Shown piece by piece: positions 1-64,000 of a stretch of DNA of 64,000 nt. This DNA comes from Paenibacillus alginolyticus DSM 5050 = NBRC 15375 (GTDB taxonomy: Bacteria > Bacillota > Bacilli > Paenibacillales > NBRC-103111). The stretch is taken from contig NZ_AUGY01000001.1 of the NCBI RefSeq assembly GCF_000422905.1, forward strand, positions 124,001-188,000, given 5' to 3'. Under the pieces are notes generated by a model that was not told the DNA's origin, ran no database searches, and saw only the letters and a list, made by a program, of their open reading frames with translations. A program made the position numbers and the translations under genes. How positions within the stretch are numbered: position 1 is the stretch's first letter; the number at the start of each line of letters is the position of its first letter.

Positions 1-5
1 GTTTC

Positions 6-974
6 TTGAATTCACTGCTTTTCGATCCTCGCAATGCTTTCAGTATTGAAGAACTTATCGCTAGAGTTCAACAATCACGATTTCAGAAGGAGAACTCAGA
101 GGATTGGAATCCTCGGGATATGATCATTAAATTCAAGAAACTTGGATGGTTGTTTAACGGCTATTCCCAGCAAACGAAGTTTTTATTTCATGTCCCGCAA
201 GATCTGAAGCGTAGATTCAGTGATGTTCTAACAGGTCAGTTCAAACAAAGCCTGAAAACAACTAGCGAACCCAATGTATATCGTGATGAGCAACTCCTTA
301 TCGTTGATGACATCTATCATTTCTTGACGTTCATCTCTCAAGAACAGGAACTATCGCTCACTGCTGAAGGTTCAATGTACAAAAGACAGCTTCAACAAAT
401 TCTCAATCGTTTATCGGTTCAAGAAGAGATGGTAACCAAAGGGACATGGAGATTCGGCTATGGCCGCATGTTTAAAGAGTATCCGAACCGTTTTTCTTTC
501 ATCTATGATTATTGCTTTTACAGGCAACTGATTAGTGAGCACTCACAAACACTTCGATTAACAGAAGATGGAAAAGAGCGGCTGATAGAAGGCAGGAAAG
601 AAAACCTATCAGATGTGTATAAGTTCTGGCTGCGCCTTTATAAAAACCCGATTCCGAATGTTCAGACCATTGCAGCCTGGATTGATCGTCTAGGCGGGCA
701 ATGGGTGACCATGGCATCTCTAGCTGAGGTGCTTTGCAAGCTTGTTAAACCCTTCTATTATGATACTTCTGAATCGATAGTGGAACAGCGTATTCTACAA
801 ATGATGATGCATTTGGGCTTGATTCGGATCGGGGAAGATCAGGAGTATGGAGCTGTAATTCAAGTCACCAAGCTTGGTACGAAAGTCATTCAAGGAACCT
901 TTGTTGCTGAAGAAGATAAAGTCGTCCTCTTTCTGGATAAAGAAAGCAGACTGTTCAAAGAAGATGTCAAATAG
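6..974 (+). CDS. Unrecognised protein, possibly 5'-truncated by the window edge
   Basis: I do not recognise this protein. The frame is open from the window edge, no ribosome binding site is visible before the first TTG, and the true start may lie upstream. The roughly 320 visible residues are soluble, rich in charged and aromatic residues, with no signal peptide or membrane segment. Several stretches (around residues 95-150 and 215-300) have the helix-helix-strand look of winged-helix modules, ending in short hydrophobic strands such as LIRIGEDQEYGAVIQVT. A resemblance to the helicase-associated XPB/Ssl2 N-terminal type of domain is possible but unproven. It precedes the IDEAL-domain gene after 178 bp that hold nothing obvious. 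Confidence 0.6.
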   Translation: MNSLLFDPRNAFSIEELIARVQQSRFQKENSEDWNPRDMIIKFKKLGWLFNGYSQQTKFLFHVPQDLKRRFSDVLTGQFKQSLKTTSEPNVYRDEQLLIVDDIYHFLTFISQEQELSLTAEGSMYKRQLQQILNRLSVQEEMVTKGTWRFGYGRMFKEYPNRFSFIYDYCFYRQLISEHSQTLRLTEDGKERLIEGRKENLSDVYKFWLRLYKNPIPNVQTIAAWIDRLGGQWVTMASLAEVLCKLVKPFYYDTSESIVEQRILQMMMHLGLIRIGEDQEYGAVIQVTKLGTKVIQGTFVAEEDKVVLFLDKESRLFKEDVK

Positions 975-1152
975 ATAGGTAAAGACACATTCCTAGTGAA
1001 TCGGGCGATTGAATGAAGCGGTAATGTACCGAGTGAATATGATGGAGTAGGGGCATACAAAAGGGATTGGCATACACCAAGAAACAGACTTGCATGTTTT
1101 TGCGAAAAAGAAGCTCCTGACAAACCGCGGACAACATTTGGAGGTAGGTCTC

Positions 1153-1341
1153 ATGGGAAAAATGAATGTATCTAACGATGCGCTGCTGGCACTTTTCGCG
1201 GAAATGGTTTGGGATAATGCCATACGCAAATATAAAGAAGAAAATCTCTATATAGAGATTGACCGCGCTTTAGCCAAGGGAGACCAAACTACGTTCCTAG
1301 CTCTTACATCTGAGCTTAAAACGTTACAATCATTGGGTTAA
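1153..1341 (+). CDS. Small IDEAL-domain protein (YpiB-related)
   Basis: A 62-residue protein whose C-terminal half, LYIEIDRALAKGDQTTFLAL, matches the IDEAL domain found in YpiB and other small Bacillales proteins. The molecular role of this domain is not well defined. The ATG at 1153 is chosen because GGAGG lies 8 bases upstream, although the frame stays open further 5'. The position before ypiF and qcrABC matches the place of ypiB in Bacillus subtilis, but this protein is much shorter than YpiB and keeps only the IDEAL part. A hairpin terminator follows. Confidence 0.8.
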   Translation: MGKMNVSNDALLALFAEMVWDNAIRKYKEENLYIEIDRALAKGDQTTFLALTSELKTLQSLG

Positions 1342-1375
1342 TTATTTATGTGGTGGCAGCGATAAACACGTAAAA

Positions 1376-1412
1376 GAAAGGCATGTGAATCTATTTCACG
1401 TGTCTTTTTTGC
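1376..1412 (+). terminator. Rho-independent terminator after the IDEAL gene
   Basis: The arms GGCATGTGAA and TTCACGTGTC, with one G-T pair, flank a short loop and run into TTTTTT. An outer pairing of GCAGCGATAA with a later GCTGCTTATCG is also possible. Confidence 0.7.
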
Positions 1413-1481
1413 TGCTTATCGGGTGAAAAAAGAACTAATTCGACGACTCGCGCGTCCATTTAAAGAGCATTATAGAGTCAA

Positions 1482-1515
1482 TTTCATAATTCCAAACCCT
1501 TATTTAATTATGAAA
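1482..1515. repeat. Perfect 10-bp inverted repeat upstream of the LCP gene
   Basis: TTTCATAATT at 1482-1491 and its exact complement AATTATGAAA at 1506-1515 are separated by 14 bp, 35 bp before the LCP start codon. The spacing suits either a dimeric repressor site or an mRNA hairpin. There is no following T tract, so it is not a terminator. Confidence 0.5.
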
Positions 1516-1549
1516 CTTACTCTTACATCCAAACATAAGGAGACTACGA

Positions 1550-2581
1550 ATGAAAAAAATGATAAAAAATTACCGAATTCGAAAGATCATGCTACCCGTT
1601 CTTATGATCACAGGGCTAATTCTAGGAGCTGCATCTGTTTATGCAGCTATTTTATATAACAAGTTGAATCAGACGTTGGATCACATTGCTGCGCCTGAAG
1701 CCGCTACAACATCAAACTTAAATGGCGAAAGTAGGGTGCCTGTAACACAAGCAACCAATCCCATAGAGAAGCCGTTAACTTTCCTCCTAACGGCAATAGA
1801 TGAACGAGAAGGTAATGAAGGCTCGTTGAATACAGATGTCATGATGCTCTTCCGCATTGATCCGAAAACGCATCAAGGAACTGTGGTATCCATACCTAGG
1901 GATCTGGAGATTGAAGCTGATAAGTCGGGATTAGACGGATCTCACAAAGCTAATTATTTCTATGCGTATTATTACAATAAAAATAGAGACACAGCCCTAT
2001 ATGAAACGAAAAGATTATTTAGTGATGTTTATCAAGTTCCAATTGATTATATGGCCGTTATTAATTTTGATGGCTTTCGGAAGATGATCGATCAATTAGG
2101 TGGAATGACCGTTGACGTGGATATGGATATGCGCTATCAGGACGAAAGTGACGGAACGGATATTCATTTGAATAAAGGAACACAGCAGTTGAATGGCAAG
2201 CAAGTATTAGATTTTATTCGTTATCGGAAATCCAATTTGGGCACGGCAGAATCATCTGATTTAGAGCGTAATCAAAGAGAACAGCTAGTACTTAATCAGT
2301 TACTAGATAAGTTAACCACATTGAACGGTTTGACAGCTTGGGGAGGAGTGCTTGATATCATTGGAAGCACCATTAAAACGGATATTCCAGCCGATGAGAT
2401 TCGTACATTGACAAAATCCTACCGAGATTTGAAGCCATCAACCGTTCGCTATATCCAATTAAAAGGTGAATGGGAGAGCCCCTATCTGGTTGTGAAGAAG
2501 CAAGATCTAGAGGAAGCATTCGACGCTTTGCGCGGTGAACACTCTGGCGAGCAGATTGACAGGCAGAAAAGGACGGATTAA
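1550..2581 (+). CDS. LytR-CpsA-Psr (LCP) family cell-wall glycopolymer ligase
   Basis: LCP proteins transfer teichoic acids or other polyprenyl-linked glycopolymers onto peptidoglycan at the outer face of the membrane. The 343-residue protein has a short basic N-terminus, one membrane anchor (about residues 13-36), then an extracytoplasmic LCP domain. Conserved elements are LLTAIDEREG, a DVMML strand, the VSIPRDLEIE arginine-aspartate loop and GKQVLDFIRYRKS. AAGGAG sits 8 bases before the ATG. The perfect inverted repeat upstream may control it. It is inserted between the IDEAL gene and ypiF, where Bacillus subtilis has no such gene as I recall. Confidence 0.88.
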   Translation: MKKMIKNYRIRKIMLPVLMITGLILGAASVYAAILYNKLNQTLDHIAAPEAATTSNLNGESRVPVTQATNPIEKPLTFLLTAIDEREGNEGSLNTDVMMLFRIDPKTHQGTVVSIPRDLEIEADKSGLDGSHKANYFYAYYYNKNRDTALYETKRLFSDVYQVPIDYMAVINFDGFRKMIDQLGGMTVDVDMDMRYQDESDGTDIHLNKGTQQLNGKQVLDFIRYRKSNLGTAESSDLERNQREQLVLNQLLDKLTTLNGLTAWGGVLDIIGSTIKTDIPADEIRTLTKSYRDLKPSTVRYIQLKGEWESPYLVVKKQDLEEAFDALRGEHSGEQIDRQKRTD

Positions 2582-2651
2582 AGTACAAGATGTGTATCAT
2601 GACATTACATAGCAAACGTACATTTGGCAAACAATAGGGGAGGACAACTCG

Positions 2652-3083
2652 TTGAAGTTTAATGATATATCCGCACAAGATTGGCCTGAATTGAAACCGT
2701 ATTTGGACACTTGTTTACTTCCAATGACGGGGTTGACTGGGTTTGAAGATCCAGCACAAGTGACAATCGCCTTAGAACAGCTTCGAGATGCTCTGGAAAC
2801 GATTGAAATTCCGTATAAGGGCAGAGTAGTAACCTATCCAGCGCTTCACTACATAACGGGTACGGATATGCGAGAACAATTGAATGCCGTCTCCCTTCAT
2901 TTAAAAAGAATGGGGTTCCGTTATGTCATCGGTCTTACCATACATACAGAAGCAGCTCTATGGAAAGATGAGCAGACGGATTTGCTGATTGTTGTCGATA
3001 TGGAGCAATGGACGAGCCAATCGGAACTAATCAAATCAAGCATTTCCAAACAAGTACAAGAACTATGGCAGCAGAACGATTAA
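2652..3083 (+). CDS. ypiF: YpiF-like DUF2487 protein
   Basis: A soluble 143-residue protein of unknown function matching the DUF2487/YpiF family in length and in its position immediately upstream of qcrABC. It starts at TTG, supported by GGGGAGG 9 bases upstream. It has no membrane segment. The core contains PALHYITGTD and a hydrophobic strand TDLLIVVDMEQW. It is separated from qcrA by 283 bp that carry the qcr promoter, so it need not be cotranscribed with it. Confidence 0.75.
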   Translation: MKFNDISAQDWPELKPYLDTCLLPMTGLTGFEDPAQVTIALEQLRDALETIEIPYKGRVVTYPALHYITGTDMREQLNAVSLHLKRMGFRYVIGLTIHTEAALWKDEQTDLLIVVDMEQWTSQSELIKSSISKQVQELWQQND

Positions 3084-3231
3084 CTTTAAACAGATAAGCG
3101 TATTAATGGAAAAAAAGTTGTGCAGGATAAGGGGAGAAATTAATTTCTTTAGCTTCCAAAAAGTTGTGACAATTTCGTTAAAATTTGTCCGATGGCCGAG
3201 ATTTCAACCGATGAAAAGGAGTTATGGATTC

Positions 3232-3260
3232 TTGACGACCTAGTAGACGTAGGCTATTAT
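3232..3260 (+). promoter_or_regulatory. Sigma-A-type promoter of the qcrABC operon
   Basis: TTGACG at 3232-3237 and TATTAT at 3255-3260 are separated by exactly 17 bp. This predicts transcription starting near 3267, about 100 bases before qcrA. Confidence 0.75.
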
Positions 3261-3318
3261 TAGTAATGTCCTAGTTATGTAGTGTAATGTCGAACGACAC
3301 GTGATAGAGGTAACTGAT

Positions 3319-3336
3319 GTCCGAGAGGGTTCGGAC
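3319..3336 (+). promoter_or_regulatory. Hairpin in the qcrA leader
   Basis: GTCCGA and TCGGAC form a perfect 6-bp stem with a six-base loop in the untranslated leader, ahead of the AGGAGGG binding site. There is no T tract, so a role in mRNA stability or translation is more likely than termination. Confidence 0.4.
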
Positions 3337-3366
3337 TTCGGCCAATGTAGGAGGGTAGACCTGAGA

Positions 3367-3912
3367 ATGAGTGATCATAACAATCACAAAGAAGAACAGC
3401 ATGGGAAGAAGCCCGGGACCAAACGCGAAATGTCTCGTCGACAATTTCTTTCTTACACCCTTGGTGGCGCTGGTGGATTCATGGGAGCCGGTATTATTAT
3501 ACCGATGATACGGTTTGCTATTGATCCTGTCCTTCAAAAGAAAAGTGCTTCGGATTGGGTTAAAGTTGTCGAAGAAAGTAAAATTACAAATGTTCCACAA
3601 GCGTTTACGTTCCAAATTCATCAGGTTGACGGCTGGTACGAAAGCGATGCTGAACTGGTTGCATGGATTTCCAAAGACAAGAGCGGCAAGCTCTTTGCGT
3701 TGAATCCAACTTGTAAGCATCTTGGATGTACAGTTAACTGGAACGATAATCCTGCTTACAAAGATCAGTATTTCTGTCCTTGTCACGGTGCTCACTATAC
3801 GCAAGATGGTAAGAACCTTGCTGTAGCGCCAAAGCCTTTGGATGAGTACACGACCAAAGTAGAGAATGGCTTCGTTTATGTGGGCCAACTACATGCTAAC
3901 ACAAGAGTATAA
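3367..3912 (+). CDS. qcrA: Menaquinol:cytochrome c reductase, Rieske iron-sulfur subunit
   Basis: Electron-transferring Rieske subunit of the bc complex, anchored in the membrane and passing electrons from menaquinol. The N-terminus carries SRRQFL followed by a hydrophobic, glycine-rich segment typical of a Tat-type uncleaved anchor. The 2Fe-2S ligands are in CKHLGC (Cys116, His118) and CPCHGA (Cys137, His140), with Cys121 and Cys139 placed for the usual disulfide. The ATG at 3367 is chosen over upstream codons in the open frame because AGGAGGG lies 11 bases before it. First gene of a tight three-gene operon. Confidence 0.95.
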   Translation: MSDHNNHKEEQHGKKPGTKREMSRRQFLSYTLGGAGGFMGAGIIIPMIRFAIDPVLQKKSASDWVKVVEESKITNVPQAFTFQIHQVDGWYESDAELVAWISKDKSGKLFALNPTCKHLGCTVNWNDNPAYKDQYFCPCHGAHYTQDGKNLAVAPKPLDEYTTKVENGFVYVGQLHANTRV

Positions 3913-3929
3913 GGAGGCGTCAGCATCAG

Positions 3930-4601
3930 ATGTTTAAAAACGTATACAACTGGATTGACGAACGTCTTGATATTACGCCAATGTGGAGGGATGTAGCAGA
4001 CCACGAGGTTCCAGAGCACGTAAACCCTGCTCATCATTTTTCCGCTTTCGTATATTGCTTCGGCGGATTGACGTTTTTCATTACAGTCATTCAAATTTTG
4101 TCAGGTATGTTCTTAACTATGTATTACACACCTGATATTATCAACGCGTATGCCAGCGTTGACTATTTACAACATAAAGTGGCTTTCGGTGTTATTGTTA
4201 GAGGTATGCACCATTGGGGAGCCAGCTTAGTAATTGTCATGATGTTTTTACATACCCTGCGCGTGTTCTTCACAGGCTCTTATAAAGCACCCCGTGAAAT
4301 GAACTGGGTTGTAGGCATGTTGATTTTCTTCGTTATGTTAGGTCTTGGTTTTACCGGATACCTGCTTCCATGGGATAACAAAGCGTATTTCGCTACACAA
4401 GTAGGTATGAAGATCGCAGCAGCGGTACCGTTCGCGGGCCCTTATATTGAAACATTGCTGCAAGGTGGAAGCATTGTTGGCGCTCAAACATTGACTCGTT
4501 TCTTCGCCATCCACGTATTCTTCCTGCCGGGCGTTCTGCTAGCTTTGCTTGCTGGACATTTCTTCATGATTCGCAAACAAGGTATTTCCGGACCGCTATA
4601 A
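3930..4601 (+). CDS. qcrB: Menaquinol:cytochrome c reductase, cytochrome b6 subunit
   Basis: Membrane subunit of 223 residues with four transmembrane helices, holding the two b hemes and the quinol site. Histidine pairs for heme occur in the GMHHWGAS helix, in FLHTLR, in FAIHVFF and in AGHFFMIRK. Cys43, in the first helix, is at the position where Bacillus subtilis QcrB binds an extra covalent heme, according to the literature I recall. An AAGGAGG site precedes the ATG. Lies 17 bp after qcrA and 19 bp before qcrC. Confidence 0.95.
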   Translation: MFKNVYNWIDERLDITPMWRDVADHEVPEHVNPAHHFSAFVYCFGGLTFFITVIQILSGMFLTMYYTPDIINAYASVDYLQHKVAFGVIVRGMHHWGASLVIVMMFLHTLRVFFTGSYKAPREMNWVVGMLIFFVMLGLGFTGYLLPWDNKAYFATQVGMKIAAAVPFAGPYIETLLQGGSIVGAQTLTRFFAIHVFFLPGVLLALLAGHFFMIRKQGISGPL

Positions 4602-4620
4602 TTGAAAGGAGGGTCAATGC

Positions 4621-5514
4621 GTGGCGCATGGTCATAAGTCAGACGAAAAAATCGTTTATGTGGGAGATTCCCGCGTAATTAAAAAAACACAAGAGCAACG
4701 ACTGATTCCTAAAGATTATTCTGCATATCCGGGGAAATCAGAAGCGTTCATACCAAACTTCTTGTTGAAAGAATGGATGGTTGGTGTCGTCGTATTGGTC
4801 GGTATGCTTGTACTGGTCATGTCGGATCCAGCTCCGCTAGGCTACCCTGCGGATCCTAAGAACACAGCGTTCATTCCAATGCCGGATTGGTATTTCTTAT
4901 TCATGTATCAATTATTGAAATACCCATATACATCAGGAGATTATGTTGTTCTTGGTGCGGTTGTAGTACCTGGTTTACTGTTCGGCGGCTTGCTGCTTGC
5001 TCCTTTCTTGGATACAGGTAAAGAGCGTCGTTTCTACAGAAGACCAATTGCTTCAAGCTTGATGATTTTATCTCTTATCGCTTGTACGTATTTGACGTAT
5101 ACATCTTGGTCTCATTACCAAGTAGAATTGAAAGATAAAAACATCGTTCCAGAGCACATTAAGCGTGAGGAAGAGATGCACGCTAAAAAAGGTGCAGCTG
5201 CTGGTGGCGGCGGCGCTGCGAAGGATACGAAGAAAACTGCAGCAATCGTTGCAGCGGATGATCCTGGTGCAGAGATTTACAAGAAAGCAACTTGCTTATC
5301 TTGTCACGGTGCTGGACTTAAAGGGATGCCTGCTTCAGGTGTACCTGCCTTACTTGGTGTTGGCGATAAGCATCCTCAAGATGAAATTCTTGGAATTATC
5401 AAAAACGGTAAGGGTAACATGGGTAAACAATACCAAGCTAACATTGATAAAGGCTTATCTGATGCCGATATCACAAAGCTTGCGGAGTGGCTATCCAAAC
5501 AAAAGGCCCAATAA
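4621..5514 (+). CDS. qcrC: Menaquinol:cytochrome c reductase, fused subunit-IV/cytochrome c subunit
   Basis: A fusion characteristic of Bacillales. The first ~180 residues form a subunit-IV-like membrane part with PDWYFLF in place of the usual PEWY of the quinol-oxidation site. An alanine-, glycine- and lysine-rich linker (about 180-215) follows, then a cytochrome c domain with CLSCH (Cys225, Cys228, His229) and a likely axial methionine in GKGNMGK. It starts at GTG, 8 bases after GGAGGG. The protein is 297 residues, and a strong terminator follows directly. Confidence 0.94.
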   Translation: MAHGHKSDEKIVYVGDSRVIKKTQEQRLIPKDYSAYPGKSEAFIPNFLLKEWMVGVVVLVGMLVLVMSDPAPLGYPADPKNTAFIPMPDWYFLFMYQLLKYPYTSGDYVVLGAVVVPGLLFGGLLLAPFLDTGKERRFYRRPIASSLMILSLIACTYLTYTSWSHYQVELKDKNIVPEHIKREEEMHAKKGAAAGGGGAAKDTKKTAAIVAADDPGAEIYKKATCLSCHGAGLKGMPASGVPALLGVGDKHPQDEILGIIKNGKGNMGKQYQANIDKGLSDADITKLAEWLSKQKAQ

Positions 5515-5520
5515 AATAGG

Positions 5521-5553
5521 AAAACCTGATCGCGAGAGCGGTCAGGTTTTTTT
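5521..5553 (+). terminator. Terminator of the qcrABC operon
   Basis: AAACCTGATCGC and GCGGTCAGGTTT form a stem with a GAGA loop and one mismatch, followed by a run of T. It lies 5 bases after the qcrC stop. Confidence 0.88.
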
Positions 5554-5583
5554 AGATAAGTTCGTACAAGAGGAGGAGCTTAC

Positions 5584-6246
5584 TTGCAGCAAGGGTTGTC
5601 CGTTTCCTATTTTTGGAGTAAGGATTTTCTGCTTAGCAAAAAGATGTTGTGGGCGTTTTTTATTTCAAACCTTCTAGGAACTATTTATGGTTATGAGTGG
5701 TACTGGGCACAGATGGTCGATACGATTGCTAATTACCCTGCTTGGTACGTATATTTTGTTCCAGACAGTCCAACAGCTAGCTTGTTTTTCACTCTTTCAA
5801 TCGGCTTTCTGCTGATGGACCGTTCTTTGGAACAGCAACCTAGTAAGCTTTATCGTGCTATTCGCGGGTTTGTTGAGGCATTCGCATTGATTACTTCCTT
5901 TAAATATGGAATCTGGGCAGTTACTATGATTTGGGCTGGTGCTTGGCAAGGAGTTCCAGTCGGCTGGGATGGTTGGATGTTGACGGCTTCCCATTTGGCC
6001 ATGGCTGTGGAAGCGCTGCTATTTGTTCGATGGTACCGGTACAGGCTAACGGCTATTATCTTAGTTGCCATTTGGACATTTTGGAACGATTTCATGGATT
6101 ATGAAAGAGGTGTTTTTCCAAGATTACCTGATGTACTTGTGGACAATTATTTAAATAACATCGAGTGGTTCACAGTAGGGTTAAGTGTGACAGGCATTTT
6201 GATAGCTATTGTATGCCTGCTTACCCGCAAGAAAAGAAGTACATAA
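5584..6246 (+). CDS. ypjA: YpjA-like DUF1405 membrane protein
   Basis: Integral membrane protein of 220 residues, rich in tryptophan and tyrosine, with five or six predicted helices (for example the FFISNLLGTIYGYEW region and the C-terminal GILIAIVCLLTRKK anchor). The sequence and the location directly downstream of qcrC match YpjA (DUF1405), whose function is unknown. It starts at TTG with GAGGAG about 7 bases upstream. Because the terminator lies between qcrC and this gene, expression may depend on read-through or a weak local promoter. Confidence 0.8.
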   Translation: MQQGLSVSYFWSKDFLLSKKMLWAFFISNLLGTIYGYEWYWAQMVDTIANYPAWYVYFVPDSPTASLFFTLSIGFLLMDRSLEQQPSKLYRAIRGFVEAFALITSFKYGIWAVTMIWAGAWQGVPVGWDGWMLTASHLAMAVEALLFVRWYRYRLTAIILVAIWTFWNDFMDYERGVFPRLPDVLVDNYLNNIEWFTVGLSVTGILIAIVCLLTRKKRST

Positions 6247-6312
6247 CCGCATAGCAGCTGGTCTAAATTGGGACAAACCTCCATATGATGATGGTGAAGG
6301 AGGGGATGTCCC

Positions 6313-7191
6313 ATGTTTAATTGTTCCGGTATGAAATGGTTAACGACCACACTTCTGCTGGCAGCCGTTATTAGTATAAGCTCAGCTTGTGGAGTTAGCA
6401 CGAGTACAAGCGGACAAGCCGCTAAGCCAATAGATTCTGAACAAGTAGAGCGGATAGCGTTTTTGAACCAAATTGCCGATGATATGTACAAACAAACCAT
6501 GGATGGTCAAGTCATTGAAGCGAGAAATAAGCTGATGCAAATGTCTGATCAGATACCTAAGATTCATTTCGAAGGGATTACATCTGTTGAGGGGTTAAAT
6601 GCTTTAACAGAGACGATTACACAAGCGAAAAGGGTTTACAATGCGGCAGCCTATTCGCCAGAAGAAGGGCAAATCGCTGTTGCCAAAATACGGCTTGCCA
6701 CAGATGCCTTAACGCATAAGAACCAGCCCATGTGGCTGCAATATTATAAACTGCTGCAAAATGATACAAATATCCTGAATGAGGCCGTTAAAGCGAATAA
6801 ACAGAAGGAGGCAGTGGCGAATTTCGGTAAACTCTCGCAGCATATTGCCATTATCCATCCTTCCTTGCTGATTAGCCGAGACGCAGCTTCCGTCGAAAAG
6901 CTGGATTCGCTGCTTGCTTTTATCCGCACGAATTTGAATAGTCAGCCTATGTCGGTTCGACAATTGGAATCAGGGCTTGACCATTTAAATCACGTTTTGG
7001 ATGATTTGTTCATGAAGAACAAGGATGCCATCGCTTTCGTGCCAATAACAGACCCTAGGCAGCCTATCATTTGGTCGTTAGGTATAGGTCTCATTATAGT
7101 CAGTGTGCTATCCTTTGTTGGATGGAGAATGTACCAATCTGGACGACATATTGTACATGTTAAGCAAACAAAAGAAGGCGAAAATAGATAG
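6313..7191 (+). CDS. ypjB: YpjB-like sporulation lipoprotein
   Basis: A 292-residue exported protein with a hydrophobic signal and a lipobox-like end ISSAC, so Cys26 could be lipidated. A long helical middle follows, then a C-terminal membrane anchor (IIWSLGIGLIIVSVLSFVGW, about residues 254-275) and a basic tail. This matches YpjB, a sporulation-associated family placed after ypjA in Bacillus. GAAGGAGGGG precedes the ATG by 7 bases. Having both a lipobox and a C-terminal anchor is unusual for a simple lipoprotein. Confidence 0.75.
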   Translation: MFNCSGMKWLTTTLLLAAVISISSACGVSTSTSGQAAKPIDSEQVERIAFLNQIADDMYKQTMDGQVIEARNKLMQMSDQIPKIHFEGITSVEGLNALTETITQAKRVYNAAAYSPEEGQIAVAKIRLATDALTHKNQPMWLQYYKLLQNDTNILNEAVKANKQKEAVANFGKLSQHIAIIHPSLLISRDAASVEKLDSLLAFIRTNLNSQPMSVRQLESGLDHLNHVLDDLFMKNKDAIAFVPITDPRQPIIWSLGIGLIIVSVLSFVGWRMYQSGRHIVHVKQTKEGENR

Positions 7192-7196
7192 AACAT

Positions 7197-7240
7197 AAAA
7201 GTGGGTTGAGCAAGCTATAATAGCTGCTCAACCCACTTTT
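7197..7240. terminator. Bidirectional terminator between ypjB and the YitT-family gene
   Basis: AAAAGTGGGTTGAGCA and its mirror TGCTCAACCCACTTTT form an almost perfect stem with A and T runs on both sides, suitable for both converging transcripts. Confidence 0.9.
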
Positions 7241-7244
7241 TACG

Positions 7245-8117
7245 TTAGTGTTTTTTAAATCCTTCACCAATAACATCATGTACTTCACCAATAATGATGA
7301 ATGCACTAGGATCCATTGCATGAATGAGCTCTCGAAGCCTTCTCGTTTCGTGGCGGTAGACGACACAATAGACAACTTCCTTATTATTGCCGGAGTAGGC
7401 TCCCCTAGCTGGGAATAAAGTCACTCCTCTGTCAAGTTCCGTAGTAATGGCTTGTGCTAACTGATTTGCTTGATCGCTAATAATGGTAAATACTTTGGCA
7501 GCGTAAGCGCCTTCGGAAATATAATCAATAAGCCGAGAGCTTACGAAGACGGCAACAAGTGAATATAAGACCTTCTCTTTTGGTAAGTAGATTAACGAAG
7601 AGCCAATGACGATGACGTCAATAATAAGGATAACTTGGCCAACACTCCAGCCTCTCTTCTTATTGCCGATATGAGCCAAGATGTCAGAGCCGCCCGTAGT
7701 ACCTCCGAAACGGAAGACAAGTCCAAGTCCTGCCCCGAGTGTAATACCCGCATATAGAGTCGCTAGAAAGTAATCCTGAGTGGTGTGAAAAGGGATTAGC
7801 CATTCTTTTTTAATGAGCAGCTCCATGATCCATAGAAAGAAAGACAACGAAACGACGCCGAAGATGGTGTAAAGCATCCGTCCTTTACCAAAATTCTTCC
7901 ATCCGATATAAAACAAAGGAATATTAATCAACAGGGTAGATAGGGAAGGTGGGACATTTAGTACATATTTGAGCAGCAAGGAAACACCTGTAACCCCGCC
8001 CTCCATTAATTCATTAGAAATAACAAAATAGTGCAAACCAAACGCATAAATAGCCGTGCCGATCATGATTGCAACTACATTCGTAAATCGATCAGCAAAT
8101 CGTTCCTTGAATCTCAT
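7245..8117 (-). CDS. YitT/YpjC-family membrane protein with DUF2179 domain
   Basis: The protein has five transmembrane helices in its first ~180 residues, with the family signatures GGVTGVSLLLKY and FRFGGTTGGSDILA. A cytoplasmic DUF2179 domain (about 200-285), ending near GEVHDVIGEGFKKH, completes it. Members are thought to be transport-related, but the substrate is not established. Length (290) is normal. It is transcribed against its neighbours and converges with ypjB. In Bacillus subtilis the relative ypjC occupies the same place. Confidence 0.85.
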   Translation of the reverse strand: MRFKERFADRFTNVVAIMIGTAIYAFGLHYFVISNELMEGGVTGVSLLLKYVLNVPPSLSTLLINIPLFYIGWKNFGKGRMLYTIFGVVSLSFFLWIMELLIKKEWLIPFHTTQDYFLATLYAGITLGAGLGLVFRFGGTTGGSDILAHIGNKKRGWSVGQVILIIDVIVIGSSLIYLPKEKVLYSLVAVFVSSRLIDYISEGAYAAKVFTIISDQANQLAQAITTELDRGVTLFPARGAYSGNNKEVVYCVVYRHETRRLRELIHAMDPSAFIIIGEVHDVIGEGFKKH

Positions 8118-8229
8118 TCCTGTTCCTCCAAATACTTGATGGGTTTAGCCAAAAAAATTTGTCAACTTTTCTTCTATAGTTTAACATAGTAATGATAGCT
8201 CGGTGAAGATGATGGAAAGAAGGGTGAAC

Positions 8230-8568
8230 ATGTCCGAACGTACTCTTAAAGATATACAACAAGAGGTTGACACTTATATTTCCCAGTTCAAGGAAGGATA
8301 TTTCAGTCCTTTAGCTATGCTAGCCAGAATGTCAGAGGAAGTTGGTGAATTAGCCCGAGAAGTGAACCATACATACGGTGAAAAGCCAAAAAAAAGCACG
8401 GAAGAAGACAATTCTATAGAGCTTGAACTCGGTGATATTCTATTCATTACCATCTGTTTCGCGAACTCTTTGGGTATTGATTTGACGGAAGCGCATGATA
8501 AAATCATGCATAAATTCAACACGCGGGACGCGGGTCGATGGACTAAAATTAACACCGAAACTACATAA
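8230..8568 (+). CDS. MazG-like nucleotide pyrophosphohydrolase (YpjD type)
   Basis: A 112-residue all-helical enzyme predicted to hydrolyse nucleoside triphosphates to monophosphate and pyrophosphate. The magnesium-binding acidic motifs are visible as SEEVGELAREV and ELELGDIL. The ATG at 8230 is preferred over one at 8203 because an AGAAGGG site lies just upstream and the length then agrees with YpjD. It starts a rightward run of core genes leading to dapB. Confidence 0.85.
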   Translation: MSERTLKDIQQEVDTYISQFKEGYFSPLAMLARMSEEVGELAREVNHTYGEKPKKSTEEDNSIELELGDILFITICFANSLGIDLTEAHDKIMHKFNTRDAGRWTKINTETT

Positions 8569-8632
8569 GCTTCATAAACTATACCATCCCCAATAACAGG
8601 AGACTCGATTTCGGGTAGAGGAGGATGGGCAG

Positions 8633-9136
8633 ATGAATGGAGAAACTCAAATACAGAAAGCGTACGAATCCATACTTGGTCATGATTTTGAAAAAGCCAT
8701 TGAATGGTTTGAAAAAGCGATAGCTGAAGAACCAAACAATGCTGCCTATCACTACAAGCTATCGATTACCTTCGCAAGAAGCAACAAATTGTTAAAAGCC
8801 ATAGAGCATGCTTCTAAGGCACTAGAATTGGTTAAAGATAATGAAGCTTATCGTTATCATTTGCAAGTGCTGCATGCAAGAAAATTAGTTGAGAAAGCAC
8901 AAAAACAGCTGAGTACCCAATCTGAGCATTCGGAAAGCACGATTTTCTTACTAAAAGAAGCGATTGCTCTTGATCCTCTGGCTATTGAAGCGTATCTTAT
9001 TCTAGGAGAAGCATTTGCTTTTCGAAAGGATTATGGGAGAGCGTATCAAACCGTTATGGAAGCGGTGCGGTTGGAGCCTCACCATGAAATTGCCAGACAG
9101 CATGCGGCTCTCTATCAACAAAAGATGAAATTATAG
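8633..9136 (+). CDS. Tetratricopeptide-repeat protein
   Basis: A soluble 167-residue protein made largely of TPR helices, clearest at residues 15-70 (FEKAIEWFEKAIAEEPNNAAY and the next unit ending in ALELV) and 115-160 (AIALDPLAIEAYLILGEAF). TPR domains bind other proteins and the partner here is unknown. GAGGAGG lies 8 bases before the ATG. It sits between the MazG-like gene and dapB, where Bacillus subtilis has no counterpart that I recall. Confidence 0.8.
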   Translation: MNGETQIQKAYESILGHDFEKAIEWFEKAIAEEPNNAAYHYKLSITFARSNKLLKAIEHASKALELVKDNEAYRYHLQVLHARKLVEKAQKQLSTQSEHSESTIFLLKEAIALDPLAIEAYLILGEAFAFRKDYGRAYQTVMEAVRLEPHHEIARQHAALYQQKMKL

Positions 9137-9169
9137 GCTTGAAACATACAAAAAGGAGATATTCTCAAC

Positions 9170-9973
9170 ATGGATCGTAAAATTCGAGTTGCCGTTATTG
9201 GTGCAAGTGGAAGAATGGGGCGAGAGGTCGTGAAGACCGTACTCACAGAGTCCGATATGGAATTGGTGGCGGGGGTTAACCGCTCCTCCGGTCCAATTGA
9301 TTTAGGAAGGATGGTAGGATTTGAAGAATGTGGGGTTCAAATGAGCAATGATTTGGAGCAGGCACTCACAGAATCCAGACCAGACGTTTTAGTAGATTTT
9401 ACAGGACCGCAAACAGCGGTTTCACATACAAACTTGGCTATTCGCCTTGGAATTCGCCCAGTAATGGGTACAACAGGATTTACGCCGGAAGCTATTGCTG
9501 AATTGGACAAGCAGTGCCAGGAAAGTGGAATTGGCGGAATCATAGCACCGAATTTCTCAATTGGAGCTATACTTATGATGAGATTTGCGGCTCAAGCGGC
9601 AAAATACTTTCCAAATCTTGAAATCATTGAGTATCACGGGGATCAAAAGCTGGACGCGCCTTCAGGAACGGCTGTGAAAACCGCGGAGCTTATCTCCGAA
9701 GTTAGAGGAGAGCTTCGTCAAGGCAATCCGAAAGAAGAAGAAACAATTGAAGGTTCGCGCGGCGGGTATTACAATGGATTTAGAATACATAGCGTTCGAC
9801 TGCCTGGCGTCTTTGCTCAGCAGGAAGTAATTATGGCGGAGCAGGGCCAAGCGCTCAAAATTAGACATGACTCCTATGATCGTGCAGCTTATATGCCTGG
9901 CGTCGCGATTGCTGTACGTAAAGTGATGACATATAGCGGAATGATTTATGGATTCGAGCATTTTATAGATTAA
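9170..9973 (+). CDS. dapB: 4-hydroxy-tetrahydrodipicolinate reductase
   Basis: Reduces 4-hydroxytetrahydrodipicolinate with NAD(P)H in the lysine and diaminopimelate pathway, which supplies cell-wall diaminopimelate and spore dipicolinate precursors. The Rossmann motif GASGRMG is at residues 10-16, and the active-site segment [15 protein letters not shown] carries the histidine and lysine used in catalysis. Length 267 is standard. The start is supported by AAAGGAG. The gene is followed within 26 bp by mgsA. Confidence 0.96.
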
Positions 9974-9999
9974 AGAGCCCTAGGGGAGTGGAAGTTAAG

Positions 10000-10419
10000 A
10001 TGTTAAAGATTGCGTTAATTGCCCATGATCGCAAGAAAGATGAAATGGTGAACTTCGTTACCGCGTATGAACATGTATTCGAAGGTCATAAGCTATATGG
10101 AACAGGTACGACAGCACAGCGCATTATGGATGGCACGAAATTAGACGTACATCGATTTATGTCAGGTCCACTTGGGGGCGACCAGCAAATTGGTGCATTG
10201 GTAGCGGAAAATGAGATGGATTTTATTATTTTCCTGCGCGATCCATTAATGGCTCAACCACATGAACCGGACATTATTGCTCTTCTGCGTTTATGTGATG
10301 TTCAAGGAATTCCTTGCGCCACGAATGTAGCAACAGCTGAACTCCTCGTCAGAGCGCTGGACCGCGGTGATTTCGCTTGGAGAGAGTTAGTACATAAATA
10401 TAAGCCAGGTATTGAATAA
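10000..10419 (+). CDS. mgsA: Methylglyoxal synthase
   Basis: Converts dihydroxyacetone phosphate to methylglyoxal and phosphate, a bypass of lower glycolysis. Conserved pieces are [10 protein letters not shown], the phosphate-binding [20 protein letters not shown] with the catalytic aspartate, and NVATAELLV. The ATG at 10000 is preferred over GTG at 9988, which overlaps the GGGGAG binding site. The next genes make bacillithiol, which detoxifies methylglyoxal, so the neighbourhood is functionally coherent. Confidence 0.94.
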
Positions 10420-10420
10420 G

Positions 10421-11113
10421 ATGAGCGAAACTCTCGATATTCTTATATTTGGCGCACATGCAGATGATGCTGAGATTGGAATGGGGGCCACCATTGCCAA
10501 ACATACCAAGTCTGAGCTTAAGGTTGGACTTTGTGATTTAACCTATGCCGAAATGTCCTCCAATGGCACAGTGGAAACAAGACTCGAGGAAGCTGAACTA
10601 GCTGCAAGTATTCTGGGCGTGAAGGTACGTACGAATCTGGGACTGCCGGATCGAGGATTAGTTGCCACGCAGGCAAATATTGAGCGGATTACGCAAGAAA
10701 TCCGTAAATTCAAGCCGAGAATCGTGTTTGCGCCCTACTGGCAGGACCGGCATCCAGACCATGTGGCCTGTTCGGGGCTGGTTCAGGAAGCTGTTTTTAA
10801 CGCAAAGCTTCGCAAGTATTTGCCTGATTCAGAGCCTGTGAATGTGGAGCAGCTGTACTTTTATTTTATAAATGATGTATACGAAGCTGATCTTATGGTA
10901 GATGTAACCGATTATTACGATGATAAAATTGCTTCACTGAGCGCTTACCGCTCACAATTTATAACAGGTCAAGGTACGGTTGCCACGCCTTTAAATCAGG
11001 GCTATATCGAAAGAGTTGAAGCTCGAGATCGCGTATTAGGTCAAAAGCGTTTGTTAAAATATGCAGAAGGTTTCGTTTCTAAGCTGCCGTTCGTGGTAGA
11101 TCGATTCGTTTGA
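10421..11113 (+). CDS. bshB1: Bacillithiol biosynthesis deacetylase BshB1
   Basis: Zinc-dependent PIG-L/LmbE-type deacetylase that removes the acetyl group from N-acetylglucosaminyl malate, the second step of bacillithiol synthesis. The metal site is seen as AHADDAEIGMG near the N-terminus and RHPDH in the middle, which together give the usual His-Asp...His-Asp-His ligands. The expected AHPDD appears as AHADD. The ATG at 10421 follows the mgsA stop by one base. A TTG nine bases upstream is possible. Followed by bshA. Confidence 0.93.
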   Translation: MSETLDILIFGAHADDAEIGMGATIAKHTKSELKVGLCDLTYAEMSSNGTVETRLEEAELAASILGVKVRTNLGLPDRGLVATQANIERITQEIRKFKPRIVFAPYWQDRHPDHVACSGLVQEAVFNAKLRKYLPDSEPVNVEQLYFYFINDVYEADLMVDVTDYYDDKIASLSAYRSQFITGQGTVATPLNQGYIERVEARDRVLGQKRLLKYAEGFVSKLPFVVDRFV

Positions 11114-11128
11114 TCGGAAAAGAGGTGC

Positions 11129-12304
11129 ATGATGAAAGATAAACTCAAGATTGGAATTACTTGTTATCCGACTTTAGGTGGCTCAGGTGTTGTTGCTACG
11201 GAACTTGGCAAGCTGCTTGCCGAAAAAGGGCACGAGGTTCATTTTATTACACACAGCATGCCTTTTCGTTTGGGCAAATTTCATAAAAATATTTTTTATC
11301 ATGAAGTGGAAGTTAGTCAATATTATGTCTTTCGGTATCCGCCTTATGACCTTTCTCTCGCCAGTAAGCTAGCGCAGGTCGCCAAGATGGAGGAACTGGA
11401 TTTACTTCATGTTCATTATGCCATTCCTCATGCCGTGTGTGCACTTCTGGCGAAACAGATGGTTGGAACTAAGCTCAAGGTTGTCACGACACTCCATGGA
11501 ACCGACATAACCGTTCTAGGACAGGATCAATCCATTTCCGACTTGATTCGTTATGCGATTAATGAAAGCGATGCGGTTACAGCGGTTTCGAAGGATTTAA
11601 TCAAAGAAACAAGAGAATTATTGGATATTGATCGTGACATCGATCTAACTTATAATTTCGTCGATAAACGGGTGTATTACCCGCGTGATATAACGAAGCT
11701 TAGAGGCGAGTTTGCCCGGCCTGATGAGAAGATTCTGATTCATATTTCTAATTTTAGACCTGTCAAGCGGGTGCAGGATGTCATTGATATTTTTGCAAAA
11801 GTCAGCAAGGAGATTCCGTCGCGTCTCTTGTTCGTAGGAGAAGGTCCTGATCTGTCCAAAATGATTGCTAAAGTTAAGGAACTAGGTCTCACTGATAAGG
11901 TCACGTTCTGCGGTAAACAGGATGATGTAGCGCAGGTGATTTCCCTTGCCGACGTGATGCTGCTTCCATCGGAAAAAGAGAGCTTCGGTTTAGTGGCTCT
12001 AGAAGCAATGGCATGCGGAGTACCAACAATCGGCTCCAATGCCGGCGGGATTCCCGAGCTCATCACGCACGGTGAAACCGGCTATTTAGCAGATGTTGGG
12101 GATACTGATAAAATGGCTGAACATGTCGTAAATTTGCTTAGCAATCAAGTATTGTATGAGCGAGTATCGCAGAATTGCCTAACTCGTGCTCGACATACCT
12201 TCTGTAATGACATAACTACGGTTCAATATGAGGAAATTTATTATCGCGTGTTGGGCAGAGAACTGCCAAAATCTCATCGTATTACAGCTTCGTCCTGTCA
12301 ATAA
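11129..12304 (+). CDS. bshA: N-acetyl-alpha-D-glucosaminyl L-malate synthase BshA
   Basis: GT4-family glycosyltransferase joining N-acetylglucosamine from UDP-GlcNAc to L-malate, the first step of bacillithiol synthesis. Visible family elements are the N-terminal KIGITCYPTLGGSGVVATELG loop region, the HVHYAIPHA segment, STLHGTDITVLG-like TTLHGTDIT, and the nucleotide-sugar motif EKESFGLVALEAMACGVP near residue 290. Length 391 is normal. AGAGGTG precedes the paired ATG codons. It lies 15 bp after bshB1. Confidence 0.95.
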   Translation: MMKDKLKIGITCYPTLGGSGVVATELGKLLAEKGHEVHFITHSMPFRLGKFHKNIFYHEVEVSQYYVFRYPPYDLSLASKLAQVAKMEELDLLHVHYAIPHAVCALLAKQMVGTKLKVVTTLHGTDITVLGQDQSISDLIRYAINESDAVTAVSKDLIKETRELLDIDRDIDLTYNFVDKRVYYPRDITKLRGEFARPDEKILIHISNFRPVKRVQDVIDIFAKVSKEIPSRLLFVGEGPDLSKMIAKVKELGLTDKVTFCGKQDDVAQVISLADVMLLPSEKESFGLVALEAMACGVPTIGSNAGGIPELITHGETGYLADVGDTDKMAEHVVNLLSNQVLYERVSQNCLTRARHTFCNDITTVQYEEIYYRVLGRELPKSHRITASSCQ

Positions 12305-12330
12305 AAGGACGTTAGCAGGTTAGGAGTAAC

Positions 12331-13653
12331 ATGTCGGATGTTGTTAAAGCAAAAGTAATAGATCCTGGAGCTTCTATCGTTCTCACTAAGCTTACGGAAG
12401 CTGGTTATGAGGCGTATCTTGTAGGTGGCTGCGTTCGTGATGCTGTTCTTGGCAGACCGATCAAGGACATCGACATTGCGACGTCTGCATTGCCTGAGCA
12501 GGTGATGTCGTGTTTCCCGCGGACGGCGCCAACGGGTCTGCAGCACGGTACCGTAACGGTTATCCTGTCACAGGGGACGTACGAGGTGACGACGTTTCGC
12601 AAGGAAACCGAGTATGAGGGCTTCCGCCGCCCGACTTCCGTCGAATACATTTCGGATTTGACGGAGGATTTGAAGCGGCGCGATTTTACGATGAACGCAA
12701 TGGCGATGGACGCAGCGGGTGTTGTATTGGATCCTTTCGCAGGGCAACAGGATCTGGGCTTAGGTGTGCTCCGCTGCGTGGGGGCTGCAGAGGAACGATT
12801 CGGCGAAGATGCGCTGCGCATGCTTCGCTGTGTTCGTTTTGCCTCGACCTATGGATTGGAGGTCGAGGCGAGTACGTGGCAGGCGCTGCTTGCGCAAGCT
12901 CCGCTGCTGCGCCACATCGCCATGGAGCGCGTGCGCAGCGAGCTGCAGCGCATGATCGAAGGCCCAGCCCCCGCACGGGCTGTGCGGTTACTACTGGCGA
13001 GCCGCCTCACGGCGCACCTCAAAAAGCAGCTGCCGCTGCCTTTTGAGCAATGGCTCGCCTGGGATGACGCGCTGGACGCTGTCAGCGCGCTGGAAGGGCA
13101 GCATGACCGCTGGGCCATGCTGCTCATGCTTCTGGAGATGCCGGCGGACACGGTCCGCACGGCGCTCCAGGAGCTGACCTTCTCCCGCGCCGATTGCCAA
13201 GCGGTCGTGGCGGTGCTGGCCCTGCGCGAGGCTGTGGCCGCGCAGCTTATGAGCGGCGGCGCTTCGCAGGACGCCGCATTCGTGCAGGACCCGGCTCCGC
13301 TGGAGCGGGTCTGGAAGCTTGGCGCGGTGCGCAGCGGCGAAGCCGCTGCCCGCGCGCTTCTGCGGCTGCTGCGCGTGCTGCCGCAATGCACGGAGCAGCG
13401 CGGCGAGCTCGCGCGCTTCCTGCAGACCGCCGCGCCGGTGCTGCTGCGACGCGGGGAGGCTTGGCTGAAGGAGGTCCCCTGCTTCAGCCTGAAGGAACTT
13501 GCCATATCCGGCACGGATTTGGCGGTGGAGCTTGGCCGGCAGCCGGGCCCATGGATGGGCATGCTGCTGCAGCAGCTCCTTGAACGAACCGCGCTCGGTG
13601 AAATTGCGAACGAGCGAGAATCACTTTTACTAGCCGCGCGTGCTGCGAAGTAG
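12331..13653 (+). CDS. cca: CCA tRNA nucleotidyltransferase
   Basis: Adds or repairs the 3'-terminal CCA of tRNAs. The class-II nucleotidyltransferase head carries GGCVRD (about residue 32), the metal-binding DIDIATSA, and the FTMNAMAMD and ERFGEDALRMLRCVRFAS motifs. The 440-residue length is usual for Bacillales. From about 12880 to 13580 the coding sequence becomes strikingly GC-rich, with alanine, arginine and leucine in excess, while the first 500 bases are ordinary for the window. The last codons form part of a terminator hairpin. Confidence 0.95.
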   Translation: MSDVVKAKVIDPGASIVLTKLTEAGYEAYLVGGCVRDAVLGRPIKDIDIATSALPEQVMSCFPRTAPTGLQHGTVTVILSQGTYEVTTFRKETEYEGFRRPTSVEYISDLTEDLKRRDFTMNAMAMDAAGVVLDPFAGQQDLGLGVLRCVGAAEERFGEDALRMLRCVRFASTYGLEVEASTWQALLAQAPLLRHIAMERVRSELQRMIEGPAPARAVRLLLASRLTAHLKKQLPLPFEQWLAWDDALDAVSALEGQHDRWAMLLMLLEMPADTVRTALQELTFSRADCQAVVAVLALREAVAAQLMSGGASQDAAFVQDPAPLERVWKLGAVRSGEAAARALLRLLRVLPQCTEQRGELARFLQTAAPVLLRRGEAWLKEVPCFSLKELAISGTDLAVELGRQPGPWMGMLLQQLLERTALGEIANERESLLLAARAAK

Positions 13654-13675
13654 CAGCGCAGCGCGGTTTTTTTAT
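13634..13675 (+). terminator. Terminator overlapping the end of cca
   Basis: CCGCGCGTGCTGC and GCAGCGCAGCGCGG pair across a short loop that contains the TAG stop codon and run into TTTTTTT. The hairpin therefore begins inside the coding sequence. Confidence 0.85.
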
Positions 13676-13738
13676 TATTTTAATGATGATATTATGGGTG
13701 TAATCCGTCCACTCGAGCGATGTTGTATTGGATACAAA

Positions 13739-13758
13739 TGTTGCACGAACTACAACAA
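13739..13758. repeat. Dispersed palindromic element, copy D
   Basis: TGTTGCA, five bases, TACAACA. The same imperfect palindrome occurs three more times at 27451-27607 (see the entries there). It lies between cca and birA, in 166 bp that otherwise show nothing. Confidence 0.5.
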
Positions 13759-13819
13759 CTGCAGCATTACCAGATGAATCAATCTCAAAATAAATTACCG
13801 ATAGATCGTGAGTGATCGT

Positions 13820-14788
13820 ATGAACAAACGTATTTTAGAGCTGTTCCAAGAATTTCCGGAAGCTTACGTTTCCGGCGAGGAAATCAGCCGACGACTTAAC
13901 GTTAGCCGCACTGCGATCTGGAAGCATATCGAAGAGCTTCGATCGGCAGGCTATGAATTTGAAGCAGCCCCGCGCAAAGGGTATCGATTGCTGAGCAAGC
14001 CTAATACATGGCAAGTGAACGAACTGTTGAGCGGGCTGAGAACCAAGGTTCTTGGTCAGAAAATCCATGTTTACGGAGAAGTCGAATCTACGCAGACCAT
14101 TGCACACGCTCTCGTTGCATCAGGAGCTCCTGAGGGCACGCTTGTGCTGGCAGAGGCTCAGACAGCGGGAAGAGGCCGAATGGGGCGTGCGTGGCATTCT
14201 CCGGCCGGTAAAGGGATCTGGATGAGTCTCGTGTTAACGCCTCGCATTCCTGTTTTTTTCATGCCTCAATTAACGCTGCTTAGCGCGGTAGCTCTGTGTC
14301 GCTCCATCCAGAAGGTTTGCCAGGTAGACATCGGCATTAAATGGCCCAATGATCTTCTGATTAAAGGGAAAAAGGTGAGCGGTATTTTGCTAGAAAGCAG
14401 CGGGGAAGATGAAAGGCTCAAATATGTGATTGCAGGGATTGGCATCAGTGTGAATTTGAAGACGGAGGATTATCCCGAAGAACTTCGAAATATTGCGACT
14501 TCACTTGCGATTGAATCGGGCGCAGACATCCCAAGAGAAAGTTTGGTACAAGCCTTTCTTTTAGAATTTGAAGAGCTTTATGCGCTTTATTTGGAGAAAG
14601 GCTTCGCCCCCATCCGATTGCTTTGGGAGGCACTCAGTGTTACTTTGAAGCGTCCAATCCGTACGCACACTCCATCAGGTGTCGTTGAAGGCATCGCTGA
14701 TTCATTGGATGATTCAGGTGCTTTAACGGTAATAACACAAGCTGGAGAGAAAATAAAGATCTATTCCGGAGATATTGAACTGAAGTAA
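13820..14788 (+). CDS. birA: Bifunctional biotin-protein ligase / biotin operon repressor
   Basis: Attaches biotin to acetyl-CoA carboxylase and, through its N-terminal winged helix, represses biotin genes. The helix-turn-helix is at about residues 15-50 (SRRLNVSRTAIWKHIEEL), followed by the ligase domain with GRGRMGRAWHS (biotinyl-AMP loop) and KWPNDLLIKGKKVSGILLE. The ATG at 13820 is chosen by alignment with known BirA starts. A GTG at 13808 in frame is possible, and neither has a good ribosome binding site. Confidence 0.94.
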   Translation: MNKRILELFQEFPEAYVSGEEISRRLNVSRTAIWKHIEELRSAGYEFEAAPRKGYRLLSKPNTWQVNELLSGLRTKVLGQKIHVYGEVESTQTIAHALVASGAPEGTLVLAEAQTAGRGRMGRAWHSPAGKGIWMSLVLTPRIPVFFMPQLTLLSAVALCRSIQKVCQVDIGIKWPNDLLIKGKKVSGILLESSGEDERLKYVIAGIGISVNLKTEDYPEELRNIATSLAIESGADIPRESLVQAFLLEFEELYALYLEKGFAPIRLLWEALSVTLKRPIRTHTPSGVVEGIADSLDDSGALTVITQAGEKIKIYSGDIELK

Positions 14789-14791
14789 AGG

Positions 14792-14820
14792 TATCAAATG
14801 GAAGTAACATTTGGTATAAT
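14792..14820 (+). promoter_or_regulatory. Extended -10 promoter for the panBCD leader
   Basis: TGGTATAAT (14812-14820) is a consensus -10 with the TGn extension. The -35 region is poor. It begins four bases after the birA stop and would start transcription near 14827, about 200 bases before panB. Confidence 0.65.
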
Positions 14821-14826
14821 AACATG

Positions 14827-15010
14827 ACAAGGCGGTATCCTTAAAGGAACTGCACTTGCAGCTTGACGGTTAGATTAGTTACAAAGGAATAGAACTTGAA
14901 ACAAGATGTTGGATTCTGCTCTGAGCCTTATGGGACCGAGACAGAGGGATCATTGGATTCTTTCTGCATGCGATCCTTTTAGCTCTTAGCTAAAAGGTTT
15001 TTTATTTTTT
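14827..15010 (+). ncRNA. Candidate cis-regulatory leader RNA of panBCD
   Basis: A long untranslated leader between the promoter and panB. CTCTG (14919-14923) pairs with CAGAG (14942-14946) around a purine-rich interior containing GGGACCGAGA. GGATC (14947-14951) can pair with GATCC (14972-14976), and the last two bases of GATCC are also the first two of the terminator stem, so the two structures compete. This is attenuator or riboswitch architecture. The pan motif RNA described upstream of panB genes in Firmicutes is the obvious candidate, but I cannot confirm its consensus from memory. Confidence 0.55.
14975..15010 (+). terminator. Leader terminator upstream of panB
   Basis: A perfect 10-bp stem, CCTTTTAGCT with AGCTAAAAGG, has a CTT loop and is followed by a T-rich tract of about 13 bases. 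It ends 20 bases before the panB start, so it acts within the panB transcript and is probably conditional. Confidence 0.8.
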
Positions 15011-15030
15011 ATAGGGAAGTTGGGATATCA

Positions 15031-15888
15031 ATGGAACAACGTAAGCCGCTTACGACAGCAAAGATGAGAAAAATGAAGCAAGATGGCGTTCCCATTACCA
15101 TGGTAACTGCTTATGATTATCCCTCAGCCCGATTGGCGGAAGAGGCTGGAATTGATGTTATCCTTGTTGGAGATTCGCTGGGGAATGTCGTACTAGGCTA
15201 CGATTCAACCCTGCCGGTCACACTGGATGATATGGTTTACCAGACACGTGCCGCGGTGCGAGGAGCTTCAAATACGTTCATTGTAGCAGATATGCCTTTC
15301 TTAACTTATCATGGAAGCTTGGACACGACATTTCGAGGTGTTGCCCGATTAATGCAGGAAGGCGGAGCAAAGGCAGTTAAGCTGGAAGGCGGAGCTGAGA
15401 TTGCGGCAACCGTTAAAGCGATCACGGAAGCCGGTGTGCCAGTCGTTGGACATTTGGGTTTAACTCCGCAATCTGTACATCAACTTGGTGGATTTCGTGT
15501 ACAAGGACGCAGCTCCGAGCAAGCCGAGAAACTGCTCAATGATGCCAAAGCTCTGGAGGAAGCGGGAGCTTTCGCGGTGGTCTTAGAGCTGGTGACTGAC
15601 GAGTTGGCTGAGTGGATAACGAAGCAGCTGTCGATCCCGACGATTGGCATTGGTTCTGGCATTCACTGCGATGGGCAAGTACTTGTTTATCATGATCTGC
15701 TTCAGTATGGTTCTGACAGTGCTGCCAGAAAGTTCGTAAAAGCATACGCGAATATAGGGGAAACTATTCGTGCAGGTATAGGCGAATATGTGAAAGAAGT
15801 GAAAGCGCGGGCATTCCCTGCGCCAGAGCATACGTTTCATATGGACAACGATGTTGTTGAATATTTATATGGCGATAAGGAGAAGTGA
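15031..15888 (+). CDS. panB: 3-methyl-2-oxobutanoate hydroxymethyltransferase
   Basis: Makes ketopantoate from alpha-ketoisovalerate and methylenetetrahydrofolate, the first committed step of pantothenate and CoA synthesis. Recognisable segments are VTAYDYPSARLAEEAG, ILVGDSLGNVVLG (metal-binding aspartates), MPFLTY, and PTIGIGSGIHCDGQVLVYHD. Length 285 is standard. First gene of panBCD, with overlaps or short gaps to panC, and behind a leader with a terminator. Confidence 0.96.
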   Translation: MEQRKPLTTAKMRKMKQDGVPITMVTAYDYPSARLAEEAGIDVILVGDSLGNVVLGYDSTLPVTLDDMVYQTRAAVRGASNTFIVADMPFLTYHGSLDTTFRGVARLMQEGGAKAVKLEGGAEIAATVKAITEAGVPVVGHLGLTPQSVHQLGGFRVQGRSSEQAEKLLNDAKALEEAGAFAVVLELVTDELAEWITKQLSIPTIGIGSGIHCDGQVLVYHDLLQYGSDSAARKFVKAYANIGETIRAGIGEYVKEVKARAFPAPEHTFHMDNDVVEYLYGDKEK

Positions 15889-15893
15889 GAGCC

Positions 15894-16775
15894 GTGGAAG
15901 CGATCCAGACCATGGAAGTGATTCATTCAATTGCTGATTTGCGTTCTCGCATTAAGGACTTCCGACGCAAGAACGACCAATCGGTTGGGTTTGTGCCCAC
16001 AATGGGCTATCTACACGAAGGCCATGCTAGTCTGCTCCGCAAAGCACGTGCTCAAAGCGGACTTGTCGTGCTAAGTATATTTGTTAATCCGCTCCAGTTC
16101 GGTCCAGGTGAGGATTTCGAGCGGTACCCGCGCAATACGGAGCGGGACTTGCAATTAGCCGAAGCGGCGGGGGTTGACCTGGTGTTTATGCCATCTGTGA
16201 GCGAAATGTATCCGGCACCTACACATACTACCGTCAGTGTGACAGGTCTTACCTCCAGACTTTGCGGAGCATCGCGCCCTGGACACTTTGATGGGGTCGC
16301 GACTGTCGTGAGCAAGCTGTTTCATATTGTGCAGCCGGATCAAGCCTTTTTTGGCCTGAAAGATGCCCAGCAAGTTGCTGTTATCGAACAAATGGTGCAA
16401 GATCTCAATCTCGATATCGAGATTGTTCCTTGTCCTATATTGCGTGAAGCAGACGGGCTGGCAATGAGTTCGCGTAACGTGTATCTGTCTGAGGAAGAAC
16501 GTAAGCAAGCTATCGTTTTGTCTCAATCCTTACAGAAAGCAAAGGCATATGTGGAATCACATGCAGCTTTTACTCCGCAGGAGCTTGAAAGCTTGGTCAG
16601 CCAACATCTTGCAACTGCACCTTTAGCCATCATTGACTATGTAGAGGTACTTGCTTATCCGACTTTAGAACCTTTTGAAAATAGCCATCATACCGATTCT
16701 ATTATTATTGCTTTGGCCGTGAAATTCGGCAAGACGCGTTTGATCGATAATTTAATTTTACAAGTCAGGAAGTGA
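15894..16775 (+). CDS. panC: Pantothenate synthetase
   Basis: Condenses pantoate with beta-alanine using ATP. The nucleotidyl-transfer motifs are clear: [14 protein letters not shown] (HxGH), [36 protein letters not shown], and MSSRNVYLS (KMSKS-like). Three starts are possible. GTG at 15894 is chosen because AAGGAG lies 10 bases upstream; GTG 15885 would be too close to it and ATG 15912 too far. It follows panB by 5 bp and precedes panD by 5 bp. Confidence 0.95.
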
Positions 16776-16780
16776 CCTCC

Positions 16781-17164
16781 ATGTTTCGAACCATGATGAA
16801 AGCTAAAATCCATCGCGCAACCGTTACGGAAGCGAATTTGAACTATATCGGAAGCATTACGATTGATGAAGATTTGATCGATCTGGTTGGTATGCTGCCG
16901 AATGAGAAAGTGCAAATTGTGAACAACAACAATGGCGCTCGTCTCGAAACTTATATTATTCCAGGGCCGCGCGGCACAGGTGTGATTTGTTTAAATGGGG
17001 CGGCTGCCCGATTAGTTCAGACCGGAGATACGGTAATTATTATTTCCTATGCGATGATGACAGATGAAGAGGCCAAGAAGCATCAACCAACGGTTGCCAT
17101 TATGAGTGAAAATAATAAAGTTGCACAGCTTTTGAAGGAAGAAGAGCATTCCACGATCCTTTAA
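16781..17164 (+). CDS. panD: Aspartate 1-decarboxylase
   Basis: Makes beta-alanine from aspartate for pantothenate. The proenzyme cleaves itself between Gly24 and Ser25, seen here as YIGSIT, to generate the pyruvoyl cofactor from Ser25. The following ITIDEDLID and [15 protein letters not shown] are also conserved. The ATG at 16781 puts the cleavage site at the usual position, and AGGAAG lies ahead of it. Length 127 is typical. Last gene of panBCD. Confidence 0.96.
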
Positions 17165-17243
17165 GAGGATGACTTCCATGCATGAAATCGGCTCTGTTTA
17201 CAAAGAATGAGGATAAGCTTTCGAAGCAAAGGTGGGATGCCAA

Positions 17244-17837
17244 ATGTTTAAGCATTTATTTTCCACAATGAACGAGGTTTTGGAAGAAATCCAAAAAGAA
17301 TATCCGAATAGTGATGTGGAAAAAAAGGCGGAGCTCGACGAACAATTGCAGGTGTTGAAGACGATGAGCGATGAGTTCATCGAGGCATGGCTGCTTTTTG
17401 AGGAGAAGTTGGGAAAGTTTTATGGGGCCGTACCGATGAGTACCCAAACCCTTCATGATGAGCTAATGGATCTAGATGTGTCTGGGAAGCAGACGGATGA
17501 GTTCATGCGGGGCCAGGGGTTTTACAAACTTTATATGTACGATCAAGCGATCAAAGAATTCGAAGTGCTGATTCAAAGGCAGCCGGATTTCTTGTTGGCT
17601 CGGGTGTATTTAGCGATGGGGCATTTGCGCAAAGGGGAGTTTGGAGAAGCTTATCAACACTTCAAGTTCCTTCTGCCCTTGACCGACAATACCAAGATGA
17701 AGGCCATTTCCTACAACGCAATGGGCTGCATACAAGTGCAAAATCAGAATATGGAAAAAGCCTTTGAATATTTTCAAAAAGCGTATCACACTGATCCTTC
17801 TTGCATGGAGCCGCTGATCAATTTGGACGAATCCTAA
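17244..17837 (+). CDS. Tetratricopeptide-repeat protein
   Basis: A soluble 197-residue protein. The N-terminal third is a charged helix or coiled coil (DVEKKAELDEQLQVLKTM), and the rest forms about three TPR units, including YKLYMYDQAIKEFEVLIQRQP, ARVYLAMGHLRKGEFGEAYQ and the NMEKAFEYFQKAYHTDPS unit. The partner is unknown. The ATG at 17244 has AAAGGTGGG 7 bases upstream, and a GTG at 17232 falls inside that site. It lies between panD and dinG. Confidence 0.8.
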   Translation: MFKHLFSTMNEVLEEIQKEYPNSDVEKKAELDEQLQVLKTMSDEFIEAWLLFEEKLGKFYGAVPMSTQTLHDELMDLDVSGKQTDEFMRGQGFYKLYMYDQAIKEFEVLIQRQPDFLLARVYLAMGHLRKGEFGEAYQHFKFLLPLTDNTKMKAISYNAMGCIQVQNQNMEKAFEYFQKAYHTDPSCMEPLINLDES

Positions 17838-17927
17838 TACGGAAGCGGCTAACTGGGTATTCCCTTTTCCTAATAAGATTTGGTATGCTAGGAGAAGTGC
17901 AGGACGAAAGGATTGAAGGTACACGTC

Positions 17928-20783
17928 ATGAAATTTGCGGTTTTGGATTTTGAAACGACAGGAAGTCAGCCTGCGGACGAAATTATTCAGGTTGGACTCG
18001 TCATTATAGATCAATTTCAAATTACTCACAGGTATACTTCTCTGGTAAAACCAGGGATAAGTATACCTTCTTCGATTACAACGCTTACAGGGATTACGGA
18101 AGAAATGGTTGCGGATGCACCTTCACTAGACCAAGTCATGGCAGATATGTTTCCGCTGTTGTTCGATAGTGTACTTGTGGCGCACCATGCGGCTTTTGAT
18201 CTTTCTTTTTTGCAAAAAGGATTAACGAAAACAGGATACCCGCCCTTCACAGGACGTGTGTTGGATACGATGGATTTACTGCGCATCTTATTTCCCTCTA
18301 TTTCGAGTCTTCAGCTCAGCATGGTGGCCGGTTTGTTTGGTATTGATCATGAAAGGCCGCACCAAGCGGATAGTGATGCGGAAGTAACGGCGGCCATATG
18401 GATTATATGTTTGGAACGCTTGCTGGGGTTGCCACTTCTAACTATTCAGCGCCTGCAGCATATTTTCGAAAACGGCAACAGCGATTTAGGCTGGTTCCTC
18501 GATGAAATATGCATCTACAAAGAGTCTATCACTAGTGTGGATATGGATACGAATCGATATTTCCGGCAATTTACGCTGAATGTCACGGATTGGGGCGAAG
18601 AGGAAGATACGCGCAAAGACTCCGATGCGGATGATTTAGGTTCTTCTTTTACAGAGTTCCATCAAGGTTTGAAAACGGCCTTACGGGAAAAATTCGAGAT
18701 CTTTGAAGACCGTGAATCCCAAGAGCAAATGATCCGGGAAGTCGAGAAGTCACTTGAGCAAGATCAGCATTTGATGATCGAAGCGGGAACGGGAACCGGG
18801 AAGTCGCTTGGGTATTTGATTCCATCCATTTATTATGGCATCAAGTATGAGAAGAAAGTGATCGTCTCTACGCACACGATTAACTTACAAGAACAGCTTC
18901 GTGAGCGGGATATTCCTCTCTTGAAGGAAATTTTCCCTATCCCTTTCAAAGCTGCTGTGCTCAAAGGCAGAAGTCATTACTTATGCTTGCGTAAATTCGA
19001 GACAAAGCTAACGACACGTGATTACGAGAATGGGAAGGAAGATCCGATCACGGCCGCACAGATGGTTGTATGGCTAAGTGAGACGGAACATGGGGATGAA
19101 GAGGAGCTGCATTTTGGAAATAAGGGTGCACAGTTCTGGTATTCGGTTGCAAGTGACACCGATTCTTGTTTGAATCGCATGTGCCCCTGGTATAAGAAAT
19201 GCTTCTATCACCGCGCTCGGAATGATGCCAATACGGCCGATGTGATCATCACGAACCATTCCCTCCTTTTCACGGATATGAAGGCTGAGAACCGCCTTCT
19301 ACCGTCTTACAAGCACCTTGTCATTGATGAGGCACATCACTTCGAAGAAGTGGCTAGTAAGCATCTTGGCATTGAGCTGCATTCTTCCGCATTTTATCAT
19401 TCGTTGTTATGGTTATATAAAGATAATCGCAGCGGCCAACTGCCGATGCTGCGGTTTCGGCTGCAGAAATCGGATGAGCAGCCGGAACGCGCGGCCGCTT
19501 GGAGTCAGACCATTGACGGGCTCTTTCCCAAAATCGTGAAAATCAAAGAGGATTGGGATCGGCTCAGCGAAGCGCTCTATGAGGTGTTATCTTCTAGAAG
19601 CGATCCTTCCCAATCGGAAAACTCACAGTACGTGCTGCGGATGAAGCCCGAAACGCTTCCATCCGAGTGGCGAGAGCTTTTGATTATGGAAGACAATATT
19701 TATTTGAATGCTAATGATTTACTACGCACGCTGGATAAATTGTTAAATGAAGTGAAGGACATGCAGGAAGTCTTCGGGGTTCAAGGTTTAGTCACCGATT
19801 TGAATGGCACGGTAAAGGAACTGTATAATCACCGAGATGCTCTGCACTTTTTTATGAAAATGGCCGATGAAGGTTATGTGTACTGGATGGAAGCGGGTAC
19901 CTACGCCAAATCGAAGTCGCTGCAGCTTGTATCCGTGCCTACCGATGTAAGTGGGCTGCTGCAGCAGCACTTCTTTGAGACCAAAGACAGTATTATCTTG
20001 ACCTCCGCGACGTTGTCTGTTAATAAATCTTTTCAATATTCAGCAGATCAATTAGGGTTAGCCATTCCTGAGGATGAAGAATCGGGCAAATTGAAAACCG
20101 TTCAATTGCCGTCTCCATTCAATTACAGAGAGCAAGCTCTCGTCGTAATTCCTCGCGACTTCCCAATGATCAAAGGTGCAGGTGATCCTGTTTTTATCAA
20201 CGCGCTAATTGAGTCGCTTAGTGATGTGGCCCGTATTACCAAAGGACGAATGTTGATTTTGTGTACGTCGAATCGCATGCTTAAGCAAATTTATGCGGGC
20301 ATGAAGGACCTATTGAAGCCCCATGGGATTACCGTGCTCGGGCAGGGGGTAGACAGCGGCAATCGGAGTAAACTGACCCGGATGTTCCAAGATAACAAAA
20401 TGTGCGTCCTACTGGGCACCAGCTCGTTCTGGGAGGGTGTCGACATTCCTGGAGATGCACTCAGCTGTCTTGCTATTATCCGTTTGCCGTTTCAACCGCC
20501 GAATCACCCTCTAGTTGAAGCTAAGTGTGAAAATATAAAGAAACGCAACGAAAATCCATTTATGAAATTTTCAGTTCCGCAGGCTGTCATTCGATTTAAG
20601 CAGGGCTTTGGCCGACTTGTCCGACGTGCATCCGATAAAGGCATCGTTATTATCTATGATACTCGAGTGATTGATACGTATTATGGCAAGCACTTCCTTT
20701 ATTCATTGCCTGGTCCGAAGATTGAGCATATGACGACTGAGCAAATGTTACCTAGGATTGAAGAGTGGATGGGGGGGGCGTAA
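17928..20783 (+). CDS. dinG: DinG-family helicase with N-terminal exonuclease domain
   Basis: An XPD/DinG superfamily-2 helicase fused to a DEDD exonuclease, 951 residues from the ATG. The exonuclease starts FAVLDFETTG (residues ~2-11). The helicase has Walker A AGTGTGKS near 285, DEAH at 467-470, and a late motif GRLVRRASDKG. Cys353, Cys414, Cys419 and Cys425 reproduce the spacing of the four cysteines that bind a 4Fe-4S cluster in Escherichia coli DinG. The ATG follows GAAGGT. The gene ends in a tract of eight G that overlaps the rex start region. Confidence 0.93.
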   Translation: MKFAVLDFETTGSQPADEIIQVGLVIIDQFQITHRYTSLVKPGISIPSSITTLTGITEEMVADAPSLDQVMADMFPLLFDSVLVAHHAAFDLSFLQKGLTKTGYPPFTGRVLDTMDLLRILFPSISSLQLSMVAGLFGIDHERPHQADSDAEVTAAIWIICLERLLGLPLLTIQRLQHIFENGNSDLGWFLDEICIYKESITSVDMDTNRYFRQFTLNVTDWGEEEDTRKDSDADDLGSSFTEFHQGLKTALREKFEIFEDRESQEQMIREVEKSLEQDQHLMIEAGTGTGKSLGYLIPSIYYGIKYEKKVIVSTHTINLQEQLRERDIPLLKEIFPIPFKAAVLKGRSHYLCLRKFETKLTTRDYENGKEDPITAAQMVVWLSETEHGDEEELHFGNKGAQFWYSVASDTDSCLNRMCPWYKKCFYHRARNDANTADVIITNHSLLFTDMKAENRLLPSYKHLVIDEAHHFEEVASKHLGIELHSSAFYHSLLWLYKDNRSGQLPMLRFRLQKSDEQPERAAAWSQTIDGLFPKIVKIKEDWDRLSEALYEVLSSRSDPSQSENSQYVLRMKPETLPSEWRELLIMEDNIYLNANDLLRTLDKLLNEVKDMQEVFGVQGLVTDLNGTVKELYNHRDALHFFMKMADEGYVYWMEAGTYAKSKSLQLVSVPTDVSGLLQQHFFETKDSIILTSATLSVNKSFQYSADQLGLAIPEDEESGKLKTVQLPSPFNYREQALVVIPRDFPMIKGAGDPVFINALIESLSDVARITKGRMLILCTSNRMLKQIYAGMKDLLKPHGITVLGQGVDSGNRSKLTRMFQDNKMCVLLGTSSFWEGVDIPGDALSCLAIIRLPFQPPNHPLVEAKCENIKKRNENPFMKFSVPQAVIRFKQGFGRLVRRASDKGIVIIYDTRVIDTYYGKHFLYSLPGPKIEHMTTEQMLPRIEEWMGGA

Positions 20784-20785
20784 AG

Positions 20786-21406
20786 TTGAAAACACAAAAA
20801 ATATCGGAAGCAGTCGTCAGGAGGCTGCCCATTTATTTACGCTTTCTAAATGAACTTGCAATGAAAAATGTATCGACGGTATCCTCGCAGGATTTGGGTC
20901 AAAAGCTCGATCTGAATCCGGCTCAGATTCGCAAGGATTTGGCTTATTTCGGAGAATTCGGGAAAAAGGGAATCGGCTACGACATTGCTTATTTGATTGA
21001 AAAAATTAGACAGATCCTGAAGTTGGATCGCCATATTCAAGTTGCTCTTGTTGGAGCGGGTAATCTAGGCCGCGCTTTGTGCAATTATAATACTTACTTA
21101 CGCAATGATATGAAAATTGTCGCTGTATTCGATGCTATGCCAAGCAAGGCCGGGGAATCGATCAACAACCTAATCGTTCAACCGATGCATGAGATGAAGA
21201 AGGTTTTATCTGAATTAGGTGTCCGGATCGGCATCATTACGGTCCCAGCGAACGAAGCTCAAAATGTAGCCAATCAATTCGTTGACTGCGGAATCGAAGC
21301 GATATTGAATTTTGCTCCGGTCATTATAAAGGTTCCTCCCGAAGTGCGTGTGCACCATGCGGATTTTACAACCGAATTGCAAAGCTTAGCTTATTATTTG
21401 GATTAG
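20786..21406 (+). CDS. rex: Redox-sensing transcriptional repressor Rex
   Basis: Senses the NADH/NAD+ ratio and represses fermentative and respiratory genes when NADH is low. An N-terminal winged helix (about residues 1-80, with RLPIYLRFLNEL and QIRKDLAYFGEFGKKGIGY) is followed by a Rossmann domain with GAGNLG and the C-terminal domain-swapped helix ending TELQSLAYYLD. It starts at TTG, two bases after the dinG stop, with a run of eight G as the only binding-site candidate, so translation may be coupled to dinG. Confidence 0.94.
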   Translation: MKTQKISEAVVRRLPIYLRFLNELAMKNVSTVSSQDLGQKLDLNPAQIRKDLAYFGEFGKKGIGYDIAYLIEKIRQILKLDRHIQVALVGAGNLGRALCNYNTYLRNDMKIVAVFDAMPSKAGESINNLIVQPMHEMKKVLSELGVRIGIITVPANEAQNVANQFVDCGIEAILNFAPVIIKVPPEVRVHHADFTTELQSLAYYLD

Positions 21407-21409
21407 AAA

Positions 21410-21447
21410 AAGGCACGACCCGATTAGCTTGGGTCGTGCCTTTATTT
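21410..21447. terminator. Bidirectional terminator between rex and pit
   Basis: AAAGGCACGACCC and GGGTCGTGCCTTT form a perfect 13-bp stem with flanking A and T runs, serving both converging genes. Confidence 0.92.
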
Positions 21448-22449
21448 TTAGAAAATGAGTCTGAACAAAACGAAGTAGATCGAGAATGCGAGAGCGATGC
21501 TAATCGGAATCGTAATAACCCAAGTGATCAACATGCGTCCAACCGTGCCCCATTGAACTTCATGGAAGCGCATGACACTGCCTGTCCCGATAATCGCGGA
21601 GGAAATAACATGCGTCGTTGATAATGGTTTACCTAAGTAAGTAGAGAATTGAATAACGAGTGATGACGTTAAGTCCGAAGCAAAGCCATTGATGGGCTCG
21701 ATTTTAACAATTTTGCCGGAAACGGTTTTAATAATTCGCCATCCACCGATGGATGTTCCAAGCCCCATGGCTAAAGCGGCAGCAATTTTCACCCAGAGTG
21801 GTACTTCCAAGTCTGTTTGAACACCAGCTGCGACTAAACCAAATACGATGATACCCATTGCTTTTTGTGCATCGTTACCGCCATGAGAGTAAGAAAGCAA
21901 TCCCGCGGATAAAATTTGCAAGGTACGAAATACGCGATTTAGCTTCGATCTAGATGTGTTCCCAGACCATAAAACGATGTACTTGATCAAGATCATAATT
22001 AGGTAACCTAAGGCGAAAGCAATAATCGGCGATAGAATCAAAATGATAATAATCTGCGTAAAACCACTCCAATTCACGGCATGAACTCCGGCGCCAGCGA
22101 TAACTGCTCCGGCTAGAGAACCAAGAAGTGTATGCGAAGAGGATGAAGGAATGGCCAGATACCATGTCAATAAGTTCCAAATGATGGCGGCAAGTAAGGC
22201 AGCGATGACGATTTCAACGCCATGTTCAATTTTGGCTGGGTTGGCAATGCTTCCTCCAACGGTTTTGGCAACCTTTGAGGAAACCATAGCTCCGACAAAA
22301 TTGAGTGTTGCGGCCATGGCGATGGCTACACGCGGACTTAATGCTCGTGTGGAAATGGAAGTTGCAATTGCATTAGCCGTATCGTGAAATCCATTAATGA
22401 AATCAAAAAGCAAGGCAAGCACTACGATAACGATTAAATAAGTTAACAT
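21448..22449 (-). CDS. pit: PiT-family inorganic phosphate transporter
   Basis: Low-affinity phosphate permease working with metal-phosphate and proton symport. The 333-residue protein has about ten membrane helices and both halves of the family signature: NGFHDTANAIATSIS near the N-terminus and SHGGNDAQKAMGII in the second half. It is the second gene of a leftward pair, 64 bp after the DUF47 gene, which is the usual regulatory partner of Pit. Confidence 0.93.
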   Translation of the reverse strand: MLTYLIVIVVLALLFDFINGFHDTANAIATSISTRALSPRVAIAMAATLNFVGAMVSSKVAKTVGGSIANPAKIEHGVEIVIAALLAAIIWNLLTWYLAIPSSSSHTLLGSLAGAVIAGAGVHAVNWSGFTQIIIILILSPIIAFALGYLIMILIKYIVLWSGNTSRSKLNRVFRTLQILSAGLLSYSHGGNDAQKAMGIIVFGLVAAGVQTDLEVPLWVKIAAALAMGLGTSIGGWRIIKTVSGKIVKIEPINGFASDLTSSLVIQFSTYLGKPLSTTHVISSAIIGTGSVMRFHEVQWGTVGRMLITWVITIPISIALAFSIYFVLFRLIF

Positions 22450-22513
22450 GATTTCCTCCTAAGAGTTTTCCATTGGAAAACTTTCTTCGTACCACATAGG
22501 ACACGAATGTGTC

Positions 22514-23140
22514 TTATGAATAACGAAGTACAACGCTATCAAGGATATTGGCTACATCTTCACAAGCATCTGTTGTTTCTTCCAAACGCTCATAGATTTC
22601 TTTTAGTTTAAAATCTTCATACGGGTCTTTGCGTGTGATGAAAATTTGTCGAATCCCTTCGCGCATCAAACGGTCTCCGTCATTCTCGAGGGAATTAATA
22701 GCAACCGTATGCTCAGGAATTTGCATGTATTTTTTCTTCGCCAGAAGCTTGAACGCATCCAGCATATGCTGGCAAGAGTCTACAATGACAGCCGAAAACT
22801 CTTTCATATAAGAATCTGTATGTGATACAGCAAGATAGTCGAAACGAGCGATTGTAGCTTCTATACCGTCTGTTACATCATCCACTTTGGAGGCTAGAAC
22901 CATAATATCTTCACGATCAATTGGTGTTATAAAAACTTTGTTTAAACCTTTAAAAATTTCGTGAGTAATGGTATCGCCTGCGTGCTCTAAATCGTTAATC
23001 GCTTTAACATACTCAATAGGCGGTTTATCCCCCATCATGGCTGTGCGAAATAGTTGAGCAGTTTGCAAGGCGTTTTCTGCAGCTCGGATGAGAAGTTGCA
23101 AGAAATCGACTTCGTTCTTTTTTGTGAATAACGTTGTCAT
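22514..23140 (-). CDS. DUF47 (PhoU-like) phosphate-transport accessory protein
   Basis: A helical-bundle protein of 208 residues related to PhoU. It carries the ExxxD-type metal sites in LEHAGDTITHEI and LENDGDRLMREG and the C-terminal YERLEETTDACEDVANIL helix. Such proteins are encoded beside pit in many bacteria (YkaA in Bacillus subtilis) and are thought to modulate the permease. It starts with AGGAGG upstream and opens the leftward pair with pit. Confidence 0.9.
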   Translation of the reverse strand: MTTLFTKKNEVDFLQLLIRAAENALQTAQLFRTAMMGDKPPIEYVKAINDLEHAGDTITHEIFKGLNKVFITPIDREDIMVLASKVDDVTDGIEATIARFDYLAVSHTDSYMKEFSAVIVDSCQHMLDAFKLLAKKKYMQIPEHTVAINSLENDGDRLMREGIRQIFITRKDPYEDFKLKEIYERLEETTDACEDVANILDSVVLRYS

Positions 23141-23277
23141 ATAATCCTCCTATATTTTGCTATATGCACTAGATTTTGATCGAATATATAAGATAAACAG
23201 ACCAAATGGTAGAAAAAACTCACGAAGTTAAAAATATCATAACAATTGTATGGAAAGCAACGAAAATTCCGTGAAAT

Positions 23278-23294
23278 TTTACAATTTCTTAACA
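23278..23294 (+). promoter_or_regulatory. Possible PhoP-box-like direct repeat
   Basis: TTTACA and TTAACA are spaced 11 bp start to start, the arrangement of PhoP half-sites in Bacillus. Only two repeats are present. It lies between the divergent DUF47-pit pair and the deaminase gene. Confidence 0.3.
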
Positions 23295-23307
23295 TAGTGA
23301 AGCTTCC

Positions 23308-23336
23308 TTGATTTTACAAGCCCGAAGAGGTAAAGT
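23308..23336 (+). promoter_or_regulatory. Candidate sigma-A promoter for the deaminase gene
   Basis: TTGATT and TAAAGT are separated by 17 bp, about 50 bases upstream of the start codon. The -10 is imperfect. Confidence 0.4.
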
Positions 23337-23386
23337 TTATAAGGCAGTGTTTGTTAATAGAATGAGCATAGAGAGGGATTTTTAGT

Positions 23387-24682
23387 ATGAAAAAAACATT
23401 AATTATGAACGGTATTTTTATCTTAAATCATGCAGAAAAATCGTCTATCAAGGGCTGTATGGTAATAGAAGGCAGCCAGATTACATACATCGGTGAGGAA
23501 ATACCTGAACCTCGAGAAAATTATGACGAAGTCATTGACGGTAAGAACAAGCTTTATATGCCTGGTCTTGTGAATACGCATGGACATGCAGCGATGTCGC
23601 TTTTACGCGGATATGGCGACGATCTAGCACTTCAAATTTGGTTAGAAGAGAAAATGTGGCCGATGGAAGCCAAATTCAGTTCCCAAGATGTGAAATGGGG
23701 GACGCTGTTATCCATTTTAGAAATGATTAAAGGCGGTACGACAACTTTTGTAGATATGTATGACCATATGAACGAAGTGGCTAAGGCCGTTGAAGAGTCA
23801 GGTATGCGCGGTGTTCTGACCCGAGGTATTATTGGTCTTTGTCCACCGGAAGTTCAAGATGCTAAACTGAAAGAAGCTACCGAGTTTGCAAGAAATTGGC
23901 ATGGCGGTGCGAATGGAAGAATCACGACCATGATGTCTCCACATGCACCATATACATGTCCTCCGGACTTTATTGAGCGAATTGTTCAAGTGGCCCATGA
24001 TTTAAATCTGCCAATCCATACTCACATGTCGGAGACCCTTCGTGAAGTTCAAGGAAATGTGGATCAATACGGTTTGAGACCCGTCGCACATCTAGAAAAG
24101 CATGGAGTGTTCAGCAGACCAACGCTCATCGCGCATGGTGTTCATCTCACAGATGAAGAAATCAGTGTCCTTAAGCAATATGATGTTCGTATTTCCCACA
24201 ACCCAGGAAGCAATCTGAAGCTTGCTAGCGGTGTTGCCCGAGTTCCTGAACTTCTTCGTGCAGGCGTGAAGGTCTCGCTTGGCACAGATGGAGCGGCTTC
24301 CAATAACAACTTGGATATGTTCGAAGAAATGAGACTCGCCGCGCTGATTCACAAAGGTGTTTCTGGCGATCCTTTAGCTGTGCCTGCTGCAGAAGCGCTT
24401 CTTATGGGGACAAAAATGGGCGCAGAATCCATATGGCTAGAACATGTAGGCTTACTGCAGGCAGGCATGAAGGCAGATTTCATCGCACTGGATATCGATC
24501 AACCTCATTTCCTTCCGAAGACGGATTTTGTGTCCCATATTGTTTACTCTGCCTGTGCCAAAGATGTTGTTGATGTGTGTGTAGACGGTAATTGGATTGT
24601 CCGCAAGGGAGAATGTCTAACACTTGATGAAGAAAAAATTAAGCGTGAGTTTGAACTATGCTTTGATAAGCTCATTGGCTAA
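23387..24682 (+). CDS. mtaD: S-adenosylhomocysteine / 5'-methylthioadenosine deaminase-type amidohydrolase
   Basis: A TIM-barrel amidohydrolase of 431 residues predicted to deaminate methylthioadenosine and S-adenosylhomocysteine. Metal and catalytic motifs are NTHGHAAMS (His65, His67), THMSET, AHGVH, and GTDGAASNNNLDMFEE, the last typical of the MTA/SAH deaminase group. Substrate assignment within the amidohydrolases is by family resemblance only. It opens a rightward run with ypmB and the FtsH-like pair. Its substrate links it to the methionine-salvage genes in this window. Confidence 0.85.
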   Translation: MKKTLIMNGIFILNHAEKSSIKGCMVIEGSQITYIGEEIPEPRENYDEVIDGKNKLYMPGLVNTHGHAAMSLLRGYGDDLALQIWLEEKMWPMEAKFSSQDVKWGTLLSILEMIKGGTTTFVDMYDHMNEVAKAVEESGMRGVLTRGIIGLCPPEVQDAKLKEATEFARNWHGGANGRITTMMSPHAPYTCPPDFIERIVQVAHDLNLPIHTHMSETLREVQGNVDQYGLRPVAHLEKHGVFSRPTLIAHGVHLTDEEISVLKQYDVRISHNPGSNLKLASGVARVPELLRAGVKVSLGTDGAASNNNLDMFEEMRLAALIHKGVSGDPLAVPAAEALLMGTKMGAESIWLEHVGLLQAGMKADFIALDIDQPHFLPKTDFVSHIVYSACAKDVVDVCVDGNWIVRKGECLTLDEEKIKREFELCFDKLIG

Positions 24683-24724
24683 GTGATTTCCTTGTAAGTT
24701 CGTCTGGGGAGGTGAGCGGCATTC

Positions 24725-25219
24725 ATGAATGCGAAGCGAACAAGGATCATAACATTCGGTGTATTTATTATTTTGACACTTGGTGTCGTGCTTAGCCGCT
24801 TTTATTTAAATGTTCAGAATGAGCACTGGGACGATAAGCGCAAAGCGGTAGAAATAGCCTACGAGAAAAGTATTATGACGAAAGCAACCAAAGTGGACTT
24901 CTTTTATGGTGATGAACCTGTCCAAATCGTTTATGGCGAAGACAAGCTAGGTCAAGGCGTCATCGTTTGGGTTTCAGACAAAGGTATTCATACGGAGATG
25001 ACAGCTGAAGCGTTCACCGAAACGCAGGTACGGGAAACCGTCCTAAAAAAAGCGCCAGAGATAGAAATAGAACGCGTGCTGCCAGGTAAGCTTGGTAACG
25101 ATTATGTCTGGGAAGTCTTCTATAAAAAGAAAGAAAACAGCGGTACACGTTATTTCTATGATTATTACAAATTCAAAGATGGACTCTATATGGATACGTA
25201 CAGACTCAGCCTGCATTAG
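24725..25219 (+). CDS. ypmB: YpmB-like DUF5590 membrane-anchored protein
   Basis: One N-terminal membrane helix (about residues 9-28) followed by a small extracytoplasmic domain of about 130 residues. Length (164) and position upstream of the asnS-dnaD group match YpmB, a DUF5590 protein of unknown function. The C-terminal part, with VWEVFYKKKE and YYKFKDGLYMDTY, resembles a cystatin-like or PepSY-type fold. GGAGGTGAG precedes the ATG. A stem of about 6 bp (CAGACTCAGCCTG...CTGGG) after the stop is too weak to call a terminator. Confidence 0.75.
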   Translation: MNAKRTRIITFGVFIILTLGVVLSRFYLNVQNEHWDDKRKAVEIAYEKSIMTKATKVDFFYGDEPVQIVYGEDKLGQGVIVWVSDKGIHTEMTAEAFTETQVRETVLKKAPEIEIERVLPGKLGNDYVWEVFYKKKENSGTRYFYDYYKFKDGLYMDTYRLSLH

Positions 25220-25333
25220 GCTGGGTTTTGTTGTTTCCACTCATTTCATAGAGCTAATGCATGCATCGCGTGATATACTCATCGTATAGCAATTGAGGCA
25301 ACAAAATACGTATAGAAAGGGGGACGTTGACTG

Positions 25334-25864
25334 ATGAAGCTGCGTCTCTTACCTGTCGTCATGAGTGTTATTATCTCTGCTGGAGTTTTATTCGGTGGTT
25401 GGTTCGCTTATACAAGCTTAGCTATGGAAAATCCATTATCTGATATCATTAGCAAGGTTCCCGGTGTAACGAGCTCAACGATGAAACTTGACAATAACCA
25501 AGTTGACATACAAGTTAGTCTAAACCCAGACGCCAATTTACGAAATGTGGTGGATCGTATTCATAAAGATGGTGCATCCATTATCGGAAAGCGTACTGTG
25601 AATATTGATGTGAAAAGCAACCCGTCCGAAAAATTAGACCAGTGGTGGTCTAAAGCATTATTTGAGGTAGCACAAGCAATGGAAACAAAGCATTATGCAG
25701 ATATTCCAACAACCTTGCAGAAATATGCTGAGGGTGTTCCAACCATGAAAGTAGATAGTGAAATGGACCAAACTTATGTATATATTCGCCTGACAGATGG
25801 TGATGCCACTAAATTCATCATGCTACCTAGAACTTCACAGATAGGAGTGTGGCCGAATGAGTAA
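25334..25864 (+). CDS. Membrane-anchored exported protein of unknown function
   Basis: I do not recognise this 176-residue protein. It has one N-terminal hydrophobic segment (about residues 6-30) and an extracytoplasmic domain with alternating strands (NNQVDIQVSLN, RTVNIDVKSN) and a helical stretch around residues 100-135. GAAAGGGGG lies ahead of the ATG. It overlaps the next gene, an FtsH-like protease, by 8 bases, so the two are probably translated together. That protease lacks the extracytoplasmic domain that FtsH normally has, and this protein could supply one in trans. Confidence 0.75.
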   Translation: MKLRLLPVVMSVIISAGVLFGGWFAYTSLAMENPLSDIISKVPGVTSSTMKLDNNQVDIQVSLNPDANLRNVVDRIHKDGASIIGKRTVNIDVKSNPSEKLDQWWSKALFEVAQAMETKHYADIPTTLQKYAEGVPTMKVDSEMDQTYVYIRLTDGDATKFIMLPRTSQIGVWPNE

Positions 25865-27362
25865 AATTTATAAAGAAATTGGGATTGGATTTATACCAGT
25901 TCTCCTAATCTTTTTGGCCTTTCTAGGTGTGAATGTGATACCTATCTTGTTTGTTGGCGTATTGGGTGTATCCTTGTTTTATATGATAAGAGGCCGCGGC
26001 GGTGCTGGTATATCTGCAGGTGGCGGTGATCGTAAAAGCAAGAATCGCACGCCTTCGTACTTGACGTTTGATGAGATTGGCGGACAAGATCGCGCTAAGA
26101 AAGAATTGATGGAAGCTCTTGATTTTCTAATCAAGCATGAAGAAATTAAGAAATTAGGTATTCGTCCACTTAAAGGGATTCTGCTTACTGGACCTCCTGG
26201 AACAGGGAAAACGTTAATGGCCAAAGCAGCCGCGCATTATACGAATTCTGTTTATATGGCCGCTTCAGGCAGTGAATTTGTGGAAATGTATGTTGGTGTC
26301 GGTGCAAGTCGTGTGCGTGACCTATTTAAGGAAGCAAGAACCCGTGCTGTTAAAGAAGGCAAAGACAATGCGATTATTTTCATTGATGAGATTGATGTAA
26401 TCGGCGGTAAACGGGATGGCGGTCAACATCGGGAGTACGATCAGACGCTGAACCAGCTATTGACTGAAATGGATGGTATTCATACGAATGATGCTCCACG
26501 TATTTTGATTATTGCAGCAACGAACCGCAAGGAGATTCTCGACAGTGCTTTATTGCGTCCTGGCCGTTTCGACCGTCATATTGAAGTGGACTTACCAGAT
26601 AAGAAAGGACGTCTGTCCATTCTCGATATTCATGTCAAAAATAAACCGCTGGCTCAAGGCGTTTCTCTGGATACGATCGCTGATCAAACCTTTGGTTTCT
26701 CTGGCGCACAGCTAGAAGGCGTTCTGAACGAAGCAGCAATCTATGCCATGAGAGAAGATAAACTGGCTATTGAACAGCACCATCTAGCTTCTGCGATTGA
26801 TAAAGTGATGATGGGGGAAAGAACGGATAAAGAAACGGCGCAAGAGGAAAAAGAGCGCGTTGCTTATCACGAATTGGGGCATGCTATTATCGCTGAAATT
26901 GTGCGCCCTGGCTCTGTTTCACAGGTAACCGTTAGTCCTCGGGGGAAAGCGCTAGGATATGTGCGTCATAATCCTCCGAAAGATCATTATTTGTACACCA
27001 AGGATTATATTGAGCAGCAAATCATGATTGCTCTCGGTGGTGCCGCGGCTGAAGAAATCTTCTATGGCGGACGCAGTACTGGTTCGCGTAACGATTTCGA
27101 GCAGTCACTTTCCATGGTTCGAAATATGATGGATTCAGGACTTACTTCCCTCGGTATCATTGATCGTGAGATGGTGACGAAGGATCAGCTTATGAAAGAG
27201 AATACGATTATCCTTGATGCGCTCATGATTCGCACGAAGGAGCTTTTAGAGCAGCAGCGTAGTGTTTTCGAACATTCCTTTGCGATTTTGATGAAAGAAG
27301 AAGTTCTTTCTGGTGACACGTTCCGTAATTTATTCGATGCTTCTGTGTCGAAGAGTGCATAA
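25857..27362 (+). CDS. Short FtsH-like membrane AAA+ metalloprotease
   Basis: A 501-residue AAA+ protease related to FtsH. Two closely spaced membrane helices (residues ~8-42) replace the usual helix, 70-residue outer domain, helix arrangement. Walker A GPPGTGKT is near 112, Walker B IIFIDEID near 175, the arginine-finger region LRPGRFDRHIEV near 233, and the zinc site HELGH at 338-342 with the third ligand in SRNDFEQ (Asp413). HELGH rather than HEAGH is a mild variation. It is shorter than housekeeping FtsH, so it is probably a second copy with a special role. Confidence 0.9.
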   Translation: MSKIYKEIGIGFIPVLLIFLAFLGVNVIPILFVGVLGVSLFYMIRGRGGAGISAGGGDRKSKNRTPSYLTFDEIGGQDRAKKELMEALDFLIKHEEIKKLGIRPLKGILLTGPPGTGKTLMAKAAAHYTNSVYMAASGSEFVEMYVGVGASRVRDLFKEARTRAVKEGKDNAIIFIDEIDVIGGKRDGGQHREYDQTLNQLLTEMDGIHTNDAPRILIIAATNRKEILDSALLRPGRFDRHIEVDLPDKKGRLSILDIHVKNKPLAQGVSLDTIADQTFGFSGAQLEGVLNEAAIYAMREDKLAIEQHHLASAIDKVMMGERTDKETAQEEKERVAYHELGHAIIAEIVRPGSVSQVTVSPRGKALGYVRHNPPKDHYLYTKDYIEQQIMIALGGAAAEEIFYGGRSTGSRNDFEQSLSMVRNMMDSGLTSLGIIDREMVTKDQLMKENTIILDALMIRTKELLEQQRSVFEHSFAILMKEEVLSGDTFRNLFDASVSKSA

Positions 27363-27397
27363 GATAACCGTTGGCCTTGTGGCCAGCGGTTTTTTTG
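27363..27397 (+). terminator. Terminator after the FtsH-like gene
   Basis: AACCGTTGGCC and GGCCAGCGGTT form a stem with a TTGT loop and one wobble, followed by TTTTTTT. Confidence 0.9.
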
Positions 27398-27450
27398 TGT
27401 AGCTTTTTCCTCCTCAGTTCCGGTCCATCAATCGGCTTAATTGCTGTAAA

Positions 27451-27470
27451 GTTGTAGAAACTGCAACAAT
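27451..27470. repeat. Dispersed palindromic element, copy A
   Basis: GTTGTAG-AAAC-TGCAACAAT. Read on the other strand it is TTGTTGCA, four bases, CTACAAC, matching the consensus of the four copies. Confidence 0.5.
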
Positions 27471-27534
27471 GAAGTTGATTTCTTCTCACTTAGAGGTTGA
27501 TAGATGATTGAATTCATATTAGCTGTTGAATGAA

Positions 27535-27555
27535 ATTGTAGAAAGTGCAACAATT
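27535..27555. repeat. Dispersed palindromic element, copy B
   Basis: ATTGTAG-AAAG-TGCAACAAT, the same orientation as copy A and 84 bp from it. Confidence 0.5.
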
Positions 27556-27583
27556 TATGCCTAAATCTCGCCTCTCTCCCTTC

Positions 27584-27607
27584 ATTGTTGCATCATGTAC
27601 AACAATT
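27584..27607. repeat. Dispersed palindromic element, copy C
   Basis: ATTGTTGCA, five bases, TACAACAAT. It is in the opposite orientation to copies A and B and matches copy D at 13739. Confidence 0.5.
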
Positions 27608-28001
27608 TAGCCCAATATAGACCAATTCGCATCGAATGAGGCTTCTCAGAGTCGATCGGAAAAAGAAGGAGAGGATATGCCAATTATATTATTCCCAGTA
27701 ACTATCTGTGGATAAGTCGGGGGTTGCTTTGATATTTGATGCACTACACCTATGTTACAAGTGTTTAAGAGGATAAATGTTTTATTATTTAGATAATCTT
27801 CTCCTCTCCAATCCAGCAGGAATTGTGTCAAAGCTGAGATAATCCAGCGAATGTTTTGTGTATACTAATGAAATTGAGGAACAAAAATTGTATGATAGGA
27901 TTGGGTTTCCGAGATGAGGTTGGATTGAGAATTTGAACGATAAAGAATATGGATAATTTAGAAGTTGGTAAGACGCAGCGTGGGAGAAGGTGTAAAATGG
28001 C

Positions 28002-28874
28002 ATGGTATTCAAAACAATAGGTGTAATCGGTGGGGGAACGATGGGACAGGGGATTGCAGAAATGCTCGCTGCCCGAAGTTTGGACGTAGTACTCATTGAG
28101 AAAACTTCAGATAAGCTAGATCGAGCCATAGAACAGATTACGGTTAGCTTAGACAAGCAAATAGAACGGTGGTCATTGACAGAAGCGGAGAAAAAACTGA
28201 TTTTAGCCAAAATCAAAAAAGCCGATTCCCTGCAAGATATGGCCGCTTGCGATATGGTTATAGAAACGATTTCAGAGGATTTGAACGCGAAGAAGCATGT
28301 GTTTTTCCAACTGAATCAAATATGTTCGCCAGCCATTATTCTAGCAACGAATACATCCACGCTTAGCGTGACGGAGATTGCGGCGGTCACCACGAATCCC
28401 GAACGCGTGATTGGACTTCACTTTTTGCATCCTGTGGCGAAAATTAACCTCGTCGAAATTATTCGAGCGATGAAAACGTCAGACGAGACCTTTAATCAAA
28501 CACGTCGTTTCGTGGACGAGCTCATTTTAAAGAAAAGTATTAAGGTCACGGAGTCGCCTGGCTTCATTACAACGAGGCTTATTTGTACATTGATTAATGA
28601 GGCGCTGCACACACTGTCCGAAGGAGTGGCATCCGCTGAGGATATCGATACCGCGATGCGGATCGGTTATGATTTCAAATATGGTCCACTGGAAATGTGT
28701 GACCGATTCGGATTAGATTCGGTGCATGCAGCCCTTGAAGGCATGTTCCGCGATTATGGAGACATGAAGTACCGTCCGTCCTTCCTACTGAAACAAATGG
28801 TTCGAGCGGGACATCTGGGAGTCAAGACGGGAGAAGGCTTTTTCCGTTATGACAAGGATGGTGATCGTTTGTGA
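28002..28874 (+). CDS. 3-hydroxyacyl-CoA (3-hydroxybutyryl-CoA) dehydrogenase
   Basis: NAD-dependent oxidation or reduction of 3-hydroxyacyl-CoA. The Rossmann motif GVIGGGTMGQGIAE is at residues 7-20, the catalytic region is LHFLHPVAKINLVEI, and the C-terminal dimerisation domain contains DTAMRIGYDFKYGPLEMCDRFG. Length 290 fits stand-alone Hbd/FadB2-type enzymes. GGGAGAAGG lies 9 bases before the ATG. Its stop overlaps the ackA start by four bases, which suggests coupled expression of an acyl-CoA enzyme and acetate kinase. Confidence 0.9.
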   Translation: MVFKTIGVIGGGTMGQGIAEMLAARSLDVVLIEKTSDKLDRAIEQITVSLDKQIERWSLTEAEKKLILAKIKKADSLQDMAACDMVIETISEDLNAKKHVFFQLNQICSPAIILATNTSTLSVTEIAAVTTNPERVIGLHFLHPVAKINLVEIIRAMKTSDETFNQTRRFVDELILKKSIKVTESPGFITTRLICTLINEALHTLSEGVASAEDIDTAMRIGYDFKYGPLEMCDRFGLDSVHAALEGMFRDYGDMKYRPSFLLKQMVRAGHLGVKTGEGFFRYDKDGDRL

Positions 28875-30079
28875 ATATTCTCGTTATCAATGCAGGAAGC
28901 TCTTCGCTTAAATACCAGCTCTTCCAAATGGAAGAGGGAAATATTCTCGCCAAAGGTAGGGTGGAGCGAATCGGGATGGAAACGGCGATATTGACCCATG
29001 AACCGACGGGGAAAGCCGAAGTTCATGAGGTAAGAGAGATTCTCGAGCATACGACAGCCATTCGCAAGGTGCTTGAGCTGCTGGTGCACCCCGAACACGG
29101 CGTGCTCGCGTCTATGTCGGAAATCGACGCCGTCGGCCACCGAGTCGTTCACGGCGGCGAATCCTTCAAGAGCTCCGTCCTCGTGAATGACGAGGTGAAG
29201 AAGGAGATCAAGCGGCTCTTCGATTTGGCGCCGCTCCACAACCCGGCGCATATGCTCGGAATCTCAGCGGTGGAGGCGAACATGCCCGGCGTGCCGCAGG
29301 CCGTCGTCTTCGACACCGCCTTCCATCAGTCGATGCCGGCGCACGCCTACCTCTATCCGGTACCGATGGCACTGTACCGGAAGCACAAGGTGCGCCGTTA
29401 CGGGTTCCACGGCACCTCGCACAATTACGTGAGCGAGCGTGCCGCAGCCTTCCTAGGCCGCCCGCTGGAGCAGCTGAAGCTCGTTACCTGTCACATTGGT
29501 AACGGAGCTTCCTGCGCCGCCATAATGGGCGGCAAGTCCGTGGATACGAGCATGGGGATGACCCCGCTCGAAGGACTGATGATGGGCACGCGCAGCGGCG
29601 ATCTCGATCCGGCCATCGTTCCTTATGCGATGGGCAAGGAGGATTTGACGCTGGGCGAGATCAGCTCCATGCTGAACAAGCACAGCGGGCTGCAGGCGAT
29701 CTCGGGGATCTCGAGCGATATGCGCGAGATCGTGGAAGCATTGGAGGCGGGCGATAAGAACGCCGCACTTGCTTTTGAAATGTATGAATATCGGCTCCGC
29801 AAATACATTGGTGCTTACGCCGCGGCGATGAATGGCGTCGATGCGATTGTTTTTACAGCCGGCGTCGGAGAAAATTCCGAGCTGCTTCGTCAAACGGTTT
29901 GCGAACGCCTGACATTTCTCGGTGTGGAATTCGATGAAGAGGCGAATCGCACTGGGAGAGGTCTGGAGCGACGGATTTCGAAGCAAGGCTCCAAAGTGGA
30001 AGTGCTTGTGATCCCAACGAATGAGGAGTGGGTGATCGCTCGAGATACATATGGGCTCATTCAGTCACAAAACGTCTGA
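28871..30079 (+). CDS. ackA: Acetate kinase
   Basis: Interconverts acetyl phosphate plus ADP and acetate plus ATP. The N-terminal phosphate loop NAGSSSLKYQLF, the HRVVHGG motif, GFHGTSHNYVSERA, CHIGNGAS and the C-terminal GVGENS are all present. Length 402 is standard. It starts at GTG in a GTGA overlap with the preceding stop. The middle of the gene (about 29090-29760) is distinctly GC-rich compared with both ends. No phosphotransacetylase gene is in the window. Confidence 0.96.
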   Translation: MNILVINAGSSSLKYQLFQMEEGNILAKGRVERIGMETAILTHEPTGKAEVHEVREILEHTTAIRKVLELLVHPEHGVLASMSEIDAVGHRVVHGGESFKSSVLVNDEVKKEIKRLFDLAPLHNPAHMLGISAVEANMPGVPQAVVFDTAFHQSMPAHAYLYPVPMALYRKHKVRRYGFHGTSHNYVSERAAAFLGRPLEQLKLVTCHIGNGASCAAIMGGKSVDTSMGMTPLEGLMMGTRSGDLDPAIVPYAMGKEDLTLGEISSMLNKHSGLQAISGISSDMREIVEALEAGDKNAALAFEMYEYRLRKYIGAYAAAMNGVDAIVFTAGVGENSELLRQTVCERLTFLGVEFDEEANRTGRGLERRISKQGSKVEVLVIPTNEEWVIARDTYGLIQSQNV

Positions 30080-30186
30080 TTGGAATTGTCCAAGATAGAT
30101 TTTTCTCATGGAAATAGAAATAGTGTACAATAAAGAAGTGTTCAGTTAGATTTTTCACGAAAACTTTAAGGAGGTTCAAAAGCAGA

Positions 30187-31476
30187 ATGAAAAGTACGAT
30201 AAGCGAAGTTAAACATCATGTCGGCGAGTCGGTTACCATTGGCTGTTGGCTAAACAAGAAACGTTCAAGTGGTAAAATTCAGTTTTTACAACTAAGAGAC
30301 GGTTCCGGATATATACAAGGTGTCGTGGTCAAAAGTGATGTAGGAGAAGACGTCTGGGAAGCCGCTTCTAAGCTAACGCAGGAAAGCTCACTTTACATAA
30401 CAGGAAAAGTGAAAGAGGATACGAGGAGTAAAGGCGGCTATGAGCTTGATGTCCTAGGCATTGAAATCATCCAAGTGACAGAAGAATATCCGATAACTCC
30501 GAAGGAGCATGGCGTTGATTTCTTGATGGATAACCGACACTTGTGGATTCGGAGTCCACGTCAGCGTGCCGTGCTCGTGATTCGCGCTCAAATCATTCAA
30601 GCCGTCCAACAATTTTTCAATGAGCGTGGCTTCCATTTGGTGGATCCACCGATTCTAACCCCTTCCTCATGCGAAGGAACAACGAATTTATTTCACACCA
30701 AATATTTTGATGAGGATGCCTTCCTTACTCAAAGCGGACAGCTCTACATGGAAGCAGCCGCAATGGCACTTGGCCGTGTATACTCTTTCGGTCCAACATT
30801 CCGAGCAGAGAAGTCCAAAACACGCAGACATCTTATCGAGTTTTGGATGATTGAACCTGAAATGGCTTTTGTTGATCATGTCGAGAACCTGGAAGTACAG
30901 GAGCAATTCGTTTCTTATATTGTTCAAAACGTGCTCAAAAATTGTGGACCAGAGCTGGAAACCTTAGAAAGAGACACAACGAAGCTGGAGAAAATTCAAG
31001 GCAGCTTCCCGCGGATTACGTATGATGAGGCTGTGGATTATCTACAAAAGAACGGTCATGAATTCCAATGGGGCGAGGACTTCGGCGCTCCGCATGAAAC
31101 AGCGATTGCTGCTCAATATGAAACACCGGTGTTCATTACACATTGGCCGACAGAAATTAAAGCGTTCTATATGAAGCCTGATCCTAGCCGTCCTGAGGTC
31201 GTACTATGTGCCGATATGATTGCCCCTGAGGGGTACGGAGAAATCATTGGAGGCAGTCAGAGGATTGATGATCCCGAGCTAATGGAGCAGCGTTTCCAGG
31301 AGCATGAGCTGTCGAAAGAAGCTTATCAATGGTACCTTGATCTTCGGAAATATGGCACCGTGCCGCATTCCGGCTTCGGGCTTGGACTTGAACGTACGGT
31401 TGCTTGGATTTGTGGTCTGGATCACGTGCGCGAAACGATTCCATTTCCTCGTCTCTTATACCGTTTGTACCCGTAA
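30187..31476 (+). CDS. asnS: Asparaginyl-tRNA synthetase
   Basis: Class IIb synthetase of 429 residues. An N-terminal OB-fold anticodon-binding domain (residues ~14-100) is followed by the class II core. Visible motifs are the motif 2 loop [24 protein letters not shown] and the motif 3 stretch [17 protein letters not shown] near the C-terminus. The Asn rather than Asp call rests on the length, the EPEMAF variant and the conserved asnS-dnaD-nth order of Bacillales. TAAGGAGG precedes the ATG. Confidence 0.93.
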
Positions 31477-31511
31477 ACGGGTTTATCGACCATGGGTAGA
31501 AAGGGGATCGG

Positions 31512-32192
31512 ATGAGTATACAATTTAGTACACAGCAGCAGATAGAAGCTGTCCTTGTGGCCGGCTTTCTGGAAGGGAATGTTGGAGTCCCAAGTCTTCT
31601 TCTTAAAAATTACCGCGCCCTTCAGTTGAGCGAAATTGAAGTCATGACACTGATTCATTTGATATCATTTCTGGAAAAGGAAAAGAACGACTTTCCAACC
31701 ACGGATGAGATTCAATTCCGGATGTCAGCTTCGCCAGATCTGGTCATTGCCAGCCTGCAGAAATTGATTCATGAGCAGTTCATCGCGATCGATGAGGATA
31801 CAGCAGAACTAACGGGGATACGCAGTGAGCGATACAATCTTACGCCGTTATACCAAAAGTTAGCCAAACGGGTGGCCGAGCAGCAGATGGCAGAGTTAAG
31901 TACGATCCGTGCATCTACTCCGTCTGACGAGAATGCCAAGAATATTTATACAACATTCGAAAAAGAATTTGCACGTCCGTTAACGCCTATGGAGCTGGAA
32001 ACAATCAGCGGTTGGCTGGATAAGGATATGTACAAAGAAGAGCTCATTATGACCGCTCTCAAAGAAGCCGTATTTGCAGGTAAAGTACACTTCCGTTACA
32101 TTGACCGGATATTACTGGAATGGAGCCGCAATCGAGTAGCGACTGTGGACCAAGCAAAGGAATATTCGCAACGATTTCGACAATCTAGATAA
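31512..32192 (+). CDS. dnaD: Replication initiation protein DnaD
   Basis: A primosomal protein that helps load the DnaC helicase at origins and stalled forks in low-GC Gram-positives. The 226-residue protein has an N-terminal winged-helix oligomerisation domain (about 1-100) and the C-terminal DnaD/DnaB domain. The latter has the YTTFEKEFARPLTPMELETISGW element and a late helix YIDRILLEWSRN. It lies 35 bp after asnS, the standard place, and a terminator follows. Confidence 0.93.
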   Translation: MSIQFSTQQQIEAVLVAGFLEGNVGVPSLLLKNYRALQLSEIEVMTLIHLISFLEKEKNDFPTTDEIQFRMSASPDLVIASLQKLIHEQFIAIDEDTAELTGIRSERYNLTPLYQKLAKRVAEQQMAELSTIRASTPSDENAKNIYTTFEKEFARPLTPMELETISGWLDKDMYKEELIMTALKEAVFAGKVHFRYIDRILLEWSRNRVATVDQAKEYSQRFRQSR

Positions 32193-32194
32193 GT

Positions 32195-32250
32195 AAAAAA
32201 CGTCTTCATCTTCTCACAGTTCTCAACTGGAGAAAATGGGACGTTTTTTA
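32195..32250. terminator. Terminator between dnaD and the convergent membrane-protein gene
   Basis: AAAAAACGTC at the left and GACGTTTTTT at the right pair, with an inner stem TTCTC/GAGAA. Flanking A and T runs allow use in both directions. Confidence 0.75.
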
Positions 32251-32757
32251 TTGGGGCTGCCAGCTTTTGTAATGCTTTTTAGCCAGACTATATAAGATTG
32301 TGTTCAGCCCAAAGGTTAAGAGATAGACAGGAAACGAGTAGCTAATCTCCCAACGATAATAATGAAACACTGAAAAAGTGACAGCAAGAGCTTCAAAACC
32401 AACAGAGGCAATCGACCAAACCAGAATATGTATAAACTGAAAAGGAGCACGAATTGGATACTTGTCATAAAAATATACATAGAAATAGCCAACGAGAGGA
32501 AAAGGAATCGTGTAAAGCAGAAAATCAAACAAATCATAGTTTGGGGTATCCATAGAATCATACACATTAAAAGGGTACGAGGACGACAGGATATTATCAA
32601 CGGCTCGTCCCAAATAGGAGTTGAAAATCATAATAAGCAGTGCAATGGGAAGTGGAATTCGCTTAGGAAGCATGCAATATAGCAGGATCAAAGCGATCAT
32701 AATGATTGTAGCAAAGCCTTCGTTTGCGTCAAAAGTAATCGGTGGAATTAAGATCAT
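32248..32757 (-). CDS. Four-to-five-helix membrane protein (CBO0543-like)
   Basis: An integral membrane protein of 169 residues with helices at about 18-36, 72-90, 108-128 and 145-160. It is rich in phenylalanine and tyrosine, with no catalytic motif. Length and pattern resemble the poorly characterised CBO0543 family common in spore-formers. It overlaps the upstream gene by four bases, and that gene encodes a similar-sized membrane protein, so the two look like a coupled pair, perhaps a diverged duplication. Confidence 0.65.
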   Translation of the reverse strand: MILIPPITFDANEGFATIIMIALILLYCMLPKRIPLPIALLIMIFNSYLGRAVDNILSSSYPFNVYDSMDTPNYDLFDFLLYTIPFPLVGYFYVYFYDKYPIRAPFQFIHILVWSIASVGFEALAVTFSVFHYYRWEISYSFPVYLLTFGLNTILYSLAKKHYKSWQPQ

Positions 32758-33227
32758 ACAGGCTGTTTGTCCCTACCTTTCAACCATCGTAGTACGTACA
32801 TGAGTCCCACAGTAGAAACGATAAAAGTTAGCCAAACTACTAAAGACCACCAAAATTTCCAGTCTACGACATATACATAACCCGCAAGTTCCATAACAAT
32901 ATGCATACTTGCTAATATGAAGGTATAAACACTAGTGAGAATCAAGCGCTGCCACTTACGGCTCATTTTTAAATAAAAATGCAGAAACCAAATCATGGAC
33001 ATAGGAAATAATAATAAATAATAAAACATGGTATCCCAAAATATTTGGTAAGTGCGAAAAGGTACAATCAGCTGTAAATTCGTTACGACAATTTCAGAAA
33101 AATCTTCCCCGAACAGTGAGACCCAGAACCAATAGATTAAAACTTCGAAAAGACTCATGTTTTTTTTAACATATACATATGCGATGAATAGCAGTAGAAA
33201 TAAACTGATATTAATGACTGAGAACAT
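32754..33227 (-). CDS. Four-helix membrane protein paired with its downstream neighbour
   Basis: About 157 residues with helices near 1-20, 30-45, 62-82, 95-115 and 125-148. The open frame extends back to 33362, but the extra N-terminal codons run through a terminator hairpin and read like non-coding sequence, so an ATG at 33227 is chosen. An AAAGGA lies 14 bases ahead, slightly far, and ATG 33284 is the alternative. Function is unknown, and it is probably CBO0543-like as its partner. Confidence 0.6.
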   Translation of the reverse strand: MFSVINISLFLLLFIAYVYVKKNMSLFEVLIYWFWVSLFGEDFSEIVVTNLQLIVPFRTYQIFWDTMFYYLLLFPMSMIWFLHFYLKMSRKWQRLILTSVYTFILASMHIVMELAGYVYVVDWKFWWSLVVWLTFIVSTVGLMYVLRWLKGRDKQPV

Positions 33228-33304
33228 AGGCGTAGTTATATTCCTTTGCAAACGGATTTGACAAGTAAAAGTAGTTTGACCCATCACGACTGATTCTATG
33301 AGAC

Positions 33305-33350
33305 AAAAAAAGTCAGAACTTCGCCCATTGGGCAAGGATCTGACTTCTGA
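33305..33350 (-). terminator. Terminator at the end of the pro-mtn operon
   Basis: Read leftward, AGTCAGATCCTTGCCC and GGGCGAAGTTCTGACT form a long stem with an AAT loop, followed by TTTTTTT. It sits about 22 bases after the mtnB stop. Confidence 0.88.
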
Positions 33351-33371
33351 TTTTTTATTCAACTAAAGCGA

Positions 33372-34013
33372 TTAGTTTCCTTTATGCAACAAGTGCAAAC
33401 GGTATACATATTCGAAAAGAAACTCGAATGCTTCGAGATGACGCTTAGCTTCAAAAGCATTCGCTCCCCAGGCATAAATACCATGCTTGCGCAGCACGAT
33501 CCCAGGAATTCGCGGGACAATCGCACCTTCCACCAGCTCGGCGATGCGAGGGATTTCTGCATAATTGGGTAAAATGGGAATTTCGATTTGAGCTTCTTCA
33601 TCCCAAATATTGAAAGCCTTAATAAGTTCAACACCGTCTACGGGTATGCTTTTACGTTCCCAATACAGTTCAGAGATCAAATTATTGAATATCGTATGTA
33701 CATGAAAAATGGCGCCTGCACCTGTTAAACGGTAGATTTCACTATGAATCAAGGTTTCTGCCGATGGCTTCAAGCTTGTAGCTTCCGTCGGTTGACCTTT
33801 CTCATTTACAAGTAGAAAATCCTCAGGTGTTTGAACGGATTTATCTCTGCCGCTTGATGTAATAGCGAAAGTGAATGCGTCAGGCTCGAAGCCTCCTACA
33901 CGAACAGACAGATTGCCGCTCGTTGCAGGAAACCATCCTCTGGCCGCTAAATTAGCTTTAATATCACGCAAATCAGCGAAAGCACGCTGTTTTTCTTCTA
34001 GTAAAATACTCAT
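33372..34013 (-). CDS. mtnB: Methylthioribulose-1-phosphate dehydratase
   Basis: Class II aldolase-type zinc enzyme dehydrating methylthioribulose-1-phosphate in methionine salvage. Family features are GWFPATSGNLSVR, the TSSGRDKS phosphate region, the zinc ligands in IFHVHTIFNN and LRKHGIYAWG, and a length of 213. It overlaps mtnX by four bases (ATGA), so the two are translationally coupled. It is the last gene before the operon terminator. Confidence 0.93.
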   Translation of the reverse strand: MSILLEEKQRAFADLRDIKANLAARGWFPATSGNLSVRVGGFEPDAFTFAITSSGRDKSVQTPEDFLLVNEKGQPTEATSLKPSAETLIHSEIYRLTGAGAIFHVHTIFNNLISELYWERKSIPVDGVELIKAFNIWDEEAQIEIPILPNYAEIPRIAELVEGAIVPRIPGIVLRKHGIYAWGANAFEAKRHLEAFEFLFEYVYRLHLLHKGN

Positions 34014-34672
34014 GTTACAGGTTCAGCCTCCAATTGCTTCATAATATCGAAGAATGTCTCAAATGGGTGATACGGATAATTAAGCTGCTTGCACATATCA
34101 ATGAGATGAGAGCGAGCGAAAATCGTGTCGACAAGCTTAGCGCCCTCGAAATCCGTTATACTATCACCGATGATAATTCGCTCATATCGATTAGCGTCAT
34201 AAGCGCGAATAATGCTTGTTTTGCACATCCCACAGTCTGTTGCACAATGCTCGTCACAACGGTTTGGCCACAAAATCTCAATGGTGCTTCCTTCGAATGT
34301 GCTGGCATTGCAGTAGATATGCTCAATTGGGATTGCAAAGGGCTTTAGCAAAGGATAGATAAAAAAATCGATACCGCCACTAGTAATTAAAAGCTTGATA
34401 TTCTGTTCTTTGCAATAATTTACGAATTCTTTGAATCCATCACGAATCACGGCGTTATTGATCGCATATTCGACAATCTCATCCTTACGGGAAGTAGGGA
34501 GGAGGGCGAACATGTCACCAACACCTTGACGTATGGATATACTTTTGTCCAAAATTCGTTCAACGATGGCTTCCCAACCAGCTGGGTTGAAATGCTTCAT
34601 GATGGCAACGATGTTATCGTTCACGGTAATGGTGCCATCAAAGTCGCAAAAAATAATGCGTTCCTTACTCAT
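34010..34672 (-). CDS. mtnX: 2-hydroxy-3-keto-5-methylthiopentenyl-1-phosphate phosphatase
   Basis: HAD-superfamily phosphatase following MtnW in the salvage pathway. The nucleophile motif FCDFDGTITVND is at the N-terminus, LLITSGGIDFFIYP gives motif II, and IIGDSITDFEGA gives the late acidic motif. A cysteine cluster (RCDEHCATDCGMC) in the cap is notable and could bind metal. The ATG at 34672 overlaps the mtnW stop by four bases. An upstream in-frame start at 34687 lies inside mtnW and is less likely. Confidence 0.9.
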   Translation of the reverse strand: MSKERIIFCDFDGTITVNDNIVAIMKHFNPAGWEAIVERILDKSISIRQGVGDMFALLPTSRKDEIVEYAINNAVIRDGFKEFVNYCKEQNIKLLITSGGIDFFIYPLLKPFAIPIEHIYCNASTFEGSTIEILWPNRCDEHCATDCGMCKTSIIRAYDANRYERIIIGDSITDFEGAKLVDTIFARSHLIDMCKQLNYPYHPFETFFDIMKQLEAEPVT

Positions 34673-35937
34673 TCTCGAATCCCCCAAGTGTCAATAGCAG
34701 ATTGTAACTCTGGATGTATTTGGGCATAGTCTTGAAGTGTCTTTCCTTGGATGGTCGCGTCAATCGCTTGACGGAAGGCTTGCCCGCCCGCGATCGTACC
34801 CAGTGGATGTCCATGGATGCCTCCACCCGCATTGACGATGACATCCTTGCCAAAATCACGCAGAATAAGCGGGACAAGACCAGGGTGAATACCTGCGGAA
34901 GGGACAGGAAAGCTTGAAGCTAGATTCAATTGTACATCGACAGGAGCGTTATAGATGTAATCTTTTCGTAAATCATCTGTTAGAAGCGCATGCTTAATCG
35001 CCATGTTCTCTTCCCTAGGCATAACGACAGAGCCATAAGGAGAAGGGAACAGCACCAGATCTGCTCCAGCCAACCGCATAAGCTTGCCAAGCAGCACCGA
35101 AGCGGATATCCCATAGTGGGGTGAAGGATAAGTAGCACCTGCCATGGCTGGATGTGCCATGATCGGAATCGTTATCTCCGGGTCGGAGCTTAACTCATGC
35201 AGCGTATCGAAACCGTAAGCTAATACATTAAATAGTAAAGCGTTAGCTCCAGCACTGATAGCTTTTTTGGCTTGGGCTGCAAGCTTGGATGTAGGTCCAG
35301 TTAAATTGACAGCATAGAGCAGCTTTTGACCGGTTTCTTTGGTGGCTTGTGCGGCTGCTTCCAGGCAAATCTCTATCCGTTTCTCCAATGGCGTTAATGG
35401 ATTTTCAAATAGAATTTCATCATCTTTAATGAGATCCACACCGCCGGCTGCTTGCAAATAAAATTGTTCGTGCAGAGCTGGAAGCTCATACCCGACAACC
35501 GATTTAAAGATACTCATTAATAAAGGGCGATCATGCACACCAAGAAGGTCTCGCACACCTTGCATCCCGAATTTGGGACCGGCGAAGGCAGATAAGAAGT
35601 CAGATGAGAAGGATAAGTCAATAAGCTTTATTTTACCGTCCATCGATAGCTTTCCGAATACAGTGACCAACAAGGCAGGGATGTCCCGACTGAAGTTCAC
35701 ATCAGGATAGGCGATTGTGATATCGGCATAGCGGTTTGAAATAGCTTCTCCCTGAGCAGGCTCATGGACTTCAACCGAAATGACTTTTCCTAAATGCTTC
35801 TCCATTTGCGCTTTTTGTGCTTCGGGCAGTTCGGTCCAGCTGCCAACCGTAAGGCCGACAGCGATGCTTGTTGCTTTTTTATGAAAATCGGCTTTCTCAT
35901 CGAAACTCCGATAGGTGGCTAGACAATATGCGTTCAT
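34669..35937 (-). CDS. mtnW: 2,3-diketo-5-methylthiopentyl-1-phosphate enolase (RuBisCO-like protein)
   Basis: A RuBisCO-like enolase of the methionine salvage pathway, without carboxylase activity. The 422-residue protein keeps the RuBisCO barrel motif GGVDLIKDDEILFENP near residue 165, with the metal-binding KDDE, and a late NAGGGIHGHPLG loop. AGGTGAAAG precedes the ATG. It begins 45 bp after the proC stop with no terminator between, so it is probably transcribed from the proline operon. Confidence 0.93.
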   Translation of the reverse strand: MNAYCLATYRSFDEKADFHKKATSIAVGLTVGSWTELPEAQKAQMEKHLGKVISVEVHEPAQGEAISNRYADITIAYPDVNFSRDIPALLVTVFGKLSMDGKIKLIDLSFSSDFLSAFAGPKFGMQGVRDLLGVHDRPLLMSIFKSVVGYELPALHEQFYLQAAGGVDLIKDDEILFENPLTPLEKRIEICLEAAAQATKETGQKLLYAVNLTGPTSKLAAQAKKAISAGANALLFNVLAYGFDTLHELSSDPEITIPIMAHPAMAGATYPSPHYGISASVLLGKLMRLAGADLVLFPSPYGSVVMPREENMAIKHALLTDDLRKDYIYNAPVDVQLNLASSFPVPSAGIHPGLVPLILRDFGKDVIVNAGGGIHGHPLGTIAGGQAFRQAIDATIQGKTLQDYAQIHPELQSAIDTWGIRE

Positions 35938-35982
35938 TGTAAACTTTCACCTGCTTTAGATAGAATTAGATCTCAAAAAAAC

Positions 35983-36852
35983 TTAGGAGGATTTCGCTAC
36001 AGGGCTTGGCGCAGCAATTTGTTCGCCCATTTCTTTGGCTCGCTCTGCCGAACGAAACACCGCTTGTGAGATGGCTTCACTAAACTGAAAACGATCCAAA
36101 GCTTCTATGGAAGCTTGCGTTGCTCCATTTGGCGATGTGACCTTGCGACGCAGTTCAGCAGGATTTTCTTGCGTTAACTGAACCATATGCGCGGCTCCGA
36201 GCACCGTTTGAAGTGTTAATTGATGTGCATCTTCTGCGGTAAGACCGCCTTCAATGCCAGCTTTGATCATAGCTTCCATGAAATAGTAGACATAGGCAGG
36301 ACCGCTGCCGGATACGCCTGTCAGAATTTCTAATTTCTCTTCTTCCACGATCGTTACAATACCAACAGCCTCAAACATTTGGGTTGCCACTTGTCTGAAT
36401 GTAGCATTAACCTTCGAGGAGAAGCTCATCCCTGTAGCACCTAGACCAATTGTGCTGGACGTATTCGGCATCGTGCGAACAATCGGCATATTGGTTTGCA
36501 GCAGAGCTTCTGTTTTCGCGATAGAGAGCCCGGCAATGACCGAAACGAGAAGCTGCTGCTCGTTCAGAAGCGGCTGCAGCTCGGCGAAGGCATTCTCCAC
36601 ATCCTTGGGCTTCATGCAGAGAACGACAACATCGGCTTCGCGTAGGAAGGTTTCCTTCGTTAACGGGTCTGATGTTGCCTGCAGACCGTATTCTGATCGT
36701 AGAAAAGCTAACCGGTCTTGATCCGAGCGATTCATTACAAATAGATTATGGGGATCAGCGACTTTGGTTTCAATGAGTCCGCGGATGATCGCTTCCGCCA
36801 TCGAACCGGCGCCGACAAAGGCTATTTTGGTTTGGGATAAAGTAGTGGACAT
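35983..36852 (-). CDS. proC: Pyrroline-5-carboxylate reductase
   Basis: The last step of proline synthesis, NAD(P)H reduction of pyrroline-5-carboxylate. The N-terminal Rossmann motif is FVGAGSMAEAIIRGL. The substrate domain shows RTMPNTSSTIGLGATGM and the C-terminal signature GSGPAYVYYFMEAM...TSPNGATQASIEAL. Length 289 is a little above the usual 270. AAGGAGG lies 8 bases upstream. Fourth gene of the proline operon. Confidence 0.95.
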   Translation of the reverse strand: MSTTLSQTKIAFVGAGSMAEAIIRGLIETKVADPHNLFVMNRSDQDRLAFLRSEYGLQATSDPLTKETFLREADVVVLCMKPKDVENAFAELQPLLNEQQLLVSVIAGLSIAKTEALLQTNMPIVRTMPNTSSTIGLGATGMSFSSKVNATFRQVATQMFEAVGIVTIVEEEKLEILTGVSGSGPAYVYYFMEAMIKAGIEGGLTAEDAHQLTLQTVLGAAHMVQLTQENPAELRRKVTSPNGATQASIEALDRFQFSEAISQAVFRSAERAKEMGEQIAAPSPVAKSS

Positions 36853-36879
36853 CGTTCATTCCTCCTTGATTTTGAAGTG

Positions 36880-38127
36880 TTATTCGCGTATTTGTCCGCT
36901 TCCATAAACGCGGTATTTGGTTGAAGTTAATGACGGTAGCCCCATGGGTCCGCGAGCGTGAAGCTTTTGGGTGGAGATGCCGATTTCCGCTCCGAAGCCG
37001 AATTCAAAACCATCGGTGAAACGAGTCGAAGCATTGTGATAAACCGCCGCTGCATCCACTTCCTGTAAAAATCTTTCGGCATTAGCCGCATCTTCCGTCA
37101 CGATACATTCGGAGTGCATCGTACCGTATTCACGAATGTGATCAAGGGCTTCATCTAGATCCTTCACAACTTTAATGTTAAGAATGTAGTCCCCATATTC
37201 GGTTTTCCAGTCTTCGATTTCGGCAACCTGCATGCTAGGCACTAACTCACGAGCACGTTCATTACCTTTAAGCGCTACATGAGCACCTTTGAAAGCCTCC
37301 GCAATGGCACTTAAATGCTTTTCTGCAATCGCCTCATGCACAAGTAATGTTTCCATGCTATTGCAAACAGAAGGACGCTGAGCTTTGGCGTTGATCCCGA
37401 TGCGAACCGCCATATCGAGCTGTGCACTTTCATCTATAAAAGTATGACATACACCCGCACCTGTTTCAATGACAGGGACAGAGGCGTTATTGACAACATT
37501 TTGAATAAGTGAATGCCCGCCTCTTGGAATAAGCACATCGATGAGACCATTCAATTTCAACATTTCATCCACAGAGCTGCGGTTTGCGCTTAGAATTAAT
37601 TGAAGGGCATCAGCGGGAATGGCAGAACGGCTTAATGCACCGTGCAGAACTTCAACGATTTTCTCATTGGAAAATAAAGCAGAAGAACCGCCACGCAGAA
37701 CGACTGCGTTGCCTGTCTTAAGACACAAACCAGCTGCATCAACGGTCACGTTTGGTCTTGCTTCATATATAATGCCGACCACGCCAAGGGGCACACGGAT
37801 TTTGCGAATACGCAATCCGTTTGGACGTTCAAATGCTTCCAACGTATCCCCAACCGGATCGGGGAGCTCGGCTATTTGGCGCAGCCCTTCAGCGATCGCT
37901 GCGATACGGGATTCATTCAGGGCTAGACGATCGAGTAGAGAAGCGCTTGTGCCTAACTCTTTGCCTCGCTGCAAATCTTTAGCGTTCGCTTCGATAATCG
38001 CTTGCTGCTCCGATACAAGGCTATCCGCCATAAGGAGTAGTGCCGCATTCTTTTGCTCTGTTGTAAGATTACCCATGATCTGGGCAGCTTGTTTGGCTAA
38101 TTTAGATTTTTGAACGACTTCACTCAT
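36880..38127 (-). CDS. proA: Glutamate-5-semialdehyde dehydrogenase (gamma-glutamyl phosphate reductase)
   Basis: Reduces gamma-glutamyl phosphate to the semialdehyde in proline synthesis. The aldehyde-dehydrogenase fold shows IYEARPNVTVDAAGLC, AVVLRGGSSALFSN, the catalytic-cysteine region RPSVCNSMETLLVHE, and the FGFGAEIGISTQKLHARGP end. Length 415 is standard. It overlaps proS by 8 bases and has AGGAGG 10 bases before its ATG. Confidence 0.96.
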   Translation of the reverse strand: MSEVVQKSKLAKQAAQIMGNLTTEQKNAALLLMADSLVSEQQAIIEANAKDLQRGKELGTSASLLDRLALNESRIAAIAEGLRQIAELPDPVGDTLEAFERPNGLRIRKIRVPLGVVGIIYEARPNVTVDAAGLCLKTGNAVVLRGGSSALFSNEKIVEVLHGALSRSAIPADALQLILSANRSSVDEMLKLNGLIDVLIPRGGHSLIQNVVNNASVPVIETGAGVCHTFIDESAQLDMAVRIGINAKAQRPSVCNSMETLLVHEAIAEKHLSAIAEAFKGAHVALKGNERARELVPSMQVAEIEDWKTEYGDYILNIKVVKDLDEALDHIREYGTMHSECIVTEDAANAERFLQEVDAAAVYHNASTRFTDGFEFGFGAEIGISTQKLHARGPMGLPSLTSTKYRVYGSGQIRE

Positions 38128-39856
38128 GAGAAGATCGACCTCCTGTTTGGAATAAGGAATGGCAATGCGTAAGTATATGCTCTACAGATCGTTCATATTG
38201 ACTGCCGTCTCGGCGTTCTTTACATTCTACTATTCGCTCACTTGCTTTCTTGCCGACTGTGATTCGAAGAGGGAAGCCTAGTAGATCCGAATCATTGAAT
38301 TTAACGCCAGGACGATCATCCCGATCATCCCATAGGACGGAGTAGCCTGCCCTAATTAACGTTGTATAAATCTCTTCGGATAATTTCATTTGAACTTCAT
38401 CCTGAACATGAATGGTCAGTAGATGAATGGAGAATGGCGTAATGGACTCAGGCCATACAATGCCTCGTTCATCATAATTTTGCTCGATAATGGCAGCTAG
38501 CACACGCGAGACACCAATGCCATAGCAGCCCATAATAATGGGCTCGAAAACTCCATTTTCGTCGCTGATCGATGCGCCAAGGGAACGGCTGTACTTGGTG
38601 CCGAGCTTAAATACGTGACCAACCTCAATCCCTTTCGCAAAAGAAAGCTCGTGCCCGCAATTGGAACATAAATCGCCTTGGGCAACATTTCGAACGTCAT
38701 GAAAAGAAATCGCTCCGAGATCCCTTTCGACCTCCACTTGAATCAGATGGAAATCGGGCTCATTGGCTCCGACGATAGCATCTTTTAAGCCTTTGATAGA
38801 AGTATCAGCGATGAATCTTACATTCTGAAGTCCAATTGGACCGATAAATCCGGCAATGGATCCTAACTTCTCTATATCAACTTCGGAAAGCATAGAGACC
38901 TCATCAGCCCCAAGGGCTTGCTTCAGCTTAACCTCATTTAATTCATAATCGCCTCGCAGGAGGACAATAACTGGCATTCCATCAGCTTGTAAGGCAACAG
39001 ATTTAATGATCTGATTGGCATCTATTTGTAGAAATTGACTAAGCTGTTTGATACTTGTCACTTGCGGCGTATGAACCTTCACTGGTTGCGAAGCTGATAA
39101 AATGGTATCTACTCGCATGGATATTCGATGTTCTGGTACCGTTCCAATTGCTTTTTCAATATTCGCAGCATACTGACAGGAAGTGCAGTGGACGATTGTA
39201 TCCTCACCAACATCAGCCAAGGCCATGAATTCATGGGTATCCGTACCGCCGATAGCGCCTGAATCGGCTTCAACTGCTCGGAACTCCAATCCGCATCGTG
39301 TGAAAATGTTAACATAAGCGTTATACATGCTTTGATAGCTCGCATCGAGCCCGCTTTCCGTACGGTCGAAGGAATAGGCATCCTTCATGAGGAACTCACG
39401 TCCGCGGAGCAGACCGAATCGGGGTCTGCGTTCATCGCGGTATTTCGTTTGAATCTGATAGAGCGTGACAGGCAGCTTCTTGTAGGAATGAATCTCGTCC
39501 TTCACGATCGTCGTGATGACTTCTTCATGGGTAGCTCCAAGCGCAAATTCTCGGCCGTTCCGATCTTCAAGACGCATCAGCTCGGGACCATAGACATCCC
39601 ATCTGCCTGAGGCTTTCCATAATTCGGAAGGGTGGAGAGCTGGCATAAGCATTTCCTGTGCACCGGCTGCATCCATTTCTTCTCGGACAATTTGTTGTAT
39701 GTTGTGCAGGGCTTTAAGACCCAAGGGTAAATAGGAGTAAATGCCACTGGAGAGCTGTCGAATTAATCCCGCACGCAGCATGAGTCGGTGGCTTGCTGCT
39801 TCCGCATCTCCCGGAATATCTCGTAAGGTTGGGTTAAGCAATCGTTGTTGTCTCAT
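38120..39856 (-). CDS. proS: Prolyl-tRNA synthetase, bacterial type with editing insert
   Basis: Charges tRNA-Pro. The class II core contains KYRDERRPRFGLLRGREFLMKD (motif 2), followed by the INS editing domain between motifs 2 and 3 (about residues 225-385). Then come GCYGIGVSRVLAAIIEQ (motif 3) and the C-terminal anticodon-binding domain with a GYSVLWDDRDDRPGVKF segment. Length 578 is typical. Its place between proB and proA in a T-box operon couples proline making to proline charging. Confidence 0.94.
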   Translation of the reverse strand: MRQQRLLNPTLRDIPGDAEAASHRLMLRAGLIRQLSSGIYSYLPLGLKALHNIQQIVREEMDAAGAQEMLMPALHPSELWKASGRWDVYGPELMRLEDRNGREFALGATHEEVITTIVKDEIHSYKKLPVTLYQIQTKYRDERRPRFGLLRGREFLMKDAYSFDRTESGLDASYQSMYNAYVNIFTRCGLEFRAVEADSGAIGGTDTHEFMALADVGEDTIVHCTSCQYAANIEKAIGTVPEHRISMRVDTILSASQPVKVHTPQVTSIKQLSQFLQIDANQIIKSVALQADGMPVIVLLRGDYELNEVKLKQALGADEVSMLSEVDIEKLGSIAGFIGPIGLQNVRFIADTSIKGLKDAIVGANEPDFHLIQVEVERDLGAISFHDVRNVAQGDLCSNCGHELSFAKGIEVGHVFKLGTKYSRSLGASISDENGVFEPIIMGCYGIGVSRVLAAIIEQNYDERGIVWPESITPFSIHLLTIHVQDEVQMKLSEEIYTTLIRAGYSVLWDDRDDRPGVKFNDSDLLGFPLRITVGKKASERIVECKERRDGSQYERSVEHILTHCHSLFQTGGRSSHE

Positions 39857-39881
39857 GGCTGGGAGAACCTCACTTTCGTCA

Positions 39882-40982
39882 TTAAGTCAAAGGAACCCAT
39901 TCATCACGGTGAATGACTTCGATACGAGCAACTTCCACACGTTTCTGGACTTCATCAGTTGATAATCCTGCGGCGGCTTGCACCTGCCAAGCCGCGTAAT
40001 TGACAACGCCGCGTCCTAGCAGCGCGCCTTCGATGCTGATTACCTCGACGACGTCGCCGGGGTGGAAGTCCCCTGCAGCGCCGGTGATGCCGGCAGGAAG
40101 CAAGCTCTTGCCACCGCTGAGCAGGGCCGCCTTCGCGCCTTGGTCAACGATGATTTGCCCTTGGGGCAGCGAGTGGAAGCCGACCCATTGTTTCTTCACC
40201 GGCAGGTTGTTCAGCGCCGTGTCGAAGTACGTGCCCTTGCCGCTGCCGTCGACAGCGTGCGGCAAATCACCGGGCTCGAGTACGCGCCCGATGAACACCG
40301 GCACGCCCCCGCGCATCGCGATGCGGGCGGCCTCGACCTTGGAGCGCATGCCGCCGGTGCCGACCGCGCTCCCAGAGCCTCCAGCGAAGCTGAACAGCTC
40401 ATCGCTGATGGCGTCCACGCGATCGATGCGCTGCGCGTTCGCGTTTTTGCGTGGGTCGTCCGTGTACAGACCGTCCATATCCGTAATGATGATCAATTTG
40501 TTCGCTTTAACCAAATTGCCCACCAAAGCTGACAACGTATCATTGTCGCCGAATTTCAGTTCATCCACCGCGACGGTGTCATTCTCGTTAATGATCGGCA
40601 CGACACCTCGCTGCAGCAGCTCGTCGACCGTCATCAGCGCGTTCTGCACGCGCTTGCGGTTAGAGAAGTCGTACCTTGTGAGCAAAATTTGCGCCACGCT
40701 GATACCGTGGGACGCAAATGCTTCGTGGTACGCCTGCATGAGAAGCGCTTGGCCGACAGCGGCTGCGGCCTGCTTCTCGTGCAGCACCTTGGGCCGCGTG
40801 CGGTAGCCAAGGGAGGTGAAGCCTGCGGCAACTGCGCCTGAAGTAACCAGCAGGACTTGATGACCGTCCTGCTTCAATTGCGCCAGCTCCGACGCGAAAA
40901 AACGTATCTTCTCCGGATTGAGGCCCCCGGTATCTGAAGTTAAAGAGCTGCTGCCGATTTTGACGACGATTCGCTGAGTCAT
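39882..40982 (-). CDS. proB: Glutamate 5-kinase
   Basis: First enzyme of proline synthesis, phosphorylating glutamate. An amino-acid-kinase domain (KIGSSSLTSDTGGLN at the N-terminus, INENDTVAVDELKFGDNDTLSA, and GTGGMRSKVEAARIA) is followed by a C-terminal PUA domain (about residues 275-360). The ATG at 40982 is selected because AAGGATGGGATC precedes it; the open frame upstream passes through the T-box leader and is not coding. The gene is unusually GC-rich over 39960-40910. Confidence 0.95.
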   Translation of the reverse strand: MTQRIVVKIGSSSLTSDTGGLNPEKIRFFASELAQLKQDGHQVLLVTSGAVAAGFTSLGYRTRPKVLHEKQAAAAVGQALLMQAYHEAFASHGISVAQILLTRYDFSNRKRVQNALMTVDELLQRGVVPIINENDTVAVDELKFGDNDTLSALVGNLVKANKLIIITDMDGLYTDDPRKNANAQRIDRVDAISDELFSFAGGSGSAVGTGGMRSKVEAARIAMRGGVPVFIGRVLEPGDLPHAVDGSGKGTYFDTALNNLPVKKQWVGFHSLPQGQIIVDQGAKAALLSGGKSLLPAGITGAAGDFHPGDVVEVISIEGALLGRGVVNYAAWQVQAAAGLSTDEVQKRVEVARIEVIHRDEWVPLT

Positions 40983-41020
40983 ATCGATCCCATCCTTTGA
41001 TTGACATGTATGTAGATAAC

Positions 41021-41060
41021 AAAAAAGACTCCCGTCCTCATAACATAAGGACGAAAGTCT
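41021..41060 (-). terminator. T-box terminator upstream of proB
   Basis: Read leftward, GACTTTCGTCCT pairs with AGGACGGGAGTC, followed by TTTTTT. This is the conditional terminator of the leader. Confidence 0.85.
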
Positions 41061-41275
41061 GTAGCTTCCGCGGTACCACCTTAGATTGGCGCACACCGAT
41101 AGCGGCTGCACCCAACTCTAGATTCCCTAAATAACAGCAGGGCACTGTTCAACTCATCGTTGACTGTTCAGGGGCGGGTTCGGAGTCGGTTCACGGCAAG
41201 CTCTCTCAGTCTATGGAGCTTACTCTCTGTTTACGTGCTTAACGGTTCCTACTATTCCCATCATAACATTGCGAT
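41021..41275 (-). ncRNA. Proline-type T-box leader of the proB-proS-proA-proC operon
   Basis: On the minus strand the T-box core AAGGTGGTACCGCGG (41068-41082) precedes the terminator, and it would bind the uncharged tRNA acceptor end to form an antiterminator. In stem I the conserved AGTA of the specifier loop is at 41250-41253. The opposing strand reads GAACCCG (41175-41181), giving CCC or CCG, both proline codons. Uncharged tRNA-Pro should therefore switch on the operon. The 5' limit is approximate. Confidence 0.88.
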
Positions 41276-41367
41276 ATAGAAGTTTTTAAGGACTTCCTTT
41301 TTTTATTCTATCTAGAATAGCATGCAGTACAAGCGTTTGTAAAGAAGCAGCAGCCTCTATTTTTTGC

Positions 41368-42570
41368 TTATCCAAATAGATTCAGCTTGCCAATTCGTTG
41401 CACGGCTTCTGCTAATCGTTCTTCAGAGGATAAGAGGCCAAGCCTTACATAGCCTTCTCCGTGCGTTCCGAAGCCTACGCCTGGTGCGACGACAACCTTC
41501 GCTTCTTGCAAAAGCAAATCGGCAAGACTTTGTGAGGAATGTCCTTTTGGAACGGGCAGCCATGAGAAGAAAGACCCTTGTGAGGGGCGAGCATGCCAGC
41601 CAATACTAGCAAGAGCTGTATATAGGGCATTGCGGCGGCTTTCGTAAACATCACGCAGCTCAGTAACACAATCTTGCGAGGCCGTGAGAGCTGTTGCGGC
41701 TGCCGCTTGGATACCGCCGAACAGAGAGCAGTAGTAATGATCTTGCATCAAGTTAATAAGGCGGATAACTTCACGGTTCCCAAGGGCAAAGCCTACACGC
41801 CAGCCAGCCATATTATACGTTTTGGAGAGGGTATAGAACTCGATTCCCACTTCTTTGGCACCTGGTGTTTGCAGGAAGCTAACTGGCTTCTGACCGTCGA
41901 ACCCTATTGCACCATAAGCGAAATCACTGGCGACGACAACGCCATTCTTGTGCGCAAATTCGACCGTTTCTTCATAAAAGGAAGCGGGAGCTGTTGCACC
42001 CGTTGGGTTGTTCGGATAATTAATGAACATCAGTTTCGCTCGGTTCAAATCGGATTCGTTGAGCTGTGAGTAGTCAGGAAGAAAGTTGTTTTCTTCACGC
42101 AAGGGCATGAATGCCATCTCGGCACCGGCAAGAGCAACCCCGGACCAATAATCCGGATAGCCAGGATCTGGAACCAAGCAGACATCGCCCGGATTAAGCA
42201 AACATTGTGCGATCTCGATCAGTCCTGTTTTACCGCCAAAAAGAATCGCTACTTCCGTTTCAGGATCAAGATCTACGTTGTGATCTTCCTTATAACGCTG
42301 AGCAATGGCTTGTTTCAGAAATGGAAATCCGCTGAACGGCGGATATTTATGATACAAAGGGTTAGCAGCAGCTTCTTGTATGGATGCCACGATATGCGGA
42401 GGCGTAGGGCGGTCAGGATTACCTTGGCCGAGATTAATGACGTCATGACCCGCAGCAATTTGCTCATTTGCTTTGCGTACGAGTGTTGCAAAAAATTGAG
42501 TTGGAAGTCCATTCATACGTTCAGCAGGCTGTATAGTAAATGGGCTTGTTGTTGGGGATAATTTTGTCAT
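41368..42570 (-). CDS. mtnE: Methionine-salvage aminotransferase (MtnE type)
   Basis: A class I PLP aminotransferase predicted to convert 4-methylthio-2-oxobutanoate to methionine. It matches remembered MtnE/YkrV sequences along its length: VINLGQGNPDRPTPPHIV, PDPGYPDYWSGV, NYPNNPTGA, the PLP lysine in TLSKTYNMAGWRVGFA, and the C-terminal RIGKLNLF. LL-diaminopimelate aminotransferase is a related alternative but a poorer match. It lies just upstream of the proline T-box, in the same direction. No SAM riboswitch is visible before it. Confidence 0.88.
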   Translation of the reverse strand: MTKLSPTTSPFTIQPAERMNGLPTQFFATLVRKANEQIAAGHDVINLGQGNPDRPTPPHIVASIQEAAANPLYHKYPPFSGFPFLKQAIAQRYKEDHNVDLDPETEVAILFGGKTGLIEIAQCLLNPGDVCLVPDPGYPDYWSGVALAGAEMAFMPLREENNFLPDYSQLNESDLNRAKLMFINYPNNPTGATAPASFYEETVEFAHKNGVVVASDFAYGAIGFDGQKPVSFLQTPGAKEVGIEFYTLSKTYNMAGWRVGFALGNREVIRLINLMQDHYYCSLFGGIQAAAATALTASQDCVTELRDVYESRRNALYTALASIGWHARPSQGSFFSWLPVPKGHSSQSLADLLLQEAKVVVAPGVGFGTHGEGYVRLGLLSSEERLAEAVQRIGKLNLFG

Positions 42571-42724
42571 GATTTAATTCACACTCCGGAGGTCGGGATT
42601 TTAATTATTAACCTTAATGTAACATGATTAATCTTTTTTTCATAGTGATGAAAATAATCGATTTTACATCAAGCAGCCAATATCATAAAGTTAGTTCATA
42701 AGTTAAGGGAAGGTGCTGAAGACC

Positions 42725-43252
42725 ATGTCGGACAACACAATAGTGGCTCAGGTTTTTTTGCAGGAATCCATACGTGCATTTGAAAATATGAAGAAGCTGG
42801 CGGATAAAGCTTTCGCACAAACGGAAGATGCTCATTTTTATCTAACGTTATATGTGGAGTCGAATTCGTTAGAAATGCTGATTAAGCACATGCATGGGAA
42901 CATGTTGTCACGGTGGACAGATTTCTTAACAACGGATGGGGAAAAGGAAACACGCCAGCGTGACGGTGAATTTGAAAGCAGCCAAGACACGCGGAAAGAG
43001 CTCATTTCCAAGTGGGAGGAAGGCTGGCAGGTTCTGTTTGATACATTGCACGCACTCACTCCGGATGATGTTCTTAGGACTGTTCAAATTCGAGGCGAAG
43101 GGCATTCTGTGCTTCAAGCCATTCAGCGCCAAGTGTCTCATTATGGCTACCATGTGGGTCAAATCGTTCTGCTCAGTAAGCATTGGGCAAAGTCTCATTG
43201 GGAGACTTTAAGTATAGCAAGAGGACAATCCAAAGCGTTCAAACCATCATGA
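42725..43252 (+). CDS. DinB-like (DUF1572-type) protein
   Basis: A four-helix-bundle protein of 175 residues of the DinB/YfiT superfamily, which includes metal-dependent, often thiol-linked enzymes. The metal-histidine pattern appears as MLIKHMHGNMLSRW in the second helix and HYGYHVGQIVLL near the C-terminus. Some DinB proteins are bacillithiol transferases, but nothing here proves that. The ATG at 42725 follows GGGAAGG; a GTG at 42713 overlaps that site. Divergent from mtnE. Confidence 0.75.
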   Translation: MSDNTIVAQVFLQESIRAFENMKKLADKAFAQTEDAHFYLTLYVESNSLEMLIKHMHGNMLSRWTDFLTTDGEKETRQRDGEFESSQDTRKELISKWEEGWQVLFDTLHALTPDDVLRTVQIRGEGHSVLQAIQRQVSHYGYHVGQIVLLSKHWAKSHWETLSIARGQSKAFKPS

Positions 43253-43331
43253 GTTCCATTGAGTTCAAACAAAAATTAGACTACTATAGAGAGATATTGG
43301 TAAACTGACCGCTGGAAGGAGTCTTCACCAT

Positions 43332-44132
43332 ATGTCTGAATCACAATTACTTCATATTGCACTTATTCAAATGGATATTCAAATCGGAGAACCCGATACG
43401 AACTTTGCTCAATTGGAGAAGCTTCTACATCAAGCGGTGAGTGGAGATCAAAAGCCTGATGTGATCGTATTCCCTGAGATGTGGAACACCGGCTACGCCT
43501 TAACGGAGATTCAGCAGTTGGCTGATCCTAACGGTGTTAGGACGAAAGCCTTTTTGAGTGATTTCGCCCGGACCCATCATGTCAATATTATCGGCGGATC
43601 CATTGCAGATAAAAGAGACGATCGTGTTCTGAACACGATTTATGCGTTTGATCGTGAAGGCGCGGAAACTGCCGAGTATTCCAAAATTCACTTGTTCCGT
43701 CTTATGGACGAGGAAAAGTTTCTACATAGCGGCGACCAGCTTGGCCGATTTGAACTTGAAGGTGTTCCTGCTGGCGCGATGATCTGCTATGACATTCGTT
43801 TCCCTGAGCTTGCGCGCAAATTAGCGCTGGATGGGGCACGAATTTTATTCGTACCTGCGGAATGGCCGCACCCTCGTTTGCACCACTGGCGTACGCTGCT
43901 CATGGCCAGAGCCATTGAGAATCAAATGTATGTCGTTTCCTGTAATCGTGTTGGGACGAGTGGAACGACGAATTTCTTTGGGCACTCGATGGTGATCGAT
44001 CCTTGGGGCGAAGTGCTGGTGGAAGGCGATGAGAGCGAAGCGATTTTGCATGCAACCATCGATTTGACGGAAGTCGTACGTGTTCGCGCTAAAATTCCGG
44101 TCTTCGAAGACCGTCGTCCACATTTGTACTAG
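43332..44132 (+). CDS. mtnU: Carbon-nitrogen hydrolase, omega-amidase-like (MtnU)
   Basis: A nitrilase-superfamily enzyme of 266 residues. The Glu-Lys-Cys triad is visible in VFPEMWNTGY, YSKIHLF and AMICYDIRFPE. It resembles YkrU/MtnU of Bacillus, thought to hydrolyse alpha-ketoglutaramate produced by the glutamine-dependent MtnE reaction. The closeness of mtnE and mtnWXB supports this. GGAAGGAG precedes the ATG. It is transcribed toward glyS. Confidence 0.83.
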   Translation: MSESQLLHIALIQMDIQIGEPDTNFAQLEKLLHQAVSGDQKPDVIVFPEMWNTGYALTEIQQLADPNGVRTKAFLSDFARTHHVNIIGGSIADKRDDRVLNTIYAFDREGAETAEYSKIHLFRLMDEEKFLHSGDQLGRFELEGVPAGAMICYDIRFPELARKLALDGARILFVPAEWPHPRLHHWRTLLMARAIENQMYVVSCNRVGTSGTTNFFGHSMVIDPWGEVLVEGDESEAILHATIDLTEVVRVRAKIPVFEDRRPHLY

Positions 44133-44159
44133 TCTAAATAAAAATGTACCTGCAACTAT

Positions 44160-44188
44160 TTGATTTTTTGTCGGTTTTTCTGTAAACT
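44160..44188 (+). promoter_or_regulatory. Sigma-A promoter of glyS
   Basis: TTGATT and TAAACT are separated by exactly 17 bp and lie just upstream of the T-box leader. Confidence 0.7.
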
Positions 44189-44194
44189 AAAGCC

Positions 44195-44427
44195 AATTGA
44201 ATGATCAATTGTGGCTGTGAAGGATGAATAGTACTTGAACAACTTCAAGTTCAGCGAGCTGGGGACGGTGAGAGCCCAGATTGAAGCTCAAGGAAAAGGC
44301 TATCCGGAGCCAATGCGATAAAGGGGATACGCTGCTTTAATGGTGTATCAACTAGGGTGGAACCGCGGGTGCGTAAGGCTCTCGTCCCTAGGCATTATTT
44401 GATGCCTTTGGATGTTGAGCTTTTTTT
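44195..44427 (+). ncRNA. Glycine T-box leader of glyS
   Basis: The T-box core AGGGTGGAACCGCGGG is at 44354-44369. In stem I, AGTA at 44230-44233 is followed by CTTG, which pairs with CAAG at 44289-44292. The next bases, GAAAAGGC (44293-44300), contain GGC at 44298-44300, a glycine codon in the expected specifier position. The GGAT/ATCC lower stem encloses the loop. The terminator is listed separately. Confidence 0.9.
44375..44427 (+). terminator. T-box terminator upstream of glyS
   Basis: GGCTC pairs with GAGC, and inside it AGGCAT with ATGCCT, followed by TTTTTTT. It can be replaced by the antiterminator formed with the T-box core. Confidence 0.8.
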
Positions 44428-44500
44428 GCGTCTGCTCATATCCAAAGGGTCGTCAAAGGTCATTGACCTATAAACGAGAAGCTGAAGGAGCGAATGAACA

Positions 44501-45883
44501 ATGAGCGTTACTATGGATCAAGTTGTAGCATTAGCAAAGCACAGAGGTTTTGTATTCCCAGGATCAGAGGTGTATGGCGGTTTGGCCAACACATGGGATT
44601 ACGGTCCGCTTGGTGTCGAGCTAAAAAACAACATCAAGCGCGCTTGGTGGAAAAAATTTATTCAAGAATCCCCGTATAACGTGGGTCTTGATGCAGCGAT
44701 TTTGATGAACCCGCAAGCTTGGGTAGCATCCGGCCACGTAGGTAATTTCAACGATCCAATGATTGATTGCAAAAGCTGTAAAGCTCGTCACCGTGCGGAT
44801 AAATTGATTGAAAATAAACTAGCTGAGAAAGATATCGAAATCATCGTTGACGGCATGACGTTTGACGACATGATGAAGCTTATCGTAGAGCACAACATCG
44901 TATGTCCGGATTGCGGCAGCAAGGATTTCACGGATATTCGTCAATTCAATTTGATGTTCAAAACCTTCCAAGGTGTAACGGAAGCTAGCACCAACGTGGT
45001 TTACTTACGTCCTGAGACAGCACAAGGGATTTTCGTCAACTTCAAAAACGTTCAACGTACGATGCGCAAAAAGCTGCCATTTGGTATCGGCCAAATCGGT
45101 AAAAGCTTTCGTAACGAAATCACGCCAGGTAACTTTACGTTCCGTACACGTGAATTCGAACAAATGGAGCTTGAGTTCTTCTGTAAGCCCGGCGAGGACA
45201 TGAAATGGTTCGAGTACTGGAGAAGCTTCTGCCATAACTGGCTGTTGTCCCTAGGTGCCAAATCAGATAACCTTAGACTTCGCGATCACAACGAGGATGA
45301 GTTGTCCCATTACAGCAATGCGACGACGGATATCGAGTACAAATTCCCGTTTGGCTGGGGCGAGCTCTGGGGTATCGCGGATCGTACAGATTTTGACTTA
45401 AAACAGCACATGGAGCACTCTGGTTCTGACTTTAACTATATTGATCCAGAAACAAACGAGCGTTACATTCCTTACTGTATCGAGCCTTCACTTGGCGCAG
45501 ACCGTGTAACTTTAGCGCTTTTGATCGATGCATTCGAAGAGCAAAAGCTTGAAGGTGAAGACAGTCGTACGGTTCTGCATTTCCATCCTGCACTGGCACC
45601 GATTAAAGCGGCTATTTTCCCGCTTTCCAAAAAGTTAAATGAGGGCGCGCAGGCTGTATTTGCTGATCTTGCGAAACATTTCATGGTGGATTATGATGAT
45701 ACAGGTTCTATTGGTAAAAGATACCGCCGTCACGATGAAATCGGTACACCATTCTGTATCACATACGACTTTGAGTCCGAGACAGATGGTCAAGTAACGG
45801 TACGTGACCGTGATACCATGGAACAAACACGGATGCCCATTTCCGAATTGAAAGCATTCATTGAGAACTCACTTCAATTTTAA
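44501..45883 (+). CDS. glyS: Glycyl-tRNA synthetase, dimeric (alpha-2) type
   Basis: A class II synthetase of 460 residues with the single-chain architecture used by many Bacillales. The N-terminal [21 protein letters not shown] is characteristic. A zinc-like cysteine set is visible as DCKSCKARH and VCPDCGSKD, motif 2 as [14 protein letters not shown] with [14 protein letters not shown], motif 3 as [15 protein letters not shown], and the anticodon-binding domain fills the last ~100 residues. AAGGAG precedes the ATG by 10 bases. Controlled by the glycine T-box upstream. Confidence 0.96.
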
Positions 45884-45888
45884 TACCA

Positions 45889-45936
45889 AGCCCCTTGTAA
45901 GAACGTCGATTGACGTGATTACAGGGGGCTTTTTTT
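45889..45936. terminator. Terminator between glyS and the cupin gene
   Basis: AAGCCCCTTGTAA and TTACAGGGGGCTT pair, with an inner ACGTC/GACGT stem, followed by TTTTTTT. The last base of the opposing gene lies at its edge. Confidence 0.9.
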
Positions 45937-46426
45937 AGATGACATAATCCAAGATCTCACTGTAAGGTAAGTAGCGTGTTACTCCCTGGAGAGGCGGGCT
46001 ATAGACATGGATGGAAACAGCGGGCTCGTGGAAAGGGTTGCTTAACTGATGAATTTGCTCGCAAGGAGCTTCAAAATACTCACCTGAACCAATATAGTCA
46101 TCTGTTTGGGCGACTGGATAACCTTCTGAGTCTAAAGCGTATTTGGTATTGACTAGTGATCCCTCAATTAAACAAGCCGAGCCAATGGACAAGCCGTGGT
46201 TATGAATCGCTGTTGCCTGCGAAGCAGGTATGTGAATGACAATAACTTCGAGATCTTTCGTGCTATAAACGACATTCCGACCATAAGGCAGTTGCTTGGG
46301 CTCTGTTTTATAAGCGGGTACCTCATGGAATAAGTTGTCTAAGGATTGTAGGGCTTCTTTCAGCTGTTCTAATGAAGGTTCTTGCAATTTACAGAATGTC
46401 TGCTCAATTGCTCTTAATAAGGTCAT
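45935..46426 (-). CDS. Cysteine dioxygenase-family cupin protein
   Basis: A 163-residue cupin resembling bacterial cysteine dioxygenase, which oxidises cysteine to cysteine sulfinate with ferrous iron. Two iron histidines are visible in AIHNHGLSIGSACLIEG and the third in the late VSIHVYSPPL strand. Substrate could instead be 3-mercaptopropionate or another thiol acid, as these enzymes are not separable by eye. GGAGGCGG precedes the ATG. It converges with glyS. Confidence 0.8.
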   Translation of the reverse strand: MTLLRAIEQTFCKLQEPSLEQLKEALQSLDNLFHEVPAYKTEPKQLPYGRNVVYSTKDLEVIVIHIPASQATAIHNHGLSIGSACLIEGSLVNTKYALDSEGYPVAQTDDYIGSGEYFEAPCEQIHQLSNPFHEPAVSIHVYSPPLQGVTRYLPYSEILDYVI

Positions 46427-46674
46427 GGTTTCCGCCTCCTGGGCTAATGCTATCTTTTTATCATTTTTTATTGGGGAATGGATAAGTTTTGTTTATATAT
46501 CATATGCATTCGGAGGTCAAAGGGTTAGAGGAATCTGTGGAATTTCATCAATTTGGTATGTAATCGGTCTGTGGACTGGGATTTTTTTCTACTCTGGTGC
46601 GATTTCTTGAAGAGATTGTTATGTCAAAATGGAGTTGTGTGGAGGGATGTTTGAAAGAGAGGATGAGATTAATA

Positions 46675-47112
46675 ATGGTGGATGTGAAAGAACAAGACAC
46701 GAAAGCGATACACGCCATTTTCGAGGCGCTGGGCAAAGCATGGAATGAACATAATGGGCAGGCGTTTGGTTTATGTTTTACAGAAGATGCGGACTATGTG
46801 ACCTTCAACGGACAGCATATAAAGGGACGCCAAGACATTACGGAAATTCATCAGAAGCTGTTCAATGGTGTGTTAAGAGGCTCGTCCATGATGAATGGTG
46901 GTTCAGTTCAAATCCGATTTCTAACTCCCGACATGGCTATTGCTCATTGTGTTGGAGCTGTTAAACTCAGATGGCAGAAATTAGCACCAATGAACAGAGA
47001 TTCCATCAATACGAATGTGATAGTAAAAGAAAAAGGCGATTGGAAAATTGCAGCTTTTCACAATTGCCGCATCCAACCGCCGAATTTTATTCAAAAATGG
47101 TTTATGAAGTAA
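46675..47112 (+). CDS. SnoaL-like / DUF4440 (SgcJ-EcaC type) small protein
   Basis: A 145-residue single-domain protein with the cone-shaped alpha+beta fold pattern of the NTF2/SnoaL family. It opens with a helix AIHAIFEALGKAWNEHNGQAF, then FTEDADYVTFNGQHIKGRQDI and later strands ending WKIAAFHNCRI. This is the signature of SgcJ/EcaC proteins, mostly of unknown activity. The ATG at 46675 has GAGAGGATGAG upstream, and longer open-frame starts lack a site. About 250 bp upstream hold nothing notable. Converges with the SDR gene. Confidence 0.8.
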   Translation: MVDVKEQDTKAIHAIFEALGKAWNEHNGQAFGLCFTEDADYVTFNGQHIKGRQDITEIHQKLFNGVLRGSSMMNGGSVQIRFLTPDMAIAHCVGAVKLRWQKLAPMNRDSINTNVIVKEKGDWKIAAFHNCRIQPPNFIQKWFMK

Positions 47113-47129
47113 TCTCACATACGAACGAC

Positions 47130-48002
47130 TTAAATCCGGAACGGAGGCAACTGTCTGCCATCGATATCCGTGAAGCCATATTGTTCAGCTAGCGCACCTA
47201 CCTCGAGAAGTTGACCTGCCTTTTGACTTACATGAGGGTCGGATGCCAAAGCTACAACCGCGCGACCGATATATTCCACTGATTCTGTTGTATGAAGTGC
47301 TTCAACTTTCATGAAATCAGGATCACCTGCTTCTAATCCATAATGTTTATAAACGGCTTCCGTACGCATCCAGCCAGGTGCTAAAGTAAGTGCGATTACA
47401 TCGATATGGTTTGCTTTCAGATTCTGAGACATGGCGCGTGTCATATTCGCAACTGCTCGTTTCACCGTGTCATAAAAAACATTGATAGGGTAGTCGATGC
47501 CATAGTCAGAGTAGACGCCTGTGTTAATCAAAAGACCACGATTTTGTTCGAGGAAAAAGGTAGTCATCGCATACCGGCTTGAAACCATTTGAGCACGCAG
47601 TCCTGCCTCGAACATTTTGTCCCATCGCGACATCGGCTGCTCCCAAAAAGGAACGGAGAAATCGACATCATAATAGTCCTCATAACCGCCCCACGCATTA
47701 TTAACCACAATATCGAGTGTGCCTTGTTCTTGTTTAATACGTTCATACAAAGCTCTGACATCTGCGTCAATCGTATGGTCACAACGAACGGCGATTCCTA
47801 ATCCACCGCGCTGTGTAACGGCTTCGGCGGTATCCTCAATCGTACCCGTGAGATCTGTTCTCGTGGACTTCGCTCTCGTACTGCGTCCTGTCACATAGAC
47901 AGTAGCCCCAGCCTCCCCAAGTGCTAAGGCAATGCCGCGGCCTCCGCCTCGACTGGAACCGGTAACTAAGGCAACTCGTCCTTGCAAGTTTTTTGTTTGC
48001 AT
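47130..48002 (-). CDS. Short-chain dehydrogenase/reductase (SDR) family oxidoreductase
   Basis: An NAD(P)-dependent SDR of 290 residues. The cofactor motif is present in an unusual, extra-glycine form, TGSSRGGGRGIA, and is followed by a basic YVTGRSTRAKS loop suggesting NADP. Later motifs are VVNNAWGG (NNAG-like) and the catalytic Tyr-Lys pair in FYDTVKRAVANM. The substrate is unknown. AAGGAGG lies ahead of the ATG. The 461 bp upstream are dense in operator-like palindromes, so it is probably tightly regulated. Confidence 0.88.
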   Translation of the reverse strand: MQTKNLQGRVALVTGSSRGGGRGIALALGEAGATVYVTGRSTRAKSTRTDLTGTIEDTAEAVTQRGGLGIAVRCDHTIDADVRALYERIKQEQGTLDIVVNNAWGGYEDYYDVDFSVPFWEQPMSRWDKMFEAGLRAQMVSSRYAMTTFFLEQNRGLLINTGVYSDYGIDYPINVFYDTVKRAVANMTRAMSQNLKANHIDVIALTLAPGWMRTEAVYKHYGLEAGDPDFMKVEALHTTESVEYIGRAVVALASDPHVSQKAGQLLEVGALAEQYGFTDIDGRQLPPFRI

Positions 48003-48026
48003 CGTTATGCCTCCTTAGAGTTTTTT

Positions 48027-48040
48027 GCCAGAAAACTGGC
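48027..48040. promoter_or_regulatory. Operator-like palindrome 1 before the SDR gene
   Basis: GCCAGAAAACTGGC, perfect 5-bp arms, about 25 bp upstream of the SDR start codon and preceded on the plus strand by TTTTTT. A second copy lies 41 bp away, about four helical turns. Confidence 0.55.
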
Positions 48041-48067
48041 ATTGTAAGCATGAACTTAGCGTTTTTC

Positions 48068-48082
48068 GTCAGAAAAACTGGC
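48068..48082. promoter_or_regulatory. Operator-like palindrome 2 before the SDR gene
   Basis: GTCAGAAAAACTGGC with the same TTTTTC/T flank as palindrome 1. On the minus strand a TACAAT at 48042-48047 lies between the two copies and could be the SDR -10 box, so a protein bound at both would cover the promoter. Confidence 0.5.
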
Positions 48083-48128
48083 AGCATCATTCGATTCGTT
48101 TGCTCAGTTTTAATGTTACAACGAATCC

Positions 48129-48145
48129 ATGACAATTCTTGTCAT
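48129..48145. promoter_or_regulatory. 17-bp perfect palindrome ATGACAA-TTC-TTGTCAT
   Basis: Seven-base arms around TTC, about 127 bp upstream of the SDR start. I do not recognise the binding protein. Confidence 0.5.
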
Positions 48146-48201
48146 AGTATTTGGCGGCGCAGGAGAGATGTATCGTTAGACTCAAGGAGAGGATGTTTTA
48201 A

Positions 48202-48264
48202 ATGAGAAGGCATGTAGCAGATTCAAAAAAAAGAGATGTAAAAAATACATCAAAAAATGATTGA
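48202..48264 (+). CDS. Possible 20-residue peptide overlapping an operator
   Basis: A rightward frame of 20 codons starting at ATG, 9 bases after AAGGAGAGGATG, which is a strong ribosome binding site. The peptide is basic (MRRHVADSKKRDV at its start). Its distal part overlaps the first GATGTA-N5-TACATC palindrome, and the AT-rich stem AAAAAATGAT/ATCATTTTTT covers its end. It may be a leader peptide, a gene remnant, or chance. Confidence 0.25.
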   Translation: MRRHVADSKKRDVKNTSKND

Positions 48265-48416
48265 ATGATCATTTTTTTGCAGAATAGATGTATTTTGTGC
48301 ATCAAATATATCCATTTTCAAGGGAATTTCAATGTATTCGTTCATTTAAATGTACTTTTTGCATATATTCTCTCGATTACGCCGAAATAGTGTAAAATAG
48401 ATGCACTATCTGCATC
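48235..48416. repeat. Four phased copies of a 17-bp palindrome GATGYA-N5-TRCATC
   Basis: Copies are at 48235-48251 (GATGTA-AAAAA-TACATC), 48287-48303 (GATGTA-TTTTG-TGCATC), 48349-48365 (AATGTA-CTTTT-TGCATA) and 48400-48416 (GATGCA-CTATC-TGCATC). Start-to-start distances are 52, 62 and 51 bp, close to five, six and five helical turns, so all sites would face the same side of the DNA. A degenerate fifth half-site, AATGTA, occurs at 48331. The arrangement looks like cooperative binding by one regulator. Confidence 0.7.
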
Positions 48417-48463
48417 TAAATGTAAGGTGCCCGCCATTGCAACGGTCATATTAAATCCGCATG

Positions 48464-49432
48464 TCAGGTCAAATCATTCCCGTATGCATGCTGCATCACA
48501 CGAATTTGCTCCCGAATCCAATTCACCATCTCCAAGGGCTCTTCAACGAATGCGTCCGCACCTAAACTGAGAAAATACTTCGAAAAGTACGATAAATTAC
48601 TTCGATGCATGTCGGTCACTAATCGTCCACTGCCATCGTCATAAATTTCTACGTTACCAGCCACTCCATGACTACGCTCAAAGGTTCTAACACCAGCCGG
48701 GGTCAGCTTCACCCGTAGTTTCATTGTCATGGGGCCTGCCTCACGCTCCTGCCCAGCTAATAGCCAATCTCCAATTGTGTACTGTTTGAAGTTTTTGCTA
48801 GGATGTGCGGATTCTGCTCGTGCCAAGCTTCGTAAGCGATCTGCGCGAAATAAGAGAAATCCCTCTTTCTGAAAGCAGTAGGAGGGGAAATACCAGAAAC
48901 CATTGGACGCGTAAATGCCAATTGGCTGCACGACTCTCTCTGTAGTTCCTTCTTTGGAGGCGTAAGTAATGCGTAAAGGCATTTCATCAATAGAAGCTTC
49001 CAATAACTGCTCTAAGAAGGGGGAACCTTGTGTTCGCGTTGGCGTCCAGAAGGATACTCGATCTTTAAGTGCGTCGATTCTCACCTTCGTATCCGTAGGG
49101 AGATAGTAATAGAACTTATTCAGAGCCGAAGTCGATTCCGCTGCAAAAGGGAGCGCCCCATAGTACTGGAGCGACTGAAAGGCGAAGAACATCGCAACAG
49201 CCTCTTGTTCGGAGAAGAGTATAGGAGGGAGCATCCGCTTCTTTAATAAGCGAAATCCCCCATTTGGGCCAAATTCGGTATAGAGCGGCATTCCAAGCTC
49301 ACTCAACTCTTGTAAATCGCGGTGCATCGTGCGTTCCGAGACGCCGAATTCATCGGCCATTTCTTTCGTCGTGAACTGCATGCGCTCATTTACTGCCATC
49401 ATCAACTGGATTAACCGTTGTGTTTTGTTCAT
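48464..49432 (-). CDS. WYL-domain (YafY/DeoR-type) transcriptional regulator
   Basis: A 322-residue regulator. The N-terminal winged helix (residues 1-60) includes TTKEMADEFGVSERTMHRDLQEL. A WYL-type domain at about 140-220 carries a FRADRLRSL segment at its end, and a C-terminal WCX-like extension follows. WYL domains are thought to bind small ligands or nucleic acid. It is 21 bp downstream of the LysR gene in the same direction and may be cotranscribed. The 461-bp operator-rich gap lies after its stop and before the SDR gene, a likely target. Confidence 0.88.
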   Translation of the reverse strand: MNKTQRLIQLMMAVNERMQFTTKEMADEFGVSERTMHRDLQELSELGMPLYTEFGPNGGFRLLKKRMLPPILFSEQEAVAMFFAFQSLQYYGALPFAAESTSALNKFYYYLPTDTKVRIDALKDRVSFWTPTRTQGSPFLEQLLEASIDEMPLRITYASKEGTTERVVQPIGIYASNGFWYFPSYCFQKEGFLLFRADRLRSLARAESAHPSKNFKQYTIGDWLLAGQEREAGPMTMKLRVKLTPAGVRTFERSHGVAGNVEIYDDGSGRLVTDMHRSNLSYFSKYFLSLGADAFVEEPLEMVNWIREQIRVMQHAYGNDLT

Positions 49433-49453
49433 TGCAGGCTAAACCTCCTTATG

Positions 49454-50347
49454 CTAACCGATTGTTCGCATAACCTCTTTCATTGTGGAAACGAAAGCCT
49501 CGGCCGCTTTAGAGATGTATCTGCCTTTCCGATAGGCAATAACGAGTGTGCGAGTAGGTCTGCCTTCAAGGGTGAGGTGAATCGGTGATAACTCACTGAA
49601 GCTTCTCTTTGAAATTAAAAAAGGGACGAAACCAATTCCCATGCCAGCGGCGACGAGGGACTGAACCGTTTCCATGTTGCTGGATTCGAAGACGATATTG
49701 GGGGTAATGCCAGCTTTTTGGCAGAGATCTAGTGTTAGCTTGCGAAAACCTTGCCCTTTTTTCAGAGCAATAAAAGCTTCTTTCTCTAATTGTTCGATTC
49801 GAATAGGTTCTTTACTCGCTGCTAATGGATGCGTTGGAGGTACCGCGAGGACGATTTCTTCCTCCAGTAAAGTCTCATAAACGAGAGAATCTTCTCGCAA
49901 CGGCAAGGAAAGCAGTGAGATATCGGTTTGTCCATTCATCGTAAGTGTTTCTAAGTTAGAGGAGGTCTCTTCAACAAGAGTAATTTCAATATCTGGATAA
50001 GCTGTTTGGAAGACAGGAACTACGAAAGGCAAGATTGTTGAGCCCGTTATTGGCATACTGCCTACGACAAGGCGCCCTTTTTTCATTTGCGAAATGTCTT
50101 CCATTTCTTTCTTCAGCTGCTCGACCATGTCGAGAATTTTTTGTGATTTTTCAACAAAAAGGGAGCCGGCATGGGTAAGCTCAACCGAATTGGTGCTGCG
50201 CTGGAAAAGGAGGACGCCGATCTCTTTCTCTAGCTTGGATAGCTGCTGGCTTAGGGAAGGCTGTGCAATATGAAGTTTCTCCGCGGCGCGCGAGAAATTG
50301 CGTTCGATTGCGATTTGAATCGCGTATTGAAGTTGACGTAATTCCAT
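49454..50347 (-). CDS. LysR-family transcriptional regulator
   Basis: A LysR-type regulator of 297 residues. The N-terminal helix-turn-helix is textbook (MELRQLQYAIQIAIERNFSRAAEKLHIAQPSLSQQLSKLE region), and the C-terminal effector domain has two alpha/beta lobes. The start at 50347 puts MELRQL first, as in most members, with AGGAG 12 bases upstream; earlier in-frame ATGs give an atypical N-terminus. The target is unknown. leuCD lies upstream in the other direction, beyond a small membrane-protein gene. Confidence 0.9.
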   Translation of the reverse strand: MELRQLQYAIQIAIERNFSRAAEKLHIAQPSLSQQLSKLEKEIGVLLFQRSTNSVELTHAGSLFVEKSQKILDMVEQLKKEMEDISQMKKGRLVVGSMPITGSTILPFVVPVFQTAYPDIEITLVEETSSNLETLTMNGQTDISLLSLPLREDSLVYETLLEEEIVLAVPPTHPLAASKEPIRIEQLEKEAFIALKKGQGFRKLTLDLCQKAGITPNIVFESSNMETVQSLVAAGMGIGFVPFLISKRSFSELSPIHLTLEGRPTRTLVIAYRKGRYISKAAEAFVSTMKEVMRTIG

Positions 50348-50503
50348 CGTAGGGTTCATCTCCTGATATGTAATAATCATAGCTTGTTTTATTGAAGCAG
50401 CCTATAAAGCATATAAATAATATACCAGATTTTAATCTTTGATATGAAAAAAAACTCGATAGAGCACTATCAATCGTTGAGCGACTGTGTTTAGAGGTAC
50501 AAA

Positions 50504-50545
50504 CAAAAGCAGTCTGCGGACAAATCCCACAAACTGCTTTTTGAA
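50504..50545. terminator. Terminator between the LysR promoter region and the small membrane-protein gene
   Basis: AAAAGCAGTCTGCGG and CCACAAACTGCTTTT pair with small mismatches. Read leftward it ends the small membrane-protein transcript. Confidence 0.75.
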
Positions 50546-50575
50546 GTATAGATTTGTATCATCAGTAAAAGAATG

Positions 50576-50722
50576 TTAACTGCTTCTTCTGCCTGTAACC
50601 AAATTAAAGACTAGAGATATGACCGCCAAAACGAGCAGAAGATGGATTAAATTCCCTCCGATATCAAACCCGATTCCTAAAGCCCACAAGACAAGAATCA
50701 CTACAAAAATGGTCCAAAGCAT
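50576..50722 (-). CDS. Small membrane protein, lmo0937 family
   Basis: A 48-residue protein of two hydrophobic helices: MLWTIFVVILVLWALGIGF, a short turn GFDIGGN, then LIHLLLVLAVISLVFNLV, with a basic tail GRRSS. This is the pattern of the lmo0937 family of tiny Firmicute membrane proteins, often stress-induced but of unknown function. AAGGATG lies 9 bases before the ATG, and a terminator follows. It is easily missed because of its size. Confidence 0.82.
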   Translation of the reverse strand: MLWTIFVVILVLWALGIGFDIGGNLIHLLLVLAVISLVFNLVTGRRSS

Positions 50723-50834
50723 AGTAACACATCCTTTTCAAAATGTCATAGTTGCTTATGCAAGTTACTAACCGCCTTTTGCAAATTCGAATCATCCTAT
50801 AGGAATAATCTATGAAGCTTATAGTTATTATATC

Positions 50835-50864
50835 TTGGAGCTATGACGATATCCGTGCTAAACT
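50835..50864 (+). promoter_or_regulatory. Candidate promoter of leuCD
   Basis: TTGGAG and TAAACT with an 18-bp spacer, about 60 bases upstream of leuC. No T-box or other leader is visible before leuC. Confidence 0.4.
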
Positions 50865-50922
50865 ACGTTATGAGGGTAAGACATTAACAATTAGAGCGGA
50901 TAATGACAAGAGGTGACTGGAT

Positions 50923-52344
50923 ATGAGTAAAAAGACAATGTTTCAGAAGATTTGGGATAATCACGTAATTAACCAGGAAGAAGGCAAGCCCAGCGTCATC
51001 TATATTGATTTGCATCTGGTGCACGAAGTAACTTCACCGCAAGCTTTCGAAGGCCTTCGCTTATCGGGACGCAAAGTTCGCAGACCGGACCTAACCTTTG
51101 CAACGATGGATCATAACGTACCAACTAAGGATCGGTTCAACATCACAGATCCTATTTCCAAACAACAAATTGATACACTTTCTCAAAACTGCCGTGATTT
51201 CGGCGTTACATTGTTCGACCTAGACAGCCTTGACCAAGGTGTTGTACACGTTATGGGACCTGAGCTAGGACTTACACATCCAGGTAAAACAATCGTTTGC
51301 GGCGATAGCCATACATCGACACACGGCGCATTCGGCGCACTTGCTTTCGGTATTGGCACAAGTGAAGTGGAGCACGTTCTTGCTACACAAACGCTGCAGC
51401 AATCCAGAGCAAAATCATTGGAAGTACGCATTAACGGCAAGCTGAAACCAGGCGTAACGGCCAAAGATTTGATTCTTGGCGTTATTGCTAAATACGGTAC
51501 AGATTTTGCTACGGGCTATGTTATTGAATATACCGGCAAAGCGATTCGTGGTCTTTCCATGGAAGAGCGTATGACGGTTTGTAACATGTCCATTGAAGGT
51601 GGCGCTAGAGCAGGTCTTATCGCTCCTGACGAAACAACATTTAACTACTTGCGTGGCCGTGAATACGTTCCACAAGGTGCAGACTTTGACGCTGCAGTAG
51701 CAGAGTGGTCTAAGCTTGTTACAGATGAAGGCGCTACGTATGACTGGGTACTGGAGTTTGATGCTGATTCCTTGATTCCGCAAGTGACCTGGGGAACTAG
51801 CCCGGGGATGGGGACAAGTATTACATCGTTAGTTCCGGATCCGCAAAGCTTCGAAACAGAAAATGAACGTAAAGCTGCTGAAAAAGCGCTTGAATATATG
51901 GATTTAACACCAGGAACGCCAATGACCGAACTGAAAGTTGACTATGTTTTTATCGGATCTTGTACAAATGGTCGTATCGAGGATCTCCGTGCAGCTGCTG
52001 CAATCGCACAAGGTTACACGGTAGATCCAAGCGTTACAGCTATCGTTGTTCCAGGTTCCGGACGCGTTAAAATTCAAGCTGAGAAAGAAGGCTTGGACAA
52101 AATTTTCACCGAAGCAGGCTTCGAATGGCGCGATGCGGGCTGCAGCATGTGTTTGGCCATGAATCCAGACGTTCTGCAACCTGGTCAACGTTGTGCATCG
52201 ACATCCAACCGTAACTTCGAAGGTCGTCAAGGCCGCGGTGGACGTACGCATCTCGTGTCTCCAGCAATGGCTGTAGCGGCAGCAATCAAAGGCCATTTCT
52301 ACGACGTTCGTGATTGGGAAATCAAAGAATACCAACAAGCTTAA
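50923..52344 (+). CDS. leuC: 3-isopropylmalate dehydratase large subunit
   Basis: Aconitase-family subunit that, with LeuD, isomerises 2- to 3-isopropylmalate in leucine synthesis. The 4Fe-4S cluster cysteines are in FIGSCTNGR (about residue 347) and in [12 protein letters not shown]. The [22 protein letters not shown] stretch and [18 protein letters not shown] end are conserved. Length 473 is standard. leuA, leuB and ilv genes are not in the window, so the pair is detached from the rest of the pathway. Confidence 0.96.
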
Positions 52345-52376
52345 TTCTGGCTGATTAAGGCAATACTTACGATGCT

Positions 52377-52396
52377 AGTTTTGCTAAAGCAAAACT
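52377..52396 (+). repeat. Hairpin directly before the leuD ribosome binding site
   Basis: AGTTTTGC-TAAA-GCAAAACT, an 8-bp perfect stem, ends 3 bases before TAAGGAG. A near copy sits in the same place before the GerMN gene at 54785. Confidence 0.55.
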
Positions 52397-52413
52397 TTAA
52401 GGAGAATGAAAAC

Positions 52414-53019
52414 ATGGAAGCTTTTAAACAACATACAGGGCTAGTCGGTCCTGTGGATCGCGTGAATGTAGATACAGATGCCATTATTCCTAAGCAATTT
52501 CTTAAAAGAATTGAACGTTCCGGTTTCGGACAATTCCTTTTCTTCGAGTGGAGATGGGATGAAGCGGGCAACGTTATCGAGAACTTCCCGCTAAACCAAG
52601 ATCGTTATCAAGGAGCTTCTGTTCTGCTCTCCAGAGCGAACTTCGGCTGCGGTTCTTCCCGTGAGCATGCACCTTGGGCTATTCAAGATTTCGGCTTCCG
52701 CGTCATTATTGCACCGTCTTATGCGGATATCTTCTACAACAACTGTTTCAAAAACAGCATTCTGCCAATCAAGCTATCGGAAGAGCAAGTTGATGACTTG
52801 TTCGCTCGTACAGCGAAGCATGAAGGCTACAAGCTGAATGTCGATCTTGAGAACAAAACGCTCACGGATGAATACGGCTTAAACATTCAGTTTGATTTGG
52901 ATGAGCACCGTCGTCAGTTCCTGCTGCAAGGCTTGGACGACATCGGCCTAACACTTCAACATGAAGAGAAAATCACAGCTTATGAGCAAGCTCACCAAAA
53001 ACGTTTGGCTTATAAATAA
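52414..53019 (+). CDS. leuD: 3-isopropylmalate dehydratase small subunit
   Basis: Swivelling-domain partner of LeuC, 201 residues. It contains [18 protein letters not shown], the substrate loop [15 protein letters not shown], and [17 protein letters not shown]. The ATG at 52414 follows AAGGAG by 9 bases; the open frame upstream runs through a hairpin and is not coding. It lies 69 bp after leuC, with the hairpin between them. Confidence 0.95.
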
Positions 53020-53032
53020 AATGTGAGAATGG

Positions 53033-53075
53033 AAGACGCAGTCCAATGTGCATTTGCATTGGTTGCGTCTTTTTT
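53033..53075 (+). terminator. Terminator after leuD
   Basis: AAGACGCA...CCAATG pairs with CATTGG...TGCGTCTT, followed by TTTTT. Confidence 0.88.
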
Positions 53076-53097
53076 GTGCTAGCAGCATGAACTCAGG

Positions 53098-53121
53098 CCT
53101 AGCTATTGGCTAGGTTTTTTT
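53098..53121 (+). terminator. Second terminator after leuD
   Basis: CCTAGC-TATT-GGCTAGG followed by TTTTTTT, about 20 bases beyond the first terminator. The remaining ~190 bp before the amidase gene show no other clear element. Confidence 0.8.
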
Positions 53122-53309
53122 CTTCTTCATTTTTGCAACTTTTGGCAGTTTTGCGCGTCTAATAGATTACTAGATTGTCGATTGAACGGAGGTTTTGCTG
53201 TCGGGCATGTACATATTTTGATACATTAGACATGTTGCTGCTAGTTTTTAAAAGATAGATTTGAAGAGTAAGAATTTACAACCCCAATTCCGACATTACA
53301 TAGAGGTGA

Positions 53310-54749
53310 ATGATGAAATTTCCTGCGTTTTGTTTAATGCTGCTAGTTTGCATGCTGTTTCTTCCTACTTATGCGATGGGAGCTGAATCTCCCAGTGGAA
53401 TTATGCTTTATATGAATGAAAAAAAGCTGGTGTCTAACGAAGTCCAACCCCGTATAGTAAGCGGCAATACGATTGTACCTGTAAGAATTATCGTTGAAGA
53501 AATTGGTGCCAAGGTGAGTTGGGATGAACCCACCCGCAAGGTAACTATTGTCAAAGACGATATGAACATTCAATTGGTTATCGACAGTAAAACAGCCCTG
53601 ATTAAAGGTAAGAAGGAAAGCTTAGAAGTAGCGCCAATCATTGAAAAAGGCAACACGATGCTTCCGCTTCGTTTCATTGGTCAACTTATGGGTATTGAAT
53701 TTAAATGGGACTCTTTAACCTCTTCCGTTCATATGTTCAAAAAAGATGATTCCGATTCCAAACCAGTTACAGGCCCCATCGATGTTGGAGGTGACTCCAA
53801 TCCGGGTGAAGTAAAACCTCCTAAACCGCCAGTACCGGGTACAGGCACAGATCCAGGGACGAAACCAGTCGATCCGAATGCGCACTTGTTGACTTCGATC
53901 GTGTTATCTGAGAAGGAGTTAGCTGTTGCCGCGAAAGACGGTTCTTTAGTTCCGACTATGATGAAATTAGCGAACCCGAATCGCATCGTGTTTGATTTCC
54001 CTAACACATCTTTAGATCCTTCTCTCCAGAAATTGCTAGTAAATAATACGGGGGAGCTGCCATCTAAGCATCCTCTGGTTGAGAAAGTACGCTTTTCTAA
54101 TTTTTCTGATAACCCGGCTACAGTACGTATTATTTTAGATTTGAAAGGCTCAGCTGACTATCGCGTTCAGCCTTCTAAGCTTACGAATCAATGGACAGCC
54201 ACGATAGTGGAACATCAGTTAACCGTGGTGATTGATGCAGGGCACGGGGATAACGATCCTGGTGCATTATCCATAACTGGCAAGCATGAGAAGGATTTTA
54301 CACTCGCAACAGCGAAGAAGGTAGAGCAGCTTCTTGTTCAGGACAAACGTGTTAACGTCCTTATGACTCGCTCTGATGATACGTTCATCCCGCTGGATGG
54401 CCGGGTTTCTTTTGCTAACGACATTCAATCGGATCTATTCCTATCGATTCACGGGAATAGCGCCAAAGCTACGGTATCGGGAACGGAAACGTATTATAAC
54501 AGACCGGAAAGCATAGCTTTTGCTAATGTCATCCACAAAAATGTGGTTGCCGCTGCAGGATTTCCAGATCGCAAAGTTCGTCAAGCTGATTTCAGGGTTA
54601 TCACGAAAACCACTATGCCAGCTGTTCTGGTCGAAGTAGGGTATTTGTCCAATAAAAACGATGAATCTGCCATGTACAAGGAAGCTTTTCAAGACAAAGT
54701 AGCGGTTTCTATCGTTGCTGCCATCAAAGAATACCTAAACCTCAAATAA
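53310..54749 (+). CDS. N-acetylmuramoyl-L-alanine amidase with copper-amine-oxidase-like and AMIN domains
   Basis: A secreted peptidoglycan hydrolase of 479 residues. Order: signal peptide (1-24), copper-amine-oxidase N-terminal-like domain (about 30-145, with NTIVPVRIIVEEIGAKVSWD and MLPLRFIGQLMG), a proline/glycine-rich linker (155-190), AMIN domain (195-300), and a zinc amidase_3 domain. The last has VVIDAGHGDNDPG, HEKDFTLA, FLSIHGNS and VLVEVGYLSN supplying zinc ligands and catalytic glutamate. The N-terminal domain binds cell-envelope polymers in Paenibacillus-type proteins, by inference. Confidence 0.92.
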   Translation: MMKFPAFCLMLLVCMLFLPTYAMGAESPSGIMLYMNEKKLVSNEVQPRIVSGNTIVPVRIIVEEIGAKVSWDEPTRKVTIVKDDMNIQLVIDSKTALIKGKKESLEVAPIIEKGNTMLPLRFIGQLMGIEFKWDSLTSSVHMFKKDDSDSKPVTGPIDVGGDSNPGEVKPPKPPVPGTGTDPGTKPVDPNAHLLTSIVLSEKELAVAAKDGSLVPTMMKLANPNRIVFDFPNTSLDPSLQKLLVNNTGELPSKHPLVEKVRFSNFSDNPATVRIILDLKGSADYRVQPSKLTNQWTATIVEHQLTVVIDAGHGDNDPGALSITGKHEKDFTLATAKKVEQLLVQDKRVNVLMTRSDDTFIPLDGRVSFANDIQSDLFLSIHGNSAKATVSGTETYYNRPESIAFANVIHKNVVAAAGFPDRKVRQADFRVITKTTMPAVLVEVGYLSNKNDESAMYKEAFQDKVAVSIVAAIKEYLNLK

Positions 54750-54784
54750 GAAACGAAAGCTTTAATCGAATGCTTTCGAAGTTG

Positions 54785-54801
54785 GTTTTGCTATGCAAAA
54801 C
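54785..54801 (+). repeat. Hairpin directly before the GerMN gene ribosome binding site
   Basis: GTTTTGC-TAT-GCAAAAC, a 7-bp perfect stem, ends 3 bases before TAAGGAG. The sequence and position match the element before leuD. Confidence 0.55.
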
Positions 54802-54818
54802 GCTAAGGAGTGAGTGAG

Positions 54819-55397
54819 ATGACCAAAACAAGTCGCCTATTCTATGGGGTGGTTCTTGTAAGTGCCATCACGTTGTCTGTTACCGCCTGCGGTCAGAAAG
54901 GTCAGCTTGTCGGAGGAGCAACACCGCAAGCAACGATTGTGCCGACACCTACTACTGTGGTTCAAAGTCCTGCCCCAACCCCAACCCCAGAACCTTTAAA
55001 ACAAAAAAAGGTCAAAGCCTTTTACAGTGATCAGGACGAAATGAAACTTATAGAAAAAGAAGTCACAATCAGCTACAAACAGGATGCTGACGTGTATGAA
55101 GCCGCAATGAACGCACTCAAAAAGAGTGATGATCCTAAAGCGATTCCTTTATTTGATGATCTTACTTTCACAAGCAGTTCATTTGATAAAGCTAAGGGTG
55201 AATTGAAGATTGATCTCAAATTTGGTCCCAAGACGCAATTAGGCGCTCCGGGTGAGGAGTTATTTTTACAAGCTTTGAAGAAAACCGTGTTTCAATTTCC
55301 AGAAGTGAAGTCATTATATGTGCTGAAAAACGGCAAGCAAGTGGATAGCTTAATGGGGCATATTGAGCTTCCGTATCCAATTAAACGACCTAATTAA
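54819..55397 (+). CDS. GerMN-domain lipoprotein
   Basis: A 192-residue exported protein with a lipobox LSVTAC (Cys about residue 24), a proline/threonine-rich spacer (about 40-60), and a GerMN (sporulation and spore germination) domain. The domain has KVKAFYSDQDEMKL, and a late LKIDLKFGP and FPEVKSLYVLKNGK. Related domains occur in GerM and LpqB. The ATG at 54819 has AAGGAG 8 bases upstream. It follows the amidase, suggesting a cell-wall role. Confidence 0.85.
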   Translation: MTKTSRLFYGVVLVSAITLSVTACGQKGQLVGGATPQATIVPTPTTVVQSPAPTPTPEPLKQKKVKAFYSDQDEMKLIEKEVTISYKQDADVYEAAMNALKKSDDPKAIPLFDDLTFTSSSFDKAKGELKIDLKFGPKTQLGAPGEELFLQALKKTVFQFPEVKSLYVLKNGKQVDSLMGHIELPYPIKRPN

Positions 55398-55426
55398 ATG
55401 TAGTAGCAGAGGAGTCTAATTCAACG

Positions 55427-58141
55427 ATGAAAAACAAGAAATTAGCAAGTGCAATTGTTAGTTCATTAATTGTTACAAGCCTGGCGGGGACAACCGTTAC
55501 GGCAGCAGAGTCAGTAAATACGACATCAACAAGCAATGTAAAACTTTCTTTCCCTGACGTAAAATCGGACTATTGGGGTATTCGACATATATCCAAACTT
55601 GCTTTAGAAGGCATTATCGAAGGCTACGAGGATGGCGCTTACCGGGCAGAGAACTCGGTTTCACAGCAAGACGTTCTTATTATGGCTACTCGTATGATGG
55701 GCTTGCAAGGCGATGTAGATGCCATGACATCAACAACGGTTTTTCCCGATTTCATGCTGGTTGATAACTATGCGCGAAATTATGTAGCAATTGCTCTCCA
55801 AAAAGGTTTAATCTCCAATGAGGAAGAGAAAGTGAGAAGCCAAAGCGATAAGTCCAAAGATAAATGGGGCCAGCGCAAGGCAACAAGAGAATGGGTAGCA
55901 GAAGTGGTCATTCGCGCTATCGGTAAGGCGTCCACCGCACAAAGCTTATCGACGACACCAACGGCATTCAAAGATAATAATGACATTAGCAGCACAACAT
56001 TAGGTTTTGTTAATGCAGCTGTTGCTTTGAAGGTTGTGGATGGCTTTGAAGATGGTACGTTCCAACCTAAAGGGGCAGTCACACGCGCTCAAATGGCCGC
56101 TTTTTTAAGTCGCTCCCAAAAAGAGCTAGCTACATTGCCTTCGCGTGCTGTGAAAGGGTACATGACAAGCTTAACGAGCGGCACTATTGGGCTTATGGAC
56201 AAAGACGGGAATACGAGTACATATAAGCTTTCACCGAATACAGTTTTCTTTGGAAATAAAAATGATACCGCCATTGCTGCGAATACGCTGCAAGAAACGT
56301 TTGAAGTCTCTCTCGTTCAGGTGAATGGAACAGCTTATTATGTTGAAATCATAAGTGATGAGCTTCAGCTTGATATCCATGAGGGTAAATTATTGAAATT
56401 GAATATGAGCAGCCTCAAGGCCACATTGGATGATTATGAGAGCTATGATTTAGCACCGGATGTCGCTGTAACAGATGCAGATGGACGCGGGCTTAGCCTA
56501 GGTTCTATCGTAAATGGAAGTACAATTCAATTGCGCAAAAGCAAGATCGTCAAAACCGATAAATATACATCAATCATAGTTAAACAAGTACCCGTTAATA
56601 AAACAGCAGATGGCGCGATTCAAACGCTTAACAAAGATGCCATGCAAATTACGCTTCTCGATACCGTATCAGGGCAGCCTGAAACGTATGGTTTTTCAAG
56701 TAGTTTGATTGCGACTTTACCAGATAACAGCCTCGTTGATATTAATTCTATTCACGTTGGAGATTTGGTTGAGTATACGGTTAAGAACAGTGAAATTGTG
56801 AAGATCGTCATTAAAAAGCAAGCGGATGTCGGCGTAAGTGTTGAGGGGACACTTAAAGATTTGAGTGATGACAAAACATATTTAACCATCACAAAGTCAG
56901 TAGGTGTTCCAATAGCATCTTATTTTTTAGCTGACAATGTGCAAGTACGTATCAATGGCTTAGCAACAGCAAGTATTTATGATATCGCTCCTGGAGATCA
57001 GCTTAAGCTGGATGTACTGAATAACAACGTTACATTAATTACAGTAACGAATCGATCCATTGATAATTTATATTTTGCGAAAATTGATAGCTACAATCCA
57101 ACATCGAAATACTTAACCGTGACCGATAATACTGGTAATCCGCATGTTTATAAAATGACTGATACTGTTTCTATTTCATATGCAGGAACTACACTTCCTT
57201 TCTCGAGTTTCAACAGTACTTTCACAGCAGGTAAATATGTTGATTTATTAGTTTCAAAAAACACAGTAACGCAAATAAAAATGTCCTCCCAACTGGATGG
57301 CGCATTAACGCAATTAAATTTACAAACGAATGATATAACATTGAAAACGGACAGTGGTCAAAATTTGACGTTCAAGCTTACATACGCTCCACAGGTTGAG
57401 CTTGCGAATAAGCCTAACAGCACACTGTCCGATCTAAAAGTTGGGGACAACGTTAGTCTATTACTAAGCTTCGATCAGGGGATTGTCACGAAAATTGTGA
57501 CTAGTAAAACGGCACTTTATAAAACAGTTTTAACTAATGTGAACAGCAAGCAAATTACTGTGACGGATGAAGCTAACACTTCGTATGTCGTTTCTCTGGA
57601 TGGTGTACCCATCGTCAAAGCAGATCAAAGTGTAGGATCTATGTCAGACGTTGCTCTTGATGATTACGTGAAGCTGACGTTTAAAGGTCTAGCTGTTGTA
57701 AAAGCAGAACTGATCAGTCCTGTACGCGGTAAGGTTACAGCTGTGAATGCAGCTAGCGCAAGCTTGACCGTTCAAGATTTTTCAGGTAAAAGTCAAGTGA
57801 TTAACGCAGGCAGCAACTATAGCGTTAAACTTAATGGCGGCGTAGCATGGAGTTTCACTTCCATCAAAGTGGGCGATCGTGTTCAAGTGATGAAAGATGC
57901 GACTGACAAAATGATTATTCAAGTAGCTGTAGGTTCTAAGCGAGAAGTGGATAGCTATAATAACGTCGTGAACCAATTTTACTTCAAAGCTACAAGCTCA
58001 GGAGAAAAAACGGCGTATAGCATTTTCCCAAGAGCCTATTTCCATAAAGGAGCAGACGTAGTGTCTGCAGCATCCTTTGCAGCTGGGGATCAAGTAACTC
58101 TTTATGTGTTAGACGATAAAATTGTTGAGATTGAGAAATAA
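55427..58141 (+). CDS. S-layer-homology-domain surface protein with about nine degenerate beta repeats
   Basis: A secreted 904-residue protein. After a signal peptide (1-27) come three SLH domains (about 40-90, 105-170 and 180-232; for example FPDVKSDYWGIRHISKLA and GFEDGTFQPKGAVTRAQMAA) that bind pyruvylated wall polymer. The rest, from about 240 to the end, is roughly nine repeats of 65-75 residues, each like G-x-L/V-x-x-L...ITL/V followed by a GD-x-V/L turn (VGDLVEYTV, PGDQLKLDV, VGDNVSLLL, VGDRVQVMK). No enzyme domain is visible, so it is probably structural. Confidence 0.88.
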   Translation: MKNKKLASAIVSSLIVTSLAGTTVTAAESVNTTSTSNVKLSFPDVKSDYWGIRHISKLALEGIIEGYEDGAYRAENSVSQQDVLIMATRMMGLQGDVDAMTSTTVFPDFMLVDNYARNYVAIALQKGLISNEEEKVRSQSDKSKDKWGQRKATREWVAEVVIRAIGKASTAQSLSTTPTAFKDNNDISSTTLGFVNAAVALKVVDGFEDGTFQPKGAVTRAQMAAFLSRSQKELATLPSRAVKGYMTSLTSGTIGLMDKDGNTSTYKLSPNTVFFGNKNDTAIAANTLQETFEVSLVQVNGTAYYVEIISDELQLDIHEGKLLKLNMSSLKATLDDYESYDLAPDVAVTDADGRGLSLGSIVNGSTIQLRKSKIVKTDKYTSIIVKQVPVNKTADGAIQTLNKDAMQITLLDTVSGQPETYGFSSSLIATLPDNSLVDINSIHVGDLVEYTVKNSEIVKIVIKKQADVGVSVEGTLKDLSDDKTYLTITKSVGVPIASYFLADNVQVRINGLATASIYDIAPGDQLKLDVLNNNVTLITVTNRSIDNLYFAKIDSYNPTSKYLTVTDNTGNPHVYKMTDTVSISYAGTTLPFSSFNSTFTAGKYVDLLVSKNTVTQIKMSSQLDGALTQLNLQTNDITLKTDSGQNLTFKLTYAPQVELANKPNSTLSDLKVGDNVSLLLSFDQGIVTKIVTSKTALYKTVLTNVNSKQITVTDEANTSYVVSLDGVPIVKADQSVGSMSDVALDDYVKLTFKGLAVVKAELISPVRGKVTAVNAASASLTVQDFSGKSQVINAGSNYSVKLNGGVAWSFTSIKVGDRVQVMKDATDKMIIQVAVGSKREVDSYNNVVNQFYFKATSSGEKTAYSIFPRAYFHKGADVVSAASFAAGDQVTLYVLDDKIVEIEK

Positions 58142-58165
58142 AATTGAACGAAAATAAAGTTCATC

Positions 58166-58211
58166 CGTCTGTATATTAGGAGCTTGACTTCTATTACAGG
58201 CGTTTTTTTTT
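58166..58211 (+). terminator. Terminator after the SLH protein gene
   Basis: CGTCTGTA and TACAGGCG pair with one wobble across a long loop, followed by a run of T. Confidence 0.65.
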
Positions 58212-58274
58212 CTAATTTATAAAATAAATATGGCAATTATTTAGAAAATGTTCGCATTTTGACGCTTTCAAGCA

Positions 58275-58303
58275 TTGATTCTAACGCCACAATTCGCTAC
58301 ACT
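58275..58303 (+). promoter_or_regulatory. Candidate promoter of nth
   Basis: TTGATT and TACACT separated by exactly 17 bp, about 33 bases upstream of the ATG. Confidence 0.55.
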
Positions 58304-58335
58304 GGAGATTATTACGACCTTAAGGAAGTAAAGAC

Positions 58336-59007
58336 ATGACACAGAAGCTAGTAAGGCATATTTTGGATACAATCGGTGAGCTCTTTCCGGATGCACATTG
58401 CGAGCTGCGCCACAGTAATCCGTTTGAATTAACGATTGCTGTATTACTATCAGCTCAATGCACCGATGAAACCGTGAATAAGGTGACATTGGATTTATTT
58501 CAGAAATATAAAGGTCCTGAAGATTACTTAGCGGTTCCACTTTCGGAACTGGAGCAAGACATTCGACGGATTGGATTATTTCGAAATAAGGCAAGCAATA
58601 TTCAAAAATTGTGTCAATTGCTGCTGGACAAGTTTGAAGGCGAAATTCCAGAGAAGCACGAACACTTGGTCGAACTGCCCGGCGTTGGCCGTAAAACAGC
58701 AAATGTCGTCGTATCGAACGCTTTCGGGGTACCTGCAATTGCCGTAGACACCCATGTCGAGCGAGTGTCCAAAAGACTAGGATTAGTTGGCTGGGACGAT
58801 TCGGTACTTGAAGTTGAAAAGAAGCTGATGAAGAAGGTTCCGCGCGAAGAGTGGACTCAAACACATCATCGTCTCATATTCTTCGGTCGGTATCACTGCA
58901 AAGCTCAGAACCCGCAGTGCACGATATGTCCATTGCTCAACAATTGCCGTGAGGGCAAGAAACGTATGAAACCAAGTGCAATTAGGAAAACTATTACAAA
59001 CAAATGA
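58336..59007 (+). CDS. nth: Endonuclease III
   Basis: Base-excision-repair DNA glycosylase and AP lyase for oxidised pyrimidines. The helix-hairpin-helix with the catalytic lysine is ELPGVGRKTANVVVS, the catalytic aspartate is in AVDTHVERVS, and the C-terminal 4Fe-4S ligands are CKAQNPQCTICPLLNNC, with the standard 6-2-5 spacing. Length 223 is normal. Its own promoter fits. Close to asnS-dnaD in Bacillus subtilis, here about 26 kb away. Confidence 0.96.
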   Translation: MTQKLVRHILDTIGELFPDAHCELRHSNPFELTIAVLLSAQCTDETVNKVTLDLFQKYKGPEDYLAVPLSELEQDIRRIGLFRNKASNIQKLCQLLLDKFEGEIPEKHEHLVELPGVGRKTANVVVSNAFGVPAIAVDTHVERVSKRLGLVGWDDSVLEVEKKLMKKVPREEWTQTHHRLIFFGRYHCKAQNPQCTICPLLNNCREGKKRMKPSAIRKTITNK

Positions 59008-59033
59008 TATGCAGACAAAGGATGGGATTTGAA

Positions 59034-59309
59034 ATGAAATGCATCGCCGTATACACCAATAGCTTTGAACTGTTCTCTGATATTTATGAGCAAGTCATTA
59101 ACACACCCTTAGCCGATAATGAGGAAAAAGTCATTGAAGGTGTAACAGTCAGTGAATCCGGTGAAGTTCCTCAGAATTACATAGACAAGATGAAAACAAA
59201 ATCCGAAGTCGTTGTTATGAAAGTAAAAGACTCCGACATTACGATTTTGCAGCATCGCGATGTCTTTGAGATTTTCTTGCCGGAAAAAGAAAAAGCAGTA
59301 ATGTCCTAA
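59034..59309 (+). CDS. Small protein of unknown function following nth
   Basis: A 91-residue soluble protein, acidic, with no membrane segment. It begins MKCIAVYTNSFELFSDIYEQV, then has an EGVTVSESGEVPQNY segment and two hydrophobic strands (EVVVMKV, DVFEIFLP). I do not recognise a family with a known function. The ATG at 59034 follows AAAGGATGGG; the open frame from 59004 would overlap nth and has no site. It is 26 bp after nth and is closed by a terminator, so it is likely in the nth operon. Confidence 0.75.
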   Translation: MKCIAVYTNSFELFSDIYEQVINTPLADNEEKVIEGVTVSESGEVPQNYIDKMKTKSEVVVMKVKDSDITILQHRDVFEIFLPEKEKAVMS

Positions 59310-59314
59310 AACCT

Positions 59315-59339
59315 AAATCTCCCTTTGGGAGATTTTTTT
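59315..59339 (+). terminator. Terminator of the nth operon
   Basis: AAATCTCCC-TTT-GGGAGATTT, a perfect 9-bp stem, followed by TTTT. Confidence 0.85.
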
Positions 59340-59350
59340 CTGTAGATAAG

Positions 59351-59371
59351 AAAGTATAAGTTTTATACTTT
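59351..59371. promoter_or_regulatory. 21-bp AT-rich palindrome upstream of the dynamin gene
   Basis: AAAGTATAA-GTT-TTATACTTT, perfect 9-bp arms, 16 bp before a consensus TTGACA (59387-59392). No good -10 follows at the normal distance. A small hairpin CGTCCT-GA-AGGACG lies at 59401-59414. Confidence 0.5.
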
Positions 59372-59479
59372 TGCTTCGCATCTACCTTGACAAACGCTCT
59401 CGTCCTGAAGGACGACGGAGTCGTTTATCCTTGGTTATGTTTGGATAGAAGAACGGATCATAAGGAGCGGAATGGACGA

Positions 59480-62400
59480 ATGACGCAAATGGTGGATATA
59501 AGCATCTCGGTCATGCCGGATGCGATCAGAAACATGCAGGTTAATCTGCAAGCCAAAGGGGATTACGATAACGCAAGCAAGCTAGGTCAGCTGCTTGACA
59601 AAATAGACACTGGACGGATGAATATAGCGTTCTGCGGTCATTTCTCAGCAGGGAAATCAACGCTGATTAATCAGCTCTGTGGGCACGCCTTATTGCCTTC
59701 CAGCCCAATACCTACAAGTGCAAACATCGTGAGTATTCGCAATGGATCACCCGGTGCTCATGTTACGCATCGCGTGAAGGATGGCAACGTAAACAATAAA
59801 GGAAAACAGAAGACGATTGCACTTGAAGAATTAGAAGCGTATTGCGTAAATGGTACGGATATTGAAACCGTAGAGATTACGTATCCGATTCCATTTCTGG
59901 GCAGTCACACGGCGCTGCTTGATACGCCAGGGATTGATTCTACGGATGATGCCCATCATCAATCTACGGAGTCTGCTTTACATCTGGCCGATGTCGTTTT
60001 CTATGTGATGGATTACAACCATGTTCAATCTGAAGTCAATCTCGCGTTCACGAAGAAGATGAAGGAGTGGGGAAAGCCGCTCTATCTAGTTGTAAATATG
60101 ATTGATAAGCACAAAGAATGGGAGCTTCCTTTTGCACAGTATCAGGAGGGGACGAAACAAGCTTTCTTAAGCTGGGGTATCGAGCCGGATGATTTACTGT
60201 TCGTGACCATGAAGGAGCCCAGCCATCCGCATAATGAGTATGCTAAACTGCAATGGCTCCTAAGCCGTTTGATTGAGCGCGGGGATGATCTGCGAAGCTT
60301 CAGTATCGACGCATCCGCGCGTTATCTTGCAGCGGAGCACGGCAAATGGTTGGCTGATCAGCATGAGCCGCAGAAAGCGGCGCTTATGGAGCAAATCAGC
60401 CAGGAGGGTGACGTGCAGGAAGTTCAGGCGCAAGCTGCTGCGAAGCAGGAAGCGCTTGCGGAGGTGAAGGGACGGCCGGAAGCGTTGACGGCGGCCCTCC
60501 GTAAGGAAGTTGGCATGATTATCGAGAATGCCAATATAACACCAGCCTTGACCAGGGATCAGGCTCATGCGTATTTGGAGAGCCGTAAACCCGGGTTCAA
60601 GGTCGGCTTTTTCTCCAGAGCTGCGCAAACAGCTCTGGAGACAGAGAAACGCTTAAGTGCGTTTCAGGCGGACTTGGCTGAACAAGTAGAAGCGCAGCTG
60701 GATTGGCATCTTAGGGATGCTTTGAAAAGAGCTGCTCAGGAGCAAGGGCAGCATGATCCTGCCCTTACAGCGCAAATCGAAGCGTTGAAGGTTGATGTGA
60801 CCACACAGTGGCTGGCCGCACAAGTGAACGCTGGCGCAACCTTCGGAGGCGAATATACGCTCAACTTCATGAAGCAGGTGTCAGCTGATATCAAACAGAT
60901 GTACCGCAAACAGGCGTTTGCGGTGATTGATCTGATCGCGGCTGCCGTCCGCGAAGGAGGGGCGCAAGCGGCTGACGCGCTTGCGGCAGAGCTCGAAGCG
61001 CTAGGCGTCCGCCTCAGCGCTTGCCGGGAACTGCAGCGCCTCGAGGAAGCCGAGGCGGAGGCAGAGGCCCAGCTGCTGCGCATGGCCAGCTGGCCTAGAC
61101 CGTCTGCGCCGGCGCTGCCGGCTGCGCAGCAGTACACGGCCATGGAGGAGCCGGCAGCCGCCCCGCTGAGCGGGGGGCTGCACGTGACCTCCATGGGCAC
61201 GATCCTGCAGGCCGCTGCTACGACTGATGACGCGGCCGCAGGCACTGCAGCTGCGTCATCAGTGGAGGCAGCTGCCTCAGCGCCTACCACGTTCACCTCA
61301 GGTGAACATGGTAGGCGCATGGAGCGCAAGGCCGCCGACTTGCAGGCGGCCTCCAGCCTCATCGAAGGCCTGCCGTCGATGAGGTCGATCGCGCGCTCCA
61401 TGCGCGAGAAATCGGAACGTCTGCGGCAGCGGACGTTCACGATCGCCCTGTTCGGCGCCTTCAGTGCCGGCAAATCCTCTTTCGCCAATGCATTGATTGG
61501 CGAAAGAGTGCTGCCGGTCTCGCCGAACCCAACGACGGCGGCAATCAACAAGATCATGCCGCCGCAGGAAGGTTGGCCGCATGGCACAGCCAAGGTCAAG
61601 ATGAAGAAGACGGACGCGATTCTGCAGGACGTGCTTTATTCTTTGGACATACTCGGCGTGCAGGCGACAGACATGGCATCAGCGCTCAAACGCATAAGCG
61701 CACTTTCTCCAGATGACGTTACAGCCAAAGGAAAGCCGCACTATTCCTTCCTGAAGGCAGTGGAGAAAGGCTGGGCCCTCGCCCAAGATCATTTAGGCAC
61801 AGAACTGAAAATCACCAAAGACGAGTTCCCAAGCTATGTTGCAGACGAGTCTAAGTCCTGTTTTGTTGAATTTATTGAATTATATTATTCCAATCCATTG
61901 ACGGAACAAGGCATTATATTCGTTGATACGCCAGGGGCCGATTCCATTAATGCCCGTCATACCGGGGTAGCTTTTAACTATATTAAAAATGCGGATGCTA
62001 TTCTTTTCGTTACTTATTACAATCACGCCTTCTCGCAGGCAGACCGCGAATTTCTTTTGCAGCTCGGTCGGGTAAAGGATAGCTTTGAGATGGATAAAAT
62101 GTTTTTCATCGTCAATGCGGCTGATCTTGCCGCTAGCTCGGAAGAATTAAATGGCGTCATTAAGCATGTGGAAACGAATTTGCTGCAGCACGGCATCCGA
62201 AATCCGCGTATTTATCCAATATCCAGTTATTTGGCCGCAGAAGGCAAAATAAACGGGAACGAAGCGTTGGTTACTCAATCTGGCATTCAGCCATTTGAGC
62301 AAGAATTCGTGAAGTTCACGTTTAATGAGCTTAGCGATGTCGCTATCCATGCTGCTAATTTGGAGCTGAATCGCGCGATTGCAACTATGCAGCAGTGGCT

Positions 62401-63184
62401 GGAGCGTGCGCAGTCCGGGGAGGAAGAACGAAAGCTTCAGTTAACCAAGCTCGGACAAGCGGAGCATGCGGGAGTTGAGCTTTTGGAAAATACCCTGTAT
62501 GACGCGGAGCTCAAAGAGTTAAAGAAAGAAATTCAGGAGCTATTGTACTACGTCAAGCAGCGCACGATGTACCGTTTCGGTGAATTATACAATTATGCAT
62601 TTAATCCATCGACTTTCAGGGATGATGCCAGAGATCCGAAGCAAGCATTACAATCTGCTTGGGGCGAGCTGCTGCGTATGATTGGTTATGATTTATCACA
62701 AGAGGTATTGGCCACAACGCTTCGGGTTGAAAATCGCATGAATCTGATTAGCAAGGGCCGTGTAAAGCGCTGGGAAGAGCAGCTTGGTGAGCTGCTGGAA
62801 GGATTCGAAAGTGGAACGTATGAATCGAGTAAGTTCGCAACACCTGAAATTACGTCTAAACTAGAAGTTCCAGATGTAACCTTGAAGCTTCTCCAAAGTC
62901 ATTTCAAAAATGCGAAGCAATTTTTCGAAGGCGATGGCAAAAGCAAGCTTCGATCAGATTTGGAAAATCGGATGAACACACCGATTGCAGAATTTATCGA
63001 GCAGCAAACCGTGGAGCTTGAACAAGCGTATGCGAATCAGTTGGAAAATTGGCTAGCCACACAGAAAAATCTGATGCTGCAACAGCTGAATGAACATGCT
63101 GAAGGGCTTCGCGATGCGCTCGAAATGAAGATTGATTTGAACGAACTTATATCCAAACAGCATCAATTAAAAGCTTTTGTTTAA
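59480..63184 (+). CDS. dynA: Double-headed bacterial dynamin-like GTPase (DynA type)
   Basis: A membrane-remodelling GTPase made of two fused dynamin units, 1234 residues. The first unit has P-loop GHFSAGKST (about residue 53), DTPGIDS (148) and NMIDK; the second has GAFSAGKSS (about 658), DTPGADS (816) and NAADLAA. Long helical regions follow each. Bacillus subtilis DynA has the same plan and is linked to membrane fusion and phage or antibiotic tolerance. Between the units, about residues 490-660, is an alanine-rich, low-complexity linker encoded by very GC-rich DNA. ATG at 59480 has AAGGAG upstream. Confidence 0.92.
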   Translation: MTQMVDISISVMPDAIRNMQVNLQAKGDYDNASKLGQLLDKIDTGRMNIAFCGHFSAGKSTLINQLCGHALLPSSPIPTSANIVSIRNGSPGAHVTHRVKDGNVNNKGKQKTIALEELEAYCVNGTDIETVEITYPIPFLGSHTALLDTPGIDSTDDAHHQSTESALHLADVVFYVMDYNHVQSEVNLAFTKKMKEWGKPLYLVVNMIDKHKEWELPFAQYQEGTKQAFLSWGIEPDDLLFVTMKEPSHPHNEYAKLQWLLSRLIERGDDLRSFSIDASARYLAAEHGKWLADQHEPQKAALMEQISQEGDVQEVQAQAAAKQEALAEVKGRPEALTAALRKEVGMIIENANITPALTRDQAHAYLESRKPGFKVGFFSRAAQTALETEKRLSAFQADLAEQVEAQLDWHLRDALKRAAQEQGQHDPALTAQIEALKVDVTTQWLAAQVNAGATFGGEYTLNFMKQVSADIKQMYRKQAFAVIDLIAAAVREGGAQAADALAAELEALGVRLSACRELQRLEEAEAEAEAQLLRMASWPRPSAPALPAAQQYTAMEEPAAAPLSGGLHVTSMGTILQAAATTDDAAAGTAAASSVEAAASAPTTFTSGEHGRRMERKAADLQAASSLIEGLPSMRSIARSMREKSERLRQRTFTIALFGAFSAGKSSFANALIGERVLPVSPNPTTAAINKIMPPQEGWPHGTAKVKMKKTDAILQDVLYSLDILGVQATDMASALKRISALSPDDVTAKGKPHYSFLKAVEKGWALAQDHLGTELKITKDEFPSYVADESKSCFVEFIELYYSNPLTEQGIIFVDTPGADSINARHTGVAFNYIKNADAILFVTYYNHAFSQADREFLLQLGRVKDSFEMDKMFFIVNAADLAASSEELNGVIKHVETNLLQHGIRNPRIYPISSYLAAEGKINGNEALVTQSGIQPFEQEFVKFTFNELSDVAIHAANLELNRAIATMQQWLERAQSGEEERKLQLTKLGQAEHAGVELLENTLYDAELKELKKEIQELLYYVKQRTMYRFGELYNYAFNPSTFRDDARDPKQALQSAWGELLRMIGYDLSQEVLATTLRVENRMNLISKGRVKRWEEQLGELLEGFESGTYESSKFATPEITSKLEVPDVTLKLLQSHFKNAKQFFEGDGKSKLRSDLENRMNTPIAEFIEQQTVELEQAYANQLENWLATQKNLMLQQLNEHAEGLRDALEMKIDLNELISKQHQLKAFV

Positions 63185-63194
63185 TGATTAAACA

Positions 63195-63234
63195 AAAGGG
63201 TTGGTCAGGTTCAAAAGAACTTGGCCAACCCTTT
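63195..63234 (+). terminator. Hairpin after the dynamin gene
   Basis: AAAGGGTTGG...GTTC pairs with GAAC...CCAACCCTTT around AAAA. The T tract after it is short, so termination rightward may be weak. Confidence 0.5.
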
Positions 63235-63454
63235 ACTGCGTATTGTCATGTAAAGGCTTACATTGATGGGTATCGGGATGATTTTAAAGAATAAGGGGGA
63301 TTCCTGCAAGTTTTTGTGAAGTTATGGGCATTTAAGCGTTTAAATCCTCGTATCCTCTGATTGCTCGCTAATAGGGATGGTGTTAAGATTCATTAGGTAA
63401 TAAAACGCTTTCTAAGCTTTTCCAAATTATCCTTCTTGAGGAGGGGGCCCCAAA

Positions 63455-64000
63455 GTGGAAGTGTTCAGGCAACTGAAGCCGTATTTTTGGCCAGAGAAAA
63501 AATTATTTTTTGGAGCAATTCTATGTCTAGCTGTGGCAACCGCGCTCGGTCTCGTTTATCCGAATTTACTGCGGTATTTAATCGACGACGTGATCACGAA
63601 GAAACAATTTGAGCTCGTTCCCCGATTAGCGCTTGTAGTCGTACTAGTCGTATCAATGAAGGGGATGTTTCAATTTCTTCACGGCTTATGCGGAGGTCGA
63701 CTAGGTAACCGCGTCGCGTATCATTTGCGTAATGCGCTGTACAACAAGCTTCAGTACTTATCTTTTCAATACTATGATCAGGCAAGAACTGGGGACTTAA
63801 TGTCTAGATTGACTGCTGATTTGGAGGCCATTCGACAGTTTATCGGATTCGGCTTTGCTCAGCTCTTAAACGTGATGTTGATGCTAGTTTTCGGTATGGG
63901 GATGATGTTTTCGATTAACTGGAAACTGGCTTTACTTACGATGATAACGATGCCATTTCTGGCGTTTACCGCAATTCGTTTTGAAGGTAAAATTCATCCT
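63455..64000 (+). CDS. ABC transporter with fused membrane and ATPase domains, 5' part
   Basis: The first 182 codons of a gene running off the window. It starts at GTG, 7 bases after GAGGAGGGGG. The visible part is an ABC-exporter transmembrane domain: a helix FFGAILCLAVATALGLVYPNLLRYLIDDVI at the start, the LQYLSFQYYDQARTGDLMSRLTADLEAIRQF coupling region (within the limits seen), and more helices. YwjA or MsbA-like half-transporters have this layout. The nucleotide-binding domain would lie beyond the end. Confidence 0.85.
   Translation, partial: MEVFRQLKPYFWPEKKLFFGAILCLAVATALGLVYPNLLRYLIDDVITKKQFELVPRLALVVVLVVSMKGMFQFLHGLCGGRLGNRVAYHLRNALYNKLQYLSFQYYDQARTGDLMSRLTADLEAIRQFIGFGFAQLLNVMLMLVFGMGMMFSINWKLALLTMITMPFLAFTAIRFEGKIHP

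Follow-up and report, generated by a model that had tools for sequence, protein, structure and literature searches.

A dispersed, helically phased array of four palindromes in Paenibacillus, probably a site for one dimeric DNA-binding protein

Why should a gap between an oxidoreductase gene and a regulator gene carry four palindromes set at near-integral helical turns? This question arose from a 64,000-nucleotide stretch of the Paenibacillus alginolyticus DSM 5050 genome (hereafter, the window), in which the palindromes GATGTAAAAAATACATC (48235..48251), GATGTATTTTGTGCATC (48287..48303), AATGTACTTTTTGCATA (48349..48365) and GATGCACTATCTGCATC (48400..48416) follow one another at intervals of 52, 62 and 51 bp. 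The whole array (48233..48418), which is one copy of a family, is a dyad in which sites 1 and 2 point in and sites 3 and 4 point back; array and palindromes alike are given without strand. An earlier note on this DNA had read the sites as four copies of GATGYA-N5-TRCATC. Its positions and spacings stand, but that pattern is exact in three of the four palindromes, the site at 48349 having two mismatches in the outer letters. The core, TGYA-N5-TRCA, is exact in all four; it occurs 19 times in the window against 4.5 expected, and none of 100 shuffles reached 19 matches.

The neighbouring genes carry the identities that the note had assigned to them, with the domains confirmed by Pfam: an SDR oxidoreductase gene (47130..48002, minus strand; start codon 232 bp from the array), an HTH_11-WYL-WCX regulator gene (48464..49432, minus strand; stop codon 47 bp from the array) and a LysR-type regulator gene (49454..50380, minus strand). 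The gap is also free of genes around the array, as had been claimed: from the SDR start (48002) to the WYL stop (48464) there are only two overlapping mechanical open reading frames (ORFs), of 70 and 99 aa, neither of which reaches the array. Upstream of the SDR gene, window positions 48009-48083 hold GCCAGAAAACTGGCA-like repeats that recur at many places in the host and its relatives and constitute a second dispersed repeat.

The palindromes extend far beyond this gap. The host genome (8.33 Mb in 214 contigs) contains 32 exact GATGYA-type sites, several of them clustered at the same spacing, against none for the reversed pattern, and 150 GTTGYA-N5-TRCAAC sites against 3 for the reversed pattern. 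A sequence-only profile built from 13 copies, with places counted at E up to 0.0045, matches at least 78 distinct places in the host, 47 of which are nearly full-length arrays while many others are partial. The window array, itself one of the 13 copies, is matched at G000:C1:172233-172418 on the plus strand (E 3.2e-26) and at 172233-172419 on the minus strand (E 2.0e-20), and the dyad symmetry of the array leads to the same double-strand matching at many other places. With 150 of 3798 candidates scored, the list may lack further host copies; the four-site cluster C14:48297-48479, for one, was found by the GTTGYA-type pattern scan alone, outside the profile list. A few weak profile matches (C92:11434, C141:7905) resemble short tandem repeats by eye. 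Most places are intergenic, 68 of the 78 overlapping no ORF of 90 aa or more. The pattern in the earlier note is thus real and beyond chance, but its scope is genome-wide, and what recurs is the core TGYA-N5-TRCA with variable outer letters.

Profile matches occur in 41 of 60 relative genomes, a count that takes in some weak, uninspected matches: 27 of 30 in the same genus (host included), 4 of 7 elsewhere in its family and, beyond that family, 10 of 23 from the rest of the order. Within the genus, matches are numerous in, for example, G000-G003, G010, G016, G025 and G028, and there are none in G014, G020 and G029. Named genomes scanned with the pattern yielded 36 loci; 8 of the 18 examined carry an array with a score of at least 31/32 (shuffles reach at most 26), and all eight lie in Paenibacillus (phytorum, sp. 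Soil787, sp. V4I3) or in Cohnella faecalis, whose copy has the same spacing as the Paenibacillus arrays. In a viral collection, 161 of the listed loci were scanned and six reached the score threshold; at least three contigs of the collection have a convincing array, with spacings of 51/62/51, 52/62/51 and 52/62/52, and the other three of the six loci resemble coding repeats. By eye, the surroundings of these arrays comprise phage-like genes in two cases and ABC-transporter-like genes in the third. In contigs L512 and L548 of this collection, with phage-like genes by eye, the array lies downstream of a gene that, also by eye, we would call amidase-like. Plasmid and phage collections queried with one class B1 copy (see below) returned no match to the class B1 array.

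The outer letters divide the arrays into two classes: class A, to which the window copy belongs, has GATG or GCTG, and class B has GTTG. In class A, the centre mostly ends in G at sites 1 and 2 and mostly begins with C at sites 3 and 4, so the two pairs of sites point in opposite ways. Spacing is close to invariant. Across 46 of the 47 full host copies, for which intervals of 45-58, 55-69 and 45-58 bp were allowed, the second interval is 61-63 bp in all 46, the third is 50-52 bp in all 46 and the first is 51-52 bp in 41. Ungapped spacers, by contrast, have an identity of 0.39-0.49 within a class and 0.33-0.38 across classes, where shuffled spacers give 0.27-0.29; the length of the array spacers is far better kept than their sequence. 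The window also contains a class B relic, at 27451-27603, with three GTTGYA/TRCAAC-type palindromes (one having an outer mismatch) and an apparent deletion; the profile match to this relic falls at C1:151535-151637.

The extent of the repeated unit differs between classes. Of the 78 copies, 34 of class A and 35 of class B entered a comparison of flanks. Among the class A copies, flank sharing amounts to eight matches over all pairs and both sides, so that in class A the array itself is the unit. In class B1, a conserved unit common to the copies extends beyond the array. In Paenibacillus sp. Soil787, a class B array sits inside a non-coding unit of up to ~0.9-1.0 kb, present at least in part at 13 of 20 fetched loci (L271-L290), with ends that lie hundreds of bp outside the array. 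A terminator-like hairpin was seen by eye at one edge of the Soil787 unit and beside class B1.

We then asked how individual arrays change in place. Of the array loci fetched from relatives, 16 of 20 in G028 and 9 of 20 in G003 match a host array locus. Syntenic copies from four relatives (G003, G028, G016 and G001) were aligned to host copies as 28 hand-picked pairs, with IS-cut copies, duplicates and array-less pairs left out; two pairs were dropped (alignment not spanning; own array score too low), leaving 26 usable pairs at 20 loci, six of which were used twice. Core letters were substituted at 17 of 616 positions (0.028), compared with rates of 0.165 in spacers and 0.130 in flanks (core versus spacer, p 1e-24); N5 centres (0.095) and outer letters (0.102) fall between core and spacers. 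Within the palindrome, the Y position changes at the same pace as the spacers (0.135, p 0.5) and the R position more slowly (0.049), and 18 of 19 Y/R changes between orthologs stay pyrimidine or purine. Of 78 spacings compared between orthologs, 51 are unchanged, 25 are shifted by 1 bp and two by more. Indels occur at 9.1 per kb in arrays versus 19.7 in flanks, those longer than 3 bp number four in arrays and 116 in flanks, and gapped positions make up 1.0% of spacers versus 7.1% of flanks.

The copies and most of their orthologs came from the profile, whose matches are biased towards intact, normally spaced arrays, but neutrally mutated copies passed through a stand-in profile filter (an indel-free control) still gave a core rate of 0.134-0.167, and profile bias therefore does not explain the slow change of the core. 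Both the letters and the spacing of the arrays appear to be kept by selection. That the palindromes would be helically phased operators for a protein, as the earlier note proposed, is borne out in that 76 of the 78 ortholog spacings shift by at most 1 bp while the spacers drift, and the letters behave as a double-stranded DNA site.

Whose operators might they be? The note had nominated the adjacent WYL or LysR regulator, which would bind the four sites and control the SDR gene. The regulator genes do run in the same direction, the palindromes are phased, and the same gap carries an array in three close relatives (G003, G016 and G025). Against this, among 12 other orthologous SDR-WYL gaps the array is present in only those three; remnants occur in three more, from relatives that are also close (G015, G028 and G001), and six have no core palindrome. 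These six belong to more distant congeners (G006, G008, G020, G023, G024 and G026) that keep the SDR-WYL pair with a short gap and no exact core palindrome; genome-wide, the profile has no match in G020, 2 in G008, 6 in G024, 28 in G006, 22 in G023 and 37 in G026. Conservation of the element in orthologous gaps, which the note had put forward as its check, is largely absent outside the closest relatives, and because the same gap lacks the array in six more distant congeners, the array at this locus is not old. The orthologous gap of G025 (L177) shows a ~0.93-kb insert inside the array that seems to be a repeat with an internal duplication. The gene pair is instead accompanied by a different palindrome outside the array, TGACAATTCTTGTCA (TGACAA-N3-TTGTCA; 48130..48144, without strand), which is kept with or without the array and recurs with at most one mismatch in its arms in 12 of the 12 gaps in which the SDR side is retained, in near and distant congeners alike. 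TGACAATTCTTGTCA would be a likelier operator of the SDR-WYL pair than the array, whether for the WYL regulator or for a neighbour. With at least 78 places in the genome, the array is not the private switch of a neighbouring gene; recurrence and array-less congener gaps largely rule out a WYL or LysR operator here, and we give that reading almost no credence. Nor does the family resemble the small local regulon that had been envisaged, given that its places are mostly intergenic and that, of 177 ORFs adjoining arrays, only 15 have a homologue beside some other array.

Palindromes of this kind might alternatively act as hairpins, in a REP- or bcr1-type single-stranded DNA element or a transcribed small RNA. 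The predicted fold of the window array region is strong (z -3.9), segments that bear palindromes fold better than shuffles, as does, slightly, the middle spacer alone (mean z -0.84), and the terminator-like hairpin adjoining class B1, seen by eye, would suit a transcribed element. The strong fold, however, probably stems mainly from the palindromes themselves, and covariation points the other way. Y/R pairings fail to exceed shuffles in 47 of 48 tests, the sole exception being R3-L4 in class B own copies, which lies above all 500 shuffles, and outer letters fail to do so in 48 of 48. With a single exception in 48 tests, the Y/R letters lack covariation, and the sites therefore look like double-stranded protein sites rather than hairpins. 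Outer-letter pairing scores are strong over 47 mixed copies and absent within classes, so we read them as subfamily structure. In class B1, moreover, palindrome 2 has C..A (19/33) and palindrome 3 has T..G (28/33); these mispair on the plus and the minus strand, respectively, so neither strand keeps both stems. Spacers have diverged, and Rfam has no family near cut-off for the window copy (47950-48700). Covariation leads us to reject an RNA or hairpin element, which we regard as very improbable.

The family might instead be a purely selfish miniature transposon (MITE), with the two sites at each end serving as transposase-binding sites and the copies having no role for the host. Arrays are dispersed, mostly intergenic, and gained and lost between species, with presence/absence polymorphism at orthologous sites (for example, the flanks of the C51 copy lie 9 bp apart in G025); class B1 has amplified recently; and two inverted sites per end would fit transposon ends. 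Class A termini are palindromic, and the edges at one empty site (C51) and in the Soil787 copies are ragged; the fetched loci showed no autonomous partner with the same ends. Several observations speak against this account. Copies in place hold core and spacing while their spacers drift, as dead transposon copies would not. Sites of the core type are few outside arrays (six in the fetched host loci). The Soil787 mobile unit ends hundreds of bp outside the array, and neither C51 nor the Soil787 repeats revealed a target-site duplication of the array itself. The only transposase family searched for, the Y1 transposases (PF01797), has one gene in the host genome, unlinked to the arrays, and its 3.3-kb locus has no palindromes, which also rules out a REP/RAYT system. 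A purely selfish MITE accounts for the spread of the arrays but not for selection in place, and we consider it unlikely, although it deserves more weight than the other alternatives.

Of the 78 host arrays, 23 are no more than 600 bp from a contig end, where ~2.4 would be expected from the 428 ends; 22 of these 23 share their end sequence with the contig end of another array, in six groups, two of which contain transposase-type domains (rve_3, HTH_Tnp_1). One IS-like element had ten matches, one of which was set aside because its further sequence is not that of the element. In nine of nine junctions, on contigs C13 (L143), C27 (L162), C28 (L161), C30 (L156), C38 (L172), C46 (L139), C82 (L140), C92 (L164) and C191 (L142), it enters the palindrome directly after TGYA-N5-TRC, one of the nine being a degenerate site. 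The C30/C82 pair, whose flanks are adjacent in G003, suggests that 11 bp of the palindrome centre were duplicated (a single pair), and an 82-aa fragment of the element has no Pfam match. Such contacts raise the thought that arrays are kept as landing pads through their interplay with insertion sequences, for instance as decoys that draw insertions away from genes. Yet the other shared ends fall elsewhere in the arrays, the selection on spacing would be left unexplained, and the element may simply exploit the palindrome or a protein bound to it; we find this role improbable.

Gene context gives little direction. Among the 58 copies with both neighbours called, 20 lie between convergent, 6 between divergent and 32 between codirectional genes, and these proportions show no significant bias relative to 174 background long gaps (convergent 20/58 versus 41/174, p 0.12; divergent 6/58 versus 36/174, p 0.08). 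ABC ATPases alone turn up next to three or more arrays, and nothing beyond them emerged as a candidate binder among the recurrent neighbour genes. With the origin placed by GC skew from 20 sampled stretches per genome, the origin-proximal quarter holds 33/68, 22/48 and 27/73 of the listed copies in three genomes (KS p 6e-5, 1e-4 and 0.048), each list comprising 150 scored of ~3,800-3,900 candidates. In the third genome, moving the origin by 0.3 Mb changes p to 0.053 and 0.14. The lean towards the origin holds in two of the three genomes and is weak in the third, and it could reflect older, more conserved regions.

We think it probable that the family is a dispersed, dyad-symmetric, helically phased array of four operators for one putative dimeric protein, spread in part within mobile repeats and then selected. 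A full array consists of four palindromes of 13-17 bp separated by about five, six and five helical turns in the order > > < <. A single dimeric DNA-binding protein would occupy all four sites, and its dimers, lying on one face of the DNA, might come together as a single nucleoprotein node, wrapped or bridged. More tentatively, such nodes could act for the chromosome as a whole instead of a promoter, helping to organise, insulate or segregate it; we favour a role at this level because the neighbours differ from copy to copy and the copies lean to the origin. New places would be reached partly inside mobile repeats, as in class B1, after which selection would keep the sites. A chromosome-organising role is plausible. 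The fuller proposal, that the arrays are docking sites of a candidate Paenibacillales chromosome-organising protein, with four dimers forming a nucleoprotein node on each 180-bp array, at about a hundred places that mobile repeats copy and selection then maintains, is possible, but we advance it only tentatively.

Known systems share parts of this design. Phased multi-operator arrays of single promoters, in which looping or wrapping repressors bind dimer sites on one helical face, resemble a single copy; the present family differs from them in occupying at least 78 places rather than serving one gene, with 20 of 58 copies between convergent genes. REP/BIME elements, which are associated with RAYT, are intergenic inverted pairs of palindromes and targets of insertion sequences. 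The arrays share these three properties but differ in their unlinked Y1 transposase, in having no hairpin constraint and in their long fixed spacings. ERIC, BOX and RUP are intergenic MITE-like repeats. Bcr1-type repeats are, like the arrays, dispersed, mostly intergenic and of inverted symmetry, with copies gained and lost; the arrays differ by their diverged spacers, kept palindromes and spacing, almost absent covariation and slow core change. In an excerpt of a 2008 survey of stem-loop families, which describes Bcr1 (167 bp) in B. anthracis, the word Paenibacillus is absent (PMC2267715). We recognised no description of the present repeat in the part of the literature on Paenibacillus or on bcr1-type repeats that was covered, in which subscription journals are few.

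Closest in distribution are the sites of proteins that act on whole chromosomes. The sites of Noc in B. subtilis and of SlmA and MatP in E. coli are unlike the array core in sequence. Like the arrays, Noc sites (NBS) and those of SlmA and MatP comprise tens of dispersed palindromes per chromosome; the arrays differ by having four sites, fixed helical spacing, dyad symmetry and turnover between species. According to an excerpt of one report, Noc of B. subtilis has ~70 sites, which are largely absent from the terminus (PMC4331003). Two of the three genomes examined here likewise show fewer arrays with distance from the origin.

A spacing held nearly constant to the base pair, while the sequence between the sites drifts, is a strong signature of a multi-dimer complex, here at dozens of places. 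It points to an undescribed DNA-binding protein in a genus that is both large and in wide use, and it corrects the tempting reading of the array as an operator of the neighbouring gene, which annotation would otherwise repeat. These findings further suggest how one element can be both a mobile repeat and a protein-binding array under selection.
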